From a bacterium (GTDB lineage: Bacteria > Zhuqueibacterota > QNDG01 > DSAB01), in assembly GCA_016931965.1 (NCBI GenBank), contig JAFGDT010000018.1, forward strand, positions 62,001-126,000: a stretch of DNA of 64,000 nucleotides, in the 5' to 3' direction. How positions within the stretch are numbered: the stretch's first letter is position 1; every line of letters starts with the position of its first letter. Shown here one piece after another: positions 1 to 64,000 of this stretch. A model generated the notes under the pieces. That model did not search any database. It worked only from the letters and a program-made list of their open reading frames with translations, and was not told where the DNA came from. The position numbers were made by a program, and so were the translations under genes.

Positions 1-102
1 TATATCAGGCAGTTTGATGAAGTGGAGGATTATCGAAGCGGATGGCTAAGCGGGAAGATTGGTCGGGGAAATCAAGTTAAATCTGATGATCGTTTTAAGT
101 AA
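1..102 (+). CDS. C-terminal end of an unidentified protein (partial)
   Basis: Frame 1 is open from the first base of the window to a TAA at 100-102 and encodes 33 residues ending in SDDRFK. The stretch is polar and charged, with no membrane segment or recognisable motif, and the start lies outside the window. It is followed after about 45 bases by the metal-transporter operon on the same strand. The open frame this close to the edge could be chance, so both its identity and its reality are uncertain. Confidence 0.4.
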   Translation, partial: YIRQFDEVEDYRSGWLSGKIGRGNQVKSDDRFK

Positions 103-148
103 CTGTCCTTTGTTTTAACGCGGAGCGTAGGAGCAATGAGATATTGAT

Positions 149-1045
149 ATGACTGTTCATAAAAGAAAAAATGTTTTGTTGGTTTTTTTAGCATCCTTTC
201 TGCTAATGTCCTGTAGTGGTTCTTCGAAGCAGGAAATGGCGAAACTGCAAGTGGCGACCTCCATCTTTCCGATTTATGATATCACACAGCATATTACCGG
301 TCGAGAAGCCGATGTGTTTTTTATGATTCCGATTCATGCTAATCCCCATACCTATCAACCGGTTCCATCTACTGTCAATCAATTGAGAAACAGCGATCTT
401 TTTATTGGTGTACACCGCGATCTGGATGGATGGATTGAAGATTTTCTTTCTGAATCAACCGTCGTTGTCTATTTGAATGAAGAGATGGGTGAGGATACAA
501 GTCATTACCGGGATCCCTCTTTGCAGAAGTATGAGAACCCTCATCTCTGGCTCACTGTGAAAGGTGCCGAAGCGTGTACACAAATTATCGCTACACAATT
601 GGCGAGTCAGGATACAGTGAATCGTTCCATTTACCTGAAACAGTCTCAAAATTACCTGCAGGAACTGGACATTCTGGATCAGCGACTTTCCCGCTTATTT
701 GAAACCGTCCAAACGAAAAAAATGATCCAGTGGCATCCTGCCTGGGATTATTTTGCGGAAGATTATGGTTTGGAAATAATCGGCACCATCGAACACGGTC
801 ATGGAGATGAACCTTCCCTGAAGGCATTTCAAGAATTAATTGAAATCGCAAAAGCGCAAAATGTCAAAACGGTCGTTATCGGTCTCACCGCACAGAGCAG
901 CACTGTGGAAACCCTCGTCAAAGAAATCAATGGTTCTCTGATTCGTCTGGATAGTATCGGTGATCCCTACGATCCAAAAAAATCGAGTTATATTAAACTG
1001 ATGGAATACAACGCAATCCAATTAGCAGAATCATTCAATCCGTAG
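149..1045 (+). CDS. znuA: Metal ABC transporter substrate-binding lipoprotein (ZnuA/TroA family)
   Basis: This is a 298-residue solute-binding protein of the cluster A-I (ZnuA/TroA/PsaA) family, which captures Zn(II) or Mn(II) outside the cytoplasmic membrane for an ABC importer. The N-terminus is a lipoprotein signal with an LLMSC lipobox (lipidated Cys about residue 22). The family metal ligands are visible: His67 in NPHTYQP, His132 in ENPHLWL, His196 in WHPAWDYF and an acidic residue near 268-272. The His-rich loop of many ZnuA proteins is absent, so zinc versus manganese cannot be decided. The ATG at 149 is chosen because an upstream ATG at 136 hits a stop at once and a GGAG lies at about 130. 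The ATPase and permease genes follow directly, which makes the importer assignment firm. Confidence 0.9.
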   Translation: MTVHKRKNVLLVFLASFLLMSCSGSSKQEMAKLQVATSIFPIYDITQHITGREADVFFMIPIHANPHTYQPVPSTVNQLRNSDLFIGVHRDLDGWIEDFLSESTVVVYLNEEMGEDTSHYRDPSLQKYENPHLWLTVKGAEACTQIIATQLASQDTVNRSIYLKQSQNYLQELDILDQRLSRLFETVQTKKMIQWHPAWDYFAEDYGLEIIGTIEHGHGDEPSLKAFQELIEIAKAQNVKTVVIGLTAQSSTVETLVKEINGSLIRLDSIGDPYDPKKSSYIKLMEYNAIQLAESFNP

Positions 1046-1060
1046 AAAAGAGAAATTCCA

Positions 1061-1837
1061 ATGAACTCAGAAATTGCCATTTTCTTGGATCATGTTTGGG
1101 TGAAGTATGATCATCGTATCGTCCTCGAAAATATCAGTCTTAAGGTATCCAGCAGAGAAATCGTCTCCATTGTGGGACCCAACGGAGGTGGTAAAACAAC
1201 GCTTCTCAATACAATTTTGGGTTTTAAGGAACCCTTCAAGGGAAAGGTGTCGGTATTTGGCGTCAGGCCTCAAGATATTGAAAAAAACGGCATGATTGGA
1301 TATCTGCCACAGACCAGTCCCCATGATATACAGTTCCCTGTGCGTGTATTTGATGTGGTAGCCATGTCGCGGTACGGCCGCAAATCCTTTTTGGGAAGAT
1401 TAAATGGTGAAGACAGAGATCTCATCGTAGACAGTTTGAAAAAAGTGGAAATGGCCGATTTTCAATCTCATCACTTTGGCAGTCTTTCTGGTGGCCAAAA
1501 ACAGCGTGTGCTGATTGCCAGAGCCCTGGCGCTTCGACCCAAAATACTGATTCTTGATGAACCTTCGACCGGTTTGGATTCGGTCGCTCAGGATCAGTTT
1601 TATCAAATACTGCAAAAACTTCGGGTGGATGAAAAATTGACCATTTTAATGGTTTCGCATGATATCGGTGTTGTATCCGGCATTGTGGATCAGATTGCCT
1701 GTCTGAATAAGCAGATTCATTTTCATGGCAATCCCAAAGAAGGAATTCCTTCAGAAGCTCTGATTGAAGTGTTTGGCAGGAATGTACAGTTTGTTCTCCA
1801 CGACAAAAACTGTGAAACATGTGAGAAGGGATTATGA
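1061..1837 (+). CDS. znuC: Metal ABC transporter ATP-binding protein
   Basis: This is the 258-residue ATPase of the znuABC-type importer. It has Walker A GPNGGGKTT at residues 39-47, a Q-loop near residue 84, the signature LSGGQ at 142-146, Walker B ILILDEP with D166/E167, and the switch His in VSHD. It hydrolyses ATP on the cytoplasmic face to drive the permease encoded next. The gene starts 15 bases after the binding-protein gene and its TGA overlaps the permease start by ATGA, so all three are surely co-translated. The C-terminus carries a small Cys pair (NCETCEKGL) beyond the ABC fold, a possible metal-sensing tail. Confidence 0.93.
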   Translation: MNSEIAIFLDHVWVKYDHRIVLENISLKVSSREIVSIVGPNGGGKTTLLNTILGFKEPFKGKVSVFGVRPQDIEKNGMIGYLPQTSPHDIQFPVRVFDVVAMSRYGRKSFLGRLNGEDRDLIVDSLKKVEMADFQSHHFGSLSGGQKQRVLIARALALRPKILILDEPSTGLDSVAQDQFYQILQKLRVDEKLTILMVSHDIGVVSGIVDQIACLNKQIHFHGNPKEGIPSEALIEVFGRNVQFVLHDKNCETCEKGL

Positions 1838-2640
1838 TCGCATTGTTTGGCTCACAATTTTTTCAAAATGCATTTATCATGAGTCTCCTTTTAAGTATTC
1901 TTTTTGGTTTCTTTTCATTTTTTGTGATCATGAGAAAAATGGCATTTTTGGGGGCCGGTATTGCTCACACGGCTTTTGGGGGTGTTGCTTTAGGTGTTTT
2001 GATGGGGATCAATCCATTTTATTCATCGCTCGTTTTTTGTATTGTCGCTGCTGTTCTCGTCGGCAAGCTGACACAAGTCGGACATGTTTCATATGACACG
2101 GGAATAGGGATCTTTTTTTCATTTTCTATGGCTCTGGGTGTTTTTTTCATTGCGTTGAAGAAAGCCTATGCATTTGATCTTTCCGGATATTTATTCGGCA
2201 ATATCTTAGGAGTAACCCGTTTTGATCAGTTTTTGGTTCTTATTGTTGTTCTGGTATGCATTCCGGTTATGTTCGGTTATCTGCATAAGATATTGTTTCT
2301 GACCTTTGATGAAAAAGTAGCCGCAGTGAGCGGCGTACCCACACAGATGTTGGATACATTGTTGCTGGTGACTCTGGCGATGATTATCGTCATCAGTATT
2401 AAGATTGTAGGTATTATATTGGTATCGGCCCTCATTGTATTACCAGCCAGTTTTGGAATGCTCATTTCAAAAGATTACCGCAAAGTGATAGGGAGTGCAG
2501 TTGGATATACACTGGTTATCATGATCGGTGGTCTTGTGCTCTCCTATTATCTGGATTTGCCTACAGGCGCAGTTATCGTTATCTTAGGAACATTAATCTA
2601 TTTTATCACTTTGGTTTTATCAAAACTAAAGTCCGGTTGA
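1834..2640 (+). CDS. znuB: Metal ABC transporter permease (ABC-3 family)
   Basis: This 268-residue, very hydrophobic protein has about eight membrane segments and matches the ABC-3 (ZnuB/TroC/MntB) family. The N-terminal FFVIMRKMAFLGAGIAHTAFGG region and the C-terminal LIVLPASFGMLISKDY region are typical of the family. It forms the membrane channel of the metal importer. The start overlaps the ATPase stop by four bases (ATGA), and the three-gene order is binding protein, ATPase, permease. No Zur or MntR operator could be recognised upstream of the operon, so its regulation remains open. Confidence 0.93.
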   Translation: MIALFGSQFFQNAFIMSLLLSILFGFFSFFVIMRKMAFLGAGIAHTAFGGVALGVLMGINPFYSSLVFCIVAAVLVGKLTQVGHVSYDTGIGIFFSFSMALGVFFIALKKAYAFDLSGYLFGNILGVTRFDQFLVLIVVLVCIPVMFGYLHKILFLTFDEKVAAVSGVPTQMLDTLLLVTLAMIIVISIKIVGIILVSALIVLPASFGMLISKDYRKVIGSAVGYTLVIMIGGLVLSYYLDLPTGAVIVILGTLIYFITLVLSKLKSG

Positions 2641-2775
2641 ATTATGTATGCATGTGCATTCAATATATAAGTCATATCATGGCTGTCCAAAATAGGAAAT
2701 GGATATATTGAAAACAAACGGGTTATACTGGTTGTTCTTCAAAATTAAATATCAGGTTATCAAAGCACCGCCCCT

Positions 2776-2849
2776 GGATTCACGATTAAAAATTTCGGGA
2801 ATGACATCCCTCCCCCCTGTCATTCTGGTCGTGTTTTGAGCCGGAATCC
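2776..2849. repeat. Degenerate palindromic intergenic repeat
   Basis: The ends form an inverted repeat: GGATTC (2776-2781) against GAATCC (2844-2849), and the inner arms GAATGACA (2799-2806) against TGTCATTC (2818-2825) are perfect complements around an 11-base C-rich loop. The middle of each arm has diverged. The TGTCATTC...GGAATCC pattern resembles short mobile palindromic repeats dispersed in many bacterial genomes. Whether it recurs in this genome cannot be tested from one window. Confidence 0.55.
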
Positions 2850-2938
2850 TATTGTAACCTGGAAGCTGAATAAAAGCTGAAAAAAATAATCAATTCAATG
2901 ATATTAAATAAAAATAAGATGAAAGAAAGATTTTCATC

Positions 2939-2967
2939 TTGACATAAATAAATAAAATAACTATATT
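2939..2967 (+). promoter_or_regulatory. Sigma70-type promoter for rplU-rpmA
   Basis: A consensus -35 TTGACA (2939-2944) is followed at the ideal 17-base spacing by TATATT (2962-2967). Transcription would begin near 2974, about 40 bases before the rplU start. It is the best promoter match in the window and shows that this organism uses the general bacterial consensus. Confidence 0.75.
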
Positions 2968-3013
2968 TTTAGACTTTATTGATATGTTGTATGAGAGAAA
3001 GGCTGTAATGTAG

Positions 3014-3598
3014 ATGTACGCTGTTGTCAAAATTGGCGGAATGCAGTGGAAGGTGACCCATTCCCAAATCCTTCGTGTTCCTAAGATCGATCAAGAGCCT
3101 GGTTCTTCAGTTGAATTCGATCAGGTGATGCTTGTTGTCAATAAGGATGATGTTCAGATCGGTCAACCCATTTTATCGGGTGTTAATATAAAAGCCACTA
3201 TTTTATCTCATGGCAAGGCCAAAAAGATCAAGGTTTTTAAGAAAAAACGCCGTAAGCGATATAATGTATTAAAAGGGCATCGTCAGGAATATACGGAATT
3301 GCGCGTTGATCGAATTGGTGCAGTGAAAGAGGTCAAGAAGCCTCCGGTTGCTGTTAAAGAAAAAGCAGTCAAAGATGTCACCACAAACCAGAAACAAAAG
3401 AAGGCATCTCCACCAACGAAAACGGCCAGTAAAACCATATCGGACAAGGGGGGCAAAACAAAAGGAATGACTTCTGCAACCAAGAGTCGTTCTCGAAAAA
3501 CATCCATATCCAAAGAAACAAAGAAAAAAAGTGATCGGCCGAAGACCGGTAGTCAAACAAAGGTGACAAAAAGTCCGGATAAGAAAAAAAAGGATTAA
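3014..3598 (+). CDS. rplU: 50S ribosomal protein L21 with long basic C-terminal extension
   Basis: Residues 1-103 are a normal L21, a large-subunit protein that binds 23S rRNA, opening with MYAVVKIGGMQWKV and including KVFKKKRRKRYNVLKGHRQ, the conserved basic loop. The protein then runs on for about 90 more residues made almost wholly of Lys, Thr, Ser, Gly and Pro, so it is 194 residues against a usual length near 103. The extension is probably disordered and RNA-binding. The gene is followed three bases later by rpmA, the usual order, and the next frame is intact, so the tail is not a read-through artefact. A strong promoter lies 47 bases upstream. Confidence 0.95.
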   Translation: MYAVVKIGGMQWKVTHSQILRVPKIDQEPGSSVEFDQVMLVVNKDDVQIGQPILSGVNIKATILSHGKAKKIKVFKKKRRKRYNVLKGHRQEYTELRVDRIGAVKEVKKPPVAVKEKAVKDVTTNQKQKKASPPTKTASKTISDKGGKTKGMTSATKSRSRKTSISKETKKKSDRPKTGSQTKVTKSPDKKKKD

Positions 3599-3601
3599 AC
3601 C

Positions 3602-3850
3602 ATGGCACATAAAAAGGGTGTAGGCAGTTCTAAAAATGGCAGAGACAGCAACGCACAACGATTGGGTGTAAAGTGTTTTGGTAGCCAGTCGGTGCGTGCC
3701 GGCAGCATTATTATCAGGCAGAGGGGAACCAAGTTTCATCCCGGCATGAATGTGGGTCGGGGGGGAGATGACACGCTGTTTGCCAAGATTGATGGAAAAG
3801 TCAAGTTTGAAAGAAGGGGGAAAAAGAAGATCATCAGCGTTTATGCCTGA
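3602..3850 (+). CDS. rpmA: 50S ribosomal protein L27
   Basis: This 82-residue L27 sits near the peptidyl-transferase centre of the 50S subunit. It begins [17 protein letters not shown], as in most bacteria, so it has no N-terminal cleavage extension of the Firmicutes type, and it keeps the [22 protein letters not shown] core. It is translated directly after rplU, and an intrinsic terminator lies 24 bases downstream. The usual third gene, obg, is not present. Confidence 0.96.
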
Positions 3851-3873
3851 ATTCTACAGGGGGGACAAGCGAT

Positions 3874-3907
3874 AAAACCGTTACATCCATAACGGTTTTT
3901 TTATTTT
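3874..3907 (+). terminator. Intrinsic terminator after rpmA
   Basis: AAAACCGTTA (3874-3883) and TAACGGTTTT (3890-3899) form a perfect 10-base-pair stem around a six-base loop, followed by a T-rich run to 3907. It ends the rplU-rpmA transcript. Confidence 0.85.
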
Positions 3908-3955
3908 TGTAAAAATAAACACGTCAAGTTATTGATGTACGAATACGGATTGTTC

Positions 3956-3984
3956 TTGACATTTAAAATGATTTCATGTATTTT
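3956..3984 (+). promoter_or_regulatory. Sigma70-type promoter for the outer-membrane-type gene at 4025
   Basis: TTGACA (3956-3961) is separated by 17 bases from TATTTT (3979-3984). The predicted start point near 3991 gives a leader of about 34 bases ending in a GGTGGGAG ribosome-binding site. Confidence 0.65.
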
Positions 3985-4024
3985 GAAGATGATTTTGACT
4001 GTCTTTTAGGTGGGAGACGGAAGA

Positions 4025-4780
4025 ATGAAGAGGGTTGTATTTCTTGCCTTTAACTATTTTTTTATCTATTGTATTTCCTCATGGGGACAGCCGGGTTCAA
4101 TTCAATCGAATATGCTTTGGGATACACCCGTGGCCAATCAGATGTTTGCGGCGGATTTGGAAACAGAATTGAGAATGTATTCCAATGGTGGATTGCTCCT
4201 CTCTATGTTGGTCGGAATCACTGACCATTTTACGCTCGGGATCTCTTACGGCGGAGAAGCCATTATCGGCACAGGGAAGGCGAATATGAATCCGTTACCC
4301 TGTGTTCATGTGCGATTTCTACTCTTGGAAGAGTTGTTTCTCTCACCGGCATTGTTGGTGGGATTTAATTCACAAGGCTATGGAGGGTATTTTAAGGATT
4401 TAAAAAGGTATGCTATAAAATCTCATGGAGTCTATGCTGTTCTCAGTAAAAATACCTCTTTTTTGGGAGGACTTGGAATCCATGGAGGCGTAAACTGGAG
4501 CTTAGAAAATCAGGATGGAGATACCGATCCCAACTTTTTTGCTGGTTGTCATAAACATATCGGATCTGAATTAACCATTATTGGTGAATATGATACAGCC
4601 ATCAACGACAATGATGATGATGCTATTGGATCAGGAAAAGGATATTTTAATTGTGGTATTCGATGGTACTTAAGCCCCTATTTTTCTTTGGAGTTTGCCT
4701 GGAAAAATATTTTGGAAAATGGGAAAAATGTCGCCGGAAGCGGTCGAGAAGCCAAATTGGTTTTTTTTACCAGCCTTTAG
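4025..4780 (+). CDS. Predicted secreted/outer-membrane beta-barrel-like protein, unknown function
   Basis: From the ATG at 4025 the product is 251 residues. A GTG at 4010 is in frame, but the AGGTGGGAG at 4008-4016 is well placed for the ATG. The first 22 residues are a signal peptide (MKRVVFLAFNYFFIY..SWGQ). The mature part alternates aromatic and polar residues, with Gly-rich turns and an acidic DNDDD loop, and ends in aromatic strands (YFNCGIRWYL, YFSLEFAWKN, KLVFFTSL) as outer-membrane barrels do. I do not recognise a family. It has its own promoter and appears monocistronic, lying between the ribosomal pair and argR. Confidence 0.75.
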   Translation: MKRVVFLAFNYFFIYCISSWGQPGSIQSNMLWDTPVANQMFAADLETELRMYSNGGLLLSMLVGITDHFTLGISYGGEAIIGTGKANMNPLPCVHVRFLLLEELFLSPALLVGFNSQGYGGYFKDLKRYAIKSHGVYAVLSKNTSFLGGLGIHGGVNWSLENQDGDTDPNFFAGCHKHIGSELTIIGEYDTAINDNDDDAIGSGKGYFNCGIRWYLSPYFSLEFAWKNILENGKNVAGSGREAKLVFFTSL

Positions 4781-4846
4781 ATTCCAGTCTGTTTTTCTTT
4801 TTTTATTATTTCAGTCAATCAATGATTTCCATATCATGATCAAATT

Positions 4847-4867
4847 TTGAATGAATCGGACATTCAA
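4847..4867. promoter_or_regulatory. Inverted repeat upstream of argR, possible ARG-box-like operator
   Basis: TTGAATG (4847-4853) and CATTCAA (4861-4867) are perfect complements 7 bases apart. Read with the second TGAAT at 4852, the element is TGAAT-N5-ATTCA, one base longer than the TGAAT-N4-ATTCA core of known ARG boxes. Since the next gene is argR, autoregulation is a reasonable guess, but the spacing is imperfect and the promoter is not firmly placed. Confidence 0.3.
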
Positions 4868-4919
4868 TTGTTTTCTGAGTATTCATTTTTTTGAACGAAT
4901 AAGCATTTGATATTTTAAT

Positions 4920-4947
4920 CATTCATCATCTGTGTTAGATGAGAATG
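4920..4947. repeat. Imperfect hairpin upstream of argR
   Basis: CATTC-A-TCATCT (4920-4931) pairs with AGATGA-GAATG (4937-4947): 11 base pairs, one bulged A, and a five-base loop. No U-run follows, so it is not a normal terminator. It contains another ATTCA half-site and may be an operator or an mRNA 5' structure. Confidence 0.4.
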
Positions 4948-5112
4948 GTAATTATTGCAGTGCGTTTATTTTTTATTTCCAAATTATTTTGAATAAATAT
5001 TGTTTATAGAGATATTTTTTTATATATTTCTCTCAGATAAGGAACATACATAGGTTAAACCTCTCTTTATTGGATGAATTGTGAGTCAATAAAAAAGGAG
5101 GATGATTAAACT

Positions 5113-5574
5113 ATGGGCAAAAAAAACAGGCATTACTATATTCTCAAGCTGATCGAAACAACCGATGTCAGATCTCAGCAAGATATACTGGATGCGCTTA
5201 AAAAGAAAGATGTCGATATCAGTCAATCCACATTATCCAAGGATTTGAAGGAATTGGGTGTGATTAAGGTTCGGGGTAAAGAAGGTCGATTTCGATTTGT
5301 GCAGACAACAGAACAGGATACTTTCCACGTGAGTGTAATGTTAAAAAAAGAGCTTGCCAACTTTATGCGTGATTGTACTGCGATCAATAATCTTGTGCTT
5401 GTCAAGACGGCCCCTGGAAATGCATCTGGGACATCCAAATGTTTGGATGAGATCGGCTGGTCTGAGGTTGTTGGCACATTGGCAAGTGTTGATACGGTTC
5501 TTGTTATTGCAAAAACAGCGCATGATGCGGACGAAATTGTTCGAAAAATACAAGATATTGTTGTCATTAAATAA
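5113..5574 (+). CDS. argR: Arginine repressor ArgR
   Basis: This 153-residue protein matches ArgR/AhrC along its whole length. The N-terminal winged helix-turn-helix (residues 1-70, with SQQDILDALKKKDVDISQSTLSKDLKELGV) reads DNA. The C-terminal domain (about 80-153) makes the arginine-binding hexamer and has the motif GTLASVDTVLVIA in place of the common GTIAGDDT; one of the two adjacent acidic residues is kept. It has the strongest Shine-Dalgarno in the region (AAGGAGG at 5095-5101). No arginine biosynthesis gene is adjacent, so its targets are probably elsewhere. The inverted repeats upstream could allow autoregulation. Confidence 0.93.
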   Translation: MGKKNRHYYILKLIETTDVRSQQDILDALKKKDVDISQSTLSKDLKELGVIKVRGKEGRFRFVQTTEQDTFHVSVMLKKELANFMRDCTAINNLVLVKTAPGNASGTSKCLDEIGWSEVVGTLASVDTVLVIAKTAHDADEIVRKIQDIVVIK

Positions 5575-5657
5575 AATTGAGATTGATATTGTTTTTATCC
5601 CATTTTTGACTTTTCCAATTTTATTGCATCGTTGACCTTTCAAATCTGTGTACTTTG

Positions 5658-6521
5658 ATGAATCGGGTACAAACAAATTCTGATTTAAAAGATAATTCTT
5701 CTTATTTTGCCGACTACCATGTTCACACCGCATATTGCGGCCATGCCAAGGGAACCGCAGGGGAGATGGTACACCGCGCACTGCAGCTTGGACTCATGGA
5801 GATCGGTTTCACCGGCCATTTTCCCTATCCCAATGGATTTACCGATCCTGTAGCCAACTGTGTCATTCCCCAAAAAAAATTTCCACATTATATTACTGAG
5901 ATCTTAAGATTACAGGAAGAATTTAAGGGGAAGATCATCATTCGCCTTGCAGCAGAAATTGATTACCTCCCTGAATATGTGGAACAGACTCGGAAGATGG
6001 TTCAAACATATCCCCTCGATTATATCACAGGATCTGTTCATATCATGGAAAACAAACAGATTGACTATAGTGAAGAACTGCTGAGTCAACATATTGAGCA
6101 GTTAGGGGGAGTTCATCGATTATGGGATAACTATTGGCAACATATTGAAGGATTAATTTCATCCGAAATATGCGACATTGTGGCCCATTTTGATCTTCTA
6201 AAAAAATTTAATGTGTCGAAACCTGTAAAAGATGATACCGAACGCATCGATCATTTATTGAACTTGATGAAAGACCGTAACTGTGTTCTTGAAATCAATA
6301 CGGGAGGTATTGACCGGTCCTATAATCATGAGCCTTATCCTTCGTTATACATTATCCGAATGGCATCGGAAAAGAAATTGGATATTATATTGGGAAGTGA
6401 TGCACACCGCCCCGAAGAAATTGGGCGACATTTCAAACCGACACGAGAAATGCTTCGATCATTGGGGTGGAGATATATTATCGTTTTTCAGAACAGAGAA
6501 AGACGATATCAGCCTCTTTAA
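5658..6521 (+). CDS. hisK: PHP-family phosphoesterase, histidinol-phosphatase (HisK/HisJ) type
   Basis: This 287-residue PHP-domain metal-dependent hydrolase is most like the monofunctional histidinol-phosphatases that dephosphorylate L-histidinol phosphate. Metal-ligand motifs are DYHVHTAYCGHA (about residues 19-30), AAEIDYLPE, GSVHIM, IVAHFDLL and a C-terminal GSDAHRPEE. The ATG at 5658 is preferred to the in-frame TTG three bases earlier; neither has a good ribosome-binding site. It lies 80 bases after argR on the same strand and may share its transcript. No other his gene is near, so another PHP phosphatase activity is possible. Confidence 0.8.
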   Translation: MNRVQTNSDLKDNSSYFADYHVHTAYCGHAKGTAGEMVHRALQLGLMEIGFTGHFPYPNGFTDPVANCVIPQKKFPHYITEILRLQEEFKGKIIIRLAAEIDYLPEYVEQTRKMVQTYPLDYITGSVHIMENKQIDYSEELLSQHIEQLGGVHRLWDNYWQHIEGLISSEICDIVAHFDLLKKFNVSKPVKDDTERIDHLLNLMKDRNCVLEINTGGIDRSYNHEPYPSLYIIRMASEKKLDIILGSDAHRPEEIGRHFKPTREMLRSLGWRYIIVFQNRERRYQPL

Positions 6522-6552
6522 ATTTTCCAACCGATTCTTTTTTTAATCCCTC

Positions 6553-8235
6553 TTATTTAAGCAATGTCAGTTTCATGGTTTGGCTGTAAGGTCCTGCCGT
6601 TATATGACACATGTATATACCGCTGGGCAGCTGGCTTGCATCAAACTGGACTTGATAGTATCCCGTTTCCTGTTTCTGATCCACCAATGTGGCAACTTCA
6701 CGGCCTGTTATATCATATACCTTTAATGTCACGTGCTGTGGATTGGGCAATTCATATTTAATTGTCGTTTCGGGATTGAACGGATTGGGATAATTCTGGT
6801 GAACTACAAATTTCTCAGGTCTTTTTTCATCACCTGTCTCAACAGAGGTGCCTGGAACCACACCGTATGCCTTGATACAGAGATCGAATTTCCCTTCTTG
6901 ATCATTCCCCAAAGGACTCCATGTATTGTTCAACCCATTACTGCTGATCCAGCATTTACCGGTTTCAATATCAGGTTCCGCATAATTAACAACCTGTTGT
7001 TCGACTGGAACTGGAAGATCCTCTCCAGGAGCCGAGTATTTGACTTTAATATAAAAGTCATTACCGTTGCTTACTGTAATTGGACTGGTGAGGTTAAATG
7101 TGTAATAACCCGGATAATCACATGTTTTATCACCAATTGAACCGAGTAAATTAGAAAGGGAATTTCCATTAAAATTGTCATAGACTGTGAAATTCACGGT
7201 TGTATTGGATGTATTGATCCAGGTACCTAATTTTGTGAGCTGTTCGTTCTGGGAAGGTGCGTATTTGACAAGGCCGTATGCTTGAGAATTATTATAACCG
7301 ATAGATCCCATTGATCCCAGCTTGTCGCAGTAGTAAACTGTCGCACTTGAATTATAATCCATACGCTTCGGCCAATATGCCACGTCTGTATTCACTCTGG
7401 TATCATTATATGAAATATAGAAATAACCATTTTCTCCAAAATTAGTCCCATAACTGTTTTTAACAATCCATGCTCCTAAACCACCACCCGTATTTTTATT
7501 GTCATTCCATCCTACAAGAAGAACGGCGTGATTGGCTTGGATCGTCCCGTTGAAATAATAGGTTTTATTGGAATTGTTATAATAAGCGTAATCCCAGTAC
7601 ATATTTGAAAAAACAGCACCATTATCATAAATAGCTTGTTTAATAATACTAATTAAATTGGGTATGAAACGGACGTCGGTAACGTAACCCTGGGGAATTA
7701 TCCCTGGCGCAGAGGTGCTGTCACTTATGTTATATGGAAGGTCGGTTTCGGAGACGGGTCCACTTCCTCTAATAAAATATGCGGTTGCCATACTGGCATT
7801 TCCACCTTCAATGCAGTGTTTGCGTTTAAAACCGTGAGTGTTTTTCAGATGTTGTTCAGAGAGATCGTATATTCCAAGGCCCAAGGTAAGCCAGTTTGAT
7901 TCAACAGCACCGATGCTGGCAAATACCCAGCAGCAACCACAATTCCCCTGATCTTTGGGAGGGGTCACCAATCCCTCTGTTCGCAAATCGTATGTAGCTG
8001 GCAGATCGAGCGCCTTTTGGAAATTAGCAGGGATCTCCGGTCTGTATTTGACCGGATGGGGAATATATCCTAGCGGGTAACCATCGGATGTGAATTCTCT
8101 GACTTCGCCCTTCTGAAGTGCTTCCATATATTGAATATACTCGGGATTTAAAGGTGCCTGTTTCAGTTCGGGTTCCTGTGTATAAACGGATGAAAATAGG
8201 AATCCACAGAGTAAGGTAATGATGATCTTTTTCAT
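6553..8235 (-). CDS. Secreted papain-like (C1A) cysteine protease with T9SS sorting domain
   Basis: This 560-residue protein has a signal peptide (about residues 1-20) and a short 60-residue pro-like segment. The papain domain has Gln96, catalytic Cys102 in QGNCGCCWVFAS, His236 in NHAVLLVGW and Asn260 in WIVKNSYG. A beta-rich segment (about 290-460) resembles the lectin-like domain that often follows such proteases, and the protein ends in a type A T9SS sorting domain (about 473-560: QNYPNPFNPETT, GREVATL, LPSGIY). It is therefore exported by Sec, passed across the outer membrane by T9SS and probably anchored or released. AAGGAGA precedes the ATG. It is the second gene of an operon whose first gene, 20 bases upstream, is a chagasin-like inhibitor of this protease class. 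An extra Cys lies beside the catalytic one. Confidence 0.93.
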   Translation of the reverse strand: MKKIIITLLCGFLFSSVYTQEPELKQAPLNPEYIQYMEALQKGEVREFTSDGYPLGYIPHPVKYRPEIPANFQKALDLPATYDLRTEGLVTPPKDQGNCGCCWVFASIGAVESNWLTLGLGIYDLSEQHLKNTHGFKRKHCIEGGNASMATAYFIRGSGPVSETDLPYNISDSTSAPGIIPQGYVTDVRFIPNLISIIKQAIYDNGAVFSNMYWDYAYYNNSNKTYYFNGTIQANHAVLLVGWNDNKNTGGGLGAWIVKNSYGTNFGENGYFYISYNDTRVNTDVAYWPKRMDYNSSATVYYCDKLGSMGSIGYNNSQAYGLVKYAPSQNEQLTKLGTWINTSNTTVNFTVYDNFNGNSLSNLLGSIGDKTCDYPGYYTFNLTSPITVSNGNDFYIKVKYSAPGEDLPVPVEQQVVNYAEPDIETGKCWISSNGLNNTWSPLGNDQEGKFDLCIKAYGVVPGTSVETGDEKRPEKFVVHQNYPNPFNPETTIKYELPNPQHVTLKVYDITGREVATLVDQKQETGYYQVQFDASQLPSGIYMCHITAGPYSQTMKLTLLK

Positions 8236-8254
8236 TTTGTTATTTCTCCTTGAT

Positions 8255-8644
8255 TTAAGATTGAACGATCACGGTGAGTTCAAATGTTCTGATAGGCGGG
8301 ATATTCTCTTCAAAATCCCGATGGTAAATGATTTCCAACGTGGTCTTTCCCGTATTTCCGCCTTGAAAATGAAATATCGATTTTCCGCCAGTACCCAGTA
8401 TTCCTGGAGGGGTTTCATCGGGTTGGTATTCGGTTTTCAGGTGAAGAAGAATCGTTGTGTCCACATTCACGATCTCCCATTGGTAGCCTGTCGTTGGATT
8501 TGCATTCAAGACCACATTGAGGCGATGGTCTTTTTTCAATTCCACAGTTGTTCCAGAATCCGCTTCTTTTTTTTCAATGGTTGATGTCGTGCAGCGTATC
8601 CAGACAGCCATCATGATGAACAATAACATCGCATGTTTTTTCAT
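8255..8644 (-). CDS. Chagasin-like cysteine protease inhibitor (family I42)
   Basis: This 129-residue protein has a signal peptide ending near IRCTTS; the Cys suggests a lipoprotein, though WIRC is not a canonical lipobox. The mature part has the I42 loops: NPTTGYQWEI (the NPTTGF/Y loop that enters the papain active site), a Gly-rich GTGGKSIFHF, and a C-terminal strand where RPW is replaced by YHRDFEENIPP. Family I42 proteins bind and block C1A proteases tightly and reversibly. It is transcribed first, from a likely promoter at 8779-8807, with AAAGGAG before its ATG, and the protease gene follows after 20 bases. The pairing suggests that the inhibitor protects the periplasm from the protease before secretion. 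Confidence 0.85.
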   Translation of the reverse strand: MKKHAMLLFIMMAVWIRCTTSTIEKKEADSGTTVELKKDHRLNVVLNANPTTGYQWEIVNVDTTILLHLKTEYQPDETPPGILGTGGKSIFHFQGGNTGKTTLEIIYHRDFEENIPPIRTFELTVIVQS

Positions 8645-8778
8645 GGATTGGACTCCTTTTTTAAAGACTTTGAATGCTATCGATGAAGATTTGTTTGCTG
8701 ATTGATATCCAAAATTTGAAAATAAATGGTTGATGCCATATGTCTCATGTACATCTTGAACAGGGGGTATGACAACTG

Positions 8779-8807
8779 ATATTAATAAATAAGTCCATTT
8801 ATATCAA
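8779..8807 (-). promoter_or_regulatory. Promoter candidate for the inhibitor-protease operon
   Basis: On the minus strand, TTGATA (8807-8802) is followed by a 17-base spacer and TAATAT (8784-8779). The start point near 8772 leaves a leader of about 127 bases before the inhibitor ATG. Confidence 0.5.
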
Positions 8808-8986
8808 GTAAATTTTTTTTTTTATCATTTTGTTTTGAAAAAGATCCTTATTATGATTAAACCACTGCGGTAAAAGAATCCCGATTATGGACCAGGATTC
8901 ATACTGTGTCAATAATATGGTCGATAATATTGTACAAAAAAATTTTTGGTAAACTCTTCATTATGATGCAATTTATCCTTGCCTTT

Positions 8987-9014
8987 TTGAAACTATTGTT
9001 GTATGTTTTAAAAT
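8987..9014 (+). promoter_or_regulatory. Promoter candidate for the PorV-like gene at 9047
   Basis: TTGAAA (8987-8992) and TAAAAT (9009-9014) are 16 bases apart. Transcription would begin near 9021, followed by a GGAG ribosome-binding site at 9036-9039 and the TTG start at 9047. Confidence 0.5.
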
Positions 9015-9046
9015 AGACCGAAGGGGACATAAACTGGAGACGGACG

Positions 9047-10069
9047 TTGAAAAAATGGATCCAAAAGGGGTTTCTCGTTTTTAGCCTATTTCAGTCATCG
9101 TTTGTCCTGGGCGGATTTGTGCTTACAAAATACGGCGATGCTTTTATGCGAATTGGTGTGGGTGCCAGACCATTGGGAATGGGGGGGGCTTGTGTGGCTA
9201 TCTGTAATGATGTGACGTCCATTTATTGGAATCCGGCTGGATTGGCCTCGATGACGATGTTACAGATTCACGGCATGCATTCGGAACGATTCTCAGGCAT
9301 TGTGAATTGGGATTTCATCGGTATAGGTGTGCCCTTTAAAAACAATTTGGCAATGGGCTTTGGTTTTTTCAGATTGGGGGTTGACGGCATTCCCATCACG
9401 GCCCTTCGAGATCCTTCGAGAGAATTAGGAGAGATGTATGTCGATGCATACGGAAATTGGGTTGAGAATGATGTTTATGTGAAAGAATATGTCAATGACC
9501 ATGAGATGTCTTTTGTCTTTTCATTTGCCAAAAAAAGCTCGAATCGCTTATTTTACGGCGGTAGCATTAAGGTGATTCGAAAACATGCGGGAGATTATGG
9601 CGCGTGGGGTCTTGGATTTGATTTTGGTATTATGATGAATCCTTATCGTTCACTACAGATCGGGTGTGTTTTGTTGGATGGATCTTCCACATTGATTGCC
9701 TGGAATGGGGGGAGAAAAGAGCTCATTGCCCCCCATATCAGAACAGGAATAGCCTATCCCGTGCAGATTTATTATTTTGATGTTGTTCCGTTATTGGATG
9801 TCCATATAGATTTTGAAAATCAACAATCAGGTGCACAAATTCATTTTGGCCAGATAGATCTGAATTTGCACGGAGGTATTGAGTTCGGATTTCAGGATCG
9901 CATCGCACTGCGGGCAGGTTCTGACAGGGGATATATCACATTTGGAGTCGGATTGCATGTCTCTGTGTTCAAGATTGATTATGGCTTTTCCCATCATATG
10001 GATTTGGGAAAGACGCATCGTATTTCGATTACGCTTTTATGGGACAAGGATCGTCTCTTTCGATTTTAG
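9047..10069 (+). CDS. PorV/PorQ-like outer membrane protein (UPF0164 type)
   Basis: This 340-residue protein has an N-terminal signal (MKKWIQKGFLVFSLFQSSFVLGG) and then the family hallmark, FMRIGVGARPLGMGGACVA with the nearby IYWNPAGLASM. Members of the PorV/PorQ/FadL-like barrel group sit in the outer membrane; PorV shuttles T9SS cargo to the attachment complex. The rest is a run of beta strands rich in Gly and aromatics. The TTG start at 9047 is supported by GGAG seven bases upstream and by the lack of another start before the signal. It stands alone, with its own promoter. A second, more distant member is at 19996. Which one serves as PorV is unknown. Confidence 0.82.
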   Translation: MKKWIQKGFLVFSLFQSSFVLGGFVLTKYGDAFMRIGVGARPLGMGGACVAICNDVTSIYWNPAGLASMTMLQIHGMHSERFSGIVNWDFIGIGVPFKNNLAMGFGFFRLGVDGIPITALRDPSRELGEMYVDAYGNWVENDVYVKEYVNDHEMSFVFSFAKKSSNRLFYGGSIKVIRKHAGDYGAWGLGFDFGIMMNPYRSLQIGCVLLDGSSTLIAWNGGRKELIAPHIRTGIAYPVQIYYFDVVPLLDVHIDFENQQSGAQIHFGQIDLNLHGGIEFGFQDRIALRAGSDRGYITFGVGLHVSVFKIDYGFSHHMDLGKTHRISITLLWDKDRLFRF

Positions 10070-10194
10070 TGAGCTAAATAACATAAAAACATATATAAAT
10101 TATAAAAATTTTATTGACTATGAATTTTTTATTTTGTAAGTTATATATACACAATTCTTTAAAACTTATTAATACGATAAGTTGAAGAGGTGTT

Positions 10195-11073
10195 ATGGCA
10201 TCAAGTATGACAGGTTTTGGTGTCGGAGAATTTCATCAGGATGGATATACGGTGAATGTTGAATTGCGGTCGGTCAACAGTCGATTTTTAGAGGTCTCTT
10301 GCCGATTGCCTCCAAGTTTCATTCACTATGAGAGAAAAATTAAAGAGATTATTAAAAAGAAGATCCAACGTGGAAAATTGTATTTGGCCGTTTCTATTCA
10401 AGGAGAGAATGAAGGTGTTTTGGATATTCGAGTCGATCAGCGAATAGCGCGTGCCGTTCGATCTCTGCTTGATGAAATTTGTCGTACAACCGGAATTCAG
10501 GAAGAATTACGTTTGGATCACATACTGAAATTTTCTGAGATATTTGAACCTATGAAAGAACCGGCGGGTGCTGAAAAAACGTGGGAGGGAGTCAAAACAG
10601 CGTTAATCAAAGCATTGGACGATCTGAAACGTATGCGTGACCGGGAGGGGGAATCGCTTGCAAGGGATATTGTGAAAAGAGTCAAATATTTAGAAAGACA
10701 CCTCAGTGCTATTGAACGAATCGCCAAAAAGAATATTCAGAATGCTTATCAAAGAATGGTTGAACGTGTTCGCATATTGCAACAAAATCAGGAAGTGAGT
10801 GAAGAGCGATTGCATGCGGAAATTGTGCTTCTTGCTGATAAACTGGATGTCACAGAAGAATGCGTGCGTTTCCGTGGCCACAATGCCCTGTTTCATAAAA
10901 TCATGGAGGAAAGTCCTGTTGTCGGGAAAAAATTGAACTTCCTTCTGCAGGAGATGAACCGAGAAGCCAATACCATTAGTGCAAAAGCAAACAACATGGC
11001 CATCAGTCATCATGTTGTTGAAATCAAGGAAGAAGTTGAAAAACTACGAGAACAAGTTCAAAATTTAGAATAG
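10195..11073 (+). CDS. yicC: YicC/YloC family endoribonuclease
   Basis: This 292-residue protein matches the YicC family from its opening MASSMTGFGVGEF and VELRSVNSRFLEVSCRLPP through the C-terminal GKKLNFLLQEMNREANTISAKANN. YicC proteins are oligomeric endoribonucleases linked to RNA turnover. GAAGAGGTG precedes the ATG. The gene is followed after three bases by gmk, then rpoZ and coaBC, a common conserved order. A weak promoter candidate (TTGACT at 10114) lies upstream. This begins a long plus-strand housekeeping run to about 19970. Confidence 0.93.
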   Translation: MASSMTGFGVGEFHQDGYTVNVELRSVNSRFLEVSCRLPPSFIHYERKIKEIIKKKIQRGKLYLAVSIQGENEGVLDIRVDQRIARAVRSLLDEICRTTGIQEELRLDHILKFSEIFEPMKEPAGAEKTWEGVKTALIKALDDLKRMRDREGESLARDIVKRVKYLERHLSAIERIAKKNIQNAYQRMVERVRILQQNQEVSEERLHAEIVLLADKLDVTEECVRFRGHNALFHKIMEESPVVGKKLNFLLQEMNREANTISAKANNMAISHHVVEIKEEVEKLREQVQNLE

Positions 11074-11076
11074 AAT

Positions 11077-11628
11077 ATGGATTCAGATAGAAATCTCTTT
11101 GTTCTCTCTTCACCTTCGGCAGGGGGCAAAACAACCATTATCAAAGAACTGATGAATAAAGGATTGGATTTATCTTATTCCATATCAGCAACAACCAGAC
11201 CACCCAGAGAGGGTGAAAAGGAGGGCGTTGACTATTTTTTTTTCAATGATGAAGTGTTTCAAAAGAAGATTCGGGAAAAAGCCTTTATCGAATGGGCAAA
11301 CGTGCATGGTTATTTTTATGGTACTTTATGTGATCAGGTGAATTCTTATGTCAAAGAGAACAAGAGAGTGCTGTTCGATCTTGACGTCCATGGAGGCATT
11401 AATTTAAAAAAAGCGTACCCTCAAGCGGTTCTCATTTTTTTATTACCGCCATCCATGGATATTTTAAAAAAGAGACTTATCGATCGAGGGACAGAAACAG
11501 AGGAATCCATTGAGAAACGGTTTAAAGATGCCATGAAAGAAATAGAAATGGCTGACGCATATGATTTTCAAATTATCAATGATCGGTTAGAGGATACCAT
11601 AAAAGAACTTGTAGCCATTATTCAGTGA
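11077..11628 (+). CDS. gmk: Guanylate kinase
   Basis: This 183-residue enzyme phosphorylates GMP to GDP with ATP. Its P-loop reads SSPSAGGKTT (residues 11-20), a small variation on GPSGAGKST. The GMP-binding region TTRPPREGEKEGVDYFF and the lid/core IEWANVHGYFYGT are conserved. It lies directly after yicC and before rpoZ, a common bacterial arrangement. At 183 residues it is slightly shorter than the usual 200 or so, missing only a little at the C-terminus. Confidence 0.94.
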   Translation: MDSDRNLFVLSSPSAGGKTTIIKELMNKGLDLSYSISATTRPPREGEKEGVDYFFFNDEVFQKKIREKAFIEWANVHGYFYGTLCDQVNSYVKENKRVLFDLDVHGGINLKKAYPQAVLIFLLPPSMDILKKRLIDRGTETEESIEKRFKDAMKEIEMADAYDFQIINDRLEDTIKELVAIIQ

Positions 11629-11661
11629 AAAGTCAATATTCAAATTAAAAGGGGATTGTGT

Positions 11662-11970
11662 ATGAGTGATGTTTCGATTTTGGATTTAACAAAGAAGACA
11701 AACAATGTTTATGAATCAGTCGTCATCATGTGTAAACGGGCTCGTCAGATTAATGATGAGCAGAAACTTCAGATCGAAATGGAGCGTGAAATTGTTCCTG
11801 GAATTGAAAATAGAGAGAATGAAGATTTTGATGAGGTTGAAATCGATCGTGAAGCACTTTTAAAGGAACATAAGAAATATCCCAAACCTTCCGAGGTCGC
11901 CATTCAAGAAATGCTCGGAGATCAAATCGAATATCGATTCGTCGATTCGGAAGAGGAAAAAAGCGAATAA
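11662..11970 (+). CDS. rpoZ: RNA polymerase omega subunit
   Basis: The product is a 102-residue omega/Rpb6-like protein with the family core NVYESVVIMCKRARQIN, followed by an acidic tail. Omega helps fold and assemble the beta' subunit and can carry the ppGpp site. The ATG at 11662 is chosen over an in-frame TTG at 11656 because AAAAGGGG lies seven bases before the ATG. Its position between gmk and coaBC is the standard one, which supports the assignment although much of the sequence is divergent. Confidence 0.88.
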   Translation: MSDVSILDLTKKTNNVYESVVIMCKRARQINDEQKLQIEMEREIVPGIENRENEDFDEVEIDREALLKEHKKYPKPSEVAIQEMLGDQIEYRFVDSEEEKSE

Positions 11971-12039
11971 TTCATCTGATGTTCTGAGGAATCGCAAGAG
12001 CATTATGAATCATGTGAGGCGGAATATAAGGCGTTCACA

Positions 12040-13257
12040 TTGGAAAAAAGGTTAGAAAAACGACATATTCTTCTGGGCATTACAGGCAGTATAGCCGCTT
12101 ATAAAGTGTGTGAAGTGCTTCGTTTATTGCAGCACCAAGGTGCTGAGATTCAGGTCGTGATGACTGAATCAGCCCAGCATTTTATAACGCCTTTGACTTT
12201 CGAAACCTTATCGGACCACGAAGTCATAACCGATCTATTCCCTTCTCATCGAACTGTCAAAACGCGACATGTGAGCATGGCTGAATGGGCTGACTGCATT
12301 TTAATTTGTCCGGCCACAGCCAATATCATCGGGAAAATCGCTTCAGGAATCGCAGATGATTTCTTATCCACGGTGGTTATGGCATCCCGCTCACCGGTTC
12401 TGTTCGCACCGGCCATGGATTATCAGATGGTCCGGAATTCGATTTATCTTTCAAATTGTGAAAAATTGGAGAAACTGGGTTATCGGTTCATTTCACCTGA
12501 AGAGGGAGAGCTGGCCAGCGGTGCGGTGGGTCCCGGTCGTCTTGCCGACATCAGGCGGATTATCGAATCGGTCAAAAAAGCGCTTCTGGGTTCAGATAAC
12601 TTAAAACAAGTCAGAATCTTAGTGACTGCCGGCCCCACTCAGGAATTTCTGGATCCCGTTCGCTATTTAACGAATCCATCCTCAGGGAAAATGGGCTATG
12701 CTATTGCTGAAGAGGCTTCTTTGAGAGGGGCAGATGTAACCTTGATCAGCGGTCCGACTGACCTTCAGACTTTTCAAAATATCCGTTTGATCGAAATCAA
12801 AACGGCTGAAGAACTGGCTCGTGTTACAAAGAAAGAGTGGAAAGACCATCAGGTTCTTATTATGGCAGCGGCTGTTGCCGATTTCCGTCCGTTAAAACTG
12901 TCTCGTAAAAAAATCAAGAAAGAGACGGCAGAGTGGGTGCTGCAGCTTGAACAAACGGAAGATATACTCAAAAGCATCGGTGAAAAGAAGGGTGATCGTA
13001 TTGTCGTCGGATTTGCTCTGGAAACGGAAAACGCAGAAAGGCACGCCATTCAAAAATTGCACAACAAAAAGTGTGATCTCATTTGTTTGAACAATCCCGA
13101 TGGACCCGGATCCGGATTTGGCCAAGATACCAATCGGATTACGCTGATTGATGCAAAGGAAAATGTCGAACATCTTCTCCTTATGGAAAAGTGGCAGGTT
13201 GCCCAACATATACTGGATAGGGTGGCATTGTTATTAAAAGAGAAAGTCATCGCATGA
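12040..13257 (+). CDS. coaBC: Bifunctional phosphopantothenoylcysteine decarboxylase / phosphopantothenate-cysteine ligase
   Basis: This 405-residue two-domain enzyme makes 4'-phosphopantetheine for coenzyme A. The flavin CoaC half (about 1-185) has GITGSIAAYK, catalytic His77 and the substrate motif PAMDYQM, where the classical motif has Asn in place of Asp127. The classical catalytic-Cys motif ACGD is ASGA here (Ser160). These variants recur in Bacteroidetes-like CoaBC as I recall, so the enzyme is probably active. The CoaB half (about 188-405) has VTAGPTQEFLDPVRYLTN and the NSSGKMG-like NPSSGKMG. A TTG start at 12040 is inferred since no ATG or GTG precedes the conserved N-terminus. It overlaps the next gene by ATGA. 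Confidence 0.93.
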   Translation: MEKRLEKRHILLGITGSIAAYKVCEVLRLLQHQGAEIQVVMTESAQHFITPLTFETLSDHEVITDLFPSHRTVKTRHVSMAEWADCILICPATANIIGKIASGIADDFLSTVVMASRSPVLFAPAMDYQMVRNSIYLSNCEKLEKLGYRFISPEEGELASGAVGPGRLADIRRIIESVKKALLGSDNLKQVRILVTAGPTQEFLDPVRYLTNPSSGKMGYAIAEEASLRGADVTLISGPTDLQTFQNIRLIEIKTAEELARVTKKEWKDHQVLIMAAAVADFRPLKLSRKKIKKETAEWVLQLEQTEDILKSIGEKKGDRIVVGFALETENAERHAIQKLHNKKCDLICLNNPDGPGSGFGQDTNRITLIDAKENVEHLLLMEKWQVAQHILDRVALLLKEKVIA

Positions 13258-13973
13258 CTCAAGCTGATTATCGGGACATGATGAAACAAGCAGGTAAGTA
13301 TCTCGACTATCAAAAAGATCTGTTTGGAGAAGAGCTCTTTTTGGAAAATCCGGATATCTTTCAAGGGAATCAGCACTCCCACTCTTTTGGGACATTGAAT
13401 GAATTGAAAGAAGCCATTCAGGATTGTCAAAAATGTCCCTTGTCAGAAACACGCACACATTTGGTATTTGGATGTGGAAATGAGCATGCCAATCTCATTT
13501 TGATCGGAGAAGCGCCGGGAAGAGATGAGGATTTGCAGGGTGAACCGTTTGTCGGTCGAGCGGGACAGTTGCTCGACAAGATTCTTGCGGCTATTGGATT
13601 TCAGAGAAAAGAGATTTATATCGGCAATATTTTGAAGTGCAGACCGCCGAATAACCGTGATCCATTGCCCGAAGAGATTGCATTGTGTATGCCTCACCTT
13701 ATGAAACAGATCGATATCATTCAGCCTAAAATCATTTTGGCTTTGGGACGTATTTCTGCGCAAACGCTTTTAAAAACATCGGCATCTCTGGGTCAACTCA
13801 GGAGTGAAACACTGGATTTTAAGGGAATCCCGCTCATGGTGACTTACCATCCAGCTGCCCTTCTCCGCAATCCACACTGGAAGCAACCCGTGTGGGAAGA
13901 TGTGCAGCGACTGCGCAATCTGTACGATGAAATTGTAGGGGATAAACCAAAATGGCAGCCAACCAAAAAGTAA
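13254..13973 (+). CDS. Family 4 uracil-DNA glycosylase (iron-sulfur)
   Basis: This 239-residue enzyme of the family 4 type removes uracil from DNA to start base-excision repair. The active-site motif is [24 protein letters not shown] (about residues 84-107), with the second motif [12 protein letters not shown]. The four Fe-S cysteines can be placed in CQKCPL and in [13 protein letters not shown]...EEIALC. The first 60 residues are an extension before the Cys pair, as in phage SPO1 polymerase-like members. It starts inside the coaBC stop (ATGA) and its end overlaps the dnaB start by 22 bases, so the three genes are translationally coupled. Confidence 0.92.
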
Positions 13974-15361
13974 AGGGTAAAAAAGCGGAATCGAATTCTG
14001 TTTTCGATCGTGTGCCTCCTCAGTCATTGGAGGCGGAAATGGCTGTCCTGGGATCCGTTATGATCGATAATGATTGTATCGGCAAGATTATTGAGATGGT
14101 AGATGTGGATCATTTCTATCGAACAGTGCATCAACAAATATTTCGTGCCGCCCGGACACTTTATGAGAGAAATGAACCCGTGGATCTGATTACGCTAACC
14201 GAAGAGCTGAAAAAGCATAAAAAGTTGGATGAAATTGGAGGGGCTTATTATTTAACGGAACTGGCAGAATCGGTGCCTTCTTCTGCCAATGTTGAATATC
14301 ATGCTCGAATTGTTTTGGAGCGTTTTCTGATGCGCCGATTGATTGAAGAGTCCACGGCGATTGCCAAGGAATGTTATGATGGTCTTGATGATGTCTATGA
14401 GATTATCGATCGATCGGAGCAGCGCATTTTCGGGCTCTCTGAAAAACGGCAACGCAGGACATTTCAGCATATTTCTCCTATTATGCATGAAGCTTTTGAG
14501 GCCATCGAAAAGTTTCACCAGAGAGAAGGTGTGGTGACGGGAGTTCCAACCGGATTTACCATGCTGGATGAATTGACATCAGGATTTCAGCAGAGTGAGT
14601 TCGTGGTTGTGGCCGGACGGCCTTCCATGGGTAAGACCGCTTTTAGTCTCAATATCGCCAGGCATGCGGCAGTGAAGGCAAAAATCCCTGTTGGATTTTT
14701 CAGTCTGGAAATGTCGAATCGTCAGCTGGCTTTGCGTTTGCTGTGCGCTGATGCCCGCGTGGATGCTCACGGTGTTCGCACAGGGAAATTGGCTGATAAG
14801 CAATGGCAGGAATTGAGTTTGCATGCAGGTGCTTTGACAGAAGCGCCTCTCTACGTGGATGATACACCTGGAATGGGGGTTCTTGAGCTCCGAGCCAAGG
14901 CCAGGCGATTGAAGAAAGAGCATGATATCGGCATGATTGTCGTCGATTATCTCCAATTGATGGAGGGGCCAAGAGGTTTGGAAAGTCGTCAACAGGAGAT
15001 TTCGGTGATTTCAAGATCCTTAAAGTCTCTGGCGAAAGAATTGGATGTGCCTGTGGTTGCCCTTTCTCAGCTTTCTCGTGCGGTCGAAGTAAGGGGAGGA
15101 GAAAGACGCCCCATGCTTTCGGATTTGCGAGAATCGGGTGCAATTGAGCAGGATGCCGATGTGGTTCTTTTCATCTACAGACCGGAATTTTATGGGAAAA
15201 AAGTAGATGATCGGGGAAATCCATTGGAAGGTAAAGCAGAGGTGATCATTGGAAAACAGCGAAACGGTCCTGTAGGAACCGTTCATCTCCATTTTATGAA
15301 ACAATGGGCGCGTTTTGAGAATCCGGCTTATGAAGAAGAATCCGCAGGTGTTCCATTTTAG
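13952..15361 (+). CDS. dnaB: Replicative DNA helicase DnaB
   Basis: This 469-residue helicase unwinds DNA at the replication fork as a hexamer. The N-terminal domain (about 20-125, VPPQSLEAEMAVLGS) is followed by a linker and a RecA-like motor with Walker A GRPSMGKTA (about 222-230), Walker B IVVDYLQLM, and the H3/H4 motifs LSQLSRAVEVR and LRESGAIEQDADVV. No intein interrupts it. The ATG at 13952 is inside the end of the glycosylase gene. The next gene, rel, begins nine bases after the stop. Confidence 0.96.
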   Translation: MAANQKVKGKKAESNSVFDRVPPQSLEAEMAVLGSVMIDNDCIGKIIEMVDVDHFYRTVHQQIFRAARTLYERNEPVDLITLTEELKKHKKLDEIGGAYYLTELAESVPSSANVEYHARIVLERFLMRRLIEESTAIAKECYDGLDDVYEIIDRSEQRIFGLSEKRQRRTFQHISPIMHEAFEAIEKFHQREGVVTGVPTGFTMLDELTSGFQQSEFVVVAGRPSMGKTAFSLNIARHAAVKAKIPVGFFSLEMSNRQLALRLLCADARVDAHGVRTGKLADKQWQELSLHAGALTEAPLYVDDTPGMGVLELRAKARRLKKEHDIGMIVVDYLQLMEGPRGLESRQQEISVISRSLKSLAKELDVPVVALSQLSRAVEVRGGERRPMLSDLRESGAIEQDADVVLFIYRPEFYGKKVDDRGNPLEGKAEVIIGKQRNGPVGTVHLHFMKQWARFENPAYEEESAGVPF

Positions 15362-15370
15362 GTCACTGAT

Positions 15371-17641
15371 ATGGAAGTGATTGTAAAGGAAAACATCAAA
15401 GAATCGAAGGTGTCAGAGCAGAATGATCGAACAGATCGGATCATTCAGACAAAGGACCGGAATCGTTATAAAAAAATCTTAGAGAAGATGATCCGGGAGA
15501 TTCGATCCTACACGCAGAAGCTGGATATCGAACTGCTTCGCCGTGCTTATCAATTTGCCTATGAAGCACACAAACATCAATTCAGAATATCGGGGGATCC
15601 CTACATTGAACATTGTCTGGGAACAGCAGTCGTTCTTACTGAACTGCGCATGGATCCGGTTACGATCGCTTCCGGTCTTCTTCATGATGTTGTAGAAGAT
15701 ACAGGAATTGGCATTGATGAAGTCAAAGAGGTTTTTGGAGAAGAGATCAGTCGACTTGTTGACGGGGTGACCAAGATCAGCGAGTTGAAGTTTCAAAGTC
15801 AAGCTGAAAAACAGGCTGAGAATTTTCGGAAAATGATTTTTTCCATGGCCCAGGATCTGCGTGTCATCATGATTAAATTTGCCGATCGTCTTCAAAACAT
15901 GCGGACAATTGAGTATCTTCCTCCGGAGAAAGCGAAACGCATTGCCTTGGAGACGCGGGAAGTCTATGCACCATTGGCCCATCGGTTTGGAATCGCACGT
16001 ATTAAATGGGAACTTGAAGATCTTTCGCTGAAGGTTCTCGATAGGAACGCTTATGATCTGTTGATCCAAAAGATAGCCGATCGAAAGGAAGAGCGGGAAC
16101 GCTACATACGGGAAATAGCCAATCCAATCAAACGGGAGTTGACCAAAGTGGGTATACAATCGGAGATTACGGGCAGGGCGAAGACGCTCTATTCGATCTA
16201 TCGGAAAATGCAGGAGAGGAAAAAGTCCTTTGAAGAGATTTATGATTTGCTCGCCATCAGGATCATTGTTCAAAAAGTGGATGAATGCTATTTTGCTCTG
16301 GGCGTGGTTCATACCCTCTTTACCCCTGTCCAAGATCGATTTAAGGATTATATTGCCACACCCAAATTGAATATGTATCAATCCCTTCATACAACCGTTA
16401 TTGGTCCGGCTGGTAAGATGGTTGAAATTCAGGTCCGTACGGAAGAGATGCACCGCGTAGCAGATATTGGTATTGCGGCACACTGGAAGTATAAAGAAAA
16501 AAGAAAATCGGAAGACGAGCTGGATCGGTACAGTGCCTGGCTTAGGGAAATGATCGATTGGCAAAAAGATACACTCGATCCGGAGGAATATCTGGATTTT
16601 CTGAAAACCGATCTCTTTATCTCGGAGGTTTTTGTTTTCACACCTAAAGGAGATCTGTTGAAACTGCCTATTGGTTCAACCCCTGTTGATTTTGCCTTTG
16701 CTGTACATACGGATATCGGTTTGCATTGTATAGGCGCCAAGGTCAACGGTCATATAGTCTCTTTGAATACAAAATTGCAAAGTGGTGACATCGTTGAGAT
16801 TATCACTTCAGTGAATCAACGACCGAGTCAGGACTGGATTACGTTTGTAAAAAGTTCAAAAGCGAAAAGCAATATTAAGCGCTGGTTCAAAGAATCCCAG
16901 CTTCAGGAAGCCATCCGATTGGGAGAAGAAATACTGATCAAGGGATTGAAACGGTATCGGATTCGACGGTCGAATGAACAAATCAAAGCATTGGCTCAAA
17001 AAATGGGAAAGTCAAAGGTTGAGCAACTCTATGCTGATTTGGGTCAGGGAACAGTATCGATTCAAAAAATTGCAGAAGCGCTTTCACCTCACAAAGTGTT
17101 ATCCCCACCGGAGATCAGGAAAGAAAATATTATTGAACGGTTTATTACCCGTGCAAAAGGCTCCTCTAAAGGGATTCGTGTCCAGGGAGTGGATAATCTT
17201 CTGATTCGGTTTGCTCAGTGCTGCCATCCTGTTCCTGGCGATTCCATTGTCGGTTTTATATCAAAAGGAAGAGGCATTGTGATTCATCGAAGAGACTGTG
17301 GCAATGCTTTAAAATTAATGGAGATACCAGAAAGGAATGTGGAAGTCACATGGGATGTTGGGGGAGAAGAAGCTTTTGTCGTTCGTTTGCGTATATTGGC
17401 TACCGAAAGAAAAGACTTTCTGAAAGATATTGCAGGGGCACTATCCGCAATGGATACACATATTCTTAATGTGAATATGAGTACTGAAAATACGATTATT
17501 ACATCATATGTCATCTTAGAAGTTAAAAATCTATCTCACCTTACTCGTATTATACAGCAGCTTAATCACATCAAAGGGATCATTTCGGTACAGCGAGAGA
17601 GTTGTGTTGAAGAATCGATGGAAAAATCGTCCTATCACTAA
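15371..17641 (+). CDS. rel: Bifunctional (p)ppGpp synthetase/hydrolase (Rel/SpoT)
   Basis: This 756-residue stringent-response enzyme makes and degrades (p)ppGpp. The HD hydrolase domain has its metal motif HDVVEDT at about 105-111, intact. The synthetase domain (about 255-370) includes KDYIATPKLNMYQSLHTTV. A TGS domain (FVFTPKGDLLKLPIGSTPVDFA) and a C-terminal ACT domain (about 680-750) follow, with a Cys-rich RFAQCCHPVPGD segment between. Both activities look competent, which fits a single Rel in this organism. The first 35 residues are a polar extension. The gene is nine bases after dnaB and 17 bases before an HU gene. Confidence 0.95.
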   Translation: MEVIVKENIKESKVSEQNDRTDRIIQTKDRNRYKKILEKMIREIRSYTQKLDIELLRRAYQFAYEAHKHQFRISGDPYIEHCLGTAVVLTELRMDPVTIASGLLHDVVEDTGIGIDEVKEVFGEEISRLVDGVTKISELKFQSQAEKQAENFRKMIFSMAQDLRVIMIKFADRLQNMRTIEYLPPEKAKRIALETREVYAPLAHRFGIARIKWELEDLSLKVLDRNAYDLLIQKIADRKEERERYIREIANPIKRELTKVGIQSEITGRAKTLYSIYRKMQERKKSFEEIYDLLAIRIIVQKVDECYFALGVVHTLFTPVQDRFKDYIATPKLNMYQSLHTTVIGPAGKMVEIQVRTEEMHRVADIGIAAHWKYKEKRKSEDELDRYSAWLREMIDWQKDTLDPEEYLDFLKTDLFISEVFVFTPKGDLLKLPIGSTPVDFAFAVHTDIGLHCIGAKVNGHIVSLNTKLQSGDIVEIITSVNQRPSQDWITFVKSSKAKSNIKRWFKESQLQEAIRLGEEILIKGLKRYRIRRSNEQIKALAQKMGKSKVEQLYADLGQGTVSIQKIAEALSPHKVLSPPEIRKENIIERFITRAKGSSKGIRVQGVDNLLIRFAQCCHPVPGDSIVGFISKGRGIVIHRRDCGNALKLMEIPERNVEVTWDVGGEEAFVVRLRILATERKDFLKDIAGALSAMDTHILNVNMSTENTIITSYVILEVKNLSHLTRIIQQLNHIKGIISVQRESCVEESMEKSSYH

Positions 17642-17657
17642 CAGAAGGAGTTGATTT

Positions 17658-17972
17658 ATGAGTAAAATGACAACCATTACCAAAAAGGATGTGGCCAAAC
17701 GCACGGCAAAATTGGTCGATGAGCGCATCTATATTACAGAGAAGATCGTGGATGGTGTTTTCACTGCACTTCGTCAATTTATGTCGGAAGCCGATTCGGA
17801 AATCAGAATTGAAATTCGTGATTTTGGCGTGTTTGAGGTTAAAAAAACCAAGCCGAAACCCAAAGCACGAAATCCAAAAACTGGAGAAATTATTTATGTG
17901 CCTGCGAGACGGAAAACGCATTTTAAAGCCGGGAAATTGCTGAAGGAAGTGTTAAAGAGACCGTTGGAATAA
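17658..17972 (+). CDS. HU/IHF family DNA-binding protein
   Basis: This 104-residue histone-like protein bends and compacts DNA. It has the helical N-terminal dimer part (TITKKDVAKRTAKLV), the core GVFEV, and the beta-arm signature of the family KARNPKTGEIIYVPARR containing the conserved Pro-bearing RNPKTG, followed by FKAGKLLKEVL. AGAAGGAG precedes the ATG. It could be HU or IHF-like; the sequence does not decide. It lies between rel and ruvX. Confidence 0.93.
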   Translation: MSKMTTITKKDVAKRTAKLVDERIYITEKIVDGVFTALRQFMSEADSEIRIEIRDFGVFEVKKTKPKPKARNPKTGEIIYVPARRKTHFKAGKLLKEVLKRPLE

Positions 17973-17982
17973 ATGCGTCATC

Positions 17983-18429
17983 GTGGGTTGTGTTCTTGGA
18001 CTGGATTATGGCAGGCGACGAATAGGCGTTGCAATCAGTGATGATTTGGAATTAACCGCCCAACCTGTTGGAACATGGAATAACTTAAAATGGAAACAGG
18101 TTGTGGATCGTATACGCACGTTGATTGAGGATAAAGGGATCGAACGTGTCGTAGTCGGTTTTCCATTAAATCTTCACGGACAAAAAGGTCCTTCAGCTCT
18201 GGAAGTTGAGCGGTTTGTCGATAAATTAAAACAACATGTTTCTATACCGATTATACTGTGGGATGAGCGGTTCACTTCCGTTCAGAGCAAAAGAACCCTT
18301 CGTATGTTGCACCAGAAACCCAGTCAAAAAAAGGAGAAAATCGATCTGATTGCCTCAATTCTGCTCCTTCAGAATTATTTGGATCACCAGAAAGAAGTGA
18401 CTATGAGAGATCAAGGAGAGGGGAATTGA
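17983..18429 (+). CDS. ruvX: Putative pre-16S rRNA nuclease / Holliday junction resolvase-like YqgF (RuvX)
   Basis: This 148-residue RNase H-like nuclease has GLDYGRRRIGVAISD (first catalytic Asp near residue 8), VVGFPLNLHGQKGPSA, and the third motif WDERFTSVQSKR. The family matures the 5' end of 16S rRNA. A GTG start at 17983 places the conserved core at the very N-terminus; the ATG at 17973 is out of frame. Its stop overlaps the TTG start of lnt. Confidence 0.92.
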   Translation: MGCVLGLDYGRRRIGVAISDDLELTAQPVGTWNNLKWKQVVDRIRTLIEDKGIERVVVGFPLNLHGQKGPSALEVERFVDKLKQHVSIPIILWDERFTSVQSKRTLRMLHQKPSQKKEKIDLIASILLLQNYLDHQKEVTMRDQGEGN

Positions 18430-19970
18430 GTCGGCAGGATGCTCTTAGATTGCTTTTTACCGCCTTCGCCCTCATCTTCGCTTTTCCACCTTTCCCTACA
18501 GGTTTTATCGCCGTTATTGCATGGGTCCCATTTTATTTTTTTCTTGAAGGGAAGAAAGCAGGAGAGGCCTTCAGAGGCGGTTATATTGTCGGTCTATTGT
18601 GGGCTGGAGGAACCATTTATTGGATTGGGTGGGCTACGGGATGGGGATTGTTGGGCATCCTTTTGATTCTTCCCCTTTATTTTGCAGTATATGCAGCCAC
18701 TCAGGTATGGTTGTGGAAAAGATGGGGCCATACGTCTCTGTGGACTGCACCTTTTGTCTGGATCGGTTTTGAACTGCTCGCTTCAACAGGTATTCTCAGT
18801 TTTCCGTGGAATCTTTTAGGATATACACAAACCTATACCCCTGTTATGATTCAATATGCTTCCATCACAGGCGTATATGGTGTGTCTTTCTGGGTTGTCT
18901 TACTCAATGTATTGATTTACCAATTGTGGACGAGAAGGAATAAAGGGCGTGAAACTTTATGCCTGTTGATTGCGATTTTTCTGATGATTCTTTTACCATG
19001 GGTACACGGACGATTCACTTTTGATCAAAAAAAGGAAAATACTCAGGAAATAAAATTGGCTCTCATTCAAGGCAATATTGATCCCTATATCAAATGGACA
19101 CCCAGTTTTATTGATTCCAATTTTGCCGTTTATCGTCGGTTAACATGGGATATTTCAGATCATCATCCCGATCTGATTGTCTGGCCTGAGACTGCCACAC
19201 CCTGTTATTTGCGATACAGCCCGATTTATCTGGATTATGTCAGGTCTCAAGTTGACAGTTTGGGTATTCCTCTGCTCACGGGATCTCCCGATTATGAACA
19301 TGTTGATGAACAGGGCATAAAAACTTATAATGGGGCGCTTCTCATCCATCCAAACAGTCGGGTGATTGATCGATACCACAAGATGCATCTGGTCCCTTTT
19401 TCAGAAAGGGTGCCGTTTGTTGATCAGTTACCCTTTTTATATGATTGGGGTAGGAAAATGGATCTGGATATCGGGAATTTTGAACCCGGTGATTCTGTGG
19501 TTGTTTTTCGGGCCATAAATTCTCAGAATCAGGCATTTTATTTCTCTGTGGTGATCTGTTATGAATCGGTCTATCCCTATCTGGTCAGAAAATTTGTTGA
19601 AAAAGGCACGCAGTTCCTTGTCATCATTACAAACGATGGATGGTTTGGTACGACCTCCGGTCCCTATCAGCATGCGCAGATTGCCGTATTTAGAGCCATT
19701 GAAAACCGACTGTGGATAGCCCGCTGTGCAAATACAGGGATATCAGAATTTATTGATCCCTACGGGGTGATTCATGCTAAAACAAAGCTTAATGAGGAAT
19801 CGGTTTTAATTTATTCCATTTTCAGTAAAGAAGGGGATACATTTTTTCTAAAACATGGGCAGGTTATCTCACTTTTCATTTTGGTTGTGAATGTTTTCAT
19901 CCTATTGATGGCTTTATTTGGAAATAGACTCATGAAGAAGCTAAGATCCTGTTCAGTCTTACGGCTCTAA
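18426..19970 (+). CDS. lnt: Apolipoprotein N-acyltransferase
   Basis: This 514-residue inner-membrane enzyme adds the third acyl chain to lipoproteins. The N-terminal half has about seven membrane segments. The periplasmic nitrilase-like domain (about 205-480) has the catalytic triad Glu255 in WPETATP, Lys319 in YHKMHLVPF and Cys378 in VICYESVYP. A last membrane helix lies at the C-terminus. The TTG start overlaps the ruvX stop and is preceded by AAGGAGAGGGG. Its presence supports a diderm cell with triacylated lipoproteins, matching the BamD and ZnuA-like lipoproteins in this window. Confidence 0.95.
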   Translation: MSRQDALRLLFTAFALIFAFPPFPTGFIAVIAWVPFYFFLEGKKAGEAFRGGYIVGLLWAGGTIYWIGWATGWGLLGILLILPLYFAVYAATQVWLWKRWGHTSLWTAPFVWIGFELLASTGILSFPWNLLGYTQTYTPVMIQYASITGVYGVSFWVVLLNVLIYQLWTRRNKGRETLCLLIAIFLMILLPWVHGRFTFDQKKENTQEIKLALIQGNIDPYIKWTPSFIDSNFAVYRRLTWDISDHHPDLIVWPETATPCYLRYSPIYLDYVRSQVDSLGIPLLTGSPDYEHVDEQGIKTYNGALLIHPNSRVIDRYHKMHLVPFSERVPFVDQLPFLYDWGRKMDLDIGNFEPGDSVVVFRAINSQNQAFYFSVVICYESVYPYLVRKFVEKGTQFLVIITNDGWFGTTSGPYQHAQIAVFRAIENRLWIARCANTGISEFIDPYGVIHAKTKLNEESVLIYSIFSKEGDTFFLKHGQVISLFILVVNVFILLMALFGNRLMKKLRSCSVLRL

Positions 19971-19995
19971 TTTTCATCATAAACCAAATGGTATC

Positions 19996-20991
19996 ATGTT
20001 GAAATGGATTTTTACAATACTGATTTTTTTAGGGAGTATGGGCATTCTTTTCGCCGATCCGATGCGACTGGTGACTCTCAGTTCGGTTAAAGCACGGCCT
20101 TTGGCCATGGGTGGTGCGTATGTCTCTATTGAGAATGATCTGTTTGCGCTGGATTTTAATCCTGCGGCGTTTTCAGTGAATGCCATTGAGAGAGCGGTTC
20201 GTTTTTCAATGTATTTCAATCCCTTAAGTCCGGTTATCATAGTAGAAAACTGGAATAAAATATCGGGCTGGGATGACCGTCTGGGATTTATGATTTATGG
20301 GATTGCCTTTTCTTATGGTCGATTGAATGTGGGCATTCTGTATGGAGAAGAAGCCCTTTCCGATGAAAGGAGGCTTGAACGCCGCTCTTTTTTTAATGGA
20401 ACAGGATATCCTGCCCAGAAAAATTCCAGCATGGGTTTTTCAATCTCTTTAAGTCCGCGTGTTTCCTTAGGTGCTGTGGGTGAGTTGTACCACAGAGAAG
20501 AAAAGAGCAACAAACATATTCGATTGGGATATCGATACGGTATTGTTATCAAACCCAGAAACAGCCTGTCTGTTGGTTTGTGTTTCTGTAACTTTCCCAA
20601 TGATTATAAAGAAGACCGCATCGTGATAGAACGACTGGCTGATGAGACATTGAACATCGGTGTTTCTTACAGACCTTGGAGAATGTTTACTGTAGCATTG
20701 GATATTCGGAACGTGAGTGACGAGGAGAAAAAAGTGGTCAGGGAACCTCATATGGGATTTGAATTGGATCCTTTTTCATTCGTCAGTCTGAGAGGAGGGT
20801 ATTACAGGGACTGGGAAGGAGATGAAGAAACATACTCTGTAGGGATTGGCCTTCACAGCTGGGAATCCGCGTATGCAATAGAACAGGTTTATGTCGATCC
20901 ATTTTTTCGGTTGGATACAGCATTGCTTTGGCGACACCATTTGGGAGAAACGGAAAGGTGGTTTATTGTATCCTGTGTTTTTAAGATTTAA
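19996..20991 (+). CDS. PorV/PorQ-like outer membrane protein (UPF0164 type), second copy
   Basis: This 331-residue protein has a signal peptide (MLKWIFTILIFLGSMGILFA) and the family motif VKARPLAMGGAYVSIENDLFALDFNPAAFSV, the counterpart of ARPLGMGGA..NPAG in the gene at 9047. Beta strands with alternating hydrophobics fill the rest, ending in an aromatic strand and Ile. It is a predicted outer-membrane barrel. It sits 25 bases after lnt and upstream of bamD, in an envelope-biogenesis context. Its similarity to the 9047 protein is clear only around the motif, so they are distant paralogs, probably with different jobs. Confidence 0.78.
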   Translation: MLKWIFTILIFLGSMGILFADPMRLVTLSSVKARPLAMGGAYVSIENDLFALDFNPAAFSVNAIERAVRFSMYFNPLSPVIIVENWNKISGWDDRLGFMIYGIAFSYGRLNVGILYGEEALSDERRLERRSFFNGTGYPAQKNSSMGFSISLSPRVSLGAVGELYHREEKSNKHIRLGYRYGIVIKPRNSLSVGLCFCNFPNDYKEDRIVIERLADETLNIGVSYRPWRMFTVALDIRNVSDEEKKVVREPHMGFELDPFSFVSLRGGYYRDWEGDEETYSVGIGLHSWESAYAIEQVYVDPFFRLDTALLWRHHLGETERWFIVSCVFKI

Positions 20992-21131
20992 TCTGCTGCT
21001 CCTGTAAACGATCATTCAGATGTACGCTTTGCGGGAACTATAGACATGAATATAGGTTTTAAATACATCACAAGTTGAGGGAAAATAGTTGGACTTTTTT
21101 GAATGATATCGTCACACGGAGAGGAGTATCT

Positions 21132-21905
21132 ATGGAGAATCGTCTGAGAATGGGCAAAGCGTTAGCGGGTTGTATTGTTGTCGTGTTAATGATCGGTTTT
21201 TGGAAGTGTTCGAGAGAGACTGTTAATCTTATCGATATGGCTCCTGAACAGGCATTTGAATATGCTAAACGGACTTACGATCGGGAAGATTATTTGCAGG
21301 CAAAAAATGAATTTACAGTCATTGTGTATAATCATCCTGCCAGTTTGGTCAGTGAAAAGGCACAATTTTATTTGGCCGAATCACATTATCATTTAAAGGA
21401 ATATATCCTTGCGATTTCAGAATACGAGAAACTGATTCGTAATTTTCCTCAGAGTACCTATTCAGACGATGCTTTATATAAGGTGGGTATGTGTTATTAT
21501 CAATTGTCCCCCGGTTATGCCCTTGACCAGGAATATACATTGGAAGCTGTCTCGAAGTTTCAGCAATTTCTGGATGAGTATCCCGATTCCGATTTGAGAA
21601 CGGAGGCGGTGAACCGGTTGGATGAATGTCTCAGGAAACTGATGAAAAAAGAGTACGAGACTGGCGAGCTCTACAGAAAACAAGGTTATTATCGTGCTGC
21701 GATTATCTCCTATGATTATGTTTTAGAAAGTAATTATCAAACAGAATTTGTCGAGAGATCACTTTACTGGAAAGGAGAGTGTCTCTATAAGTTGGGGGAT
21801 TTGGAAGAGGCCGAAGACCTGTTTCAAACCGTCATCAGACAATATCCCCAGAGTGAATGGGCTGAACGGGCAGAGAGAAAACTGGAAGATATCCAAAGTA
21901 ACTAA
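21132..21905 (+). CDS. bamD: Outer membrane assembly lipoprotein BamD
   Basis: The ATG at 21132 has GGAGAGGAG just upstream and gives a 257-residue lipoprotein with its signal ending near GFWKC; the frame stays open to 21075 but without support. The mature protein consists of tetratricopeptide-like repeats, including AFEYAKRTYDREDYLQAKNEF, YLAESHYHLKEYILAISEYEKLIRNFP and LGDLEEAEDLFQTVIRQYP. This matches BamD/ComL, the essential helper of BamA in inserting beta-barrels. It follows the PorV-like gene by 140 bases and precedes nadD, as often seen in FCB genomes. Confidence 0.9.
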   Translation: MENRLRMGKALAGCIVVVLMIGFWKCSRETVNLIDMAPEQAFEYAKRTYDREDYLQAKNEFTVIVYNHPASLVSEKAQFYLAESHYHLKEYILAISEYEKLIRNFPQSTYSDDALYKVGMCYYQLSPGYALDQEYTLEAVSKFQQFLDEYPDSDLRTEAVNRLDECLRKLMKKEYETGELYRKQGYYRAAIISYDYVLESNYQTEFVERSLYWKGECLYKLGDLEEAEDLFQTVIRQYPQSEWAERAERKLEDIQSN

Positions 21906-21940
21906 ATTCAATTTATGATTTAGAGAGATTTCAACTATCC

Positions 21941-22525
21941 ATGCGAATCGGGCTTTTTGGGGGGACATTTGATCCTCTTCATGTCGGGCATCTCATTATC
22001 GCTGAAACGGTGCGTAGTGATTTTCCATTAGATCAGGTATTGTTTATTCCTGCGGGAATATCTCCGCACAAGCTGGATAAAAGCCTGTCTCCGGCTGACA
22101 TCCGTCTGGAGATGGTGCAGAGTGCCATTCAGCATCATACAGGTTTTGATGTCTCTCCTGTGGAAATAGAGAGTAAAAACATTTCGTATACAATTGATAC
22201 AATCATGTGGTTTAAAGAAACGAAGAAATACCATCGTGATGAATTGTATCTTCTCATGGGTTCCGATAGCTTTTTGGAACTCGATACCTGGAAAGATCCG
22301 GAATTGATTCTCGAACGGGTTCATTTGCTGGTTGTCAGCAGACCTGGATTTGAAATCCGGACGATTGAAGAACGATTTCAGGGTAAACTGAGCATCGTTA
22401 AGGGTCCCCTTATTGATATTTCCTCTTCTGAAATTCGGCACAGGGTTCAGTCGGGCAAGTCAATCCGATATTGGGTTCCTGAGAGCGTGGAAAAAATCGT
22501 TTTCCAGAAAGGGCTATACCATTGA
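21941..22525 (+). CDS. nadD: Nicotinate-nucleotide adenylyltransferase
   Basis: This 194-residue enzyme makes deamido-NAD from nicotinate mononucleotide and ATP. The nucleotidyltransferase motif GGTFDPLHVGH is near residues 7-17, the substrate loop IPAGISPHK follows, and the C-terminal ISSSEIRHRV motif is present. The ATG follows a weak GAGAG. The TGA overlaps the mlaE ATG by one base (TGATG). Confidence 0.94.
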   Translation: MRIGLFGGTFDPLHVGHLIIAETVRSDFPLDQVLFIPAGISPHKLDKSLSPADIRLEMVQSAIQHHTGFDVSPVEIESKNISYTIDTIMWFKETKKYHRDELYLLMGSDSFLELDTWKDPELILERVHLLVVSRPGFEIRTIEERFQGKLSIVKGPLIDISSSEIRHRVQSGKSIRYWVPESVEKIVFQKGLYH

Positions 22526-23310
22526 TGTGGATGTCCTTTTGGCAATGGCTTGGTCAAAGAACCGTTGCATTCTTCAGGGAAATGGGCACTGTTTCCATTC
22601 TTTTGTATCGGATTTTGATCGGTATACCCTCTATTTTTCGCGATCATCATTTGGTTTTGAAACAGATGTTAGAAGCGGGTGTGAATTCCCTTCCCCTGGT
22701 GAGTGTGGTCAGTATTTTTACAGGAGCGGTCTCTGCATGGCAGGCTGCTTATCAAATGGAAGGTTTAATGGGTGGTCTTGTATCGATGAACTACCTGGGA
22801 TCCGGTGTCAGTGCGGCTATATTCATTGAATTATCCCCTGTGTTGGTGGCTATTGTGATTGCGGGTCGGGTGGGGGCATCGATTGCGGCCGAATTGGGAA
22901 CGATGCGGGTCACCGAGCAAATTGATGCTCTGGAAGCTCTGGCCATTGATCCTGTCAGATATCTGGCGGTTCCCCGATTCGTTGCGGGATGGACCATGCT
23001 TCCCATGCTGGTTGTCTATTCGTATCTTGTTGCACATCTGGGTGCTTATGTGGTTGCTCATTTTCTGCTGGATGTATCAACCAGTACTTTCTTTGGGAGT
23101 GTACAGCGTAGCTTTTCGATTTACAATATCTTTTCGGGATTGGTTAAATCGTTTGTTTTTGGTGGAGGTACAGCTTTAATTGGATGCTCTATCGGATTTC
23201 AAACAGAAGGAGGTGCCGAAGGTGTAGGCAAAGCCACCATTAAGGCGTTTGTTTTTTCTTCGGCATTCATCCTTATTGGTGATTATGTACTTGCAATGAT
23301 TTTATTTTAA
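22525..23310 (+). CDS. mlaE: MlaE-family phospholipid transport permease
   Basis: This 261-residue membrane protein is of the MlaE/TrnK family. It has five or six membrane segments, with the conserved cytoplasmic-helix region AGRVGASIAAELGTMRVTEQIDALEALAIDPVRYLAVPR. MlaE is the permease of the retrograde/anterograde phospholipid carrier between inner and outer membranes. The ATG at 22525 overlaps the nadD stop; an in-frame TTG sits three bases earlier. The ATPase follows after two bases. No MCE (MlaD) gene comes next, unlike the usual mlaEFD order. Confidence 0.92.
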   Translation: MWMSFWQWLGQRTVAFFREMGTVSILLYRILIGIPSIFRDHHLVLKQMLEAGVNSLPLVSVVSIFTGAVSAWQAAYQMEGLMGGLVSMNYLGSGVSAAIFIELSPVLVAIVIAGRVGASIAAELGTMRVTEQIDALEALAIDPVRYLAVPRFVAGWTMLPMLVVYSYLVAHLGAYVVAHFLLDVSTSTFFGSVQRSFSIYNIFSGLVKSFVFGGGTALIGCSIGFQTEGGAEGVGKATIKAFVFSSAFILIGDYVLAMILF

Positions 23311-23312
23311 TC

Positions 23313-24065
23313 ATGATCGAGATCAGAAAATTAAAAATATCGTTTAACAGTCACGTGGTATTGAGCCATGTCGATCTCACCATTGAAAATGGGGATTCGA
23401 TTGTCATTATCGGGGGAAGCGGATGCGGCAAAACCGTGCTGCTGCGATCCATCATCGGACTTATTAAGCCCGATGCAGGAACGATCCGGGTTAATGGTGA
23501 AGAAATCACCCGAATGGATCGAAAAGATCTGTTCCGTATTCGGAAAAAATTCGGCATGCTTTTTCAAGGGGCCGCTCTTTTTGATTCGATGACTGTAGAA
23601 GAAAATATCGGGCTGGCATTGAAGGAGCATACAGATCTTTCCGCAGACGAGATTCAAAAGCGGGTTCAAGAAAAACTCAACGTGGTTGGATTGCCGGGTA
23701 TTGAAGAGAAAAAACCGGCTGAACTTTCAGGCGGGATGAAAAAACGGGTGGGTCTGGCACGTGCCTTAATCATGGATCCGGAGTTTGTCCTGTTTGATGA
23801 ACCGACAACGGGCCTCGATCCGGTGATGGCCGATGCCATCAATCATCTGATTATCGAAACCCATCGCAAGTTTAATATTACCTCGATTGTGGTAACCCAC
23901 GATATGTCGAGTGCTTATCAAATTGCGGACCGTATTGCCATGCTCCATGATGGCAGAATTATTTTTTCCGGACCGCCTTCCGCAATTAAAAAAAGTGAGC
24001 TTACTATTGTGAAACAGTTTGTGAAAGGCAGTGGAGGTTTGATTCATGGATTTGAATCCTCTTAA
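23313..24065 (+). CDS. mlaF: MlaF-family ABC transporter ATPase
   Basis: This 250-residue ATPase is partner of the MlaE-like permease. It has Walker A IGGSGCGKTVLLR, the Mla-type signature LSGGMKKRVGLARAL, Walker B FVLFDEPTTGLDP and the switch His in VVTHDM. The Met-Lys-Lys version of the signature is typical for MlaF-like proteins. Its gene begins two bases after mlaE. The substrate-binding MCE protein that normally completes the complex must be encoded elsewhere, since radA follows. Confidence 0.93.
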   Translation: MIEIRKLKISFNSHVVLSHVDLTIENGDSIVIIGGSGCGKTVLLRSIIGLIKPDAGTIRVNGEEITRMDRKDLFRIRKKFGMLFQGAALFDSMTVEENIGLALKEHTDLSADEIQKRVQEKLNVVGLPGIEEKKPAELSGGMKKRVGLARALIMDPEFVLFDEPTTGLDPVMADAINHLIIETHRKFNITSIVVTHDMSSAYQIADRIAMLHDGRIIFSGPPSAIKKSELTIVKQFVKGSGGLIHGFESS

Positions 24066-24136
24066 ATGGTCGGTCTGCGTTGTTCGCATAAAGCGCATCC
24101 CATTACGATTCACTTGATAGGATTTTGAGTGACCGT

Positions 24137-25498
24137 ATGAAAAAAGTTCGTTCCAAATATGTCTGTCAGTCGTGTGGCTATGAGTCTTTGAAATGGATGG
24201 GGAAGTGTTCCGAGTGTGGAAGCTGGAATAGTTTTATCGAAGAGGTTGTTGAGTCACAGAAGGAAAAGCGAAAAAATGCAGTGGTTATCAAAAATCGCCC
24301 TCTTTCCATTACAAAAGTGAGTCAAGTCTCTGAAAAGAGACTGATTACAGGAATAGAGGAATTTGATCGCGTTGTGGGTGGTGGTATTGTCTTGGGTTCG
24401 GTGAATTTATTGGGAGGCGCACCCGGAATCGGTAAATCGACCCTTTTGTTGCAGGCGTGTGCTCATCTGGCAAATCAAGGTAAAAAAGTGCTCTATGTAT
24501 CGGGAGAAGAGTCTCTCAGTCAAATCAAAATGCGGGCAGATCGATTGTCCATCCATTCTGATCATTTTTTTCTTTTGGCTGAGACAGATGCCGATACCAT
24601 TGTCGCCGTATTGAAAGCAGAAAAACCCGACATGGCGGTGATTGATTCCATTCAAACGGTATTCACATCCGATTTGGAAAGTCTGCCGGGTAATGTCAGT
24701 CAGGTCCGATTTTGTGGACATGCGATTACCGTGACCGCCAAGGAAGAACATATACCCCTCTTTTTAATTGGTCACGTCACAAAAGACGGCAGCATTGCGG
24801 GTCCGCGGGTTCTTGAACACCTCGTTGATGGTCTGCTTCTCTTTGAAGGGGATGGGCAATATGATTACAGGATACTGCGCGCTGTGAAGAATCGATTTGG
24901 GTCGACCAATGAGATCGGACTGTTTGAAATGTCCGACCGAGGTATGGTTGGGGTGAATCAGCCATCCGAGTTTCTCCTTGCCCAACGACGCCCCGATATT
25001 TCGGGGACTGTGGTCACCGTCCACCTGGAAGGCACACGGTCTTTTCTGGTTGAGGTTCAGGCCCTGGTCACACCGACACGGTACGGCATCCCTCAGCGTA
25101 CCACAACCGGTATTGATTCTCGAAGACTGGCGATACTGTTGGCTGTGCTCGAAAAACGGCTGGGTTTGCCATTTGGAAATCAGGATGTTTTCGTCAATGC
25201 TGCGGGAGGCCTCCGTTTGACAGAACCTGGAGTGGATCTTGCTGTGGCACTCGCACTCATTTCCAGCTTGAAAGAAAAACCGATCGATGCCAAAATCGCC
25301 GTCGTCGGCGAAATCGGGTTGGGGAGTGAAATTCGCACTGTTTCACAGATAGAAAAAAGAATTTCAGAGGCGGAACGCTTGGGCTTTAAGCAATTCATCT
25401 ATCCCAAGAACAATCAGGTGAAGAAATCCCAAAGGACGGGCATCCGTTTAATGGGCATGGAGAGTTTGAATCAGGTGGTGAATTACCTCTTCAAATAA
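24137..25498 (+). CDS. radA: DNA repair protein RadA/Sms
   Basis: This 453-residue protein processes recombination intermediates as a RecA-like branch-migration helicase. It has an N-terminal C4 zinc finger (YVCQSCGYESLKWMGKCSECGSW), Walker A GAPGIGKSTLLLQ (about residue 95), the RadA-specific KNRFGSTNEIG motif, and a C-terminal Lon-like domain. The ATG at 24137 gives the usual short N-terminus before the zinc finger; an in-frame TTG at 24125 is an alternative. tgt follows after 34 bases. Confidence 0.95.
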   Translation: MKKVRSKYVCQSCGYESLKWMGKCSECGSWNSFIEEVVESQKEKRKNAVVIKNRPLSITKVSQVSEKRLITGIEEFDRVVGGGIVLGSVNLLGGAPGIGKSTLLLQACAHLANQGKKVLYVSGEESLSQIKMRADRLSIHSDHFFLLAETDADTIVAVLKAEKPDMAVIDSIQTVFTSDLESLPGNVSQVRFCGHAITVTAKEEHIPLFLIGHVTKDGSIAGPRVLEHLVDGLLLFEGDGQYDYRILRAVKNRFGSTNEIGLFEMSDRGMVGVNQPSEFLLAQRRPDISGTVVTVHLEGTRSFLVEVQALVTPTRYGIPQRTTTGIDSRRLAILLAVLEKRLGLPFGNQDVFVNAAGGLRLTEPGVDLAVALALISSLKEKPIDAKIAVVGEIGLGSEIRTVSQIEKRISEAERLGFKQFIYPKNNQVKKSQRTGIRLMGMESLNQVVNYLFK

Positions 25499-25526
25499 AC
25501 GAGAGGTATTTGTTCTTTGTCAATAG

Positions 25527-26669
<1,143 letters not shown>

Positions 26670-26698
26670 TGTTTAAATCTTAAAGGAAGGAGGAGAAT

Positions 26699-27028
26699 GT
26701 GTATCATTTACTATTTGCCATGGGAACCTCTGGAAGTGGGAGCAGTTCTGGAAGCAGTTCGATGTTAGGTTTTCTGCCTTTAATCCTTATTGTTGTTGTC
26801 ATGTATTTTTTAATGATCAGACCACAGGCCAAAAAGCAGAAAGATCACCGTGCGATGCTGGAAAAACTTGAAAAGGGAGACCGTGTTTTAACTTCTGGCG
26901 GTATTGTCGGCACCATTGCGGGGATTAAAGAGAATGAAGGTCTTCTCATTGTCAAGATTGCAGAGAATGTGAAAATCGAGCTTTCCAAGAATTCGGTAGC
27001 CCAGCTTCTAAAGAAAAAATCAGAGTAG
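26699..27028 (+). CDS. yajC: Preprotein translocase subunit YajC
   Basis: This 109-residue protein has one membrane segment (LPLILIVVVMYFLMIRPQAK) followed by a basic cytoplasmic part with KGDRVLTSGGIVGTIAGI, the YajC signature. It associates with SecDF-type translocase. A GTG start at 26699 fits an excellent AAGGAGG five bases upstream; the ATG at 26697 is out of frame. The N-terminus is unusually rich in Gly and Ser before the helix. secD does not follow; fmt does. Confidence 0.92.
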   Translation: MYHLLFAMGTSGSGSSSGSSSMLGFLPLILIVVVMYFLMIRPQAKKQKDHRAMLEKLEKGDRVLTSGGIVGTIAGIKENEGLLIVKIAENVKIELSKNSVAQLLKKKSE

Positions 27029-27037
27029 ATCTCTGTC

Positions 27038-27967
27038 ATGCGTATCGTATTTATGGGTACACCTGATTTTGCTGTGCCCAGTCTAAAAAAATTGGTGGAA
27101 AGCACCCACGATGTTGTGGGTGTTGTGACGCAGCCAGATCGGCCGAAAGGAAGAGGACTGCATCTGGCCGCTTCTCCGATAAAAAGAGAGGCCCAACAAT
27201 TGGGACTCCGTGTCATACAGCCTGCGGATTTGAAAGACGTTCAGCTCCATAAAGATTTAAAGGCATGGAAAGCAGACTGTTTTGTCGTTGTGGGATTTCG
27301 GGTTCTTCCGCCAGAGATTTATGAGATACCGCCGAAAGGAACGATTAACCTGCACGCTTCACTCCTGCCTAAATATCGGGGTGCGGCCCCCATTCAGTGG
27401 GCATTGATTCGCGGGGAACAAATGACGGGGGTAAGCACATTCTTTATTGTGAGACAGGTCGATACCGGTGATCTCATACTCCAGGAAGGTGTGGTGATCG
27501 AGAAGGAAGAGACTGCCGGAGAGTTACACGATCACTTGGCCAAGGTAGGGGCCAATCTGTTGCTGCGCACGGTGGATTTGATCGAATCGGGTCGCGTGAA
27601 GCGCATTCCACAAGTTGGTGAGAGAACGCTGGCTCCCAAGATTCTTCCCGAGCATTGTGAAATAGATTGGCACCAGTCTGCCAGAAATATTGTTAATTTG
27701 GTCAGGGGACTTTCTCCGGTGCCGGGTGCCTATACATTTTGGAAGGGAAAGCGGATGAAGATCTATCGTGCGTCCATTTTGGAAGAATCAACAGCAGAAA
27801 AGGTGCAGCCGGGAAGGGTGATCAACGTATCTGAAGATGGCATTACTGTTCAGACAGGTGATGGGGCTGTTTTTATACGCGAACTGCAGGTTGAAGGGAA
27901 AAGAAGGATGGTTATCAGCGATTTTCTCCGGGGACAACGGTTGTTAGAGGATATGGTTTTGGGGTAA
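27038..27967 (+). CDS. fmt: Methionyl-tRNA formyltransferase
   Basis: This 309-residue enzyme formylates initiator Met-tRNA. It begins MRIVFMGTPDFAVPSL and has the formyl-THF catalytic region HASLLPKYRGAAPIQWALIRGE, containing the conserved Asn/His/Asp set with DTGDLILQ, then a C-terminal OB-like domain (about 205-309). The gene is nine bases after yajC. The usual partner def (peptide deformylase) is not adjacent. Confidence 0.95.
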   Translation: MRIVFMGTPDFAVPSLKKLVESTHDVVGVVTQPDRPKGRGLHLAASPIKREAQQLGLRVIQPADLKDVQLHKDLKAWKADCFVVVGFRVLPPEIYEIPPKGTINLHASLLPKYRGAAPIQWALIRGEQMTGVSTFFIVRQVDTGDLILQEGVVIEKEETAGELHDHLAKVGANLLLRTVDLIESGRVKRIPQVGERTLAPKILPEHCEIDWHQSARNIVNLVRGLSPVPGAYTFWKGKRMKIYRASILEESTAEKVQPGRVINVSEDGITVQTGDGAVFIRELQVEGKRRMVISDFLRGQRLLEDMVLG

Positions 27968-28079
27968 AATTGAGATCCTCATAGATTGCCTGTGTGCAAA
28001 TCTCAACATTTATTCTTAGGGATCCGATATAAAGTAGATTGACGCATGAATGAAATCGTATAAAATAAGGAGAGATGCG

Positions 28080-29213
28080 ATGAAAAATTTTAAAATATAT
28101 TTTTATTTGAATGTTATCAAACCCATCTGGATGATCGTAGGCTTAACCTTCTTGTTTAACTGTTCCCAAGCGGTTTTCAACAGTCCACAGATAACTGAAT
28201 ATTATCCCCAAAATATCATTCTTTTTATTGGCGACGGAATGGGTGTATCTCAGGTGACAGCTTTAAAAACTGTTGAAGGTGTCATTGCCCTTGAAAAATT
28301 TAAACAGCTTGGATTGATTACCACATGGGCGGACACGAATTATATTACCGATTCAGCTGCAGCAGGAACAGCGCTTGCAACCGGTTACAAAACAAGAAAT
28401 CGTGCCATTTCGGTTTCTCTGTCTAATGAGCCATTGAAAACGGTTTTGGAGTATGCGGAAGAAAGAGGGAAATGGACCGGTTTGATTACAACCAAAAGTA
28501 TTACCGATGCAACGCCTGCCAGTTTCGCCGCTCATGTGGATAACAGGAACAACCAGATTGAGATTGCCGAACAGCTTGTTCAAAGTGGTGTGGAAGTGGC
28601 CATCGGTGGTGGGCTCAGTTATTTCTTATCTGCATCGCAAGAGGGAGGCAGGCGGACAGATGAAGTGGATTTGATTGCAGAGATCGAAAAGACGCATATC
28701 TTTATTCGCAATCCAGAGGAGTTGTCGGATTTGCCCGATACCCAAGGCGTTTTTGGATTGTTGGCCATGAATAATCTTCCCAAGGCCACTGAACGGAGCC
28801 TTTCACTGGGCGAAATGACAGAAAAGGCATTGCGTATTTTATCCAATAATCAAAATGGCTTTTTCTTGATGGTTGAAGGGGCACAGATTGATCCTGCAGG
28901 GCATGAAAATAATTATGAGTATCTCATAGGAGAGTTAATCGAGTTTGATAAGGCTGTTGGTGTTGGACTGGCATTTGCTGAAAGCGACAGAAATACGCTT
29001 GTCATTGTCACCGCAGACCATGAAACAGGGGGCTTTGCCATTGCGGGTGGATCGGTTAAAAAACGCATGATCGACAAACCGCTCTTTGCATCCGGAGACC
29101 ATACCGCGACCATGGTTCCTTTGTTTGCCTATGGGCCTCAAAGCGAGCTGTTTGAGGGAATCCATGATAATACATTTGTGGGAAAAGCAATGATTGAATT
29201 GATCAATCGATAG
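28080..29213 (+). CDS. phoA: Alkaline phosphatase (PhoA family), predicted lipoprotein
   Basis: From the ATG at 28080 (AAGGAGAG five bases upstream; an in-frame ATG at 28050 lacks one) the product is 377 residues. The signal ends in TFLFNCSQ, so Cys28 is probably lipidated. The metal and phosphate site residues are seen in FIGDGMGVSQ (Asp52), YITDSAAAGTALATGYKT (nucleophile Ser92), GAQIDPAGHENN, TADHETGGFAI and SGDHTATMVPLFAYGP. It would release phosphate from organic esters in the periplasm or at the cell surface. I see no Pho-box-like repeat upstream. Confidence 0.92.
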   Translation: MKNFKIYFYLNVIKPIWMIVGLTFLFNCSQAVFNSPQITEYYPQNIILFIGDGMGVSQVTALKTVEGVIALEKFKQLGLITTWADTNYITDSAAAGTALATGYKTRNRAISVSLSNEPLKTVLEYAEERGKWTGLITTKSITDATPASFAAHVDNRNNQIEIAEQLVQSGVEVAIGGGLSYFLSASQEGGRRTDEVDLIAEIEKTHIFIRNPEELSDLPDTQGVFGLLAMNNLPKATERSLSLGEMTEKALRILSNNQNGFFLMVEGAQIDPAGHENNYEYLIGELIEFDKAVGVGLAFAESDRNTLVIVTADHETGGFAIAGGSVKKRMIDKPLFASGDHTATMVPLFAYGPQSELFEGIHDNTFVGKAMIELINR

Positions 29214-29245
29214 TACAATTCATTTTGCGGGTATTGGGTGTTTTG

Positions 29246-30580
29246 TTGAAACAGATTGATGCACGCCATTTGGCTGTCAACATCCTGGACAGGGTATTTC
29301 GATCGAACAGTTATGCAACCATTATGCTGGATGCCTATTTTAAAAAATACACTTATTCTCCGGAGGACCGTGCCTTGACAACAGAACTGGTCTATGGCAC
29401 CCTTCGATGGATGGGATGGCTCAACCATATGCTTCAACAGACTTATCATGGAAAATGGGTAAAGGTACCTCCAATCATACAGAGGATCCTGGAGATCGGT
29501 TTGTATCAGATTCTGTTTTTAAATAGGATTCCCGAATACGCGGCTGTTCACGAAGCGGTCAAAATGGCGAAGGAAGAGAAAGGTCCAGCCTGGGGGCGGG
29601 TGGTGAATGGTGTTCTCAGACAAATTGTTCGTCACCGTCAAGGCTTGATTCCCCCATCGATTGAGGAGGATCCCGTTCTGGCCATTTCTGTACGATGGTC
29701 TCATCCCGAATGGCTGGTCGAGCGATGGATCCAAGAGCTGGGGATTGAGAGAACCCGGTCACTTTGTCAGGCAAACAATGAAAGACCAAAAATCAGCGTA
29801 AGAATCAATCGACTTAAAACAAACCGGCTGGAGATGGTGGAGCATCTAGGCCGTGCAGGGTTTCATGCAGAAGTTTCGAATCTGTTGGATGAATTCATCA
29901 CAGTGGATCATGGTGGAGGGCTTACAACACTGCCTTCATTTTCTCAGGGATTTTTTTCGATCCAGGATGTGAGTGGTGGGCTTGTGGGACGGTTGATGGA
30001 TCCACAACCAGGAGAGACCATCATTGATCTGGCTGCTGCACCTGGTGGAAAAACGACCCATATGGCCGAATTGGGTGATGACCGGTTGGTTATTATCGCA
30101 GTAGATCGATATATCACCCGAATCTGGAAAATTCAAAAAAATCAAAAAAGATTGAATCTAAAAGGGATTTTCCCTATCTTGGGTAATGGATGCCAGATTG
30201 GGTTGAAACAGGCGGATAAGGTATTGGTGGATGCTCCTTGTTCGGGATTGGGCGTGATCCGAAGGCGGGGAGAAATCAAATTGCGATTTACACCCGACAA
30301 AATACCCGGTCTTGTGCATCTCCAGAAATCGCTTTTGTCCGCTGGTGCCCATTTCGTCAAACGCGGTGGTATTCTGGTTTATTCGACCTGTACTGTACTG
30401 CCTGAAGAGAACGATTGTATTGTCAACGATTTTTTAAAAAGCCATCCCCGTTTTCAGGTCGAAGATGGCCGTCCATTTGTCCATTCAACTGTCGTTTCGG
30501 ACAGAGGATTTGTTGAAACATGGACCGACTACCATGGGATAGACGGTTCTTTTGCTGTGAGATTTAAAAAGATAGCATGA
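29246..30580 (+). CDS. rsmB: 16S rRNA (cytosine-967-C5)-methyltransferase RsmB
   Basis: This protein of about 444 residues has an N-terminal NusB-like RNA-binding domain (about 1-135) and a SAM-dependent RsmB/NOP2 methyltransferase domain. The SAM site is DLAAAPGGKTTHMAEL, and the two catalytic cysteines are in VDAPCSGLGVIRRRGE and VYSTCTVLPEEND. Four in-frame TTG codons (29225, 29234, 29243, 29246) could start it; 29246 gives the family-like MKQIDARHLAVNILD and has GGGTG five bases upstream, but this is not certain. A PASTA gene follows after seven bases. Confidence 0.92.
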   Translation: MKQIDARHLAVNILDRVFRSNSYATIMLDAYFKKYTYSPEDRALTTELVYGTLRWMGWLNHMLQQTYHGKWVKVPPIIQRILEIGLYQILFLNRIPEYAAVHEAVKMAKEEKGPAWGRVVNGVLRQIVRHRQGLIPPSIEEDPVLAISVRWSHPEWLVERWIQELGIERTRSLCQANNERPKISVRINRLKTNRLEMVEHLGRAGFHAEVSNLLDEFITVDHGGGLTTLPSFSQGFFSIQDVSGGLVGRLMDPQPGETIIDLAAAPGGKTTHMAELGDDRLVIIAVDRYITRIWKIQKNQKRLNLKGIFPILGNGCQIGLKQADKVLVDAPCSGLGVIRRRGEIKLRFTPDKIPGLVHLQKSLLSAGAHFVKRGGILVYSTCTVLPEENDCIVNDFLKSHPRFQVEDGRPFVHSTVVSDRGFVETWTDYHGIDGSFAVRFKKIA

Positions 30581-30587
30581 GGTATTG

Positions 30588-31349
30588 ATGAAGCTCCTTC
30601 ATTATATCAAACAACATCCGAAAGAAATTTTTTTGGGTATCGGATCTTCCATTTTATTGTTGATTCTCTTTGTTTTCGTCATGAACCATATTGTCATGCC
30701 ACTCTATACGCATCATGGAAGAGAAATTGAGGTGCCGGATGTCGAATATTTATCCTTTTACGAGGCTGAAGAAATCCTCGAAGATACCGGATTCAAAATC
30801 ATCATTGAAGGAAAGAAGTTTGATGCGACTTTTCCGGAGAGTACGATTATTTTCCAAAACCCGAGGCCCTTTTCTCACGTAAAAAAGGGGAGACGCATCT
30901 ATCTCACATTGAGTGCCGGGGAAAGGCTGGTTCAAGTTCCCCGTTTGATCGGTATGGCCGAGCGGGATGCCATATTCAAGCTTGAAGAGGTGGGATTGCA
31001 GGTGGGCCAAATTTTCTATGAATATGATAATTATCGGTTAAACGGTGTTGTATGCAATCAGGGTTTTCCAGAAGGCACTGAGGTAAGCGAACAGGAGTTT
31101 GTCGATATTACAGTGAGTCTCGGGAGATTGCCTACCCGTTTTTTTGTGCCCGATGTCGTGGATAAAGACGTGGAAATAGCCAAGAGCATGATTTTGCAGG
31201 CAGGTTTAACCGTAGGGACCATCACCTATGAGGTCAGGAGACAAAAATTACCGGATACGGTTATCCATCAGTCTATACCCGCCGGGGAGGAGGTCAACCG
31301 GGGACAATCCATTGATCTTGTTGTCAGTCAACTGGAGGAGTTGCTTTGA
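30588..31349 (+). CDS. PASTA-domain membrane protein
   Basis: This 253-residue protein has one N-terminal membrane anchor (about residues 15-38) and three extracytoplasmic PASTA repeats, starting near EVPDVEYLSFYEAEEIL, QVPRLIGMAERDAIFKL and FVPDVVDKDVEIAKSMI. Each ends with a KGRRIYLTLS-like strand. PASTA domains bind peptidoglycan fragments in kinases and penicillin-binding proteins; here there is no kinase or transpeptidase domain. Free-standing PASTA proteins between rsmB and rpe are common in FCB genomes as I recall. The ATG at 30588 is preferred to the in-frame TTG at 30585. Its stop overlaps the rpe start. Confidence 0.88.
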   Translation: MKLLHYIKQHPKEIFLGIGSSILLLILFVFVMNHIVMPLYTHHGREIEVPDVEYLSFYEAEEILEDTGFKIIIEGKKFDATFPESTIIFQNPRPFSHVKKGRRIYLTLSAGERLVQVPRLIGMAERDAIFKLEEVGLQVGQIFYEYDNYRLNGVVCNQGFPEGTEVSEQEFVDITVSLGRLPTRFFVPDVVDKDVEIAKSMILQAGLTVGTITYEVRRQKLPDTVIHQSIPAGEEVNRGQSIDLVVSQLEELL

Positions 31350-32026
31350 ATCGCATAGAGATCAGACCCTCTATTCTCTCGTCCGATTTCTCCAGGCTTG
31401 CCGAAGAGATTCAGTTGGTTGAGAAAGCTGGTGCCGATGGTATCCATCTGGATATTATGGACGGCCATTTTGTTCCCAATATCTCATTCGGCCCCAGTCT
31501 TGTCCATTCCATTCGAAAGGTAACCCAACTCCCTTTTTGGGCTCATCTGATGATCGAAAAACCCGGAGACTATGTCGAAGCGTTTCGGGATGCTGGTGTG
31601 AATGGCATTACGATTCACTGTGAAATCGATGAAGATTGGGTGGAACTGGCGGATCGTATACGCGGATTGGGAATGGGTGTCGGTATCACGCTCAATCCAG
31701 AGACCCCCCTGCGAAAGATCGAGCCTGTTTTGGATCGGTTTGAACGTGTTCTGGTCATGACCGTTCATCCGGGATTTGGCGGACAGGCGTTTATGGGTGA
31801 AGTCCTCGAGAAAATCCGAGCATTAAGCCGAATGGCGTTTTCTCTACCCCATCTGCCGATTGTCGAAGTTGATGGCGGCATAGATGAAGTCACAACGCCG
31901 CTTGTGGTTGAAGCCGGTGCAACCTGTTTGATTGTGGGCGCTGCTATTTATCAGGCTCCGGATCCTGTTTTGGCTTTTCAAAAAATTAAAGTTGCCGCAG
32001 AGCAGGCTCTGCAAAAACAGCAATGA
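31346..32026 (+). CDS. rpe: Ribulose-phosphate 3-epimerase
   Basis: This 226-residue TIM-barrel enzyme interconverts ribulose 5-phosphate and xylulose 5-phosphate in the pentose phosphate pathway. Its metal and active-site motifs are SILSSDF, HLDIMDGHFVPNISFG, MTVHPGFGGQAF and VDGGID. The TTG start overlaps the PASTA gene stop by four bases (TTGA) and has GGAGGAG upstream. It is followed after nine bases by the kinase-like gene. Confidence 0.95.
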   Translation: MNRIEIRPSILSSDFSRLAEEIQLVEKAGADGIHLDIMDGHFVPNISFGPSLVHSIRKVTQLPFWAHLMIEKPGDYVEAFRDAGVNGITIHCEIDEDWVELADRIRGLGMGVGITLNPETPLRKIEPVLDRFERVLVMTVHPGFGGQAFMGEVLEKIRALSRMAFSLPHLPIVEVDGGIDEVTTPLVVEAGATCLIVGAAIYQAPDPVLAFQKIKVAAEQALQKQQ

Positions 32027-32035
32027 ATTGAATCG

Positions 32036-32617
32036 ATGGATGTTTGGAATGAAATTCTCCGAAAAGGCATTCACTTGGGTATGCTTATCATTCCTGTTGG
32101 ATACTATTTTTTCCCCAAGATCACCATGCTCGTTATCCTTGGCGTGATGATTTTGCTGGCATTAGGTGTCGAAATCGTTCGATTTCGATGGCCATTGTTT
32201 TCGAAGCATTTCAATAAGCTTATTGGCCGTTTACTGAGACCGTCCGAAAAGTCCGGTCTGACAGGGGCAACCTACCTTTTTATCGGATCATTTTTCACGA
32301 TTTTTCTGTTTGAAAAAACGATTGCCTTGATTGCCCTTCTCTTTTTGATTATTTCAGATGCTTTGGCGGCCCTGGTCGGTAAACTTTTGGGCAAACGGTT
32401 GCTGTATAAAGACAAGACCATCGAAGGAAGCATTATGTTTTTATCAACAGCATTGTGTATTGTTTTCTTTTTACCTACGCATCCGTTGGTCATTGGCTTA
32501 ATCGGTGTCTGTGCTGCTTTTGTTATTGATGTTTTTGTGGTAAAAATGAATGATAATTTCTTCATACCCGTAGGATCGGGTCTTGTTATGCAAATATTGG
32601 CAACGGTTTTAAATTAA
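32036..32617 (+). CDS. Diacylglycerol/polyprenol kinase-like membrane protein
   Basis: This 193-residue protein has about six membrane segments. It begins with RKGIHLG, as in dolichol kinase and phytol kinase relatives, and has the CTP-binding region SDALAALVGKLLGKRLLYKDKTIEGS shared by the SEC59/VTE5/CdsA-like group. It is likely to phosphorylate a lipid alcohol such as undecaprenol or diacylglycerol, probably with CTP. The substrate cannot be told from sequence. The gene lies between rpe and proC in a tightly packed operon. Confidence 0.8.
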   Translation: MDVWNEILRKGIHLGMLIIPVGYYFFPKITMLVILGVMILLALGVEIVRFRWPLFSKHFNKLIGRLLRPSEKSGLTGATYLFIGSFFTIFLFEKTIALIALLFLIISDALAALVGKLLGKRLLYKDKTIEGSIMFLSTALCIVFFLPTHPLVIGLIGVCAAFVIDVFVVKMNDNFFIPVGSGLVMQILATVLN

Positions 32618-32629
32618 GGAGTGTTACGA

Positions 32630-33442
32630 TTGAAAAAAAAGCACATAGCGATTCTTGGTGCGGGGAATATCGGTATTGCCATTGCTGAAGGGTTGTATCA
32701 ATCGAAGCAGTTTCAGATGAACTGCATTACCTTGACGAGAAGAAAGGTTCATCTGCTTGATGACCTGGCAAAAAAGGGATTCAAAGTTCAGAAAGACAAT
32801 ATTGAGGCTGTTAGAAACTCGGAGGTGATTATCATTGCTGTTGAACCGCAGCAGCTTGACGATCTTCTCATGGAAATTCAGTCTGAACTGTCCATTCAGA
32901 AACATGTGGTCATATCGCTCGTTTCAGGCGTCAAGATCGATCAAATTCACAATATGATCGGCCAGCCGGTTCCCATCGTCCGGGCGATGCCCAATACGGC
33001 CATTGCCATCGGTGAATCCATGACCTGTCTGGTATCGGAATCTTCCAATGAAAAAGCGCTGCAGACGGCGATCATGATATTTAAGGCGGTCGGGAAAACG
33101 TTGGTTATCGATGAAGAACAGATGATTGCCGCTACTGCGCTTGGGGCTTGTGGGGTTGCATTTTTTTTGCGCGCCATTCGAGCCGCTTCACAGGGAGGCA
33201 TTGAAATTGGATTTCATTATCATGAAGCTCTGATGATCGCCGCCCAGACTGCAAAAGGTGCCGCCTCGTTGCTTCTGGATATTGAGAATCATCCTGAGCA
33301 TGAAATCGACAAGGTCACGACACCGCGTGGATGTACCATTTCCGGGTTGAACCAGATGGAGCATGAAGGATTCAGTTCAGCACTCATTAAGGGGATCACC
33401 ACATCCGCAGAGAAGGCCTCAAAATTGTATATTCAAAAATGA
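32630..33442 (+). CDS. proC: Pyrroline-5-carboxylate reductase
   Basis: This 270-residue enzyme makes the last step of proline synthesis, reducing pyrroline-5-carboxylate with NAD(P)H. A Rossmann motif HIAILGAGNIGIAIAEGL opens the protein. VRAMPNTAIAIGESMT and the C-terminal signature TPRGCTISGLNQMEHEGFSSAL are typical of ProC. TTG at 32630 is taken as start because AAGGAG (32616-32621) is eight bases before it and overlaps the other candidate, GTG at 32621. Confidence 0.93.
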   Translation: MKKKHIAILGAGNIGIAIAEGLYQSKQFQMNCITLTRRKVHLLDDLAKKGFKVQKDNIEAVRNSEVIIIAVEPQQLDDLLMEIQSELSIQKHVVISLVSGVKIDQIHNMIGQPVPIVRAMPNTAIAIGESMTCLVSESSNEKALQTAIMIFKAVGKTLVIDEEQMIAATALGACGVAFFLRAIRAASQGGIEIGFHYHEALMIAAQTAKGAASLLLDIENHPEHEIDKVTTPRGCTISGLNQMEHEGFSSALIKGITTSAEKASKLYIQK

Positions 33443-33458
33443 GGGAGTCACTGATTCT

Positions 33459-33908
33459 ATGGCTTTTCAATTTACAAAAAAGGATTTTGATCAAATAGCA
33501 GCGGTGCTGGGTCAACCATTCAAAAAAAACAAACAGTGCCATCGTCTTGTTCTTGAGAATCGACAAGAAAATCGAAAACTGTCCCTGGAGATTTATTCAG
33601 ATATCCCCATTGGCAGGGAACGCGGCAATCTGATTTCTGTCTACACGCGCTCAACCCATTTACAGCTGCATTTCTGTTCCGGATATGTTGTCAGCAAAAT
33701 GTTGGGCGAAGCGACATTTGTCGGAGAATATGGGGGAAGACTTTCAGGATTGATCATCGAAAAAGGCGCTGCCTGTTCTCTTTATGCGAATGTCAATTCG
33801 AATTTATTGTCGGGGGATTTTACACAACTGGGGCCAGAGGTCATGCTTTCTGGTATATCACTTTCGCTGGTTGAACACATCTTACCCGAAAAACAGTCAA
33901 AAGAATGA
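33459..33908 (+). CDS. Hypothetical cytoplasmic protein, 149 residues
   Basis: I do not recognise a family. From the ATG at 33459 (GAGGGAG upstream) the product has no signal peptide or membrane helix. It is a mix of beta strands and short helices (KLSLEIYSDIP, NLISVYTRSTHLQLHFCSGYVV, GEYGGRLSGLIIEKGAACSLYANVN) with two cysteines. It lies 16 bases after proC, and its TGA overlaps the ATG of the QueG-like gene (ATGA), so it is a genuine coding gene in the operon. The open frame extends back into proC to 33363, but that part is only a shadow. Confidence 0.75.
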   Translation: MAFQFTKKDFDQIAAVLGQPFKKNKQCHRLVLENRQENRKLSLEIYSDIPIGRERGNLISVYTRSTHLQLHFCSGYVVSKMLGEATFVGEYGGRLSGLIIEKGAACSLYANVNSNLLSGDFTQLGPEVMLSGISLSLVEHILPEKQSKE

Positions 33909-34588
33909 ATCCGGCGGAGCAGCAGAATACCCATTGGCTGAAAAATTTGTCAATGGAATTGGGTGGTGCACTTTTTGGTGTGGCAGAAATCGATCCTCTG
34001 AAGGATCGTTTTTTATTATCTGCATCTGAACTGGAAAACCTGAAATATGGTATTTCAGTGGGCGTCCTCCTTTCGCAATCGGTATTGAACGGAATCACGG
34101 ATTCTCCCACGTTGCTCTATAAGTGGCATTACCGTCAGGCCAACAACCTTTTGGACAGAATCGCTTTTATCCTTTCGCAACGTGTTGTGCAAAAGGGATT
34201 TCGTGCACTGCCGATTCCCGCTTCACAGATTGTGGACTGGGAATCCCAGAGAGGTCATCTGTCCCATCGTCTTTTAGCCGAAGCGGCCGGTCTCGGCTGG
34301 AGAGGGCGGAACAATCTTCTCGTGAATCAAGTTTATGGCTCGCGGATTCGACTGGTTTCCATTTTGACCGATTTACCGCTTGTGGCTGATTCTCCTGTCG
34401 ATCATAACTGCGGGACGTGCAGAGATTGCATTTCGGCTTGTCCGGTCGGGGCGCTGGGAGAGAGTCCGGGCGATTATGATCTTGAAAAGTGTTACACCCT
34501 TCTTACTGAATTTTCTAAAAAGCGGGGTATTGGGGTTCATATCTGTGGTCTCTGTGTCAAGGCCTGTCCCGGAAATCAAGGGGCATGA
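33905..34588 (+). CDS. QueG-like double [4Fe-4S] protein (epoxyqueuosine reductase related), short form
   Basis: This 227-residue protein ends in a ferredoxin-like module with two cluster motifs, CGTCRDCISACP and CGLCVKACP, and a further Cys between them. The part before it (LGWRGRNNLLVNQVYGSRIRLVSILTDLPL) matches the QueG core around its cobalamin-binding region. QueG reduces epoxyqueuosine to queuosine in tRNA. It is shorter than most QueG (300 or more residues), lacking the C-terminal HEAT-like region and part of the N-terminus. A tgt gene in the same window fits this role. Other related iron-sulfur reductases cannot be excluded. Confidence 0.7.
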   Translation: MNPAEQQNTHWLKNLSMELGGALFGVAEIDPLKDRFLLSASELENLKYGISVGVLLSQSVLNGITDSPTLLYKWHYRQANNLLDRIAFILSQRVVQKGFRALPIPASQIVDWESQRGHLSHRLLAEAAGLGWRGRNNLLVNQVYGSRIRLVSILTDLPLVADSPVDHNCGTCRDCISACPVGALGESPGDYDLEKCYTLLTEFSKKRGIGVHICGLCVKACPGNQGA

Positions 34589-34589
34589 T

Positions 34590-35240
34590 ATGGAAGATGC
34601 GGTTACCATTGAATCGATGGAATTGGGGGAGTTGCAGACCAACTGCTATGTCATTGCGGAAAATCACTCGCGGAAAGCGGTGGTTATCGATCCGGCGGCT
34701 GATGGTGACCGAATCGCCCAAATGGTTCAAGAGAGGGGATGGACTCTCGAAAAAATATTGCTCACCCATGGGCATTATGATCACATCGGTGGATTGAATA
34801 CGCTGAGAATGCAGACCGGTGTCGAAGTCTGGATCCATCAGGCAGATGCAGAAATGTTAGTTGATGCAGTGAAGAATCTTTCGCTCTTTGTCGGCAGTGG
34901 TTATACCAGTCGTGAGGCGGATGGATTCTTGATCGAGGGTGCGATGATCACGATTGGATCTGCTGAAATGGAAATTCTTCATACACCGGGTCATACACAG
35001 GGTAGCGTGAGCTTTTTGGGCAGCGGTTTTGTTGTGGTCGGCGATACACTCTTTAGGGGCAGTATTGGGCGAACCGATTTCCCGGAATCGTCCTCTGAAG
35101 TGCTCATTGATTCGATTCGTCAGAAATTGTTGATTTTGCCCGGCGAGACCAAAGTCTATCCCGGCCATGGTCCCCAAACCACCATCGATGAAGAACGAAG
35201 GGGAAATCCTTTCCTTGTCGGAACTCAATCCTACATATAA
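34590..35240 (+). CDS. Metallo-beta-lactamase-fold hydrolase (glyoxalase II-like)
   Basis: This 216-residue MBL-fold hydrolase has the dimetal motif LTHGHYDHIGG, the third His in HTPGHTQGSVSF, the bridging Asp in GDTLFRGSIGRTDFP and a final His in VYPGHGPQTTI. This arrangement is that of the hydroxyacylglutathione hydrolase-like group, which cleaves thioesters. The ATG at 34590 has AAGGGG seven bases upstream; the frame runs open further back inside the QueG-like gene. Its 3' end overlaps the Xer gene. The physiological substrate is unknown. Confidence 0.88.
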   Translation: MEDAVTIESMELGELQTNCYVIAENHSRKAVVIDPAADGDRIAQMVQERGWTLEKILLTHGHYDHIGGLNTLRMQTGVEVWIHQADAEMLVDAVKNLSLFVGSGYTSREADGFLIEGAMITIGSAEMEILHTPGHTQGSVSFLGSGFVVVGDTLFRGSIGRTDFPESSSEVLIDSIRQKLLILPGETKVYPGHGPQTTIDEERRGNPFLVGTQSYI

Positions 35241-36138
35241 AATCCTTCTTGATCGGTTTATCGATTATCTCATTTTGGATAGAGGACTTTCACCCAATAC
35301 ACGCGATGCTTATTTCAATGATATAAAACGTTTTCTTCTCTTTCTTGAAGATCGCGATATCCAAGATATTTCAGCCTGTCAGGTGAGGGATGTCCAAGAT
35401 CTGATTGCCGAGATGAATGAAATGGGTATGGCCAGTTCGAGTCTGGCCCGCAATATTTCTTCGGTCCGTATGTTTTATCGCTACCTGTTGGGGGAAGATC
35501 TCGTCGAACAGGATGCATTAACCGGGATTGAAATGCCCAAGAGGGGACGGAAACTGCCAACGGTGCTCGAAATCAGGGAGGTCGAACGTATTTTGGATCA
35601 ACCTGATTTGAATCAGCCCAAGGGTGTTCGGGATAAGGCTTTGCTTGAATTGATGTATGCCACCGGGATTCGCGTCTCTGAGCTGGTGCATCTGAATCAA
35701 TCGGATGTGTTATTGGAGGAGGGATTTGCACGCATATTCGGGAAAGGGAGGAAGGAAAGAATTGTGCCTGTGGGGGATATCGCCATTACATGGGTGAAAA
35801 CATATTGTCAAACGGTACGGTCTTTGCTTGCTAAAAAGGGATTGGGGGGGGATGTTCTTTTTTTAAGTATGCGAGGCCGTCCCTTGACACGAATCGCTGT
35901 GTGGAAAATTCTAAAGGCCTATGTCTTACATGCCGATATTGATAAGGAGGTTAGTCCGCATACACTGCGGCATTCTTTTGCAACCCATCTTTTGGAGGGC
36001 GGTGCGGATCTTCGATCCGTGCAGGAGATGCTGGGACATGTGGATATTGCGACCACGCAGATCTATACCCATCTCGATCGTGAGTATTTGAAAGAGGTTA
36101 TTCAGACATTTCATCCGAGAGAGCAGGAAGGTTTTTGA
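35188..36138 (+). CDS. xerD: Tyrosine recombinase XerC/XerD
   Basis: This tyrosine recombinase of about 316 residues resolves chromosome dimers at dif. The SAM-like N-terminal domain (RGLSPNTRDAYFNDIKRFL) is followed by the catalytic domain with Arg in YATGIRVSELVHL, Lys in GKGRKERIVPV, HTLRHSFATHLLEGGADLRSVQEMLGH, and the nucleophile Tyr in TTQIYTHLDR. Start choice is open: ATG 35167, ATG 35188 or TTG 35215. The last has AAGGGGAA nearby, and all three overlap the hydrolase gene. It ends a plus-strand operon. Housekeeping Xer is more likely than a mobile-element integrase, since no element boundary is visible. Confidence 0.92.
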   Translation: MKNEGEILSLSELNPTYKILLDRFIDYLILDRGLSPNTRDAYFNDIKRFLLFLEDRDIQDISACQVRDVQDLIAEMNEMGMASSSLARNISSVRMFYRYLLGEDLVEQDALTGIEMPKRGRKLPTVLEIREVERILDQPDLNQPKGVRDKALLELMYATGIRVSELVHLNQSDVLLEEGFARIFGKGRKERIVPVGDIAITWVKTYCQTVRSLLAKKGLGGDVLFLSMRGRPLTRIAVWKILKAYVLHADIDKEVSPHTLRHSFATHLLEGGADLRSVQEMLGHVDIATTQIYTHLDREYLKEVIQTFHPREQEGF

Positions 36139-36254
36139 GTCCGATGATTGCGTTGGATCATTCTCATTGGTTTTGGGGTTGATATACTTTAAAAGTGAAA
36201 TAGAGATGCAAATCTAAATAACAAAACAGATCAAAGGTTCACACGACTTAAAAT

Positions 36255-38501
36255 ATGTTTATTCAAATTAAAAAAATATGCCGAACGGTTATTCTCTGTT
36301 TGGGAATTGTCACACTTACGATGCATGACGGGACTGGTGTGAACAAATCCGTTTGGGAGAAAATGGATCCCGTGCTTTGTGAGATGGTCACTATAAATGA
36401 AACCGAGAGAACCGTATGGTCATCTTCTCAATATGAAAATTGGGATCATGAGCTTCGCGTTGAAGTCTTTGTCCAAACAACCGATCCGGAGATCCTGAAA
36501 CGGAAGGTTGTCTCTGTCCGTTCTGTCATCGGGGATATAGTGACGGCTGTCCTGCCGCTTTCAAGGATTCGATCCATCGCTGAATTGACTGAAGTCTCTT
36601 TCATGGAGGCCAGTTCCGTCTGCAGACCGCTGCTGGATATGAGTATCCCTGAAATCAATGTGGATCAGGTATGGAACGGAGATCTGGGAACGGTCTATCG
36701 CGGTGAGGGTGTCATTGTGGGGATATACGATTCGGGGATCGATTGGTCACACCCGGATTTTATCGATGAAGGAGACACAACCAGCCGGGTTCTCTATCTC
36801 TGGGATCAAACAGTCGAATCAGGTCCTCATCCGGATGGCTATGCATATGGAACTGAGTACACACAGGCGGAGATCAATGATGAGATTGACGGGACTCCGG
36901 AAGGGATCGTTCAGGGCAGAGATTCAACGGGACACGGCACGCATGTGGCCGGTATTGCCGCCGGCAACGGAAGGGCCGGTGGAAATGGGCAGCCGACCTA
37001 CATCGGTGTGGCGCCGGAAGCCGATCTCATCGTTGTCAAGGGCGGCAATGAGACCGGTTTTACAGAAGCGCGGATTATTCATGGCATTGACTATATTTTT
37101 AAAAAAGCGGAAGCGATGAATCCCCCCCGTCCGGCTGTTGTGAATCTCAGTGTGGGGGGAACGCAGCGTGGTCCGCATGACGGAACGAGCAGTTTTGAGA
37201 CCGGTCTCGATAATCTCTTGGATGGGAAAACAGGCCGTGCTGTGGTTGTGGCTGCGGGCAATGATGGGGATCAGGCAATTCATTTTAAGGATAATTTTTC
37301 ACCCCCATCCGATTCCCATATTGTGGAATTTCAGGTTGATTTTACACGTTCCGGTTTGGAAGACTATGTTGCTTTTGATATATGGTGTCATAATCAGGTC
37401 AATTTGTCGGCTACTTTGATAACTCCTGAAGATTCAGTATACGGACCCTTTCATAGTGTTCAAAATAAAATTTATAAAACAGTCTGGGGCAGGATCGATG
37501 TCATTGTTATCAATTACACATCGAGAGAAGAAACGAATATCCACCTGAGGATTTCAGACAGGATATCTGAGGGCGAGCTTACAGATCATTTAACTTTGGG
37601 ATCGTGGAAATTGGTTCTATCAGGTAGTGCCGGACCTGTGGAGGGATGGCTTTATGATTCTTCGATGGGGGCGCAGATCACAAGCGATGTGGATTATTCG
37701 ACTCTGATCAATGAGCCGGGCAATGCCCGATTCTGTATTACCGTGGGATCTTACATTTCCAGACTGGAGTGGCCTCATCAACCTTCAAAAGCAGGAATGA
37801 TCGATGATTTTCAGATTGGTGCGCTTTCCGATTTTTCCAGTCCGGGGCCGAAACGAAATTCCCCTATGGAGAAACCGGATATTGTCGCGCCGGGCGAATC
37901 CATCGTTTCAGCCTATTCCAGCGATGTTGATCCGGGTCCAGGCCCGGACTCGATTACGCCCGACGGACAGTACAGAGCCTGGAAGGGAACGAGTATGGCG
38001 GCTCCCCATGTGACGGGTGTGATCGCCTTGATGTTTCAGATCGATCCTGAGCTTGATGTGTCGGATATCAAGAATATCTTTATCAGCACAAGCCGAAAGG
38101 ATGAATTTACCGGTGAAGAAGCCTGGAATCCCAAGTGGGGTTACGGGAAGTTAGATGCGTACGGAGCGTTGCAAAAGACGACATCGGTCCAAGAGGGTGG
38201 GGGATCTTTGCTGCCCGAATCGATAGCACTCTCACAGAATTATCCGAACCCATTTAATGGATCGACCGTAATTACATATACAATCCCCGGGCAGTATGAA
38301 GGACCGGTTACGTTAGAATTGTTTGATATGACGGGACGAAAAGTGCGTACTCTGGTTCAGGAAATGCAGACATCGGGTCAACATGAAATAATATGGGAAG
38401 GCCGGGATGATCAGGGACTCCAGGTGGGCTCGGGTGTTTATGTCTATCAGCTGAGAGTGGATCAAACCCTCATGAGTAAAAGGCTTATTTATCTGAGATG
38501 A
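36255..38501 (+). CDS. Secreted subtilisin-like serine protease (S8) with T9SS sorting domain
   Basis: This 748-residue protein has an N-terminal signal and a 110-residue pro-region. The S8 catalytic domain has Asp159 in YDSGIDWSHPDF, His227 in DSTGHGTHVAG, oxyanion Asn335 in AAGNDG and Ser580 in KGTSMAAPHVTG. A long beta-rich insertion (about 345-480) separates the oxyanion Asn from the Ser, as in some Bacteroidetes subtilases. The C-terminus (about 662-748) is a T9SS sorting domain: QNYPNPFNGSTVI, GRKVRTL, SGVYVYQL. It is expected to degrade proteins at or outside the cell surface. It lies 116 bases after xerD and 37 bases before the next T9SS client. Confidence 0.93.
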   Translation: MFIQIKKICRTVILCLGIVTLTMHDGTGVNKSVWEKMDPVLCEMVTINETERTVWSSSQYENWDHELRVEVFVQTTDPEILKRKVVSVRSVIGDIVTAVLPLSRIRSIAELTEVSFMEASSVCRPLLDMSIPEINVDQVWNGDLGTVYRGEGVIVGIYDSGIDWSHPDFIDEGDTTSRVLYLWDQTVESGPHPDGYAYGTEYTQAEINDEIDGTPEGIVQGRDSTGHGTHVAGIAAGNGRAGGNGQPTYIGVAPEADLIVVKGGNETGFTEARIIHGIDYIFKKAEAMNPPRPAVVNLSVGGTQRGPHDGTSSFETGLDNLLDGKTGRAVVVAAGNDGDQAIHFKDNFSPPSDSHIVEFQVDFTRSGLEDYVAFDIWCHNQVNLSATLITPEDSVYGPFHSVQNKIYKTVWGRIDVIVINYTSREETNIHLRISDRISEGELTDHLTLGSWKLVLSGSAGPVEGWLYDSSMGAQITSDVDYSTLINEPGNARFCITVGSYISRLEWPHQPSKAGMIDDFQIGALSDFSSPGPKRNSPMEKPDIVAPGESIVSAYSSDVDPGPGPDSITPDGQYRAWKGTSMAAPHVTGVIALMFQIDPELDVSDIKNIFISTSRKDEFTGEEAWNPKWGYGKLDAYGALQKTTSVQEGGGSLLPESIALSQNYPNPFNGSTVITYTIPGQYEGPVTLELFDMTGRKVRTLVQEMQTSGQHEIIWEGRDDQGLQVGSGVYVYQLRVDQTLMSKRLIYLR

Positions 38502-38538
38502 CTTTAATGTGCCATAATCAAATTTATGGAGGTGTACC

Positions 38539-41500
38539 ATGAAGACACTCATACGTATTTTGACTGTTTTTTCTGTTGGACTTATTGTTTTTGTTGTTCT
38601 AGCTCAAGGACCTACCAATCGGCTTTCAGGTCAGACAGGCAAGACAGTAAATGTTTTAGAAGAACCAAGTTCAATCCAGCCAGTGAACAACACGGATATT
38701 CCAATACCTGATGATCAAGATACAAATAGGATGAAACAGACAGGTACTGCATCCAACAGCACCGACATAACATTGATTGCCCACTATCCGCTCAGCACAG
38801 ATGCCAATGACATAACAGGCAATTATGGTCCCATGACTTTAAGAAACACGCCATTTCAGGATGGGGGAATATATTGTAATGGCATCTATAGTAATTATGA
38901 GGATCCCAGTTCTTCCAATGCGGTTACTCCGAATCTCAACGGACTAACCTTTGACGCCTTTTCAATTAGTGCTCAATTTAAGGTGGATGAATATCGCTAT
39001 GGTCCTGTCTTTGTTGGAGGCGATGACTACCGATGGATGGGTTTTATTCTTTTTCCTGACAGTACAGTGACGTTGAAATATAATAACTTCAATGATCAAG
39101 ACAGTAATGTTCATTATTCTTTGAATACATGGCATGAAGCAACAGTAACATATGAGGCAGATTCTGAAACCGGCAAACTCTATTTGGACGATACACTTGC
39201 ATGTACTGCAACATTTCAAATAAATCACGGTTATGATAGAGAGGTGGGTATCAGTGATTACTCTACCGGTTTTGTTTTTAAGGGTATTTTTCGCGATCTG
39301 AAAATTTATAACGGTGTGATTGATCCATCAGTTTATACCAACAACGTAGCCATTCCGACATTTAACCCTCCTCCAGGAACATACTCGGCAACTCAGGACG
39401 TAATCATCAGTTGTGCTACACCGGATGCAACGATTTACTATACAACTGATGGATCAGATCCGACTGAATCAGATGCTATTTATAGCAGTCCCATACATAT
39501 TTCCAGTACAACCACTTTAAAAGCCAGGGCGTACAAGAGTGGTTTAGATCCCAGCTATATAGCCGGTGGAGAATACATCCTAGCGGCCCCCATCAAATAT
39601 ATCCGGGTGGGAAAAATGTGGGCCAAGATCCTGGATAGTGGGAGTTTTTCAGAAGATAGTGGGACGAACTATAATTGGTATTATACACGCGGAGCGCATA
39701 CCGCATCTGTTGTGCGTTCTTCGGGGACGCGTTTCGGTGCAAAAGACTGGATTGATGAAAACGGTAACTTATGGTCTGTCAAGTTGTCGGGCGCTCCTTA
39801 TCGCATGGCCAACAACACCGACAATTGGTTTGGGCTGCCCTATCCGGGTGAGGAGAATTTGACAATCAAAAGATTTTACAGATATCAACCTCCGACGATT
39901 ACGGTAGATGGATTTTCCTGCCAGAATCCTTTCCCACAGGTTGGAGATGAAGTCAATACCAGTCAAATTCCTGGAACAGCGGATGTCATGATAGAATCCT
40001 ACATCCGGAACTGGATGGGTCTGGAGATTCGTGCCAGATCATTCGGATGGAGCCAGAAACATCACGATGATTATGTCATCTATGACTGGCTCATCACCAA
40101 TACGGGCAATGTCGATCGGGATGTGGATATTGAACTGAACACCACAATCACCGATCTTTTTCTCATGCGCCAGCAGATGATTTCTCCCAATTCTGGTTCC
40201 GAATGGAGTGAATATTATGGTGAGAACATATCGGACACCTCGCGGATCATGTATTCTACGCCAACCAGACGAAAACTTTATGTTGAGGATCGATACGGCA
40301 TACATAAAGACAGGGTACTTGCTGAGGAAGATAGTTATGATCAGCCTGGTCAAACTTTTGTTGGTGAGGGTACACTTTTTGTTCAAAGAACCTGGAATGA
40401 TCCTATAGACGATCCATCCCAGCCGCGGATGCACTGTGTATCTGGTCCCGATGATCTTGCTTTCTGGATGGAATCAAGCGTAAGGCCCGAATCCGACTGG
40501 TTTCTGGTTTACACGGTTATGCAGGAAGGTTACCGCTCGATCAATCCCTGTCTTTACATGAACGAGGCTTTTCCTGAAGCGGACGTCTACCCCAATACCG
40601 CACATGATGTGGAATTACCAAAGAGAGGAAAGCCCTATCTGGAAGATTTTTCTTGGTGGTACTGGCACCAGGTAGCATCCAGTGCTGCAGGACCTTGGGA
40701 TCTTCCAATCGGTGAGTCAATCCGATACGTTTGGGCAATTGTGGGTGGTGCTTTAAAGCCCGAAATCGCCTGGCAGGTCTATTATGATTGGGATGGCGGT
40801 ATCTGTACTTGGCCGGAATGGGAAGCCGGTGGAGCCAACGATTTGGGAGAGAAATACCCCACATTTAATGATTTTCCAGAGGTATCTCCTACGGCCAATG
40901 ATCAAGCGAAAGACCGTTGGGTTGTCACGGGTATGGATTCCCTGTTGATGAACAACTATGCAGCTCAATGGGCCGTTCAGAACGATTATGATGTGCCTAT
41001 TCCGCCTCCACCTCCTTCCATCGAAGTACTCTCCCTGCCTAATGCAATACGTATCAGTTGGGGAAGTGAATCTGAGGCGGCATCCGATTTTGCGGGCTAT
41101 AGGGTTTACCGGGCAGAAGGTTCCAATTACTATCACTATTACCAGGGAATTGAACTGGGTAAATGGGAAATGATCTATGAAGTCACCGGATCGGGAACCC
41201 ATTCGTATGATGATATAACGGCAATGGTGGGTAAAGGTTATTATTACTATGTAACCGCTTTTGATGATGGTATACAGAACAGTGCAGATGTCTATAGTGC
41301 AGGAGGAGAAGTTCTCGAGAGTGGACGATTTACAAATATGACAACAGTACCTGCATATTTAGCTACATCAGTAAGCCACAATTTCCCTCAACGAGGCCAG
41401 ATCCCCACAGTATATGGACTTTCTCAGAATTATCCCAATCCCTTTAATCCGGTAACCCGCATTCAGTATCAGCTGCCTAAAACCAGCCATGTGAACCTGG

Positions 41501-41685
41501 GCGTATACAATCTGACGGGTCAGGAAGTAGTGTGTTTGGTCAATGAAATGAAAGAAAAAGGGATCTACTCCGTGGAGTGGGATGGGAGAGACAGCCAGGG
41601 CGCTTATCTGCCTTCGGGAATTTATATCTATCAGATTAAAGCGGGTGAATTTACGGAATCCAAAAAGCTGATTTTAAGCCGGTGA
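38539..41685 (+). CDS. Large secreted multidomain surface protein with T9SS sorting domain
   Basis: This 1048-residue protein begins with a signal peptide (to about residue 22). Residues about 78-262 look like a LamG/concanavalin A-like sandwich (LIAHYPLSTDANDITGNYG, ISAQFKVDEY, EATVTYEADSETGKLYLDD). A chitobiase-type beta-hexosaminidase C-terminal repeat follows (PPGTYSATQDV, ATIYYTTDGSDPTESDAIY). A long central region of unknown fold (about 350-830) is rich in Trp and Tyr, then a fibronectin-like stretch (about 835-920), and finally the T9SS sorting domain (about 962-1048). No catalytic motif is visible; adhesion or polysaccharide binding is likely. The last 261 bases closely match the end of the gene at 42333. 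Confidence 0.85.
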   Translation: MKTLIRILTVFSVGLIVFVVLAQGPTNRLSGQTGKTVNVLEEPSSIQPVNNTDIPIPDDQDTNRMKQTGTASNSTDITLIAHYPLSTDANDITGNYGPMTLRNTPFQDGGIYCNGIYSNYEDPSSSNAVTPNLNGLTFDAFSISAQFKVDEYRYGPVFVGGDDYRWMGFILFPDSTVTLKYNNFNDQDSNVHYSLNTWHEATVTYEADSETGKLYLDDTLACTATFQINHGYDREVGISDYSTGFVFKGIFRDLKIYNGVIDPSVYTNNVAIPTFNPPPGTYSATQDVIISCATPDATIYYTTDGSDPTESDAIYSSPIHISSTTTLKARAYKSGLDPSYIAGGEYILAAPIKYIRVGKMWAKILDSGSFSEDSGTNYNWYYTRGAHTASVVRSSGTRFGAKDWIDENGNLWSVKLSGAPYRMANNTDNWFGLPYPGEENLTIKRFYRYQPPTITVDGFSCQNPFPQVGDEVNTSQIPGTADVMIESYIRNWMGLEIRARSFGWSQKHHDDYVIYDWLITNTGNVDRDVDIELNTTITDLFLMRQQMISPNSGSEWSEYYGENISDTSRIMYSTPTRRKLYVEDRYGIHKDRVLAEEDSYDQPGQTFVGEGTLFVQRTWNDPIDDPSQPRMHCVSGPDDLAFWMESSVRPESDWFLVYTVMQEGYRSINPCLYMNEAFPEADVYPNTAHDVELPKRGKPYLEDFSWWYWHQVASSAAGPWDLPIGESIRYVWAIVGGALKPEIAWQVYYDWDGGICTWPEWEAGGANDLGEKYPTFNDFPEVSPTANDQAKDRWVVTGMDSLLMNNYAAQWAVQNDYDVPIPPPPPSIEVLSLPNAIRISWGSESEAASDFAGYRVYRAEGSNYYHYYQGIELGKWEMIYEVTGSGTHSYDDITAMVGKGYYYYVTAFDDGIQNSADVYSAGGEVLESGRFTNMTTVPAYLATSVSHNFPQRGQIPTVYGLSQNYPNPFNPVTRIQYQLPKTSHVNLGVYNLTGQEVVCLVNEMKEKGIYSVEWDGRDSQGAYLPSGIYIYQIKAGEFTESKKLILSR
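41425..41685 (+). repeat. T9SS tail cassette, copy 1
   Basis: The 261 bases encoding the sorting domain at the 3' end of the 38539 gene align without gaps to 44202-44462. By hand count about 214 of 261 positions match, with identical stretches of up to 23 bases. The preceding parts of the two genes are unrelated, so the cassette was probably copied or kept similar by gene conversion. Confidence 0.8.
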
Positions 41686-41691
41686 ACGATA

Positions 41692-41755
41692 GTCACGCTG
41701 AGGCGTGGTCGAAGGGTGAATTAAAATAAAATCATCCCTCGACTCCGCTCGGGAT
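41692..41755. repeat. Palindromic intergenic repeat
   Basis: The left arm 41692-41719 (GTCACGCTGAGG...GTCGAAGGGTGA) is an imperfect complement of the right arm 41732-41755 (TCATCCCTCGACTCCGC...GGGAT), with a 12-base AT-rich centre. It starts six bases after a stop codon. The sequence pattern is that of widely dispersed short bacterial palindromes. It may also help stop transcription, though no U-run follows. Confidence 0.6.
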
Positions 41756-41865
41756 AAAAGGAACGATTCTATCCAAAATAAAAGAAAGAAATTTTCTCGA
41801 AGGATTGAAGTAGCTTGTGTAGACAATGATTATAGAAAATAAAATGACATTATAGTATTTTTTTC

Positions 41866-41894
41866 TTGACTTTCTCCTAAAAATTTATTATCAA
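41866..41894 (+). promoter_or_regulatory. Promoter candidate for the RNA region and the gene at 42333
   Basis: TTGACT (41866-41871) and TATCAA (41889-41894) are 17 bases apart. If used, it would give a leader of about 430 bases containing the whole hairpin-rich segment before the coding sequence. Confidence 0.4.
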
Positions 41895-42080
41895 TTAGCA
41901 TATTCAATAAATATTTTTCCTTTCAACGTCTCATATTTCCGAGTAAAGAAGCCGATATGTCACTTCGCAATGCATAAGTAATGCGGGGTGATTATTCATG
42001 GTGACGCGATTTGTTGTCATCAAAATATGATTCATTTATAAAGGAGGTTTCTCGGAAGATAGAGTGGTTTTTATATGTTG

Positions 42081-42268
42081 TACAGATTCATAGAAAGAGA
42101 ATCTGTATGAGTAGCCGCGCGTCTGAAGTGAGTTTTTGGGGAGAGAAACTTCAGTTCTGATGCAGAAATGGAGGGGGTTGAAACGGTCTTTTGGGTAATC
42201 TAGAAAGACTTGCCATGACAGCCGGGCTGAAAAAGTGTATATCACTTTGATGAGGTGCGGCTTTTTTT
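42081..42268 (+). ncRNA. Candidate structured RNA (cis-regulatory leader or small RNA)
   Basis: Five local hairpins are packed here: TACAGATTC/GAATCTGTA (42081-42089 with 42099-42107), CTGAAGT/ACTTCAG (42123-42129 with 42148-42154), GTCTTT/AAAGAC (42186-42191 with 42204-42209), CAGC/GCTG near 42219, and AAAGTG/CACTTT (42232-42237 with 42243-42248). The 3' strand GCGGCT (42257-42262), followed by seven T, can pair either with AGCCGC at 42113-42118, closing the whole fold, or as CGGCT with AGCCG at 42220-42224, making a terminator. I could not match it to the TPP, SAM, cobalamin, glycine, c-di-GMP, ZTP or THF riboswitch consensus, nor to RNase P, tmRNA or SRP RNA. It ends 64 bases before the ATG at 42333. 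Confidence 0.45.
42220..42268 (+). terminator. Possible intrinsic terminator at the end of the structured RNA
   Basis: AGCCG (42220-42224) and CGGCT (42258-42262) enclose the AAAGTG/CACTTT hairpin and are followed by a run of T (42262-42268). The outer stem is short with a large interior loop, so strength is uncertain. It either ends a small RNA or works as a switchable terminator before the gene at 42333. Confidence 0.45.
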
Positions 42269-42332
42269 ATTTGTGTTTTAAATATCTTTATCGAGTATAA
42301 AATAATTTTTAAAATATTGAAAGGAGACAGCC

Positions 42333-44462
42333 ATGAATACAAAAGTCATTTTTATGAGCTGCGTGATTGTCTTGTCCGTGATGCTCGCAACTCAAATCGT
42401 GTTCGCAAATACAGCCCCTCATGCCAATTTTATTTACCAATGTGTATATGAACGTAACATTTATGGTCTTGATGAATTTGATTTATATTTAGATGCATCA
42501 TTGAGTTGGGATGCCGAAGATCCTGGGGATTCACTTGAAGTGAGATGGATTATTTGTTATGGTTATATGGGGGAAGAAGAATGGATTTCTATAACTGATG
42601 AAACTGATTGGATGACGGATCGCAATCATCATTGGCACGAAATAGATTTATATCCAACAGACGTGACACTGGAAGTTAGAGATACGGATGGATTAATTTC
42701 CATGAACAAAAAAGATATATCAATTATTGAGAATGGAGATCTCATAATAACACCTCCAGATCTATTGGAATTTGGGTATGTTAATATTTATAATTATTTA
42801 GATAAAACAGTTCGTATTGGTACAAAATTTTTCTATCATGAAATAACAGATATAGTATCGACAAATCCTCAATTTGAGGTGATTGGAGAAACATCTTATT
42901 TTTTTACTTCAATTGAAGATTATTATGATGTTGTTATTCGTTTCAGCCCCACATCAGAGGGAATCCAATGTGGTGATTTAGATATTTTTTCCAATTATAA
43001 TGTTTGTGTTAACAGTATTGTAATGACTGGATATGGTAATCCATCTTCGTCTCAGTTACCAGACATACAGTGCAATCCAACTTCTTTGACTGTCAACCCA
43101 ACAAACATATCGCTGGGTGGTACATTTGATATCTCCGGCACCATAGAAAATAATGGTATTTCTTCCACAGGAAACGATTTTCAGGTCAATTTCTATATTT
43201 GTACATATCCCGATGTATTGGAATTTCAGAGCAGTTATTTTGTGGGCAGTTTTATAGTGACTGTTTTGGATCCCGGGTCAAGTAGCAGTTTCAATGAAAC
43301 CATTACCGTGCCCGAAACGGCTGATCCAGGAATCTATTATGCCTGGGTCAGTATCGATCCGGGAGGGGTGGTTGAAGAAAGCAATGAAATCAATAACCAG
43401 CAATCCTGCAGTATGCCATTGACTGTCATTCCGGAAATGAAAACCATCACCGCCCCGGGCATACCTGAATCCCTTCTTCCAACGATTGATGGCTCGCTGG
43501 ACGATCCGGTCTGGTCTTTCTTTATCGATGAAGACTCTCTGCTCTGCGGCGGAGTGCCTGAAGACTGGAACAATCCCTGGACTTCCTATGCCGATAACCT
43601 GGTCACCTATCAAGTCTGCTGGAGCGACCAGACCAACAAGCTCTATCTGGCTGTGCATGTTCAGGATGATATCAGAGGTATACCGGATAATGGTGCTTAT
43701 TCATCAACCTATGCTCCTTATCTTGATGATGCTGTTGAGTTCTTTACGGACGGAGACCACAGCGGAGGTTCTTACGCATTTGAACAAGCGCAACAATGGT
43801 TTGTTGTAACGTTAGAGAACCATCTATCACTGAGCAATTATCCTGATTCTGAAGCCGCTTATTTGTATACGGGAGATGATGTTCAAACCGCTGTTCAGTT
43901 GGGAACAGACGGAAACTGGACCTGTGAAGCAGAGATCACGGTTTACAATACATTTCCCAGTCAGGTCAAAATATTACAAGAAGGAGACATCATCGGCTGG
44001 GATATCTGGTATAATGATTCAGACAATGAAACATTTGTTGAACCTTATTATTCGAGAGATCATCATACGGGCTGGTATTACGGTGGTCCATCCTATTGGA
44101 ATGCCGATTGTTTTGGCTGTTTGATGCTGGGATCGGAGATAGAGGATACCGGTGTGACACCGGAAGAACTTTCTCAGGTCGTAGCCCAATTCAGCATCCA
44201 ACAGAATTATCCCAATCCATTCAATCCAACAACCCAGATTCAATATCAGCTGCCCAAGACCAGTCATGTGCATCTGAGCGTGTATAATCTAATGGGTCAG
44301 GAAATGGTGTGTCTGGTCGATGAAGTTAAGGATGCAGGGATCTACTCCGTGGAGTGGGACGGGAGAGACAGTCAGGGCGCCTATTTGCCTTCGGGTATTT
44401 ATATCTACCAGATCAGGGTGGGGGAATTTATTGAGTCGAAGAAACTGATTTTAAATCGGTGA
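42333..44462 (+). CDS. Secreted multidomain protein with CARDB-like and CBM9-like domains and T9SS sorting domain
   Basis: This 709-residue protein has a signal peptide (about 1-26). A PKD-like segment (about 28-130) and a segment resembling choice-of-anchor/HYDIN-type domains (about 135-235) are followed by a CARDB-like domain (about 245-370: SLGGTFDISGTIENNG, PGIYYAWVSID). A family 9 carbohydrate-binding-like sandwich comes next (about 390-605: PTIDGSLDDPVW, YQVCWSDQTNKLYLAVHVQDD, DDAVEFFTDGDHSGG), then the sorting domain (about 622-709). CBM9-like domains bind sugars or haem, so surface polysaccharide binding is likely. GGAG precedes the ATG, and a candidate regulatory RNA lies upstream. 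No catalytic residues are recognised. Confidence 0.85.
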   Translation: MNTKVIFMSCVIVLSVMLATQIVFANTAPHANFIYQCVYERNIYGLDEFDLYLDASLSWDAEDPGDSLEVRWIICYGYMGEEEWISITDETDWMTDRNHHWHEIDLYPTDVTLEVRDTDGLISMNKKDISIIENGDLIITPPDLLEFGYVNIYNYLDKTVRIGTKFFYHEITDIVSTNPQFEVIGETSYFFTSIEDYYDVVIRFSPTSEGIQCGDLDIFSNYNVCVNSIVMTGYGNPSSSQLPDIQCNPTSLTVNPTNISLGGTFDISGTIENNGISSTGNDFQVNFYICTYPDVLEFQSSYFVGSFIVTVLDPGSSSSFNETITVPETADPGIYYAWVSIDPGGVVEESNEINNQQSCSMPLTVIPEMKTITAPGIPESLLPTIDGSLDDPVWSFFIDEDSLLCGGVPEDWNNPWTSYADNLVTYQVCWSDQTNKLYLAVHVQDDIRGIPDNGAYSSTYAPYLDDAVEFFTDGDHSGGSYAFEQAQQWFVVTLENHLSLSNYPDSEAAYLYTGDDVQTAVQLGTDGNWTCEAEITVYNTFPSQVKILQEGDIIGWDIWYNDSDNETFVEPYYSRDHHTGWYYGGPSYWNADCFGCLMLGSEIEDTGVTPEELSQVVAQFSIQQNYPNPFNPTTQIQYQLPKTSHVHLSVYNLMGQEMVCLVDEVKDAGIYSVEWDGRDSQGAYLPSGIYIYQIRVGEFIESKKLILNR
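44202..44462 (+). repeat. T9SS tail cassette, copy 2
   Basis: Counterpart of 41425-41685: same length, no gaps, about 82% identical by hand count. Many differences are silent third-position changes, which suggests that the protein sequence is under selection as well as recently shared. Confidence 0.8.
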
Positions 44463-44515
44463 GGACGAAGCAAAATTTTCTGTCAGCGGATCAGATTCAT
44501 CTAAATCTATTTCAT

Positions 44516-46183
44516 TCAGAACACAGCTTTTTCATCCTTTCTCATGAATAAGCCTTTGTATTGGGTCTCTTCGTAAAGGGTGGGTAATCCATTAATAGTC
44601 ATATCGATTCCAAAATCGGATATGAATTTCGGCTTTTTGGAATCGATCAGATTGTATATTTCGTAATCGATGCATCTGTTTTCCGTTCCTTTGTAATAAT
44701 GTGTTAAAGTTGTCAGTTCCTTTCCAATATCAAACCAATAATAATGTAAGTCCTGCCGGTAGAGATTGAATTCAGGTTTCCCATCGTAGACAAAATCGTT
44801 TTCATCCGAATTTTTTAAAACAAATTCCATTTCAGAGATCTGTGAACGGTTCCGGTTAATGAAGCTCCTTTTGATTAGGAAAAAGGATGGCATTATCAGA
44901 AACAGGATGATGATCAATATTCGATTTATTTCACTGAATTGATATCTTTTACAGCAAAATCTAAAAAAGTATCCCACTGTTATACACAAGATCGGTATAG
45001 CAGAGAGCAAATAGCGAGGATTGATCTTTCCCATCAATACCGGGATGAGGAGTAAGACAAGGCCGATGAGAATGATTGTTCTCTGTTGATGGTTCATTTT
45101 ATGATCCATCAGTAGAACAGGAATCGATATAATGAACGATAATCCAAAAATCCCATTATGGACAGAAAATAAGGTCAACGTTTGTATCTGTCTACCCAAA
45201 TGGATGGATAGATTAAACAGATAGTTTGTGATCACATAATCGTTCAATGCTTTTGTTAATGTCAGATAGATGATGAATAGGAACAGGGGCAATACAAATG
45301 CGGCCATAAAACAGAACAATAATCTCAATGAAATTTTTTTAGAGATCAATTCCTTCAAGAAAATAATCACATAGGCCAACAACAAAAATACCGTTTTTTG
45401 TAGAAATAAGAATGAAATGGAAGCCATTAGCGCGCAAATCAGGAGATCCATTGTTCGATGTTTTTGAAAAAATTTGATTAAAAAAGCAATCGATATCATT
45501 GAAAGTAAGACTTGAGGAACATCAGGCCTGATTTCAATACTTGTCTCCATAAACATGATCACTGAAAAGAGAAGGATGACAGAAAAGAGGCCTGTTTCTT
45601 TCGACTTCGTTGTACTGTTTGCGATCGTGTATGTCATGTAGGCAATACCCAAAGTAAAAAGATACATCAAAATCCTGAAAATAAATATCAACTCAACAGA
45701 GTCTCCAAAAATGAGGAGGCATGGTGATATCACATACCAGAACAATGGATTGTGATGTTGAAAGAAATCAAGATAAGGCACAGCGCCTTTTGTGATGTAC
45801 CACGCACTGTGGATGTGCTCGACTTCGTCTTCAAAAATGGATTTATTGATTGCAATGCATAATCCCAATATCAATAAGGTTATCAGGATTACCGATAAGA
45901 TACGATTGTAATTTCGGTTTAAAAAATGGTCTACTTTATTTATAAAATTGACATATATTATTCCAAAAATCGAAACGAGTATGATGCAGATTCCCATGAA
46001 AAGATTGAACATCTCAAACATTCCCGGCGTGCATTTCTGAAATTCTTCGACCGTCAATACCCAACGGGCGAGTGATTTTATAAATTCATTAAAAACATGC
46101 TGATGAATGATCACAAATCCGGACGATAAACCTATAATTCCCCAGATTATGATAAGTGTTTTCATATTTTTCTCTTTTTTCAT
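44516..46183 (-). CDS. GT-C fold membrane glycosyltransferase-like protein (ArnT/PMT_2 type)
   Basis: This protein of about 555 residues has 11 to 13 membrane segments. It has the GT-C first-loop acidic motif in FEDEVEHIHSAWYITKGAVPYLDFFQHHNPLFWYV, as in GT39/GT83 and PMT_2 proteins, which move sugars from polyprenyl-phosphate donors. The C-terminal 110 residues are a soluble extracytoplasmic part. Start choice among ATGs at 46216, 46207, 46195, 46192 and 46183 is unclear: AGGAG at 46200-46196 is 3 bases from 46192 and 12 from 46183. It converges with the T9SS gene on the other strand. The acceptor is unknown. Confidence 0.75.
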   Translation of the reverse strand: MKKEKNMKTLIIIWGIIGLSSGFVIIHQHVFNEFIKSLARWVLTVEEFQKCTPGMFEMFNLFMGICIILVSIFGIIYVNFINKVDHFLNRNYNRILSVILITLLILGLCIAINKSIFEDEVEHIHSAWYITKGAVPYLDFFQHHNPLFWYVISPCLLIFGDSVELIFIFRILMYLFTLGIAYMTYTIANSTTKSKETGLFSVILLFSVIMFMETSIEIRPDVPQVLLSMISIAFLIKFFQKHRTMDLLICALMASISFLFLQKTVFLLLAYVIIFLKELISKKISLRLLFCFMAAFVLPLFLFIIYLTLTKALNDYVITNYLFNLSIHLGRQIQTLTLFSVHNGIFGLSFIISIPVLLMDHKMNHQQRTIILIGLVLLLIPVLMGKINPRYLLSAIPILCITVGYFFRFCCKRYQFSEINRILIIILFLIMPSFFLIKRSFINRNRSQISEMEFVLKNSDENDFVYDGKPEFNLYRQDLHYYWFDIGKELTTLTHYYKGTENRCIDYEIYNLIDSKKPKFISDFGIDMTINGLPTLYEETQYKGLFMRKDEKAVF

Positions 46184-46342
46184 CCCGATCATCATCTCCT
46201 TATTCATGTGATTCACAACACATTCAATCGAGAAAAATATATTGAAATAGTATCAGGTACCGATATCATTGAGAAACAAAATGATTTGCTGAGTCGTTTT
46301 AAACATTTCCAGAAATATGATGATTCACTTCACAACGGGAGG

Positions 46343-47593
46343 TTACTCGGTTCCTCTTTTTAAAACGGTCTCTTCATCCCCTGCGATTTTATGATATAGA
46401 AGGTCTGCGATAGCTTGGTGTCCGTACTTGTTTGGATGCCCATCATAGTCTACCTTGTAAGGCTGAATCCCCTTGCTGAGAAGATCCTGAAGGGAGGGCA
46501 GTGCATCAACATAATCGATACCGTGTGTTTCTAAAAATGCTTTGACCGTCTTCCAGAGTCGCTCTTCATTTTTCATCAGTATCTGGTAACTTGGAGTGGG
46601 ACCTTCAACAAATTCCTGAAACACCCTTTCTTTTGTTGGAATGAGAACAACCATGAATTGTCTATTTTCTTGAGCAGCCAGTTGATGCATCCGATTGATC
46701 GATTCAAGAGCAATACGACATCCTTCCGCTATGCGGTTGTCCTCCAAATTCAGCGCGGAGAGACGGTATTCGGATGTGAATATCGTTCTGAATATTCCGT
46801 TTTCAAAAATCTGACAGTAATCGGGATTTGCTTCAGCAAATTTTCGCGCATCCTCCCAAACCGATTCCGTCTGTCCGTGGAAAATGCGTTGGAGTAAATG
46901 ACGCTTGACCTGGCGCGCCAATCCGTATGATTTCGAGTGAGACGACACAAATCGTCTGATGGATGAAATTGTCGAGCCTGTCGCTACAGCGTCATCATAT
47001 CCCACCATATCAGTCATTTCTGAAATATGCTGTGCAATGGATTCTTCTTTTTCTTCCTTTAGGATATTTAGCTCTGTATTTTTATCGGTTGTCCTCAGTT
47101 CAGGCAGCTGTCCCTGATGATAAATATGACCGAAAGAATCGTATAAGTCGTTGCCTGAATAGAATGCTTCTATGACTATTTCAGGATGAAATCGGGAGGC
47201 CTCTTCCCACAGGATTAAACTGTGTGTGGGTCCGTAACCTCCAAATGCCATGTTATAGACCGTTTCTCCAGTAAGTTGCTCCAATTGCCTGGGCCATGTC
47301 TCTTTTGAATCGACACCCGTTCCGTATGTCTGTGAATCTCCAAGGACGACAATTTTTGCTTCATGCGGTACACCGGGATTGCGAAATCCGTTTCTGTCGT
47401 GACCTGGCAGATCGGGATTGGGGCGGTGCCCGAGTGCTTCGTCAAAAATATACTGTCTGAACGAATTTGGAGATAGAAGGTAGTTGATTCTCGGAGAAAA
47501 AACCGAGGCGACGATCAGGAATAATTCGAAAAATAGGATAACGAGACAAAAAGTGAGAAAGCAGAATAGAATTCTTTTCCCCGGAATTGTCAT
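46343..47593 (-). CDS. SGNH/GDSL hydrolase family membrane-anchored protein
   Basis: This 416-residue protein has one N-terminal membrane helix (about 8-32) and an extracytoplasmic SGNH domain. The nucleophile Ser87 is in VLGDSQTYGTG, block III is AFYSGNDLYD, and the Asp/His pair is in YDGHPNKYGHQAIADLL. Such proteins remove or add acyl groups on polysaccharides or lipids. It is oriented with the GT-C gene downstream, about 130 bases away, so both may decorate a surface glycan. The first 130 residues after the helix match other FCB SGNH proteins that carry a HRPNPD-like segment before the active site. Confidence 0.82.
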   Translation of the reverse strand: MTIPGKRILFCFLTFCLVILFFELFLIVASVFSPRINYLLSPNSFRQYIFDEALGHRPNPDLPGHDRNGFRNPGVPHEAKIVVLGDSQTYGTGVDSKETWPRQLEQLTGETVYNMAFGGYGPTHSLILWEEASRFHPEIVIEAFYSGNDLYDSFGHIYHQGQLPELRTTDKNTELNILKEEKEESIAQHISEMTDMVGYDDAVATGSTISSIRRFVSSHSKSYGLARQVKRHLLQRIFHGQTESVWEDARKFAEANPDYCQIFENGIFRTIFTSEYRLSALNLEDNRIAEGCRIALESINRMHQLAAQENRQFMVVLIPTKERVFQEFVEGPTPSYQILMKNEERLWKTVKAFLETHGIDYVDALPSLQDLLSKGIQPYKVDYDGHPNKYGHQAIADLLYHKIAGDEETVLKRGTE

Positions 47594-47877
47594 AAAACAT
47601 CCATTTTCTTTTCATCAATTCTGTTTATGACTGTTATTCGGATCATTTTATCGGTTTCTGTAGAGTTGAGTATTGTATCTTTCTTTATTCAGAAAAAGAG
47701 ATACATTTGAGTCATCAATGATTGTGCATTTAATTCTGCAATTTGATGCTATTTGTATATTCCCCCATGATAATAATGAAATTATTAGAGTATAATAAAT
47801 TGTATTTAGAATATCAAGAAGAAATGGATCATTTTATTTATTTATTTATGCTGCTATTATAGACTGTTTCTTCATTC

Positions 47878-48783
47878 TCATTTCATGTCTTTCTGAGATC
47901 GAATCAACATCATGCTCCCTGTGATCAATAGGATACCGGCCAACCATTGGAGTTGTGTTAATGTCTCCCTGAAAATCAAACGCGAACCAAGAGCAGCGAC
48001 AAATGCACCGGTTAAATTGGTGCTCGAGCAGATGGCTACGCCGAGCCGTTTGATGGCAAAGTAGAGCAGAAAATGGGAGAGTGCAATACCGAAAAAACCG
48101 GATATCAGGATGAGGAGGAAAACGGTCAATGGCAACTGGAACGCTTGCACCGGACGGCCAAGGCTCAAAGCGGCTCCGATTAAACCGATTGATGTAAGAG
48201 AGGAGACCATACCGAAAGCTGTCAATGAGTCGACATTGCGTAAATTGCGTCTCACAAACACCTGATAACCGGCTACGAACAGACTGCATAAAAAGATCAT
48301 GCCAATACCCGTCGCTGTCGTTCCCTTGAATGTATAATTGTCTCCAAGGATCATGCCACCAAAACCAATCACGACCAAGGAAAGTCCCAACCAGAAATGG
48401 GTACTCTGAGTCAGTGTGCGTTCGTCCTTAAACAGGAGAAAAGAAATCAGGACAGCCCAGAGAACGGAAAGCCGTGATAAAAAGGACATGAGACCGGGAT
48501 CGATGAAATAGGGTGTCCAGGCCCATAACGTCTGTCCGATGAGATTAAAAAAAACAGGCAAGAAAGCCAATTTCCAGGTTTGTTTTGTTAGTTTTCCCCG
48601 GCGATAGGCAATCCACAGCCAGGGCAGATAGAGGAGAGCCGAAAAGGGATAGCGGATCGCATTGGTTGTCCATCCATCGACATAGTCCGTAAAGTATTTT
48701 AAAAAAAGAGGGACCAAACCCCAGAAAAATACAGTGCCAATGAGGGCGATTGTGGCGGTACTGTCAATCTTTCGATTCATCAT
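47878..48783 (-). CDS. EamA/DMT-superfamily transporter
   Basis: This protein of about 301 residues has ten predicted membrane segments in two EamA repeats (TVFFWGLVPLFLKYF..., and GIGMIFLCSLFVAGYQVF...), typical of drug/metabolite exporters. The ATG at 48783 overlaps the stop of the upstream epmA gene (ATGA); an in-frame ATG at 48792 lies inside epmA and an ATG at 48780 is also possible. GGAG precedes them. The coupling with epmA suggests a shared transcript. The substrate cannot be inferred. The 284 bases to its 3' side, before the SGNH gene, are AT-rich and empty. Confidence 0.85.
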   Translation of the reverse strand: MMNRKIDSTATIALIGTVFFWGLVPLFLKYFTDYVDGWTTNAIRYPFSALLYLPWLWIAYRRGKLTKQTWKLAFLPVFFNLIGQTLWAWTPYFIDPGLMSFLSRLSVLWAVLISFLLFKDERTLTQSTHFWLGLSLVVIGFGGMILGDNYTFKGTTATGIGMIFLCSLFVAGYQVFVRRNLRNVDSLTAFGMVSSLTSIGLIGAALSLGRPVQAFQLPLTVFLLILISGFFGIALSHFLLYFAIKRLGVAICSSTNLTGAFVAALGSRLIFRETLTQLQWLAGILLITGSMMLIRSQKDMK

Positions 48784-49820
48784 TTTCTCCATTGATGTGC
48801 GGGAAAGAGAACGACATGCTGAATGTTGATTTCATTGGTCAGCAGCATTACGAGACGGTCGATCCCCAATGCCATGCCTGCGCAGGGAGGTAATCCCATC
48901 CGGAGGGCGGAGAGCAGTTCGTTGTCTGTTTCATAAGGGATGGACTCTTTCTCTTCCTTCTTTTTCTGCTCTTCAAGAAACCTTACTTGCTGTTCATCGG
49001 GATCTGTCAGTTCTGAATAACCGTTCGCCAATTCCAATCCTCCCATATAGAGCTCGATCCTTTCAACAAAATCTGGATTCTCTTCTTTCTTTTTGGCCAT
49101 TAAACCCATTTGCAAAGGATAATCCATGACAAACAGAGGTTTGGTTCGTCCCAGTTTGGGTTCGATTCTTTCCAAAAATATTTTGAAAAAAATGGTTTCC
49201 CAATTATCATTTTTTTGAATATGAATACCGTGATTGACAGCCGATCTTCTCAGGATTTCTGCGGAGAGAGATTTTTTTAAGTCGATGCCTGTTTCTTGTT
49301 GAAACAAATCCTGCAAGGTCCTTCGTTCCCAGGGTAGGATTAGATCAATTTTTTGATTCTGGTAGGTCAATTCTCCTGAAGGAAGACACTCTCGAATCAC
49401 GCGACAAATCAGATTTTCGGCATCCTCCATCATGTTTTTGTATGTTGCGTCGGTCCGATACCATTCCAGCAGGGTGAATTCCGGATTGTGAAAAGGGGTC
49501 AGTTCCTGGTCCCTAAAAACTTTTCCCAAATAAAAGATCCGTTCGGCCCCTCCGGCCAACAATTTTTTCATGGCGTGTTCTGGAGAGGTGTGCAGAAAGA
49601 GAGAATATGCATTTCCCTGATCTTTATGAAAACAGGTTTTCATGGATTGGATGTGGCTATCCAGTGTGGGGTAGGGTGTCAGCAGGGGTGGTTCCACTTC
49701 CATGAAGTCTTCAGATTCAAAGAATCGGCGGATGGCCCGAATGATCCGCGCCCGGGTGCGAAAAGAGGTCCAATTCAATTTTCCGGTTCTTAATTCTTGC
49801 CAGTTGGATTGCTCTGTCAT
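48780..49820 (-). CDS. epmA: Elongation factor P--(R)-beta-lysine ligase (EpmA/GenX)
   Basis: This 346-residue class II lysyl-tRNA-synthetase-like protein lacks the anticodon-binding domain, as EpmA does. Motif 1 (RRFFESEDFMEVEPPLLTPYPTLD), motif 2 (FRDQELTPFHNPEFTLLEWY) and motif 3 (GMALGIDRLVML) are all intact, as is ELANGYSEL. EpmA attaches (R)-beta-lysine to EF-P so that polyproline stretches are translated. The partner epmB (lysine 2,3-aminomutase) and efp are not in the window. It is the first gene of a minus-strand pair with an EamA transporter. Confidence 0.92.
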   Translation of the reverse strand: MTEQSNWQELRTGKLNWTSFRTRARIIRAIRRFFESEDFMEVEPPLLTPYPTLDSHIQSMKTCFHKDQGNAYSLFLHTSPEHAMKKLLAGGAERIFYLGKVFRDQELTPFHNPEFTLLEWYRTDATYKNMMEDAENLICRVIRECLPSGELTYQNQKIDLILPWERRTLQDLFQQETGIDLKKSLSAEILRRSAVNHGIHIQKNDNWETIFFKIFLERIEPKLGRTKPLFVMDYPLQMGLMAKKKEENPDFVERIELYMGGLELANGYSELTDPDEQQVRFLEEQKKKEEKESIPYETDNELLSALRMGLPPCAGMALGIDRLVMLLTNEINIQHVVLFPAHQWRK

Positions 49821-49923
49821 CTGTTTAAAAATTTATTTGCATAAAAGATTTGTATGTATCATTTTGAGGTTTGGTTCAGCGTATGTTTCTTATTCAAAGA
49901 ATAAGTGTTTAGCAAACTGACAC

Positions 49924-51162
49924 TCAATCCTGCAGAAAAATGTGGGCAAAAACACGTGTGTCATTCATTACGTTCTCAATTCTACAGTATTCGTTGGGCG
50001 CATGCAGTGTATCATCTATGGTTGACCAACAGACCGCTGGAAGGCCTGCTTTCCTGAAAAATGCGGCCACAGTTCCGCCTCCAATGCCGACGGTTTTGGC
50101 ACTTCGTCTCATCACTTTACGGATTGCCTTTTGAAGTGCAATGGCTGCAGGTGTATCCGGAAGTGTGGGTGTGGGGGCCTTGATCAGCTGGGGATAGCTG
50201 AGGTTTATTTTTACGTTGAACTCCTTTTCGATTGCATCTGCCCAGATGCGGATGGTATTTTGTATTTCCTCAACGGCATGGTTGGGAAGAATACGACAAT
50301 CAAAGTAACAGATATCCCTGCCCGGAATGGTGTTGATGTTATCCACATTAGATTCTTTTTTGGTCGGTTCAAACGTCGATATCGGAGGATCAAAAAGGAT
50401 GTTTTTATCATTGTAAATGGTATAAAGTTCCCTCATTTTCACGATCAAGTGGGCTGCGGCGCTATGTGCATTGGCTCCTTTTTCCGGTGTCGATCCATGT
50501 GTTTGTTTACCCAGGGTTTCGCATTCAATCCAGAGGATGGATTTTTCGGCCACTTCAATCATGGTTCCTTGGTTATTGCCGGCATCGGGAATGATGATGT
50601 AATCATCCACACTGAAAATGTCGGTTCTCTCTTTTAGAACATAATCGATACCATATCGGGATCCCGTCTCTTCATCAGAAACGAGCACCAGTCCAACGTC
50701 AAATGAAGGTTGGATGTTCGTATCTTGAAGTGCTTTGACAGCCAGGATCGAAGAGACGATGCCTTGCTGATTGTCTTCGGTTCCCCTTCCGTATAGTCTC
50801 CCTTCTTTTTCAATCACTTGATATGGATCGGTTTCCCATTGAGAAAGATCACCAGGAGGTACCACATCCATATGCGACATGATCCAAATTGTTTTTTTAT
50901 TTGACTTTCCTTTGATTTTTGCAATTAAATTTGGACGGCAACCGGATGATACACGTTGATCGGGGGCATTTACCTCTTCAAGTGAATCAAATCGCAATTT
51001 ATTCAATATATTTTTGATATATTCCGCTTTTTTTGTTTCGCCGTCTCCTCCATTATCAGGTGCAAGAGCAGGAATTGAGGTTAGCTCTGTCTGCATTTGT
51101 ATAATTTGTTCACGGTAAGATTCAATTGTATTTGAAAGCATTACATAGGCATCCATCTTCAC
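49924..51162 (-). CDS. M20 family metallopeptidase (ArgE/DapE/CPG2 type)
   Basis: This 412-residue dizinc amidohydrolase has metal motifs IMSHMDVVPPGD, GRGTEDNQQG and VLVSDEETGSRYG, an Asp in IIPDAG and a final His in DDTLHAPNEYC. The dimerisation lid domain lies at about 205-320. It hydrolyses N-acyl amino acids or small peptides. Compared with DapE and ArgE it is slightly longer and belongs to the group annotated M20 metallo-hydrolase, so the exact substrate is open. The GTG at 51162 has AAAAAGGAG eight bases upstream; the ATG two codons on is less well placed. Confidence 0.87.
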   Translation of the reverse strand: MKMDAYVMLSNTIESYREQIIQMQTELTSIPALAPDNGGDGETKKAEYIKNILNKLRFDSLEEVNAPDQRVSSGCRPNLIAKIKGKSNKKTIWIMSHMDVVPPGDLSQWETDPYQVIEKEGRLYGRGTEDNQQGIVSSILAVKALQDTNIQPSFDVGLVLVSDEETGSRYGIDYVLKERTDIFSVDDYIIIPDAGNNQGTMIEVAEKSILWIECETLGKQTHGSTPEKGANAHSAAAHLIVKMRELYTIYNDKNILFDPPISTFEPTKKESNVDNINTIPGRDICYFDCRILPNHAVEEIQNTIRIWADAIEKEFNVKINLSYPQLIKAPTPTLPDTPAAIALQKAIRKVMRRSAKTVGIGGGTVAAFFRKAGLPAVCWSTIDDTLHAPNEYCRIENVMNDTRVFAHIFLQD

Positions 51163-51260
51163 GATTTTATCTCCTTTTTACATAAATAAAAATATATTAC
51201 AAAACAATTTGAAAATATACAAGAACATAATCACAAATGTGGAAAATAAGTAAAAAAGCC

Positions 51261-51289
51261 TTGCCTTTTTATATTAACTTTGATACATT
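51261..51289 (+). promoter_or_regulatory. Promoter of the tRNA-Arg gene
   Basis: TTGCCT (51261-51266) is 17 bases from TACATT (51284-51289), and the tRNA begins 14 bases after the -10 box, as expected for a stable RNA. Confidence 0.6.
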
Positions 51290-51302
51290 ATTTTTTGTTT
51301 TT

Positions 51303-51375
51303 GCCCCAGTAGCTCAGAGGATAGAGCAGTGGTTTCCTAAACCGCGTGTCGCAGGTTCAACTCCTGCCTGGGGTA
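51303..51375 (+). tRNA. tRNA-Arg (anticodon CCU)
   Basis: A complete cloverleaf can be drawn. The acceptor GCCCCAG (51303-51309) pairs with CTGGGGT (51368-51374) with one G-U pair; the D-arm is GCTC...GAGC; the anticodon stem GTGGT/ACCGC holds the loop TTCCTAA with anticodon CCT; and the T-arm has GCAGG-TTCAACT-CCTGC. It decodes AGG. The discriminator A is at 51375 and the CCA end is not encoded (CCG follows). It stands alone, with its own promoter. Confidence 0.96.
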
Positions 51376-51441
51376 CCGTCTGAAAGTCAAACTGTGTGAT
51401 TTCTATGGACATAGGGATTAGGTAATGTTGTCAATATGGAG

Positions 51442-51460
51442 AAGGTGATTATCACTTTTT
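51442..51460 (+). terminator. Weak terminator-like hairpin before the CheY-like gene
   Basis: AAGGTGA (51442-51448) pairs with TCACTTT (51452-51458) including one G-U pair, with a three-base loop and two more T. It lies just before the ribosome-binding site AGGAGG. It may end the tRNA transcript or structure the leader. Confidence 0.35.
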
Positions 51461-51472
51461 CAGGAGGATCAA

Positions 51473-51856
51473 ATGAAAAAGAAAATTTTAGTTGTCGATG
51501 ATGTGGACACCATTGCAAGAGTATATGCCCGTTTTTTAGAGAGACAAGGCTATGATGTTCAGATTGCATTTAATGGTGAAGAGGCTTTGTCTGTCTGGGA
51601 ACAATTTAAACCTGATCTGGTTATCAGTGATATTCGTATGCCGAAGATGAGCGGTTTTGAGTTGGCCAATGCACTGCGCCAAAAAAATCCCAAACAAAAA
51701 GTGATTTTAATGACTGGTTATGCTGATGAAGCGGAGGTTTTAGAACAGCAGAAAAGTCATGGATTTCCCTTTTTTACGAAACCCGCAGATCTTCAAACAA
51801 CTGTTACCAAAATTGTTGAAGATGTCCTTGCCGGCAAACCGACTTCCGAAGAGTAG
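51473..51856 (+). CDS. Single-domain response regulator (CheY-like)
   Basis: This 127-residue receiver domain has no output domain. Acidic pocket Asp9/Asp10, phosphoacceptor Asp53 (LVISDIRMPKMSG), Thr81 (LMTGYAD) and Lys103 (FFTKPAD) are all present, so it can be phosphorylated. AGGAGG precedes the ATG. No histidine kinase or chemotaxis gene is nearby, so the partner is elsewhere. A TPR membrane protein follows by 32 bases on the same strand and might be its co-transcribed partner. Confidence 0.92.
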   Translation: MKKKILVVDDVDTIARVYARFLERQGYDVQIAFNGEEALSVWEQFKPDLVISDIRMPKMSGFELANALRQKNPKQKVILMTGYADEAEVLEQQKSHGFPFFTKPADLQTTVTKIVEDVLAGKPTSEE

Positions 51857-51888
51857 AGTGTGAATATGCTTCTATTTCAGGAGTGAAC

Positions 51889-52557
51889 ATGTTACGACCA
51901 AGAAAACGCATTACAAGAAAGGAAATCAAAGAGGACGCACTGGTTACGACCTATTTTAAGATCAGAAAATATGTCCAAAAGCATAGTCGTTATTTGACCA
52001 TTGTATTATTGGCTATTCCTGTTATCATTATAGTGGCTATGATGATGGTTAAAAGCAAAAGGGATGCAGAATTGACGGCATATGCAAGATTGGGGGTTGT
52101 CATACAACCCTACCATTTATCTGATTACTCAACATCCATTGGCGAACTCACACAAATAGTCGATGCTTACCCGGGAACAAAAGCAGCAGGTGAAGCTGTT
52201 TTCTTTCTTGGCAATAGTTACTTTAACATGGGAAATTATGTCCAAGCCGAAACCTATTATCAACTCTATATCGATGATTACTCAGATAATGACCTGTTTT
52301 CGATTTCCAGTATGGCGGGTGTCGCTGCATGCCATGCGGCTCAGGATCGGTTTTATGAAGCAGCACTTCAATACGAGAAAGCGGCGAATCGATATTCTAA
52401 TTTGTTTAATGCGCCTTTTTATCTAAAGGATGCAGCCAGGTGTTACAGGCTTGCAGACGATGTTGAAAAAGCAAAAATGGCTTATCAGGTTATTGTTGAT
52501 CGATATCCCAATTCAGATTTAAAGGATGAAGTCGAATTTATTTTAGAATCCTTATAG
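51889..52557 (+). CDS. Membrane-anchored tetratricopeptide repeat protein
   Basis: From the ATG at 51889 (CAGGAG five bases upstream; a GTG at 51883 overlaps it) the product is 222 residues. The basic N-terminus (RPRKRITRKEIKEDALV) is followed by one membrane helix (about 36-55), then TPR-like repeats such as AVFFLGNSYFNMGNYVQAETYYQLYIDDY and APFYLKDAARCYRLADDVEKAKMAYQVIVDRYP. This resembles YfgM/BamD-type scaffold proteins that face the periplasm. Its function is unknown. It probably shares the transcript of the CheY-like gene. Confidence 0.82.
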   Translation: MLRPRKRITRKEIKEDALVTTYFKIRKYVQKHSRYLTIVLLAIPVIIIVAMMMVKSKRDAELTAYARLGVVIQPYHLSDYSTSIGELTQIVDAYPGTKAAGEAVFFLGNSYFNMGNYVQAETYYQLYIDDYSDNDLFSISSMAGVAACHAAQDRFYEAALQYEKAANRYSNLFNAPFYLKDAARCYRLADDVEKAKMAYQVIVDRYPNSDLKDEVEFILESL

Positions 52558-52604
52558 GAATGAGAAATCAATAGATTCAAAAAACCTATTTTTCTTATTT
52601 CCCC

Positions 52605-52633
52605 TTGCAAAACAAGAATCTTTTTATTATATT
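52605..52633 (+). promoter_or_regulatory. Promoter of the rimP-nusA-infB operon
   Basis: TTGCAA (52605-52610) and TATATT (52628-52633) are separated by 17 bases. The start point would be near 52640, just before the hairpin at 52643, giving a very short leader of about 40 bases. Confidence 0.65.
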
Positions 52634-52642
52634 TTAAATCAG

Positions 52643-52668
52643 AAGTGGGTCAAATACCCACTTTTTTT
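52643..52668 (+). terminator. Terminator-like hairpin in the rimP leader
   Basis: AAGTGGGT (52643-52650) and ACCCACTT (52656-52663) form a perfect eight-base-pair stem with a five-base loop, followed by seven T. The rimP ATG is only ten bases after the U-run. If the promoter at 52605-52633 is right, the hairpin sits at the extreme 5' end of the operon mRNA, too close to the start for normal termination. Otherwise it ends the upstream TPR transcript. Confidence 0.65.
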
Positions 52669-52677
52669 AATGGTTGA

Positions 52678-53148
52678 ATGGTTTGGATGGACAACCTTAG
52701 ACATCAAATAGAGGATCTGGTTAAACGCATTTTGGATGCGGAAGGTTTTCGACTTGTCGATCTGGTAATAAAAGGGAAATCGCCGTTACGTGTTCTTCAA
52801 TTTTTTGTGGATCGAGAGGGCGGTTTAACCATAGCAGATTGTGTCTATTTAAATCGAAAAATTTCCGATCTATTGGCAATGGAATGCGAGGGATTGGATT
52901 ATGGATCATACCGTCTGGAGGTCTCGTCTCCCGGTATTGATCGCGCATTGCGTACTTCGTCGGATTTTGAGAGAAATATCGACCGAATTATATCGGTTTC
53001 ATTTCAATCAGAGAAGGGGACAGAACATATAGAAGGGAAAATCCTTGAAGTAAAGAATGGTTCGGTGTATTTACAACAGGTTGAGGGGGAATCACTGTGC
53101 ATTCCGATTGCCTCAATCGTAAATGCCAAAATCAGAGTCAAATGGTAG
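52678..53148 (+). CDS. rimP: Ribosome maturation factor RimP
   Basis: This 156-residue protein helps assemble the 30S subunit. It has the two RimP domains: the N-terminal part with GFRLVDLVIKGKSPLRVLQFFVDREGGLTIADC and LEVSSPGIDRALRT at the junction, and the C-terminal Sm-like barrel. ATG 52678 or ATG 52687 could start it, and neither has a Shine-Dalgarno. The AU-rich leader and a hairpin just upstream may control entry to the operon. nusA follows directly. Confidence 0.93.
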   Translation: MVWMDNLRHQIEDLVKRILDAEGFRLVDLVIKGKSPLRVLQFFVDREGGLTIADCVYLNRKISDLLAMECEGLDYGSYRLEVSSPGIDRALRTSSDFERNIDRIISVSFQSEKGTEHIEGKILEVKNGSVYLQQVEGESLCIPIASIVNAKIRVKW

Positions 53149-53167
53149 CAAAAAGGGGATACCATTC

Positions 53168-54448
53168 ATGAATATCAATATTGTTGAGGCTGTCACACAG
53201 ATAGCCAAGGAAAGAAATATCAATCGTGATGTGCTCAGTAAAATTTTAGAGAATATTTTTCTCTCTATGATTAAACGGAAGTACGGTACGACAGATAATT
53301 TTGATATTTTTGTGAATATGGAAAAAGGGGAAGTCGAAATCTATCAGGCAAAGACAATTGTTGAAGAAGTCACTGATCCTGTAACAGAAATCCATATTGA
53401 CAAAGCCAAGGAGGTGGAACCGGATCTGGAGGTTGGAGACGAATTTGTTGAGATCATTAATCCAGCCGATTTTGGCAGACGTTTGATTACATCCGCAAAG
53501 CAAAGTTTGAATCAAAAAATACGAGAAGCCGAGAAAGAAGTTCTGTTCGAAGAATTTAAAGATCGCATCGGTGAGATCATTGTGGGTGATGTTCGCCAGA
53601 TCAATCGGGATGAAATATTGATATCCGTTGAACACATGGAGGTGAGTCTTTCCCGATCGGAACAGATTTATAACGAACGTTGTCATCGTGGAGATACCAT
53701 TCGGGCTGTCATTAAAGAGGTCAAGCAGACCAATCGTGGTCCTGAAGTGATTGTTTCGCGAACAGATCCTACATTTCTTATCCGTCTGTTTGAGATCGAA
53801 GTGCCCGAAATTTATGACGGCATTATTGAAATAAAGGGCGTGGCTCGATTTCCGGGAGATCGAGCGAAAGTGGCTGTTGCATCGAATGATAAAAGAATTG
53901 ATGCGGTTGGAGCCTGTGTCGGATTAAAAGGTGTGCGTATTCAGGCGATTGTCAAAGAATTGAATAACGAAAAAATTGATGTCATTAATTGGAGCAGTGA
54001 ACCTGAAATTTTCATCAGCCGGGCTTTGAGTCCCGCAAAACCGTCGAAAATAATTGTAGAAGAGGATCACAAAGCCACCGCCATCATACCGGATGATCAA
54101 ATTTCACTGGCTATTGGAAAGGGAGGTCAGAACAGGCAACTGGCATCCATGTTGGTGGGTTATGAAATCACAACCATTAAGGAATCCGATTGGGAATTAA
54201 GTCAGCAGAAAGAAGAAAAACTATTACTGACAGAAGTGCCTGAATTAACCAAATCGAATCTTGAAAAGCTGCTTGCAGCCGGTTATGAATCTGCTGATGA
54301 AGTACTTGATGCAGGTAAAGAGGTGCTACGGGAGCTAAAAGGATTCGGAGAGAAGACCATTGATAAAATTTTTAATATTTTGAATTCATATTATGAAGAA
54401 GCACCTCAGATGGAGAACAACGAATCAACTGAGATCAATACCGATTAA
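53168..54448 (+). CDS. nusA: Transcription termination/antitermination factor NusA
   Basis: The ATG at 53168 has AAGGGG upstream and gives 426 residues; the frame extends back into rimP without support. It contains the N-terminal RNA-polymerase domain (about 1-125), S1 (about 130-195, VGDVRQINRDEILISVE), KH1 and KH2 (PGDRAKVAVAS, GACVGLKGVRIQAI, LAIGKGGQNRQLASML), and a C-terminal helix-hairpin-helix region (VLRELKGFGEKTIDKIF). It modulates pausing and termination and binds the growing RNA. Order rimP-nusA-infB is conserved widely. Confidence 0.95.
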   Translation: MNINIVEAVTQIAKERNINRDVLSKILENIFLSMIKRKYGTTDNFDIFVNMEKGEVEIYQAKTIVEEVTDPVTEIHIDKAKEVEPDLEVGDEFVEIINPADFGRRLITSAKQSLNQKIREAEKEVLFEEFKDRIGEIIVGDVRQINRDEILISVEHMEVSLSRSEQIYNERCHRGDTIRAVIKEVKQTNRGPEVIVSRTDPTFLIRLFEIEVPEIYDGIIEIKGVARFPGDRAKVAVASNDKRIDAVGACVGLKGVRIQAIVKELNNEKIDVINWSSEPEIFISRALSPAKPSKIIVEEDHKATAIIPDDQISLAIGKGGQNRQLASMLVGYEITTIKESDWELSQQKEEKLLLTEVPELTKSNLEKLLAAGYESADEVLDAGKEVLRELKGFGEKTIDKIFNILNSYYEEAPQMENNESTEINTD

Positions 54449-54474
54449 GGATATATCCGTTTCGTGGAGTGGAT

Positions 54475-57093
54475 TTGAATAAAGAATCCAAAAAAAATGT
54501 TAAAAAGAAAAGAGTCTATCAGGTTGCCAAGGAATTTGCAATCTCGAATGAGGCTTTGATTCATTTTCTTCAGGAACAGGATTTCAATGTGCGAAATCAC
54601 ATGGCTCCTTTGAGTGATGAGATGTATGATAAGGTGTGTGAATTTTTTGTCAGAGAAGAGGTTGAAGTTGAAAAGGAACCCGATTTCAGGAGGCGTTTAA
54701 AGGAGAAACGGAATGAAGAGGAAGCGAGGATAGAAGCTGTTCGACACGAGATTGATGAGGTTCTTGAACGTTCAAAAGGAGATGTTTTTGAGCGGGTCGA
54801 GATCATTCCGAAAGAAAAACCGAAAAAGTTCAAAGCTGTTCGGAGGGGAATGAAACCAGTCCAGAAAGTAGATAAAGAAACGGTTGAGATTCCTGAAAAA
54901 TTGGAAGTGAAGGATAAAGATGAAAAGATTGCTATAAAGAAAGAAAAAAAGGTTGATGAGAAAAAGAAATACGTAGAAAAAGAAGTTGTTCATGAAAAAC
55001 CGAAACGGTTTTTAAAACGAAGACCCAAACCTGCGAAAAGAGCCGATAAGAAAATACCCAAATTAGATGAAGAGTTTGAAAAAGAAGGCAAGGTCAAAAA
55101 GAAACGGAAGAAATACGCTTTTCCTTCAAAAGATATTGAAGTTCAAAAGGAAGAAACAGGTGTTCTTGCCCCTTCAAGAAAGAAGCGGAAACGAAAACGG
55201 AGAAAACCGGCTGTCAAAATCGATGAAAAAGAGATCAGTGCTTCCATCAAAGAAACACTGGCAAAGATGAGCGAGACACCGAAGCGTAAACGGAAGAAGA
55301 AGGAAAAAAGTACAGAGGAAGTTGTTGCCAAAGAAGAAAATGTGATCTGGACTACGGAATTTACTTCTGTTGCGGAACTGGCGAATTTGATGAATGTGGA
55401 TTCCAGTGAGGTTATTCAGGCCTGTATATCTTTGGGTTTGATGGTAACCATCAACCAGCGGCTTGATCATGATACGATTTTGATGGTGGTGGATGAATTT
55501 GGATTTGATGTTAGATTTTTAACCGAGTACGGTGAAGAGCCGGGCGATTTGGTTGAAGAAGAAGAAGAAAATCCCGATTTGTTGGAACCCCGTCCGCCTG
55601 TTGTCACCATCATGGGGCATGTGGATCACGGCAAAACCTCTCTTCTCGATTATATACGGGAAAGTAATATCATCGCTGGAGAATCGGGAGGCATTACTCA
55701 GCATATCGGCGCTTATGAAGTCTCTCTTGGCAATAAAAAAATTACTTTTCTTGATACACCGGGTCATAAAGCTTTCACAGCGATGCGGGCCAGAGGTGCT
55801 CAAGTCACAGATATTGTCATTCTGGTGGTTGCTGCGGATGACAGCGTGATGCCTCAAACCATCGAAGCCATTAATCACGCCAGGGCGGCAGGTGTTCCAA
55901 TTGTTGTGGCTATTAATAAAATCGATAAACCCAATGCCAATCCTGATCTGATTAAACAACAACTCTCAGAGCAAAAAGTTCTTGTCGAAGATTGGGGTGG
56001 AAAAGTACAGGGCATATGTGTTTCAGCGAAGACGGGCGAAGGTATTGATCTTCTCATGGAAAGTATTCTTTTAGAAGCAGAGTTGCTTGAATTAAAAGCC
56101 AATCCAAACTGTAAAGCCAAAGCGGTTGTGATTGAGGCAAGAAGAGAAAAAGGAAAAGGCATTGTGAGTACTTTATTGGTGCAAAAAGGCACATTAAAAA
56201 AGGGAGATGCCTTCGTGGCGGGTCAATACAGCGGTCGCGTGAGAGCCATGTTTAATGAAAGAGATCATACTATAGAAAATGCTCCTCCTTCAACACCAGT
56301 ACAGGTTTTGGGTTTTGCAGGCATGCCACAAGCCGGTGATGTTTTAACCGTTGTCGATTTGGAACAGGATGCCCGTCAGATCAGTGTCCGACGTCAACAA
56401 TTGAAACGCGAGCAAAGTTTTCGCCAAATTCGCAGATTGACTCTGGATCAAATTTCAAAGCATATTGCCGAAGGGAAAATAAAAGAGCTTTCGATTATCA
56501 TCAAGGCCGATGTTGATGGATCATTGGAAGCCGTCAGCGATTCTCTTATGGAATTATCAACGGAAGATGTTGCTGTCCGGATTATCCATCGCGGTGTGGG
56601 CACAATTACAGAGTCGGATGTTTTATTGGCAGAGGCTTCTCAAGCCGTTATTTTCGGATTTCATGTGGGTCCAAATCCACAGGCAAAAGAACTTGCTCAG
56701 AAAGAGGAAATCGATATTCGCCTCTATAAGGTGATTTACGATATTGTCAATGACGTCAAACTCGCCCTTTCAGGACTTTTAGAACCGGATATCAGTGAAG
56801 AAGTTATCGGTACCATTGAAATCAGAGAGATTTTTAAAGCATCCCGCCTGGGTCTTATTGCAGGCTGTTATGTGCAATCCGGCAAGGTCGTAAGAAACGA
56901 TCTGGCCCGTGTTTACCGGAACGATGAGATAATCTATGAAGGCAAGGTTGCCTCTCTTAAACGATTTAAGGAAGATGTTAAAGAGGTCACTTCGGGATTC
57001 GAGTGTGGACTTACATTCGAGAATTTCAAGAACATTCAGGTTGGAGATACGGTCGAAGTTTATAAAATTGTTGAAACAGCGAGAACACTTTAA
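54475..57093 (+). CDS. infB: Translation initiation factor IF-2
   Basis: This 872-residue GTPase brings fMet-tRNA to the 30S subunit. The N-terminal IF2_N helix (KKRVYQVAKEFAISNEALIHFLQEQDF) is followed by about 250 residues of highly charged, Lys/Glu-rich linker, a second IF2_N-like segment (TSVAELANLMNVDSSEVIQACISLG), then the G domain near residue 380 (GHVDHGKTSLLD, DTPGHKAF, NKIDKP, SAKTGEGI) and the C-terminal domains. TTG at 54475 is five bases after GGAG and gives a family-like start; GTG at 54469 overlaps that site and is the alternative. Confidence 0.95.
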   Translation: MNKESKKNVKKKRVYQVAKEFAISNEALIHFLQEQDFNVRNHMAPLSDEMYDKVCEFFVREEVEVEKEPDFRRRLKEKRNEEEARIEAVRHEIDEVLERSKGDVFERVEIIPKEKPKKFKAVRRGMKPVQKVDKETVEIPEKLEVKDKDEKIAIKKEKKVDEKKKYVEKEVVHEKPKRFLKRRPKPAKRADKKIPKLDEEFEKEGKVKKKRKKYAFPSKDIEVQKEETGVLAPSRKKRKRKRRKPAVKIDEKEISASIKETLAKMSETPKRKRKKKEKSTEEVVAKEENVIWTTEFTSVAELANLMNVDSSEVIQACISLGLMVTINQRLDHDTILMVVDEFGFDVRFLTEYGEEPGDLVEEEEENPDLLEPRPPVVTIMGHVDHGKTSLLDYIRESNIIAGESGGITQHIGAYEVSLGNKKITFLDTPGHKAFTAMRARGAQVTDIVILVVAADDSVMPQTIEAINHARAAGVPIVVAINKIDKPNANPDLIKQQLSEQKVLVEDWGGKVQGICVSAKTGEGIDLLMESILLEAELLELKANPNCKAKAVVIEARREKGKGIVSTLLVQKGTLKKGDAFVAGQYSGRVRAMFNERDHTIENAPPSTPVQVLGFAGMPQAGDVLTVVDLEQDARQISVRRQQLKREQSFRQIRRLTLDQISKHIAEGKIKELSIIIKADVDGSLEAVSDSLMELSTEDVAVRIIHRGVGTITESDVLLAEASQAVIFGFHVGPNPQAKELAQKEEIDIRLYKVIYDIVNDVKLALSGLLEPDISEEVIGTIEIREIFKASRLGLIAGCYVQSGKVVRNDLARVYRNDEIIYEGKVASLKRFKEDVKEVTSGFECGLTFENFKNIQVGDTVEVYKIVETARTL

Positions 57094-57096
57094 ACG

Positions 57097-57378
57097 ATGC
57101 TCATTGGAACAATGAAAATTGAGCTGTTTTTCCCTGAGATATTTTCTTTGAAAGAAAAACGTTTTATTCTTAAAAGTTTAAAAACGAAAATTCAGAATCA
57201 ATTTAATGTGTCTGTTGCTGAAGTTGATTTTCATGATAAATGGCAGCGTTCTTGTTTGGGCATTGCCTGCGTGTCCAATGATCGGCGCTTTCTCGATTCA
57301 ACTTTATCCAAAGTGATGAATTCTATTTCCAGGGAAGACCAAGTTGAGATTATGGATCACGTTACAGAAATTTTATGA
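57097..57378 (+). CDS. DUF503 family protein (YlxP-like)
   Basis: This 93-residue protein has the DUF503 pattern: an N-terminal strand with MLIGTMKIELFFPEIFSLKEKRFILKSLKTKIQNQFNVSVAEVDFHDKWQRSCLGIACVS. It is often encoded between infB and rbfA, as here, starting three bases after infB. Its exact role is not known; its position points to ribosome biogenesis. The ATG at 57097 is the only sensible start. Confidence 0.9.
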   Translation: MLIGTMKIELFFPEIFSLKEKRFILKSLKTKIQNQFNVSVAEVDFHDKWQRSCLGIACVSNDRRFLDSTLSKVMNSISREDQVEIMDHVTEIL

Positions 57379-57450
57379 TGGGCGGTCGAAAAGGTGTTTG
57401 AATAGAACCATTGACTTGCTAAAATGAAGTATGTGAAATAGAATGTGAAT

Positions 57451-57819
57451 ATGATGTTAAACCGGTCTAGAAGAATTTCAGAACTATTAAAATCTGAAAT
57501 CAGTGATATCATAGGAAAACGCCTCAAAGATCCATTGGTCGGATTTGTGACAATTACGGATGTGGTTCTCTCGGATGATTTAAGAATAGCCAAAGTATAT
57601 TTCAGTGTTTTGGGTGACGCGGATAAAAAAAGAGACTCGCTCAAAGGTCTGGAAAGAGCACGCGCTTTCATTCAGAATGAATTGGGTTCACGGGTGCGTT
57701 TGCGGTATTTGCCTGTTTTACATTTTTATCTTGATGAGAGTTGGAATTACGGTTCCCGGATTGACCAAATTATTGATCGTCTTCAACACGATGAACCTTC
57801 ACACTCGTGTGATATTTGA
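57451..57819 (+). CDS. rbfA: Ribosome-binding factor A
   Basis: This protein of about 122 residues has the KH-type RbfA fold: RSRRISELLKSEISDIIGKRLKDPLVGFVTITDVVLSDDLRIAKVYFSVLG, the core of the family, then the C-terminal VLHFYLDESWNYGSRIDQIIDRL. It helps mature the 5' end of 16S rRNA. Start is uncertain among GTG 57445, ATG 57451 and ATG 57454, since no clear Shine-Dalgarno exists. The next gene starts six bases after the stop. Confidence 0.93.
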   Translation: MMLNRSRRISELLKSEISDIIGKRLKDPLVGFVTITDVVLSDDLRIAKVYFSVLGDADKKRDSLKGLERARAFIQNELGSRVRLRYLPVLHFYLDESWNYGSRIDQIIDRLQHDEPSHSCDI

Positions 57820-57825
57820 AATATA

Positions 57826-58812
57826 ATGGAGAAAAAGCATATTCAGAAAAAACAAATTATTTCCGATATTCAGGCATTTATACAGGAAGAAAATGATTTT
57901 TTAGTGACCACACATGTGAATCCGGATGGTGATTCCATGGCCTCCGCATTGGCATTTGGAGCGCTTCTCAATCATTTCAATAGAAATTATATCATTCTTT
58001 TAGATGATGCTGTTCCCAAAAAATTCAGCTTTTTGCCAGAAATTGATAAGGTTATTCGTTATGATTCACAAAAGTTTGCTCATCCCATCAATCATGTGGT
58101 TGTTTTGGACTCATCTGATTTGGGTCGAATCGGAACCATTCAGGAAATCATTCGTCCAGAAATGAACATCATCAACATTGACCATCATGCGAGTAATCAG
58201 CAATATGGTCATTTTAATATTGTGGATCAACAAGAAAGCAGTACAGCTGAAATTGTGTATACCATCTATTCTTTATTAGATGTCCCCATTACACCCGATA
58301 TTGCCACTTTTTTTTATACGGGCATTTTATGCGATACGGGCCGTTTTCTTTTCCCCAATACAACTTACCGGTCATTACAAATTTGCGCTGAAATGGTTCA
58401 AAAAGGCGCACGACCGGGATATATCGCGGAGCAGCTTTATTGCAAAACTTCTCCCGAAACCATTCGGGCACTCAATAATGCTCTTTCAACGATTAAGTTT
58501 CATTTTAACGGATTGGTTTCCTGTATTTATCTTACAAACGGTATTTTTGCATCATATGAGAAAATAGATACAGAGGGTTTTGTTGATTATCTACTCGCCA
58601 TAGACGGTACAGAAGTTGAATTTTTTATGATTGAATTCGAACCTAACATGCACCGTGTCAGTTTTCGATCAAAGAATCGTGTGGATGTGAATAAAGTTGC
58701 GGAGAAATTTGGGGGTGGAGGTCATGCACGGGCCTCGGGTTGTGTTATTCCAGGGACAACGGATGAAGTGAAGAAAAAAATCCTTAAGGTATTGGAATCC
58801 TATTTTTCATGA
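57826..58812 (+). CDS. nrnA: DHH-family nanoRNase/pAp phosphatase (NrnA-like)
   Basis: This 328-residue DHH/DHHA1 phosphoesterase degrades short oligoribonucleotides and/or pAp. Metal motifs are THVNPDGDSMASALAFG (residues about 26-42), VVLDSSD, INIDHHASNQQYG, and TGILCDTGRF. The DHHA1 substrate motif GGGGHARASGC is near the C-terminus. It often lies between rbfA and truB, as here. Its stop overlaps the truB ATG (ATGA). Confidence 0.93.
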   Translation: MEKKHIQKKQIISDIQAFIQEENDFLVTTHVNPDGDSMASALAFGALLNHFNRNYIILLDDAVPKKFSFLPEIDKVIRYDSQKFAHPINHVVVLDSSDLGRIGTIQEIIRPEMNIINIDHHASNQQYGHFNIVDQQESSTAEIVYTIYSLLDVPITPDIATFFYTGILCDTGRFLFPNTTYRSLQICAEMVQKGARPGYIAEQLYCKTSPETIRALNNALSTIKFHFNGLVSCIYLTNGIFASYEKIDTEGFVDYLLAIDGTEVEFFMIEFEPNMHRVSFRSKNRVDVNKVAEKFGGGGHARASGCVIPGTTDEVKKKILKVLESYFS

Positions 58813-59513
58813 ATCAGCCATTACAGAAATCGTATTTGATGGGTGGTGATACACTCAATGTGAATAAACCATTGGGATTATCATCATTTGGTGTCGTTAA
58901 ACGGATTCGACGGTGGACCGGTTATAAAAAGGTTGGCCATGCCGGTACGCTGGACCCTTCGGCAACCGGCGTTTTGATTGTTTGTACAGGACGATCAACA
59001 AAACAGATTTCTCGATATATGGATATGGTGAAAGAATATCAGGGTCTTATCGAATTGGGTAAGCGAACAACAACCGATGATGGTGAAGGAGAAGTTATTG
59101 AATGCAAACCGATTCCTGAACTGTCATCGGATGATGTTTTATCTGCTTTGTTCCAGTTTGTGGGAAAGATTAAGCAGATCCCTCCCCAATATTCGGCCAT
59201 CAAATGGAAGGGTCAGAGGTCTTATCGGTTGGCGCGTCGAGGACACTATATTCCATTAAGAGCAAGATGGGTTGACATTTACGATATTCAAATGATTGAT
59301 TGGGAATCCCCTTTTTTAAGGTTTCAGGTAGCCTGTTCCAAAGGAACTTATATCCGCGCCCTGGCAAGAGATATCGGCAATTGTCTGGGTACAGGCGCTT
59401 ATCTTAAAGCCCTGGTGCGGACACGGGTGGGTCCATTCACCATAGGGAAAAGTCAATCATTGGATCAAATAAAAACATTTTATGAAAACGATGCAAGTTT
59501 ATCACGCTATTGA
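58809..59513 (+). CDS. truB: tRNA pseudouridine(55) synthase, short form
   Basis: This 234-residue enzyme makes pseudouridine 55 in the T-loop of tRNA. The catalytic Asp49 is in GHAGTLDPSATGVL. The KxPG-like NVNKPLGLSSF, the YSAIKWKGQRSYRLARRG segment and CSKGTYIRALARDIG are family signatures. It stops soon after the catalytic fold and lacks the C-terminal PUA-type domain present in E. coli TruB. The ATG overlaps the nrnA stop, and its 3' end overlaps ribF by 32 bases. Confidence 0.93.
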   Translation: MNQPLQKSYLMGGDTLNVNKPLGLSSFGVVKRIRRWTGYKKVGHAGTLDPSATGVLIVCTGRSTKQISRYMDMVKEYQGLIELGKRTTTDDGEGEVIECKPIPELSSDDVLSALFQFVGKIKQIPPQYSAIKWKGQRSYRLARRGHYIPLRARWVDIYDIQMIDWESPFLRFQVACSKGTYIRALARDIGNCLGTGAYLKALVRTRVGPFTIGKSQSLDQIKTFYENDASLSRY

Positions 59514-60432
59514 TCAGATCCCATATGAAAAAGGTTCTTGCCTGACGATTGGCACTTTTGATGGGATTCATCTGGGACATCAAAAAATCATTGGGGAACT
59601 TGTTCAAAGGTCTCATCAAAAGAAGGGGCGAAGCGTTTTAATCACATTTCATCCGCATCCACAATTGGTTATTCAGAAAAAAACGAACCCGATCGATCTT
59701 TTAACACCCATAGAGGAGAAACTTACGATATTAGAAGGATTGGGGCTTGATGCGGTTCTTGTTATTCCTTTTACAGACGAACTGGTCAATATGGAACCGG
59801 AGATTTTTGTTGATAAAGTATTGGTTCAGTCTGTTGGTGTTTCAGAATTTATCCTCGGATATAATCATGTTTTTGGTCGTGGACAGAGAGGTGATGTTAA
59901 ACTCATCGGTGAATTGGGCAAGCACCATCATTTTACCGTGGAAGTTATCGGGCCGGTAAGCATCAGCGGGGATATCATCAGCAGTACAAAGATACGTCAA
60001 ATGCTTCATCAAGGGGACATAATCAAAGCCAATCAATACTTAGGACGGAACTATCGCCTTGAAGGAATCGTTAAAAAAGGCAATCATATTGGTCAAAAAC
60101 TCGGTTTTCCAACTGCGAATATCAAAGTGATTGGAGAGCACAAACTGCTCCCGAAAAATGGCGTATATGCTGTATTGATCGATATCGAAGACGGACAGTT
60201 TTCTGGAATGGCCAATATCGGTTACAGGCCCACTGTGAATGGTAAACATCAGGAAACAGAAGTGCATATACATTATTTTTCAGGCGATCTTTACCATCAG
60301 CATATTGCAGTTGAATTTATTCAGCGCATTCGCGATGAAAGACAATTTGAGTCAACGGGGGCATTGATTTCCCAAATCGAACGAGATCGCATCAATTCAA
60401 TAGAGATGTTATCAAAAAATATGAGGAGGTAA
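59482..60432 (+). CDS. ribF: Bifunctional riboflavin kinase / FAD synthetase
   Basis: This 316-residue enzyme makes FMN and then FAD from riboflavin. The FAD synthetase domain (about 1-180) has [40 protein letters not shown] and [14 protein letters not shown]. The riboflavin kinase domain (about 185-310) has [18 protein letters not shown] and [15 protein letters not shown] 59482 or ATG 59491 could start it; both lie inside truB. rpsO follows after two bases, the conserved truB-ribF-rpsO order. Confidence 0.95.
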
Positions 60433-60434
60433 GA

Positions 60435-60704
60435 ATGGGTTTAGATAAAGAGCAGAAAGCGGAAATTATCAGCCAGTACGGCAGTACGGACCATGATACA
60501 GGCAATACAAAGGTTCAGATTGCTCTCTTAACAAAACGAATTAACGAACTGACTGAGCACTTCAATGTGCATAAGAAGGATCAGCACTCACGCAGAGGTT
60601 TGTTGAAATTGGTTGGGAAAAGACGAAGGTTGTTGGACTATTTGATTAAAAAAGATATTGAAAGTTATCGCAAGCTGATTCAAGATTTGGGTATTCGAAG
60701 ATAA
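60435..60704 (+). CDS. rpsO: 30S ribosomal protein S15
   Basis: This 89-residue S15 binds 16S rRNA early in 30S assembly. It has the conserved [24 protein letters not shown] and [20 protein letters not shown] segments. AGGAGG at the end of ribF serves as its ribosome-binding site. The usual next gene, pnp, does not follow; an ABC-transporter gene does. No terminator hairpin is visible between them. Confidence 0.96.
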
Positions 60705-60729
60705 GGTTAAACACAACGGAGGTTGAAAG

Positions 60730-61683
60730 TTGATTTCAGTTGATCATCTTACAAAATATTATGGAGCCAAACCGGCCATTCAGGATGTCTCCTTCAATGT
60801 GAAAAAGGGAGAAATTTTGGGCTTTCTCGGTCCCAATGCCGCTGGAAAAACAACCACAATGCGGATACTGACCTGTTATATGCCGGCTACCGAGGGCACC
60901 GCAACGGTTGGTGGTTTTGATGTGTTTAAAGATTCGCTCGAAGTTCGGAAGCGGATTGGGTATCTGCCTGAGAATCCGCCTCTTTACACAGACATGACTG
61001 CCAAAGGATTTCTTGAATTTGTGGCTCAAATTAAGGGGATAGAACGCCGGGAAATCAAAAACCGACTCTCAGAGGTCATGGAAAAGGCAGCCATCACAGA
61101 AGTTGCTAACAGACTCATCAAACATCTTTCAAAAGGATACAAACAGAGAGTCGGTATTGCCCAGGCTTTGATACACAATCCTGAAATCCTTATTCTTGAC
61201 GAGCCGACGGTCGGCTTGGATCCGAAACAGATCATTGAAGTACGCGAAATGATTAAGAATTTGGGTGGCGAGCATACGATTATTCTTTCAACACATATCC
61301 TTCCCGAGGTGAGTATGACCTGTGAGAGAGTCATTATCATCAACGAGGGGAAGATTGTGGCGTCAGACACACCGGACAATCTGACGAAAAGATTGAAGGG
61401 ATCGGAGAGTCTCTTTGTTGAGGTGGAAGGTCCCAGAAAAGAAATAGAAGCCAAAATCAAAAGCATGAAGGGGATCACACGGGTCACCTTTCAAAGAAAA
61501 ACAAATCAAAATGTGGTTGGTTTTCGTGTTGAGACGGAACTCCATACCGATCTTAGAAAAGAATTGGCTACCTTGGTTGTCCAACAAGGATGGGGCTTGA
61601 TGGAACTTCGTCCGATGGGGATGAGTCTAGAGGAAATTTTCTTACATCTAACGACAAAAGAAGAGGAGGTTTCGGGAGCATGA
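60730..61683 (+). CDS. ABC transporter ATP-binding protein (GldA-like)
   Basis: This 317-residue ATPase has Walker A GFLGPNAAGKTTT (about residues 31-43), the signature LSKGYKQRVGIAQALIHNP, Walker B ILILDEPTVGLDP and the switch His STHIL. The C-terminal 90 residues form the accessory domain found in CcmA/GldA-type exporters. The TTG start has GGAGG seven bases upstream. It is the first of three coupled genes whose order (ATPase, ABC-2 permease, GldG-like) matches the GldA-GldF-GldG system of gliding Bacteroidetes and its relatives in non-gliding bacteria. The substrate is unknown. Confidence 0.9.
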   Translation: MISVDHLTKYYGAKPAIQDVSFNVKKGEILGFLGPNAAGKTTTMRILTCYMPATEGTATVGGFDVFKDSLEVRKRIGYLPENPPLYTDMTAKGFLEFVAQIKGIERREIKNRLSEVMEKAAITEVANRLIKHLSKGYKQRVGIAQALIHNPEILILDEPTVGLDPKQIIEVREMIKNLGGEHTIILSTHILPEVSMTCERVIIINEGKIVASDTPDNLTKRLKGSESLFVEVEGPRKEIEAKIKSMKGITRVTFQRKTNQNVVGFRVETELHTDLRKELATLVVQQGWGLMELRPMGMSLEEIFLHLTTKEEEVSGA

Positions 61684-62465
61684 GAAATTGTTTAGCGATT
61701 TTTTATCGGGAAGTGCGTTCCTATTTTAATTCGCCTGTGGCTTATGCGATTCTGACTGGTTTTCTTTTAATCGCCGGTTATTTTTTCTATGCCATCATTT
61801 CCAGTTTCTTAAATTATACCTTAACCGCTTCAATTGAGGCCCAGTATTATCAAATGGCACCTCCCATTATTAATGTCAATATGATGGCGCTCAGGCCCTT
61901 CTTTTTAAATTTGACTGTGGTGATGATTTTTGCCGTTCCATTAATCACCATGCGTCTCTATGCTGAAGAAAAAAAGTCGGGAACCATTGAGCTGCTTCTA
62001 ACCTCTCCGATCAGGAGTGCAGAAACCATGTTTGGTAAGTATTTGGCAGCACTGGTCTTATACATAACCCTGCTTGCTTCCACGAGTATTTATCATATTA
62101 TCCTTTTCATTTATGGCAATCCCGAACTCGGACAAATCCTGACCAGCTATCTTGGACTTATTTTTATGGGTGGTTCATTTATCGCTGTGGGCATTTTTAT
62201 TTCATCTTTAACGGAAAATCAAATGGTGGCTGGTTTTGTAACCATCATCATTCTTTTATTGTTCTGGATTATTGGATGGGTGGCCACTTTTGCTGGTCCT
62301 TTTTTTGGTTCATTGTTGGAATACATATCTCTGTTGAACCACTTTGATGAATTTGGTATGGGAGTCATTGATATCAAGCATATCATTTTTTATATCAGTT
62401 TTATATCCTTTTTTCTTTTCTTAACGTTGATGTTTATCGAATCGGCAAAATGGAGGACACGATGA
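61680..62465 (+). CDS. ABC-2 type permease (GldF-like)
   Basis: From the ATG at 61680, overlapping the ATPase stop (ATGA), the product is 261 residues; the open frame reaches back to 61590 only as a shadow. It has six membrane segments and the family segment LITMRLYAEEKKSGTIELLLTSPIRSAETMFGKYLAAL, typical for GldF/NosY-like ABC-2 permeases, with FYREVRSYFNSPVAYAI at the N-terminus. It would form the membrane part of the exporter with the preceding ATPase. Its stop overlaps the next start (ATGA). Confidence 0.9.
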   Translation: MRNCLAIFYREVRSYFNSPVAYAILTGFLLIAGYFFYAIISSFLNYTLTASIEAQYYQMAPPIINVNMMALRPFFLNLTVVMIFAVPLITMRLYAEEKKSGTIELLLTSPIRSAETMFGKYLAALVLYITLLASTSIYHIILFIYGNPELGQILTSYLGLIFMGGSFIAVGIFISSLTENQMVAGFVTIIILLLFWIIGWVATFAGPFFGSLLEYISLLNHFDEFGMGVIDIKHIIFYISFISFFLFLTLMFIESAKWRTR

Positions 62466-63973
62466 GAAAATATGCACACTATGGAGCCTACATTGGGTTG
62501 CTTCTCATTCTCGTGAGTCTGCTTAATTATGCAACGGGAAAAATATGGAATTTGCTGTCCCTGATCACAATGATCGGCGGCGTTTTGTTTTTTCTCATAT
62601 ATGTCATTTTTTGTTTTGATAAGATCAAGAAAACATTTACACTGCGCTCATTCAAATATGGTGGAAATACATTAGCGATGTCTGTTATTTTACTGATTAT
62701 ACTCAGTTTGATCAATTTTATCGCTAATCGGCACAGTGTTCGATTTGATTTCACATCGGGGAAACAGTACAGTCTTTCCCCTCAAACTCAACAAATATTG
62801 AAAAACCTTGATCAAAACATCCAGGCGACTGCATTTTATTCGTCAGGGTCTGACCAGTCTGTAAAGGATCTTTTTGATTCATATCGATTTTATTCAAATA
62901 AATTTAATTACGAGATTATTGATCCAGATAAAAAACCAGCGATAGCCAAACAGTATGGCATTACCAGTTATGGAACCATGGTTTTTGAGTGTGAAGGTCG
63001 GGTTGAAACAATTATTAATGGAGGAGAGCAGGAGGTTACAAACGTTCTGATCAAAGTTACCCGGGAAGAACAAAAGGTTGTCTATTTTTTGGATGGTCAT
63101 GGAGAAAATGATGTTGATGATCTGGAGAGAATCGGTTATAATATGGCAAAGAATGGTATCGAGAATGAAAATTATATCGTGCGAAAACTCTTTCTGGCTG
63201 AAGAAAAATCCATTCCTGATGATTGTGCCATTCTTGTTATGAATGGAGTACAAAGTAGGCCATTTCAATCAGAACTGGATACCATTGCGGCCTATTTGGA
63301 AAATGGTGGAAAAGCCCTGTTTCTATTGGAGCCTGAACCTGCTTATGGTTTCCAAGATTTGCTGGATAAGTGGGGATTAAAGATTGGAAATGACATTGTC
63401 TTAGATGCCAGTGGTGTAGGGCAACTTTTTGGTATGGGTCCATCTGTACCTCTTGTCAATAATTATACGGCTCATATGATTACCGACAATTTTAATATGA
63501 TGACATTTTATCCTTATGCCCGTTCTGTCACGCCGAAGGAGGAGTATGATTCAAATCTGTCTGTGCAAGCTCTGATGAGAACGAGTTCCAACAGCTGGGG
63601 TGAAACCAATCTGCAGGATAAAGAAGCCACTTTTAATTCAAGCATGGACTTGCGGGGACCCATTACATTAGGTGCGGTTGTTTTAAGAGATGAATCGGAG
63701 AAAAAAACCCGCCTTGTTGTTATCGGAGATTCTGAATTTGCGAATAATTTGTATTATAGTGCACAGGGCAATGGCAACCTTTTTATGAATATCATCAGTT
63801 GGCTTGCCGAAGAAGAAGATTTGATTGCTATCCGGGCCAAAGAGCCGGAAGATCGTCGACTTACATTAACCTCCAAACAGATCCAATGGTTGATGTATTT
63901 AACTGTTATCCTCATGCCTCTTGCGGCATTGGGTGCGGGAGTCGGTATCTATATCAAGAGGGAGAGACGTTAA
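62462..63973 (+). CDS. GldG-family ABC transporter-associated protein
   Basis: This 503-residue protein has two or three N-terminal membrane helices (about 10-105), then a large extracytoplasmic region (about 110-475) of the ABC_transp_aux/GldG type. It opens with NRHSVRFDFTSGKQYSLSPQTQQILKNLDQNI and has the conserved VVYFLDGHGENDVDD and GKALFLLEPEPAYGF; a final membrane helix lies near 478-498. The ATG at 62462 has GGAGG upstream and overlaps the permease stop. GldG-like proteins work with GldA and GldF; in Flavobacterium they are needed for gliding, elsewhere their role is unclear. Confidence 0.88.
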   Translation: MRKYAHYGAYIGLLLILVSLLNYATGKIWNLLSLITMIGGVLFFLIYVIFCFDKIKKTFTLRSFKYGGNTLAMSVILLIILSLINFIANRHSVRFDFTSGKQYSLSPQTQQILKNLDQNIQATAFYSSGSDQSVKDLFDSYRFYSNKFNYEIIDPDKKPAIAKQYGITSYGTMVFECEGRVETIINGGEQEVTNVLIKVTREEQKVVYFLDGHGENDVDDLERIGYNMAKNGIENENYIVRKLFLAEEKSIPDDCAILVMNGVQSRPFQSELDTIAAYLENGGKALFLLEPEPAYGFQDLLDKWGLKIGNDIVLDASGVGQLFGMGPSVPLVNNYTAHMITDNFNMMTFYPYARSVTPKEEYDSNLSVQALMRTSSNSWGETNLQDKEATFNSSMDLRGPITLGAVVLRDESEKKTRLVVIGDSEFANNLYYSAQGNGNLFMNIISWLAEEEDLIAIRAKEPEDRRLTLTSKQIQWLMYLTVILMPLAALGAGVGIYIKRERR

Positions 63974-63974
63974 T

Positions 63975-64000
63975 ATGAAAGGAAAAATTACCTTTATTCT
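63975..64000 (+). CDS. Start of the next gene of the Gld-like operon (partial)
   Basis: An ATG at 63975, two bases after the GldG-like stop and preceded by GGAGAG, opens a frame reading MKGKITFI to the window end. In similar operons the gene after a GldG-like protein often encodes a DUF4340 protein, so that is the guess. Eight residues cannot prove it. Confidence 0.5.

Follow-up and report, generated by a model that had tools for sequence, protein, structure and literature searches.

The window, a 64,000-nt stretch of contig JAFGDT010000018.1 from a member of the Zhuqueibacterota (genome G000), contains two adjacent genes on the minus strand, the first encoding a small chagasin-family (I42) protein and the second a papain-like (C1A) protease with a type IX secretion system (T9SS) sorting domain. 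The features of this locus are:

8255-8644, minus strand: gene for the I42 (chagasin-family) inhibitor, 129 aa, first of the pair (PF09394, E 9.1e-23)
6553-8235, minus strand: gene for the C1A papain-like protease, 560 aa, second of the pair
8653-8658, minus strand: Shine-Dalgarno-like AAGGAG ahead of the I42 start (from the sequence)
8246-8251, minus strand: Shine-Dalgarno-like AAGGAG ahead of the protease start, inside the 19-nt spacer (from the sequence)
8591-8644, minus strand: N-terminal export signal of the inhibitor ending at Cys18 (WIRC), a possible non-canonical lipobox (from the sequence)
8270-8539, minus strand: I42 domain, aa 36-125 (Pfam profile)
7399-8004, minus strand: C1A catalytic domain, aa 78-279 (PF00112, Peptidase_C1, E 2.3e-31)
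7930-7932, minus strand: catalytic Cys102, in QGNCGCCW (alignment)
7528-7530, minus strand: catalytic His236 (alignment)
7456-7458, minus strand: catalytic Asn260 (alignment)
6865-7338, minus strand: Lectin_like domain, aa 300-457 (PF18560, E 6.9e-26)
6568-6792, minus strand: T9SS type A C-terminal sorting domain, aa 482-556 (PF18962, Por_Secre_tail, E 8e-13; TIGR04183, E 5.4e-12)

The protease gene lies downstream of the inhibitor gene, separated from it by 19 nt, and the two form an isolated unit, as both neighbors, encoding a PHP-domain protein (5655-6521) and a PorV/PorQ-family protein (9047-10069), are on the plus strand. The latter gene is divergent from the inhibitor gene, and its product matches NF033709 above the cut-off. 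The coordinates, strands and frames of both genes agree with the first-pass annotation, which also correctly placed the protease closely 3' of the inhibitor; the spacer, given there as 20 bases, is 19 nt. No terminator-like site was found at the pair, and promoter-like matches there fall within two standard deviations of shuffled sequence. We saw no sign of recent horizontal transfer of the pair, its GC and GC3 matching those of neighboring genes. By profile search, the genome contains one I42 gene and two C1A genes.

The catalytic residues of the protease, Cys102, His236 and Asn260, align with those of about 55 C1A relatives, confirming the intact set proposed earlier, and Gln96 takes the place of the oxyanion residue. 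The active-site motif is QGNCGCCW, versus the usual CGSCW, and a propeptide-like N-terminal stretch precedes aa 78. A C1A domain with a T9SS tail had been recognized in the first-pass annotation; the Lectin_like domain between them had been overlooked. The best solved relative is 4ci7 (E 2e-25), recorded as a putative cell surface-associated cysteine protease, which we take to be Cwp84 of Clostridioides difficile. Cwp84 likewise combines a C1A domain with a lectin-like domain but belongs to the cell wall of a Gram-positive bacterium and lacks a T9SS tail, and we know of no I42 partner for it. A second T9SS-tailed C1A-Lectin type (L108, L109, L110, L115-L118) is widespread in the phylum; its active-site motif is GGTCW, in which the usual preceding cysteine is absent, and it has no I42 neighbor.

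A profile search, which had been named beforehand as the check on the identity of the small protein, places it firmly in I42: PF09394 is covered from position 2 to 91 of 91, with 80.8 bits versus a cut-off of 27.2. Its closest solved structures are ICP (2wgn, E 2.6e-14) and amoebiasin-1 (6cjz, E 2.2e-13). Chagasins are characterized by the motifs NPTTG in loop L2, GXGG in L4 and RPW/F in L6 (PMC2607524). As claimed earlier, the first two are present, L2 reading NPTTGYQW at aa 49 and L4 ILGTGG at aa 82; L6 reads RDF, a departure from the third motif. Other members that match the full profile carry L6 variants too (RDW, RQW, RSW and RNW), and two I42 proteins with RDW come from a different T9SS-bearing phylum; the RPW/F motif is therefore common in I42 rather than defining for it. 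In chagasin, the W93A substitution lowers the affinity for cathepsin L 100-fold but leaves the inhibition of cruzipain intact, which the authors attribute to Asp18 of cruzain (PMC2607524). Asp95 of the protease in the window, located just before the oxyanion Gln96 (KDQGNCGCCW), would by our inference correspond to this Asp. An AlphaFold2 model of the inhibitor alone, computed without an alignment, had a mean pLDDT of 43 and was discarded.

The export signal of the inhibitor ends in WIRC, which departs from the canonical lipobox in having Arg rather than a small residue at -1. The lipobox Cys is kept in most I42 relatives of the phylum, some of which have canonical lipoboxes (VLAC, FIAC, LFAC); Arg at -1 recurs in L048, L049 and L050, and the I42 proteins of G048 and G049 have no Cys at this position. 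It is plausible from these signals that the inhibitor is a lipoprotein. Elsewhere in the window, the product of 21075-21905 (plus strand) has a possible lipoprotein signal ending in FWKC, where a basic residue again precedes the Cys.

Across 82 genomes of the phylum, I42 was found in 13 and C1A in 58. In 11 of the 13 the next gene downstream of I42, on the same strand, encodes a C1A protease; the number rises to 12 if G051 is counted, where the two genes are at contig ends in an orientation consistent with a pair. The sole unpaired I42 gene (G037) has no C1A partner. The pairs are spread over seven families, with spacers of about 10-131 nt, the start codons being uncertain. Elsewhere in the phylum, I42 is usually paired with another kind of papain, which is short (about 315-360 aa, Pfam E about 1e-50) and has a Sec signal but lacks a sorting tail; the copy in G019 is cut by the contig end. 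Among 12 sampled members of this short-papain clade, all adjoin I42 except that of G043. A search for I42 genes beside tailed C1A genes had been proposed in the first-pass annotation as a check on conservation; the adjacency does recur, while the partner is mostly not of the Por_Secre_tail type.

Outside the phylum, in a wider sample of 388 genomes, 19 genomes encode I42, with adjacency to C1A in only two (G229 and G116) and no C1A gene at all in seven. Bacterial I42 proteins thus evidently have more than one use. Searching the phyla around G229, G352 and G111 (3, 8 and 4 genomes, respectively) gained little, and a contig scan with the protease of the window as query returned only a distant C1A protein of the Phycisphaerales, without I42. 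The plasmid-borne I42 genes that we inspected (Klebsiella, Acetobacter) have no annotated C1A neighbor. The control, Methanosarcina acetivorans, gave matches to I42, C1A and Lectin_like. Other arrangements include doubled I42 domains in a single protein (L092, 5679-6551) and I42 at the C-terminus of longer proteins in genomes without a C1A gene (L094, 5414-6847; L096, 5889-6902).

In G229, a member of another phylum, I42 precedes a C1A-Lectin protein of 735 aa, whose C-terminal domain is of the sorting type and scores below the curated cut-off for Por_Secre_tail, above that for FlgD_ig and at 4e-30 with a purpose-built profile. The G229 proteins are the best matches to those of the window among the sequences compared (I42, 46.6%; C1A, 50.2%), and the two pairs share a joint ancestry: window and G229 are sisters in separate trees of I42 (97/87) and C1A (93/58, the latter moderate). 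The genes flanking the pair are unrelated between the two genomes. In G116, from a third phylum and lacking SprA, I42 is followed by two C1A genes, which are tandem paralogs (L098, 6010-9182). With one I42 gene and two C1A genes in the genome of the window, and with the adjacency repeated in seven families and in two further phyla, chance falls far short of accounting for the pairing.

Of the T9SS machinery, the genome of the window encodes SprA (TIGR04189, 848 bits with neighbors; cut-off 200) and the PorV/PorQ-family protein at 9047-10069; with SprA present, export of the protease by T9SS is credible. SprA was also found in G229. The first-pass annotation saw in T9SS transport the reason for the inhibitor. 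As a general account this is rejected: at least 18 T9SS-tailed C1A proteins of the phylum have no adjoining I42, and most of the I42-paired papains carry a Sec signal but are tail-less. The inhibitor hence goes with the protease rather than with the route of secretion, and the common denominator across the phylum is I42 with a Sec-exported papain, the T9SS step not being general. The closest C1A-Lectin relatives, in G010 and G014 of the same order, have neither an I42 neighbor nor a detectable tail. In the window and in G229, the tail makes it possible that the enzyme is kept silent until exported; in the other pairs, the two proteins probably stay together in the periplasm, as suggested by a Sec signal without a sorting tail.

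From the identity, order and recurrence of the genes, the ancestry shared with the G229 pair and the intact catalytic and mostly intact inhibitory motifs, we consider it likely that the two genes form a bicistronic unit whose chagasin-family product is the cognate inhibitor of its C1A protease. The solved chagasin complexes pair exactly these two families (2oul, 3e1z, 2nqd; PMC7863939). The two genes would be co-transcribed, and the inhibitor would be translated first, exported by Sec and probably held in the envelope as a lipoprotein, where its L2 (NPTTG), L4 (GTGG) and L6 loops would fill the active-site cleft of protease molecules that mature too early, while still in the periplasm. The T9SS-tailed protease could then leave for the surface, where it would be released from inhibition and act away from the inhibitor. 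The self-protection pair envisaged in the first-pass annotation is accordingly favored by the recurrent adjacency in the same order, by the union of window and G229 in both trees and by the presence of SprA, while its T9SS-specific story does not carry over to the other pairs.

Alternatively, the inhibitor could be aimed at foreign C1A proteases, such as those of predators, protists or neighbors, with the adjoining protease as a co-regulated offensive partner rather than the target. There is precedent in Cip1 of Pseudomonas syringae, which inhibits tomato proteases, most Pseudomonas genomes lacking C1A (PMC5014320); the seven I42-bearing genomes without C1A and the plasmid genes without an annotated C1A neighbor point the same way. 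For the pairs described here we nevertheless regard a foreign target as unlikely, because immediate adjacency of the C1A gene recurs in seven families and in two phyla besides, with the inhibitor always first, and because both genes of the window and G229 pairs share their ancestry. It has less in its favor that the inhibitor, instead of simply silencing the enzyme during export, helps it to fold or mature or confers immunity against sister cells. The Sec-only, tail-less state of most paired papains, which would keep them in the same compartment as the inhibitor, would suit such a role, but the conserved inhibitory loops fit active-site binding and the enzyme carries its own propeptide-like stretch; we judge this quite improbable. 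That two secreted-protein genes were merely co-inherited without a functional link, as the unpaired I42 of G037 and papain of G043 might suggest, is hardly tenable: by our own estimate, the adjacency expected in one genome is about 2 in 3000 genes, yet it holds for 11 of the 13 I42 genes in the phylum, whose flanks differ and whose protease partners are of two types.

The proposed cognate inhibition by a neighboring gene product has counterparts in known systems. The KLIKK proteases of Tannerella forsythia are T9SS cargo, and their genes are directly preceded by those of small inhibitor lipoproteins, the potempins (PMC7296668). In the window, too, the gene of a T9SS protease immediately follows that of the inhibitor, but the pair consists of C1A and I42. 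The KLIKK proteases belong to the metallo- and serine classes, and potempins are not known to be chagasins. Staphopain and staphostatin (C47/I57), the precedent given in the first-pass annotation, are similarly a secreted protease of papain fold and a small inhibitor from the same organism that is specific for it (PMC7863939). The precedent is apt in that respect, but both families differ from those of the window, and the potempin-KLIKK operons are a much closer match. The staphostatin gene lies downstream of the protease gene, and its product stays cytoplasmic.

Among I42 proteins, chagasin of Trypanosoma cruzi, which acts on cruzipain, and other protozoan ICPs also regulate the C1A enzymes of their own cell (PMC2607524, PMC5014320), but in the protozoan case the chagasin lacks a signal peptide and shares no operon with its target. 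Pseudomonas Cip1 is, like the inhibitor in the window, a bacterial exported I42 protein, and has NPTTG, GxGG and RPW (PMC5014320); in contrast, its targets are plant proteases, and most Pseudomonas lack C1A and thus an endogenous partner. The role of bacterial chagasins had not been elucidated as of 2016, and extracellular targets were argued because most Pseudomonas have no C1A enzymes (PMC5014320). In a search of the open-access literature, we found no description of a chagasin with type IX secretion or of an I42-C1A gene cluster or operon. This agrees with the earlier claim that a chagasin paired with a T9SS papain is undescribed, although priority is not certain. The organization, an inhibitor gene followed by a T9SS protease gene, is known from the potempins; it is the version with chagasin and papain that appears to be new to that literature.

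The conserved I42-C1A bicistron, present in seven families and two other phyla, offers a direct genetic handle on an endogenous role of chagasins and extends a potempin-style logic to a different fold of inhibitor and another class of protease. It is probable that some chagasins of bacteria keep in check an enzyme of the cell itself rather than one of a host. Whether this endogenous role is also the ancestral one seems to us evenly balanced; an envelope-anchored I42 protein encoded upstream of a secreted papain, and co-evolving with it, would then be a transferable module; in T9SS bacteria, the proteases of some such modules would bear sorting tails, and the inhibitor would protect the periplasm while T9SS export proceeds. 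Other T9SS-tailed products of the window are three consecutive large proteins encoded at 36255-44462 (plus strand), the first of which (36255-38501) matches models of subtilase-type serine proteases.
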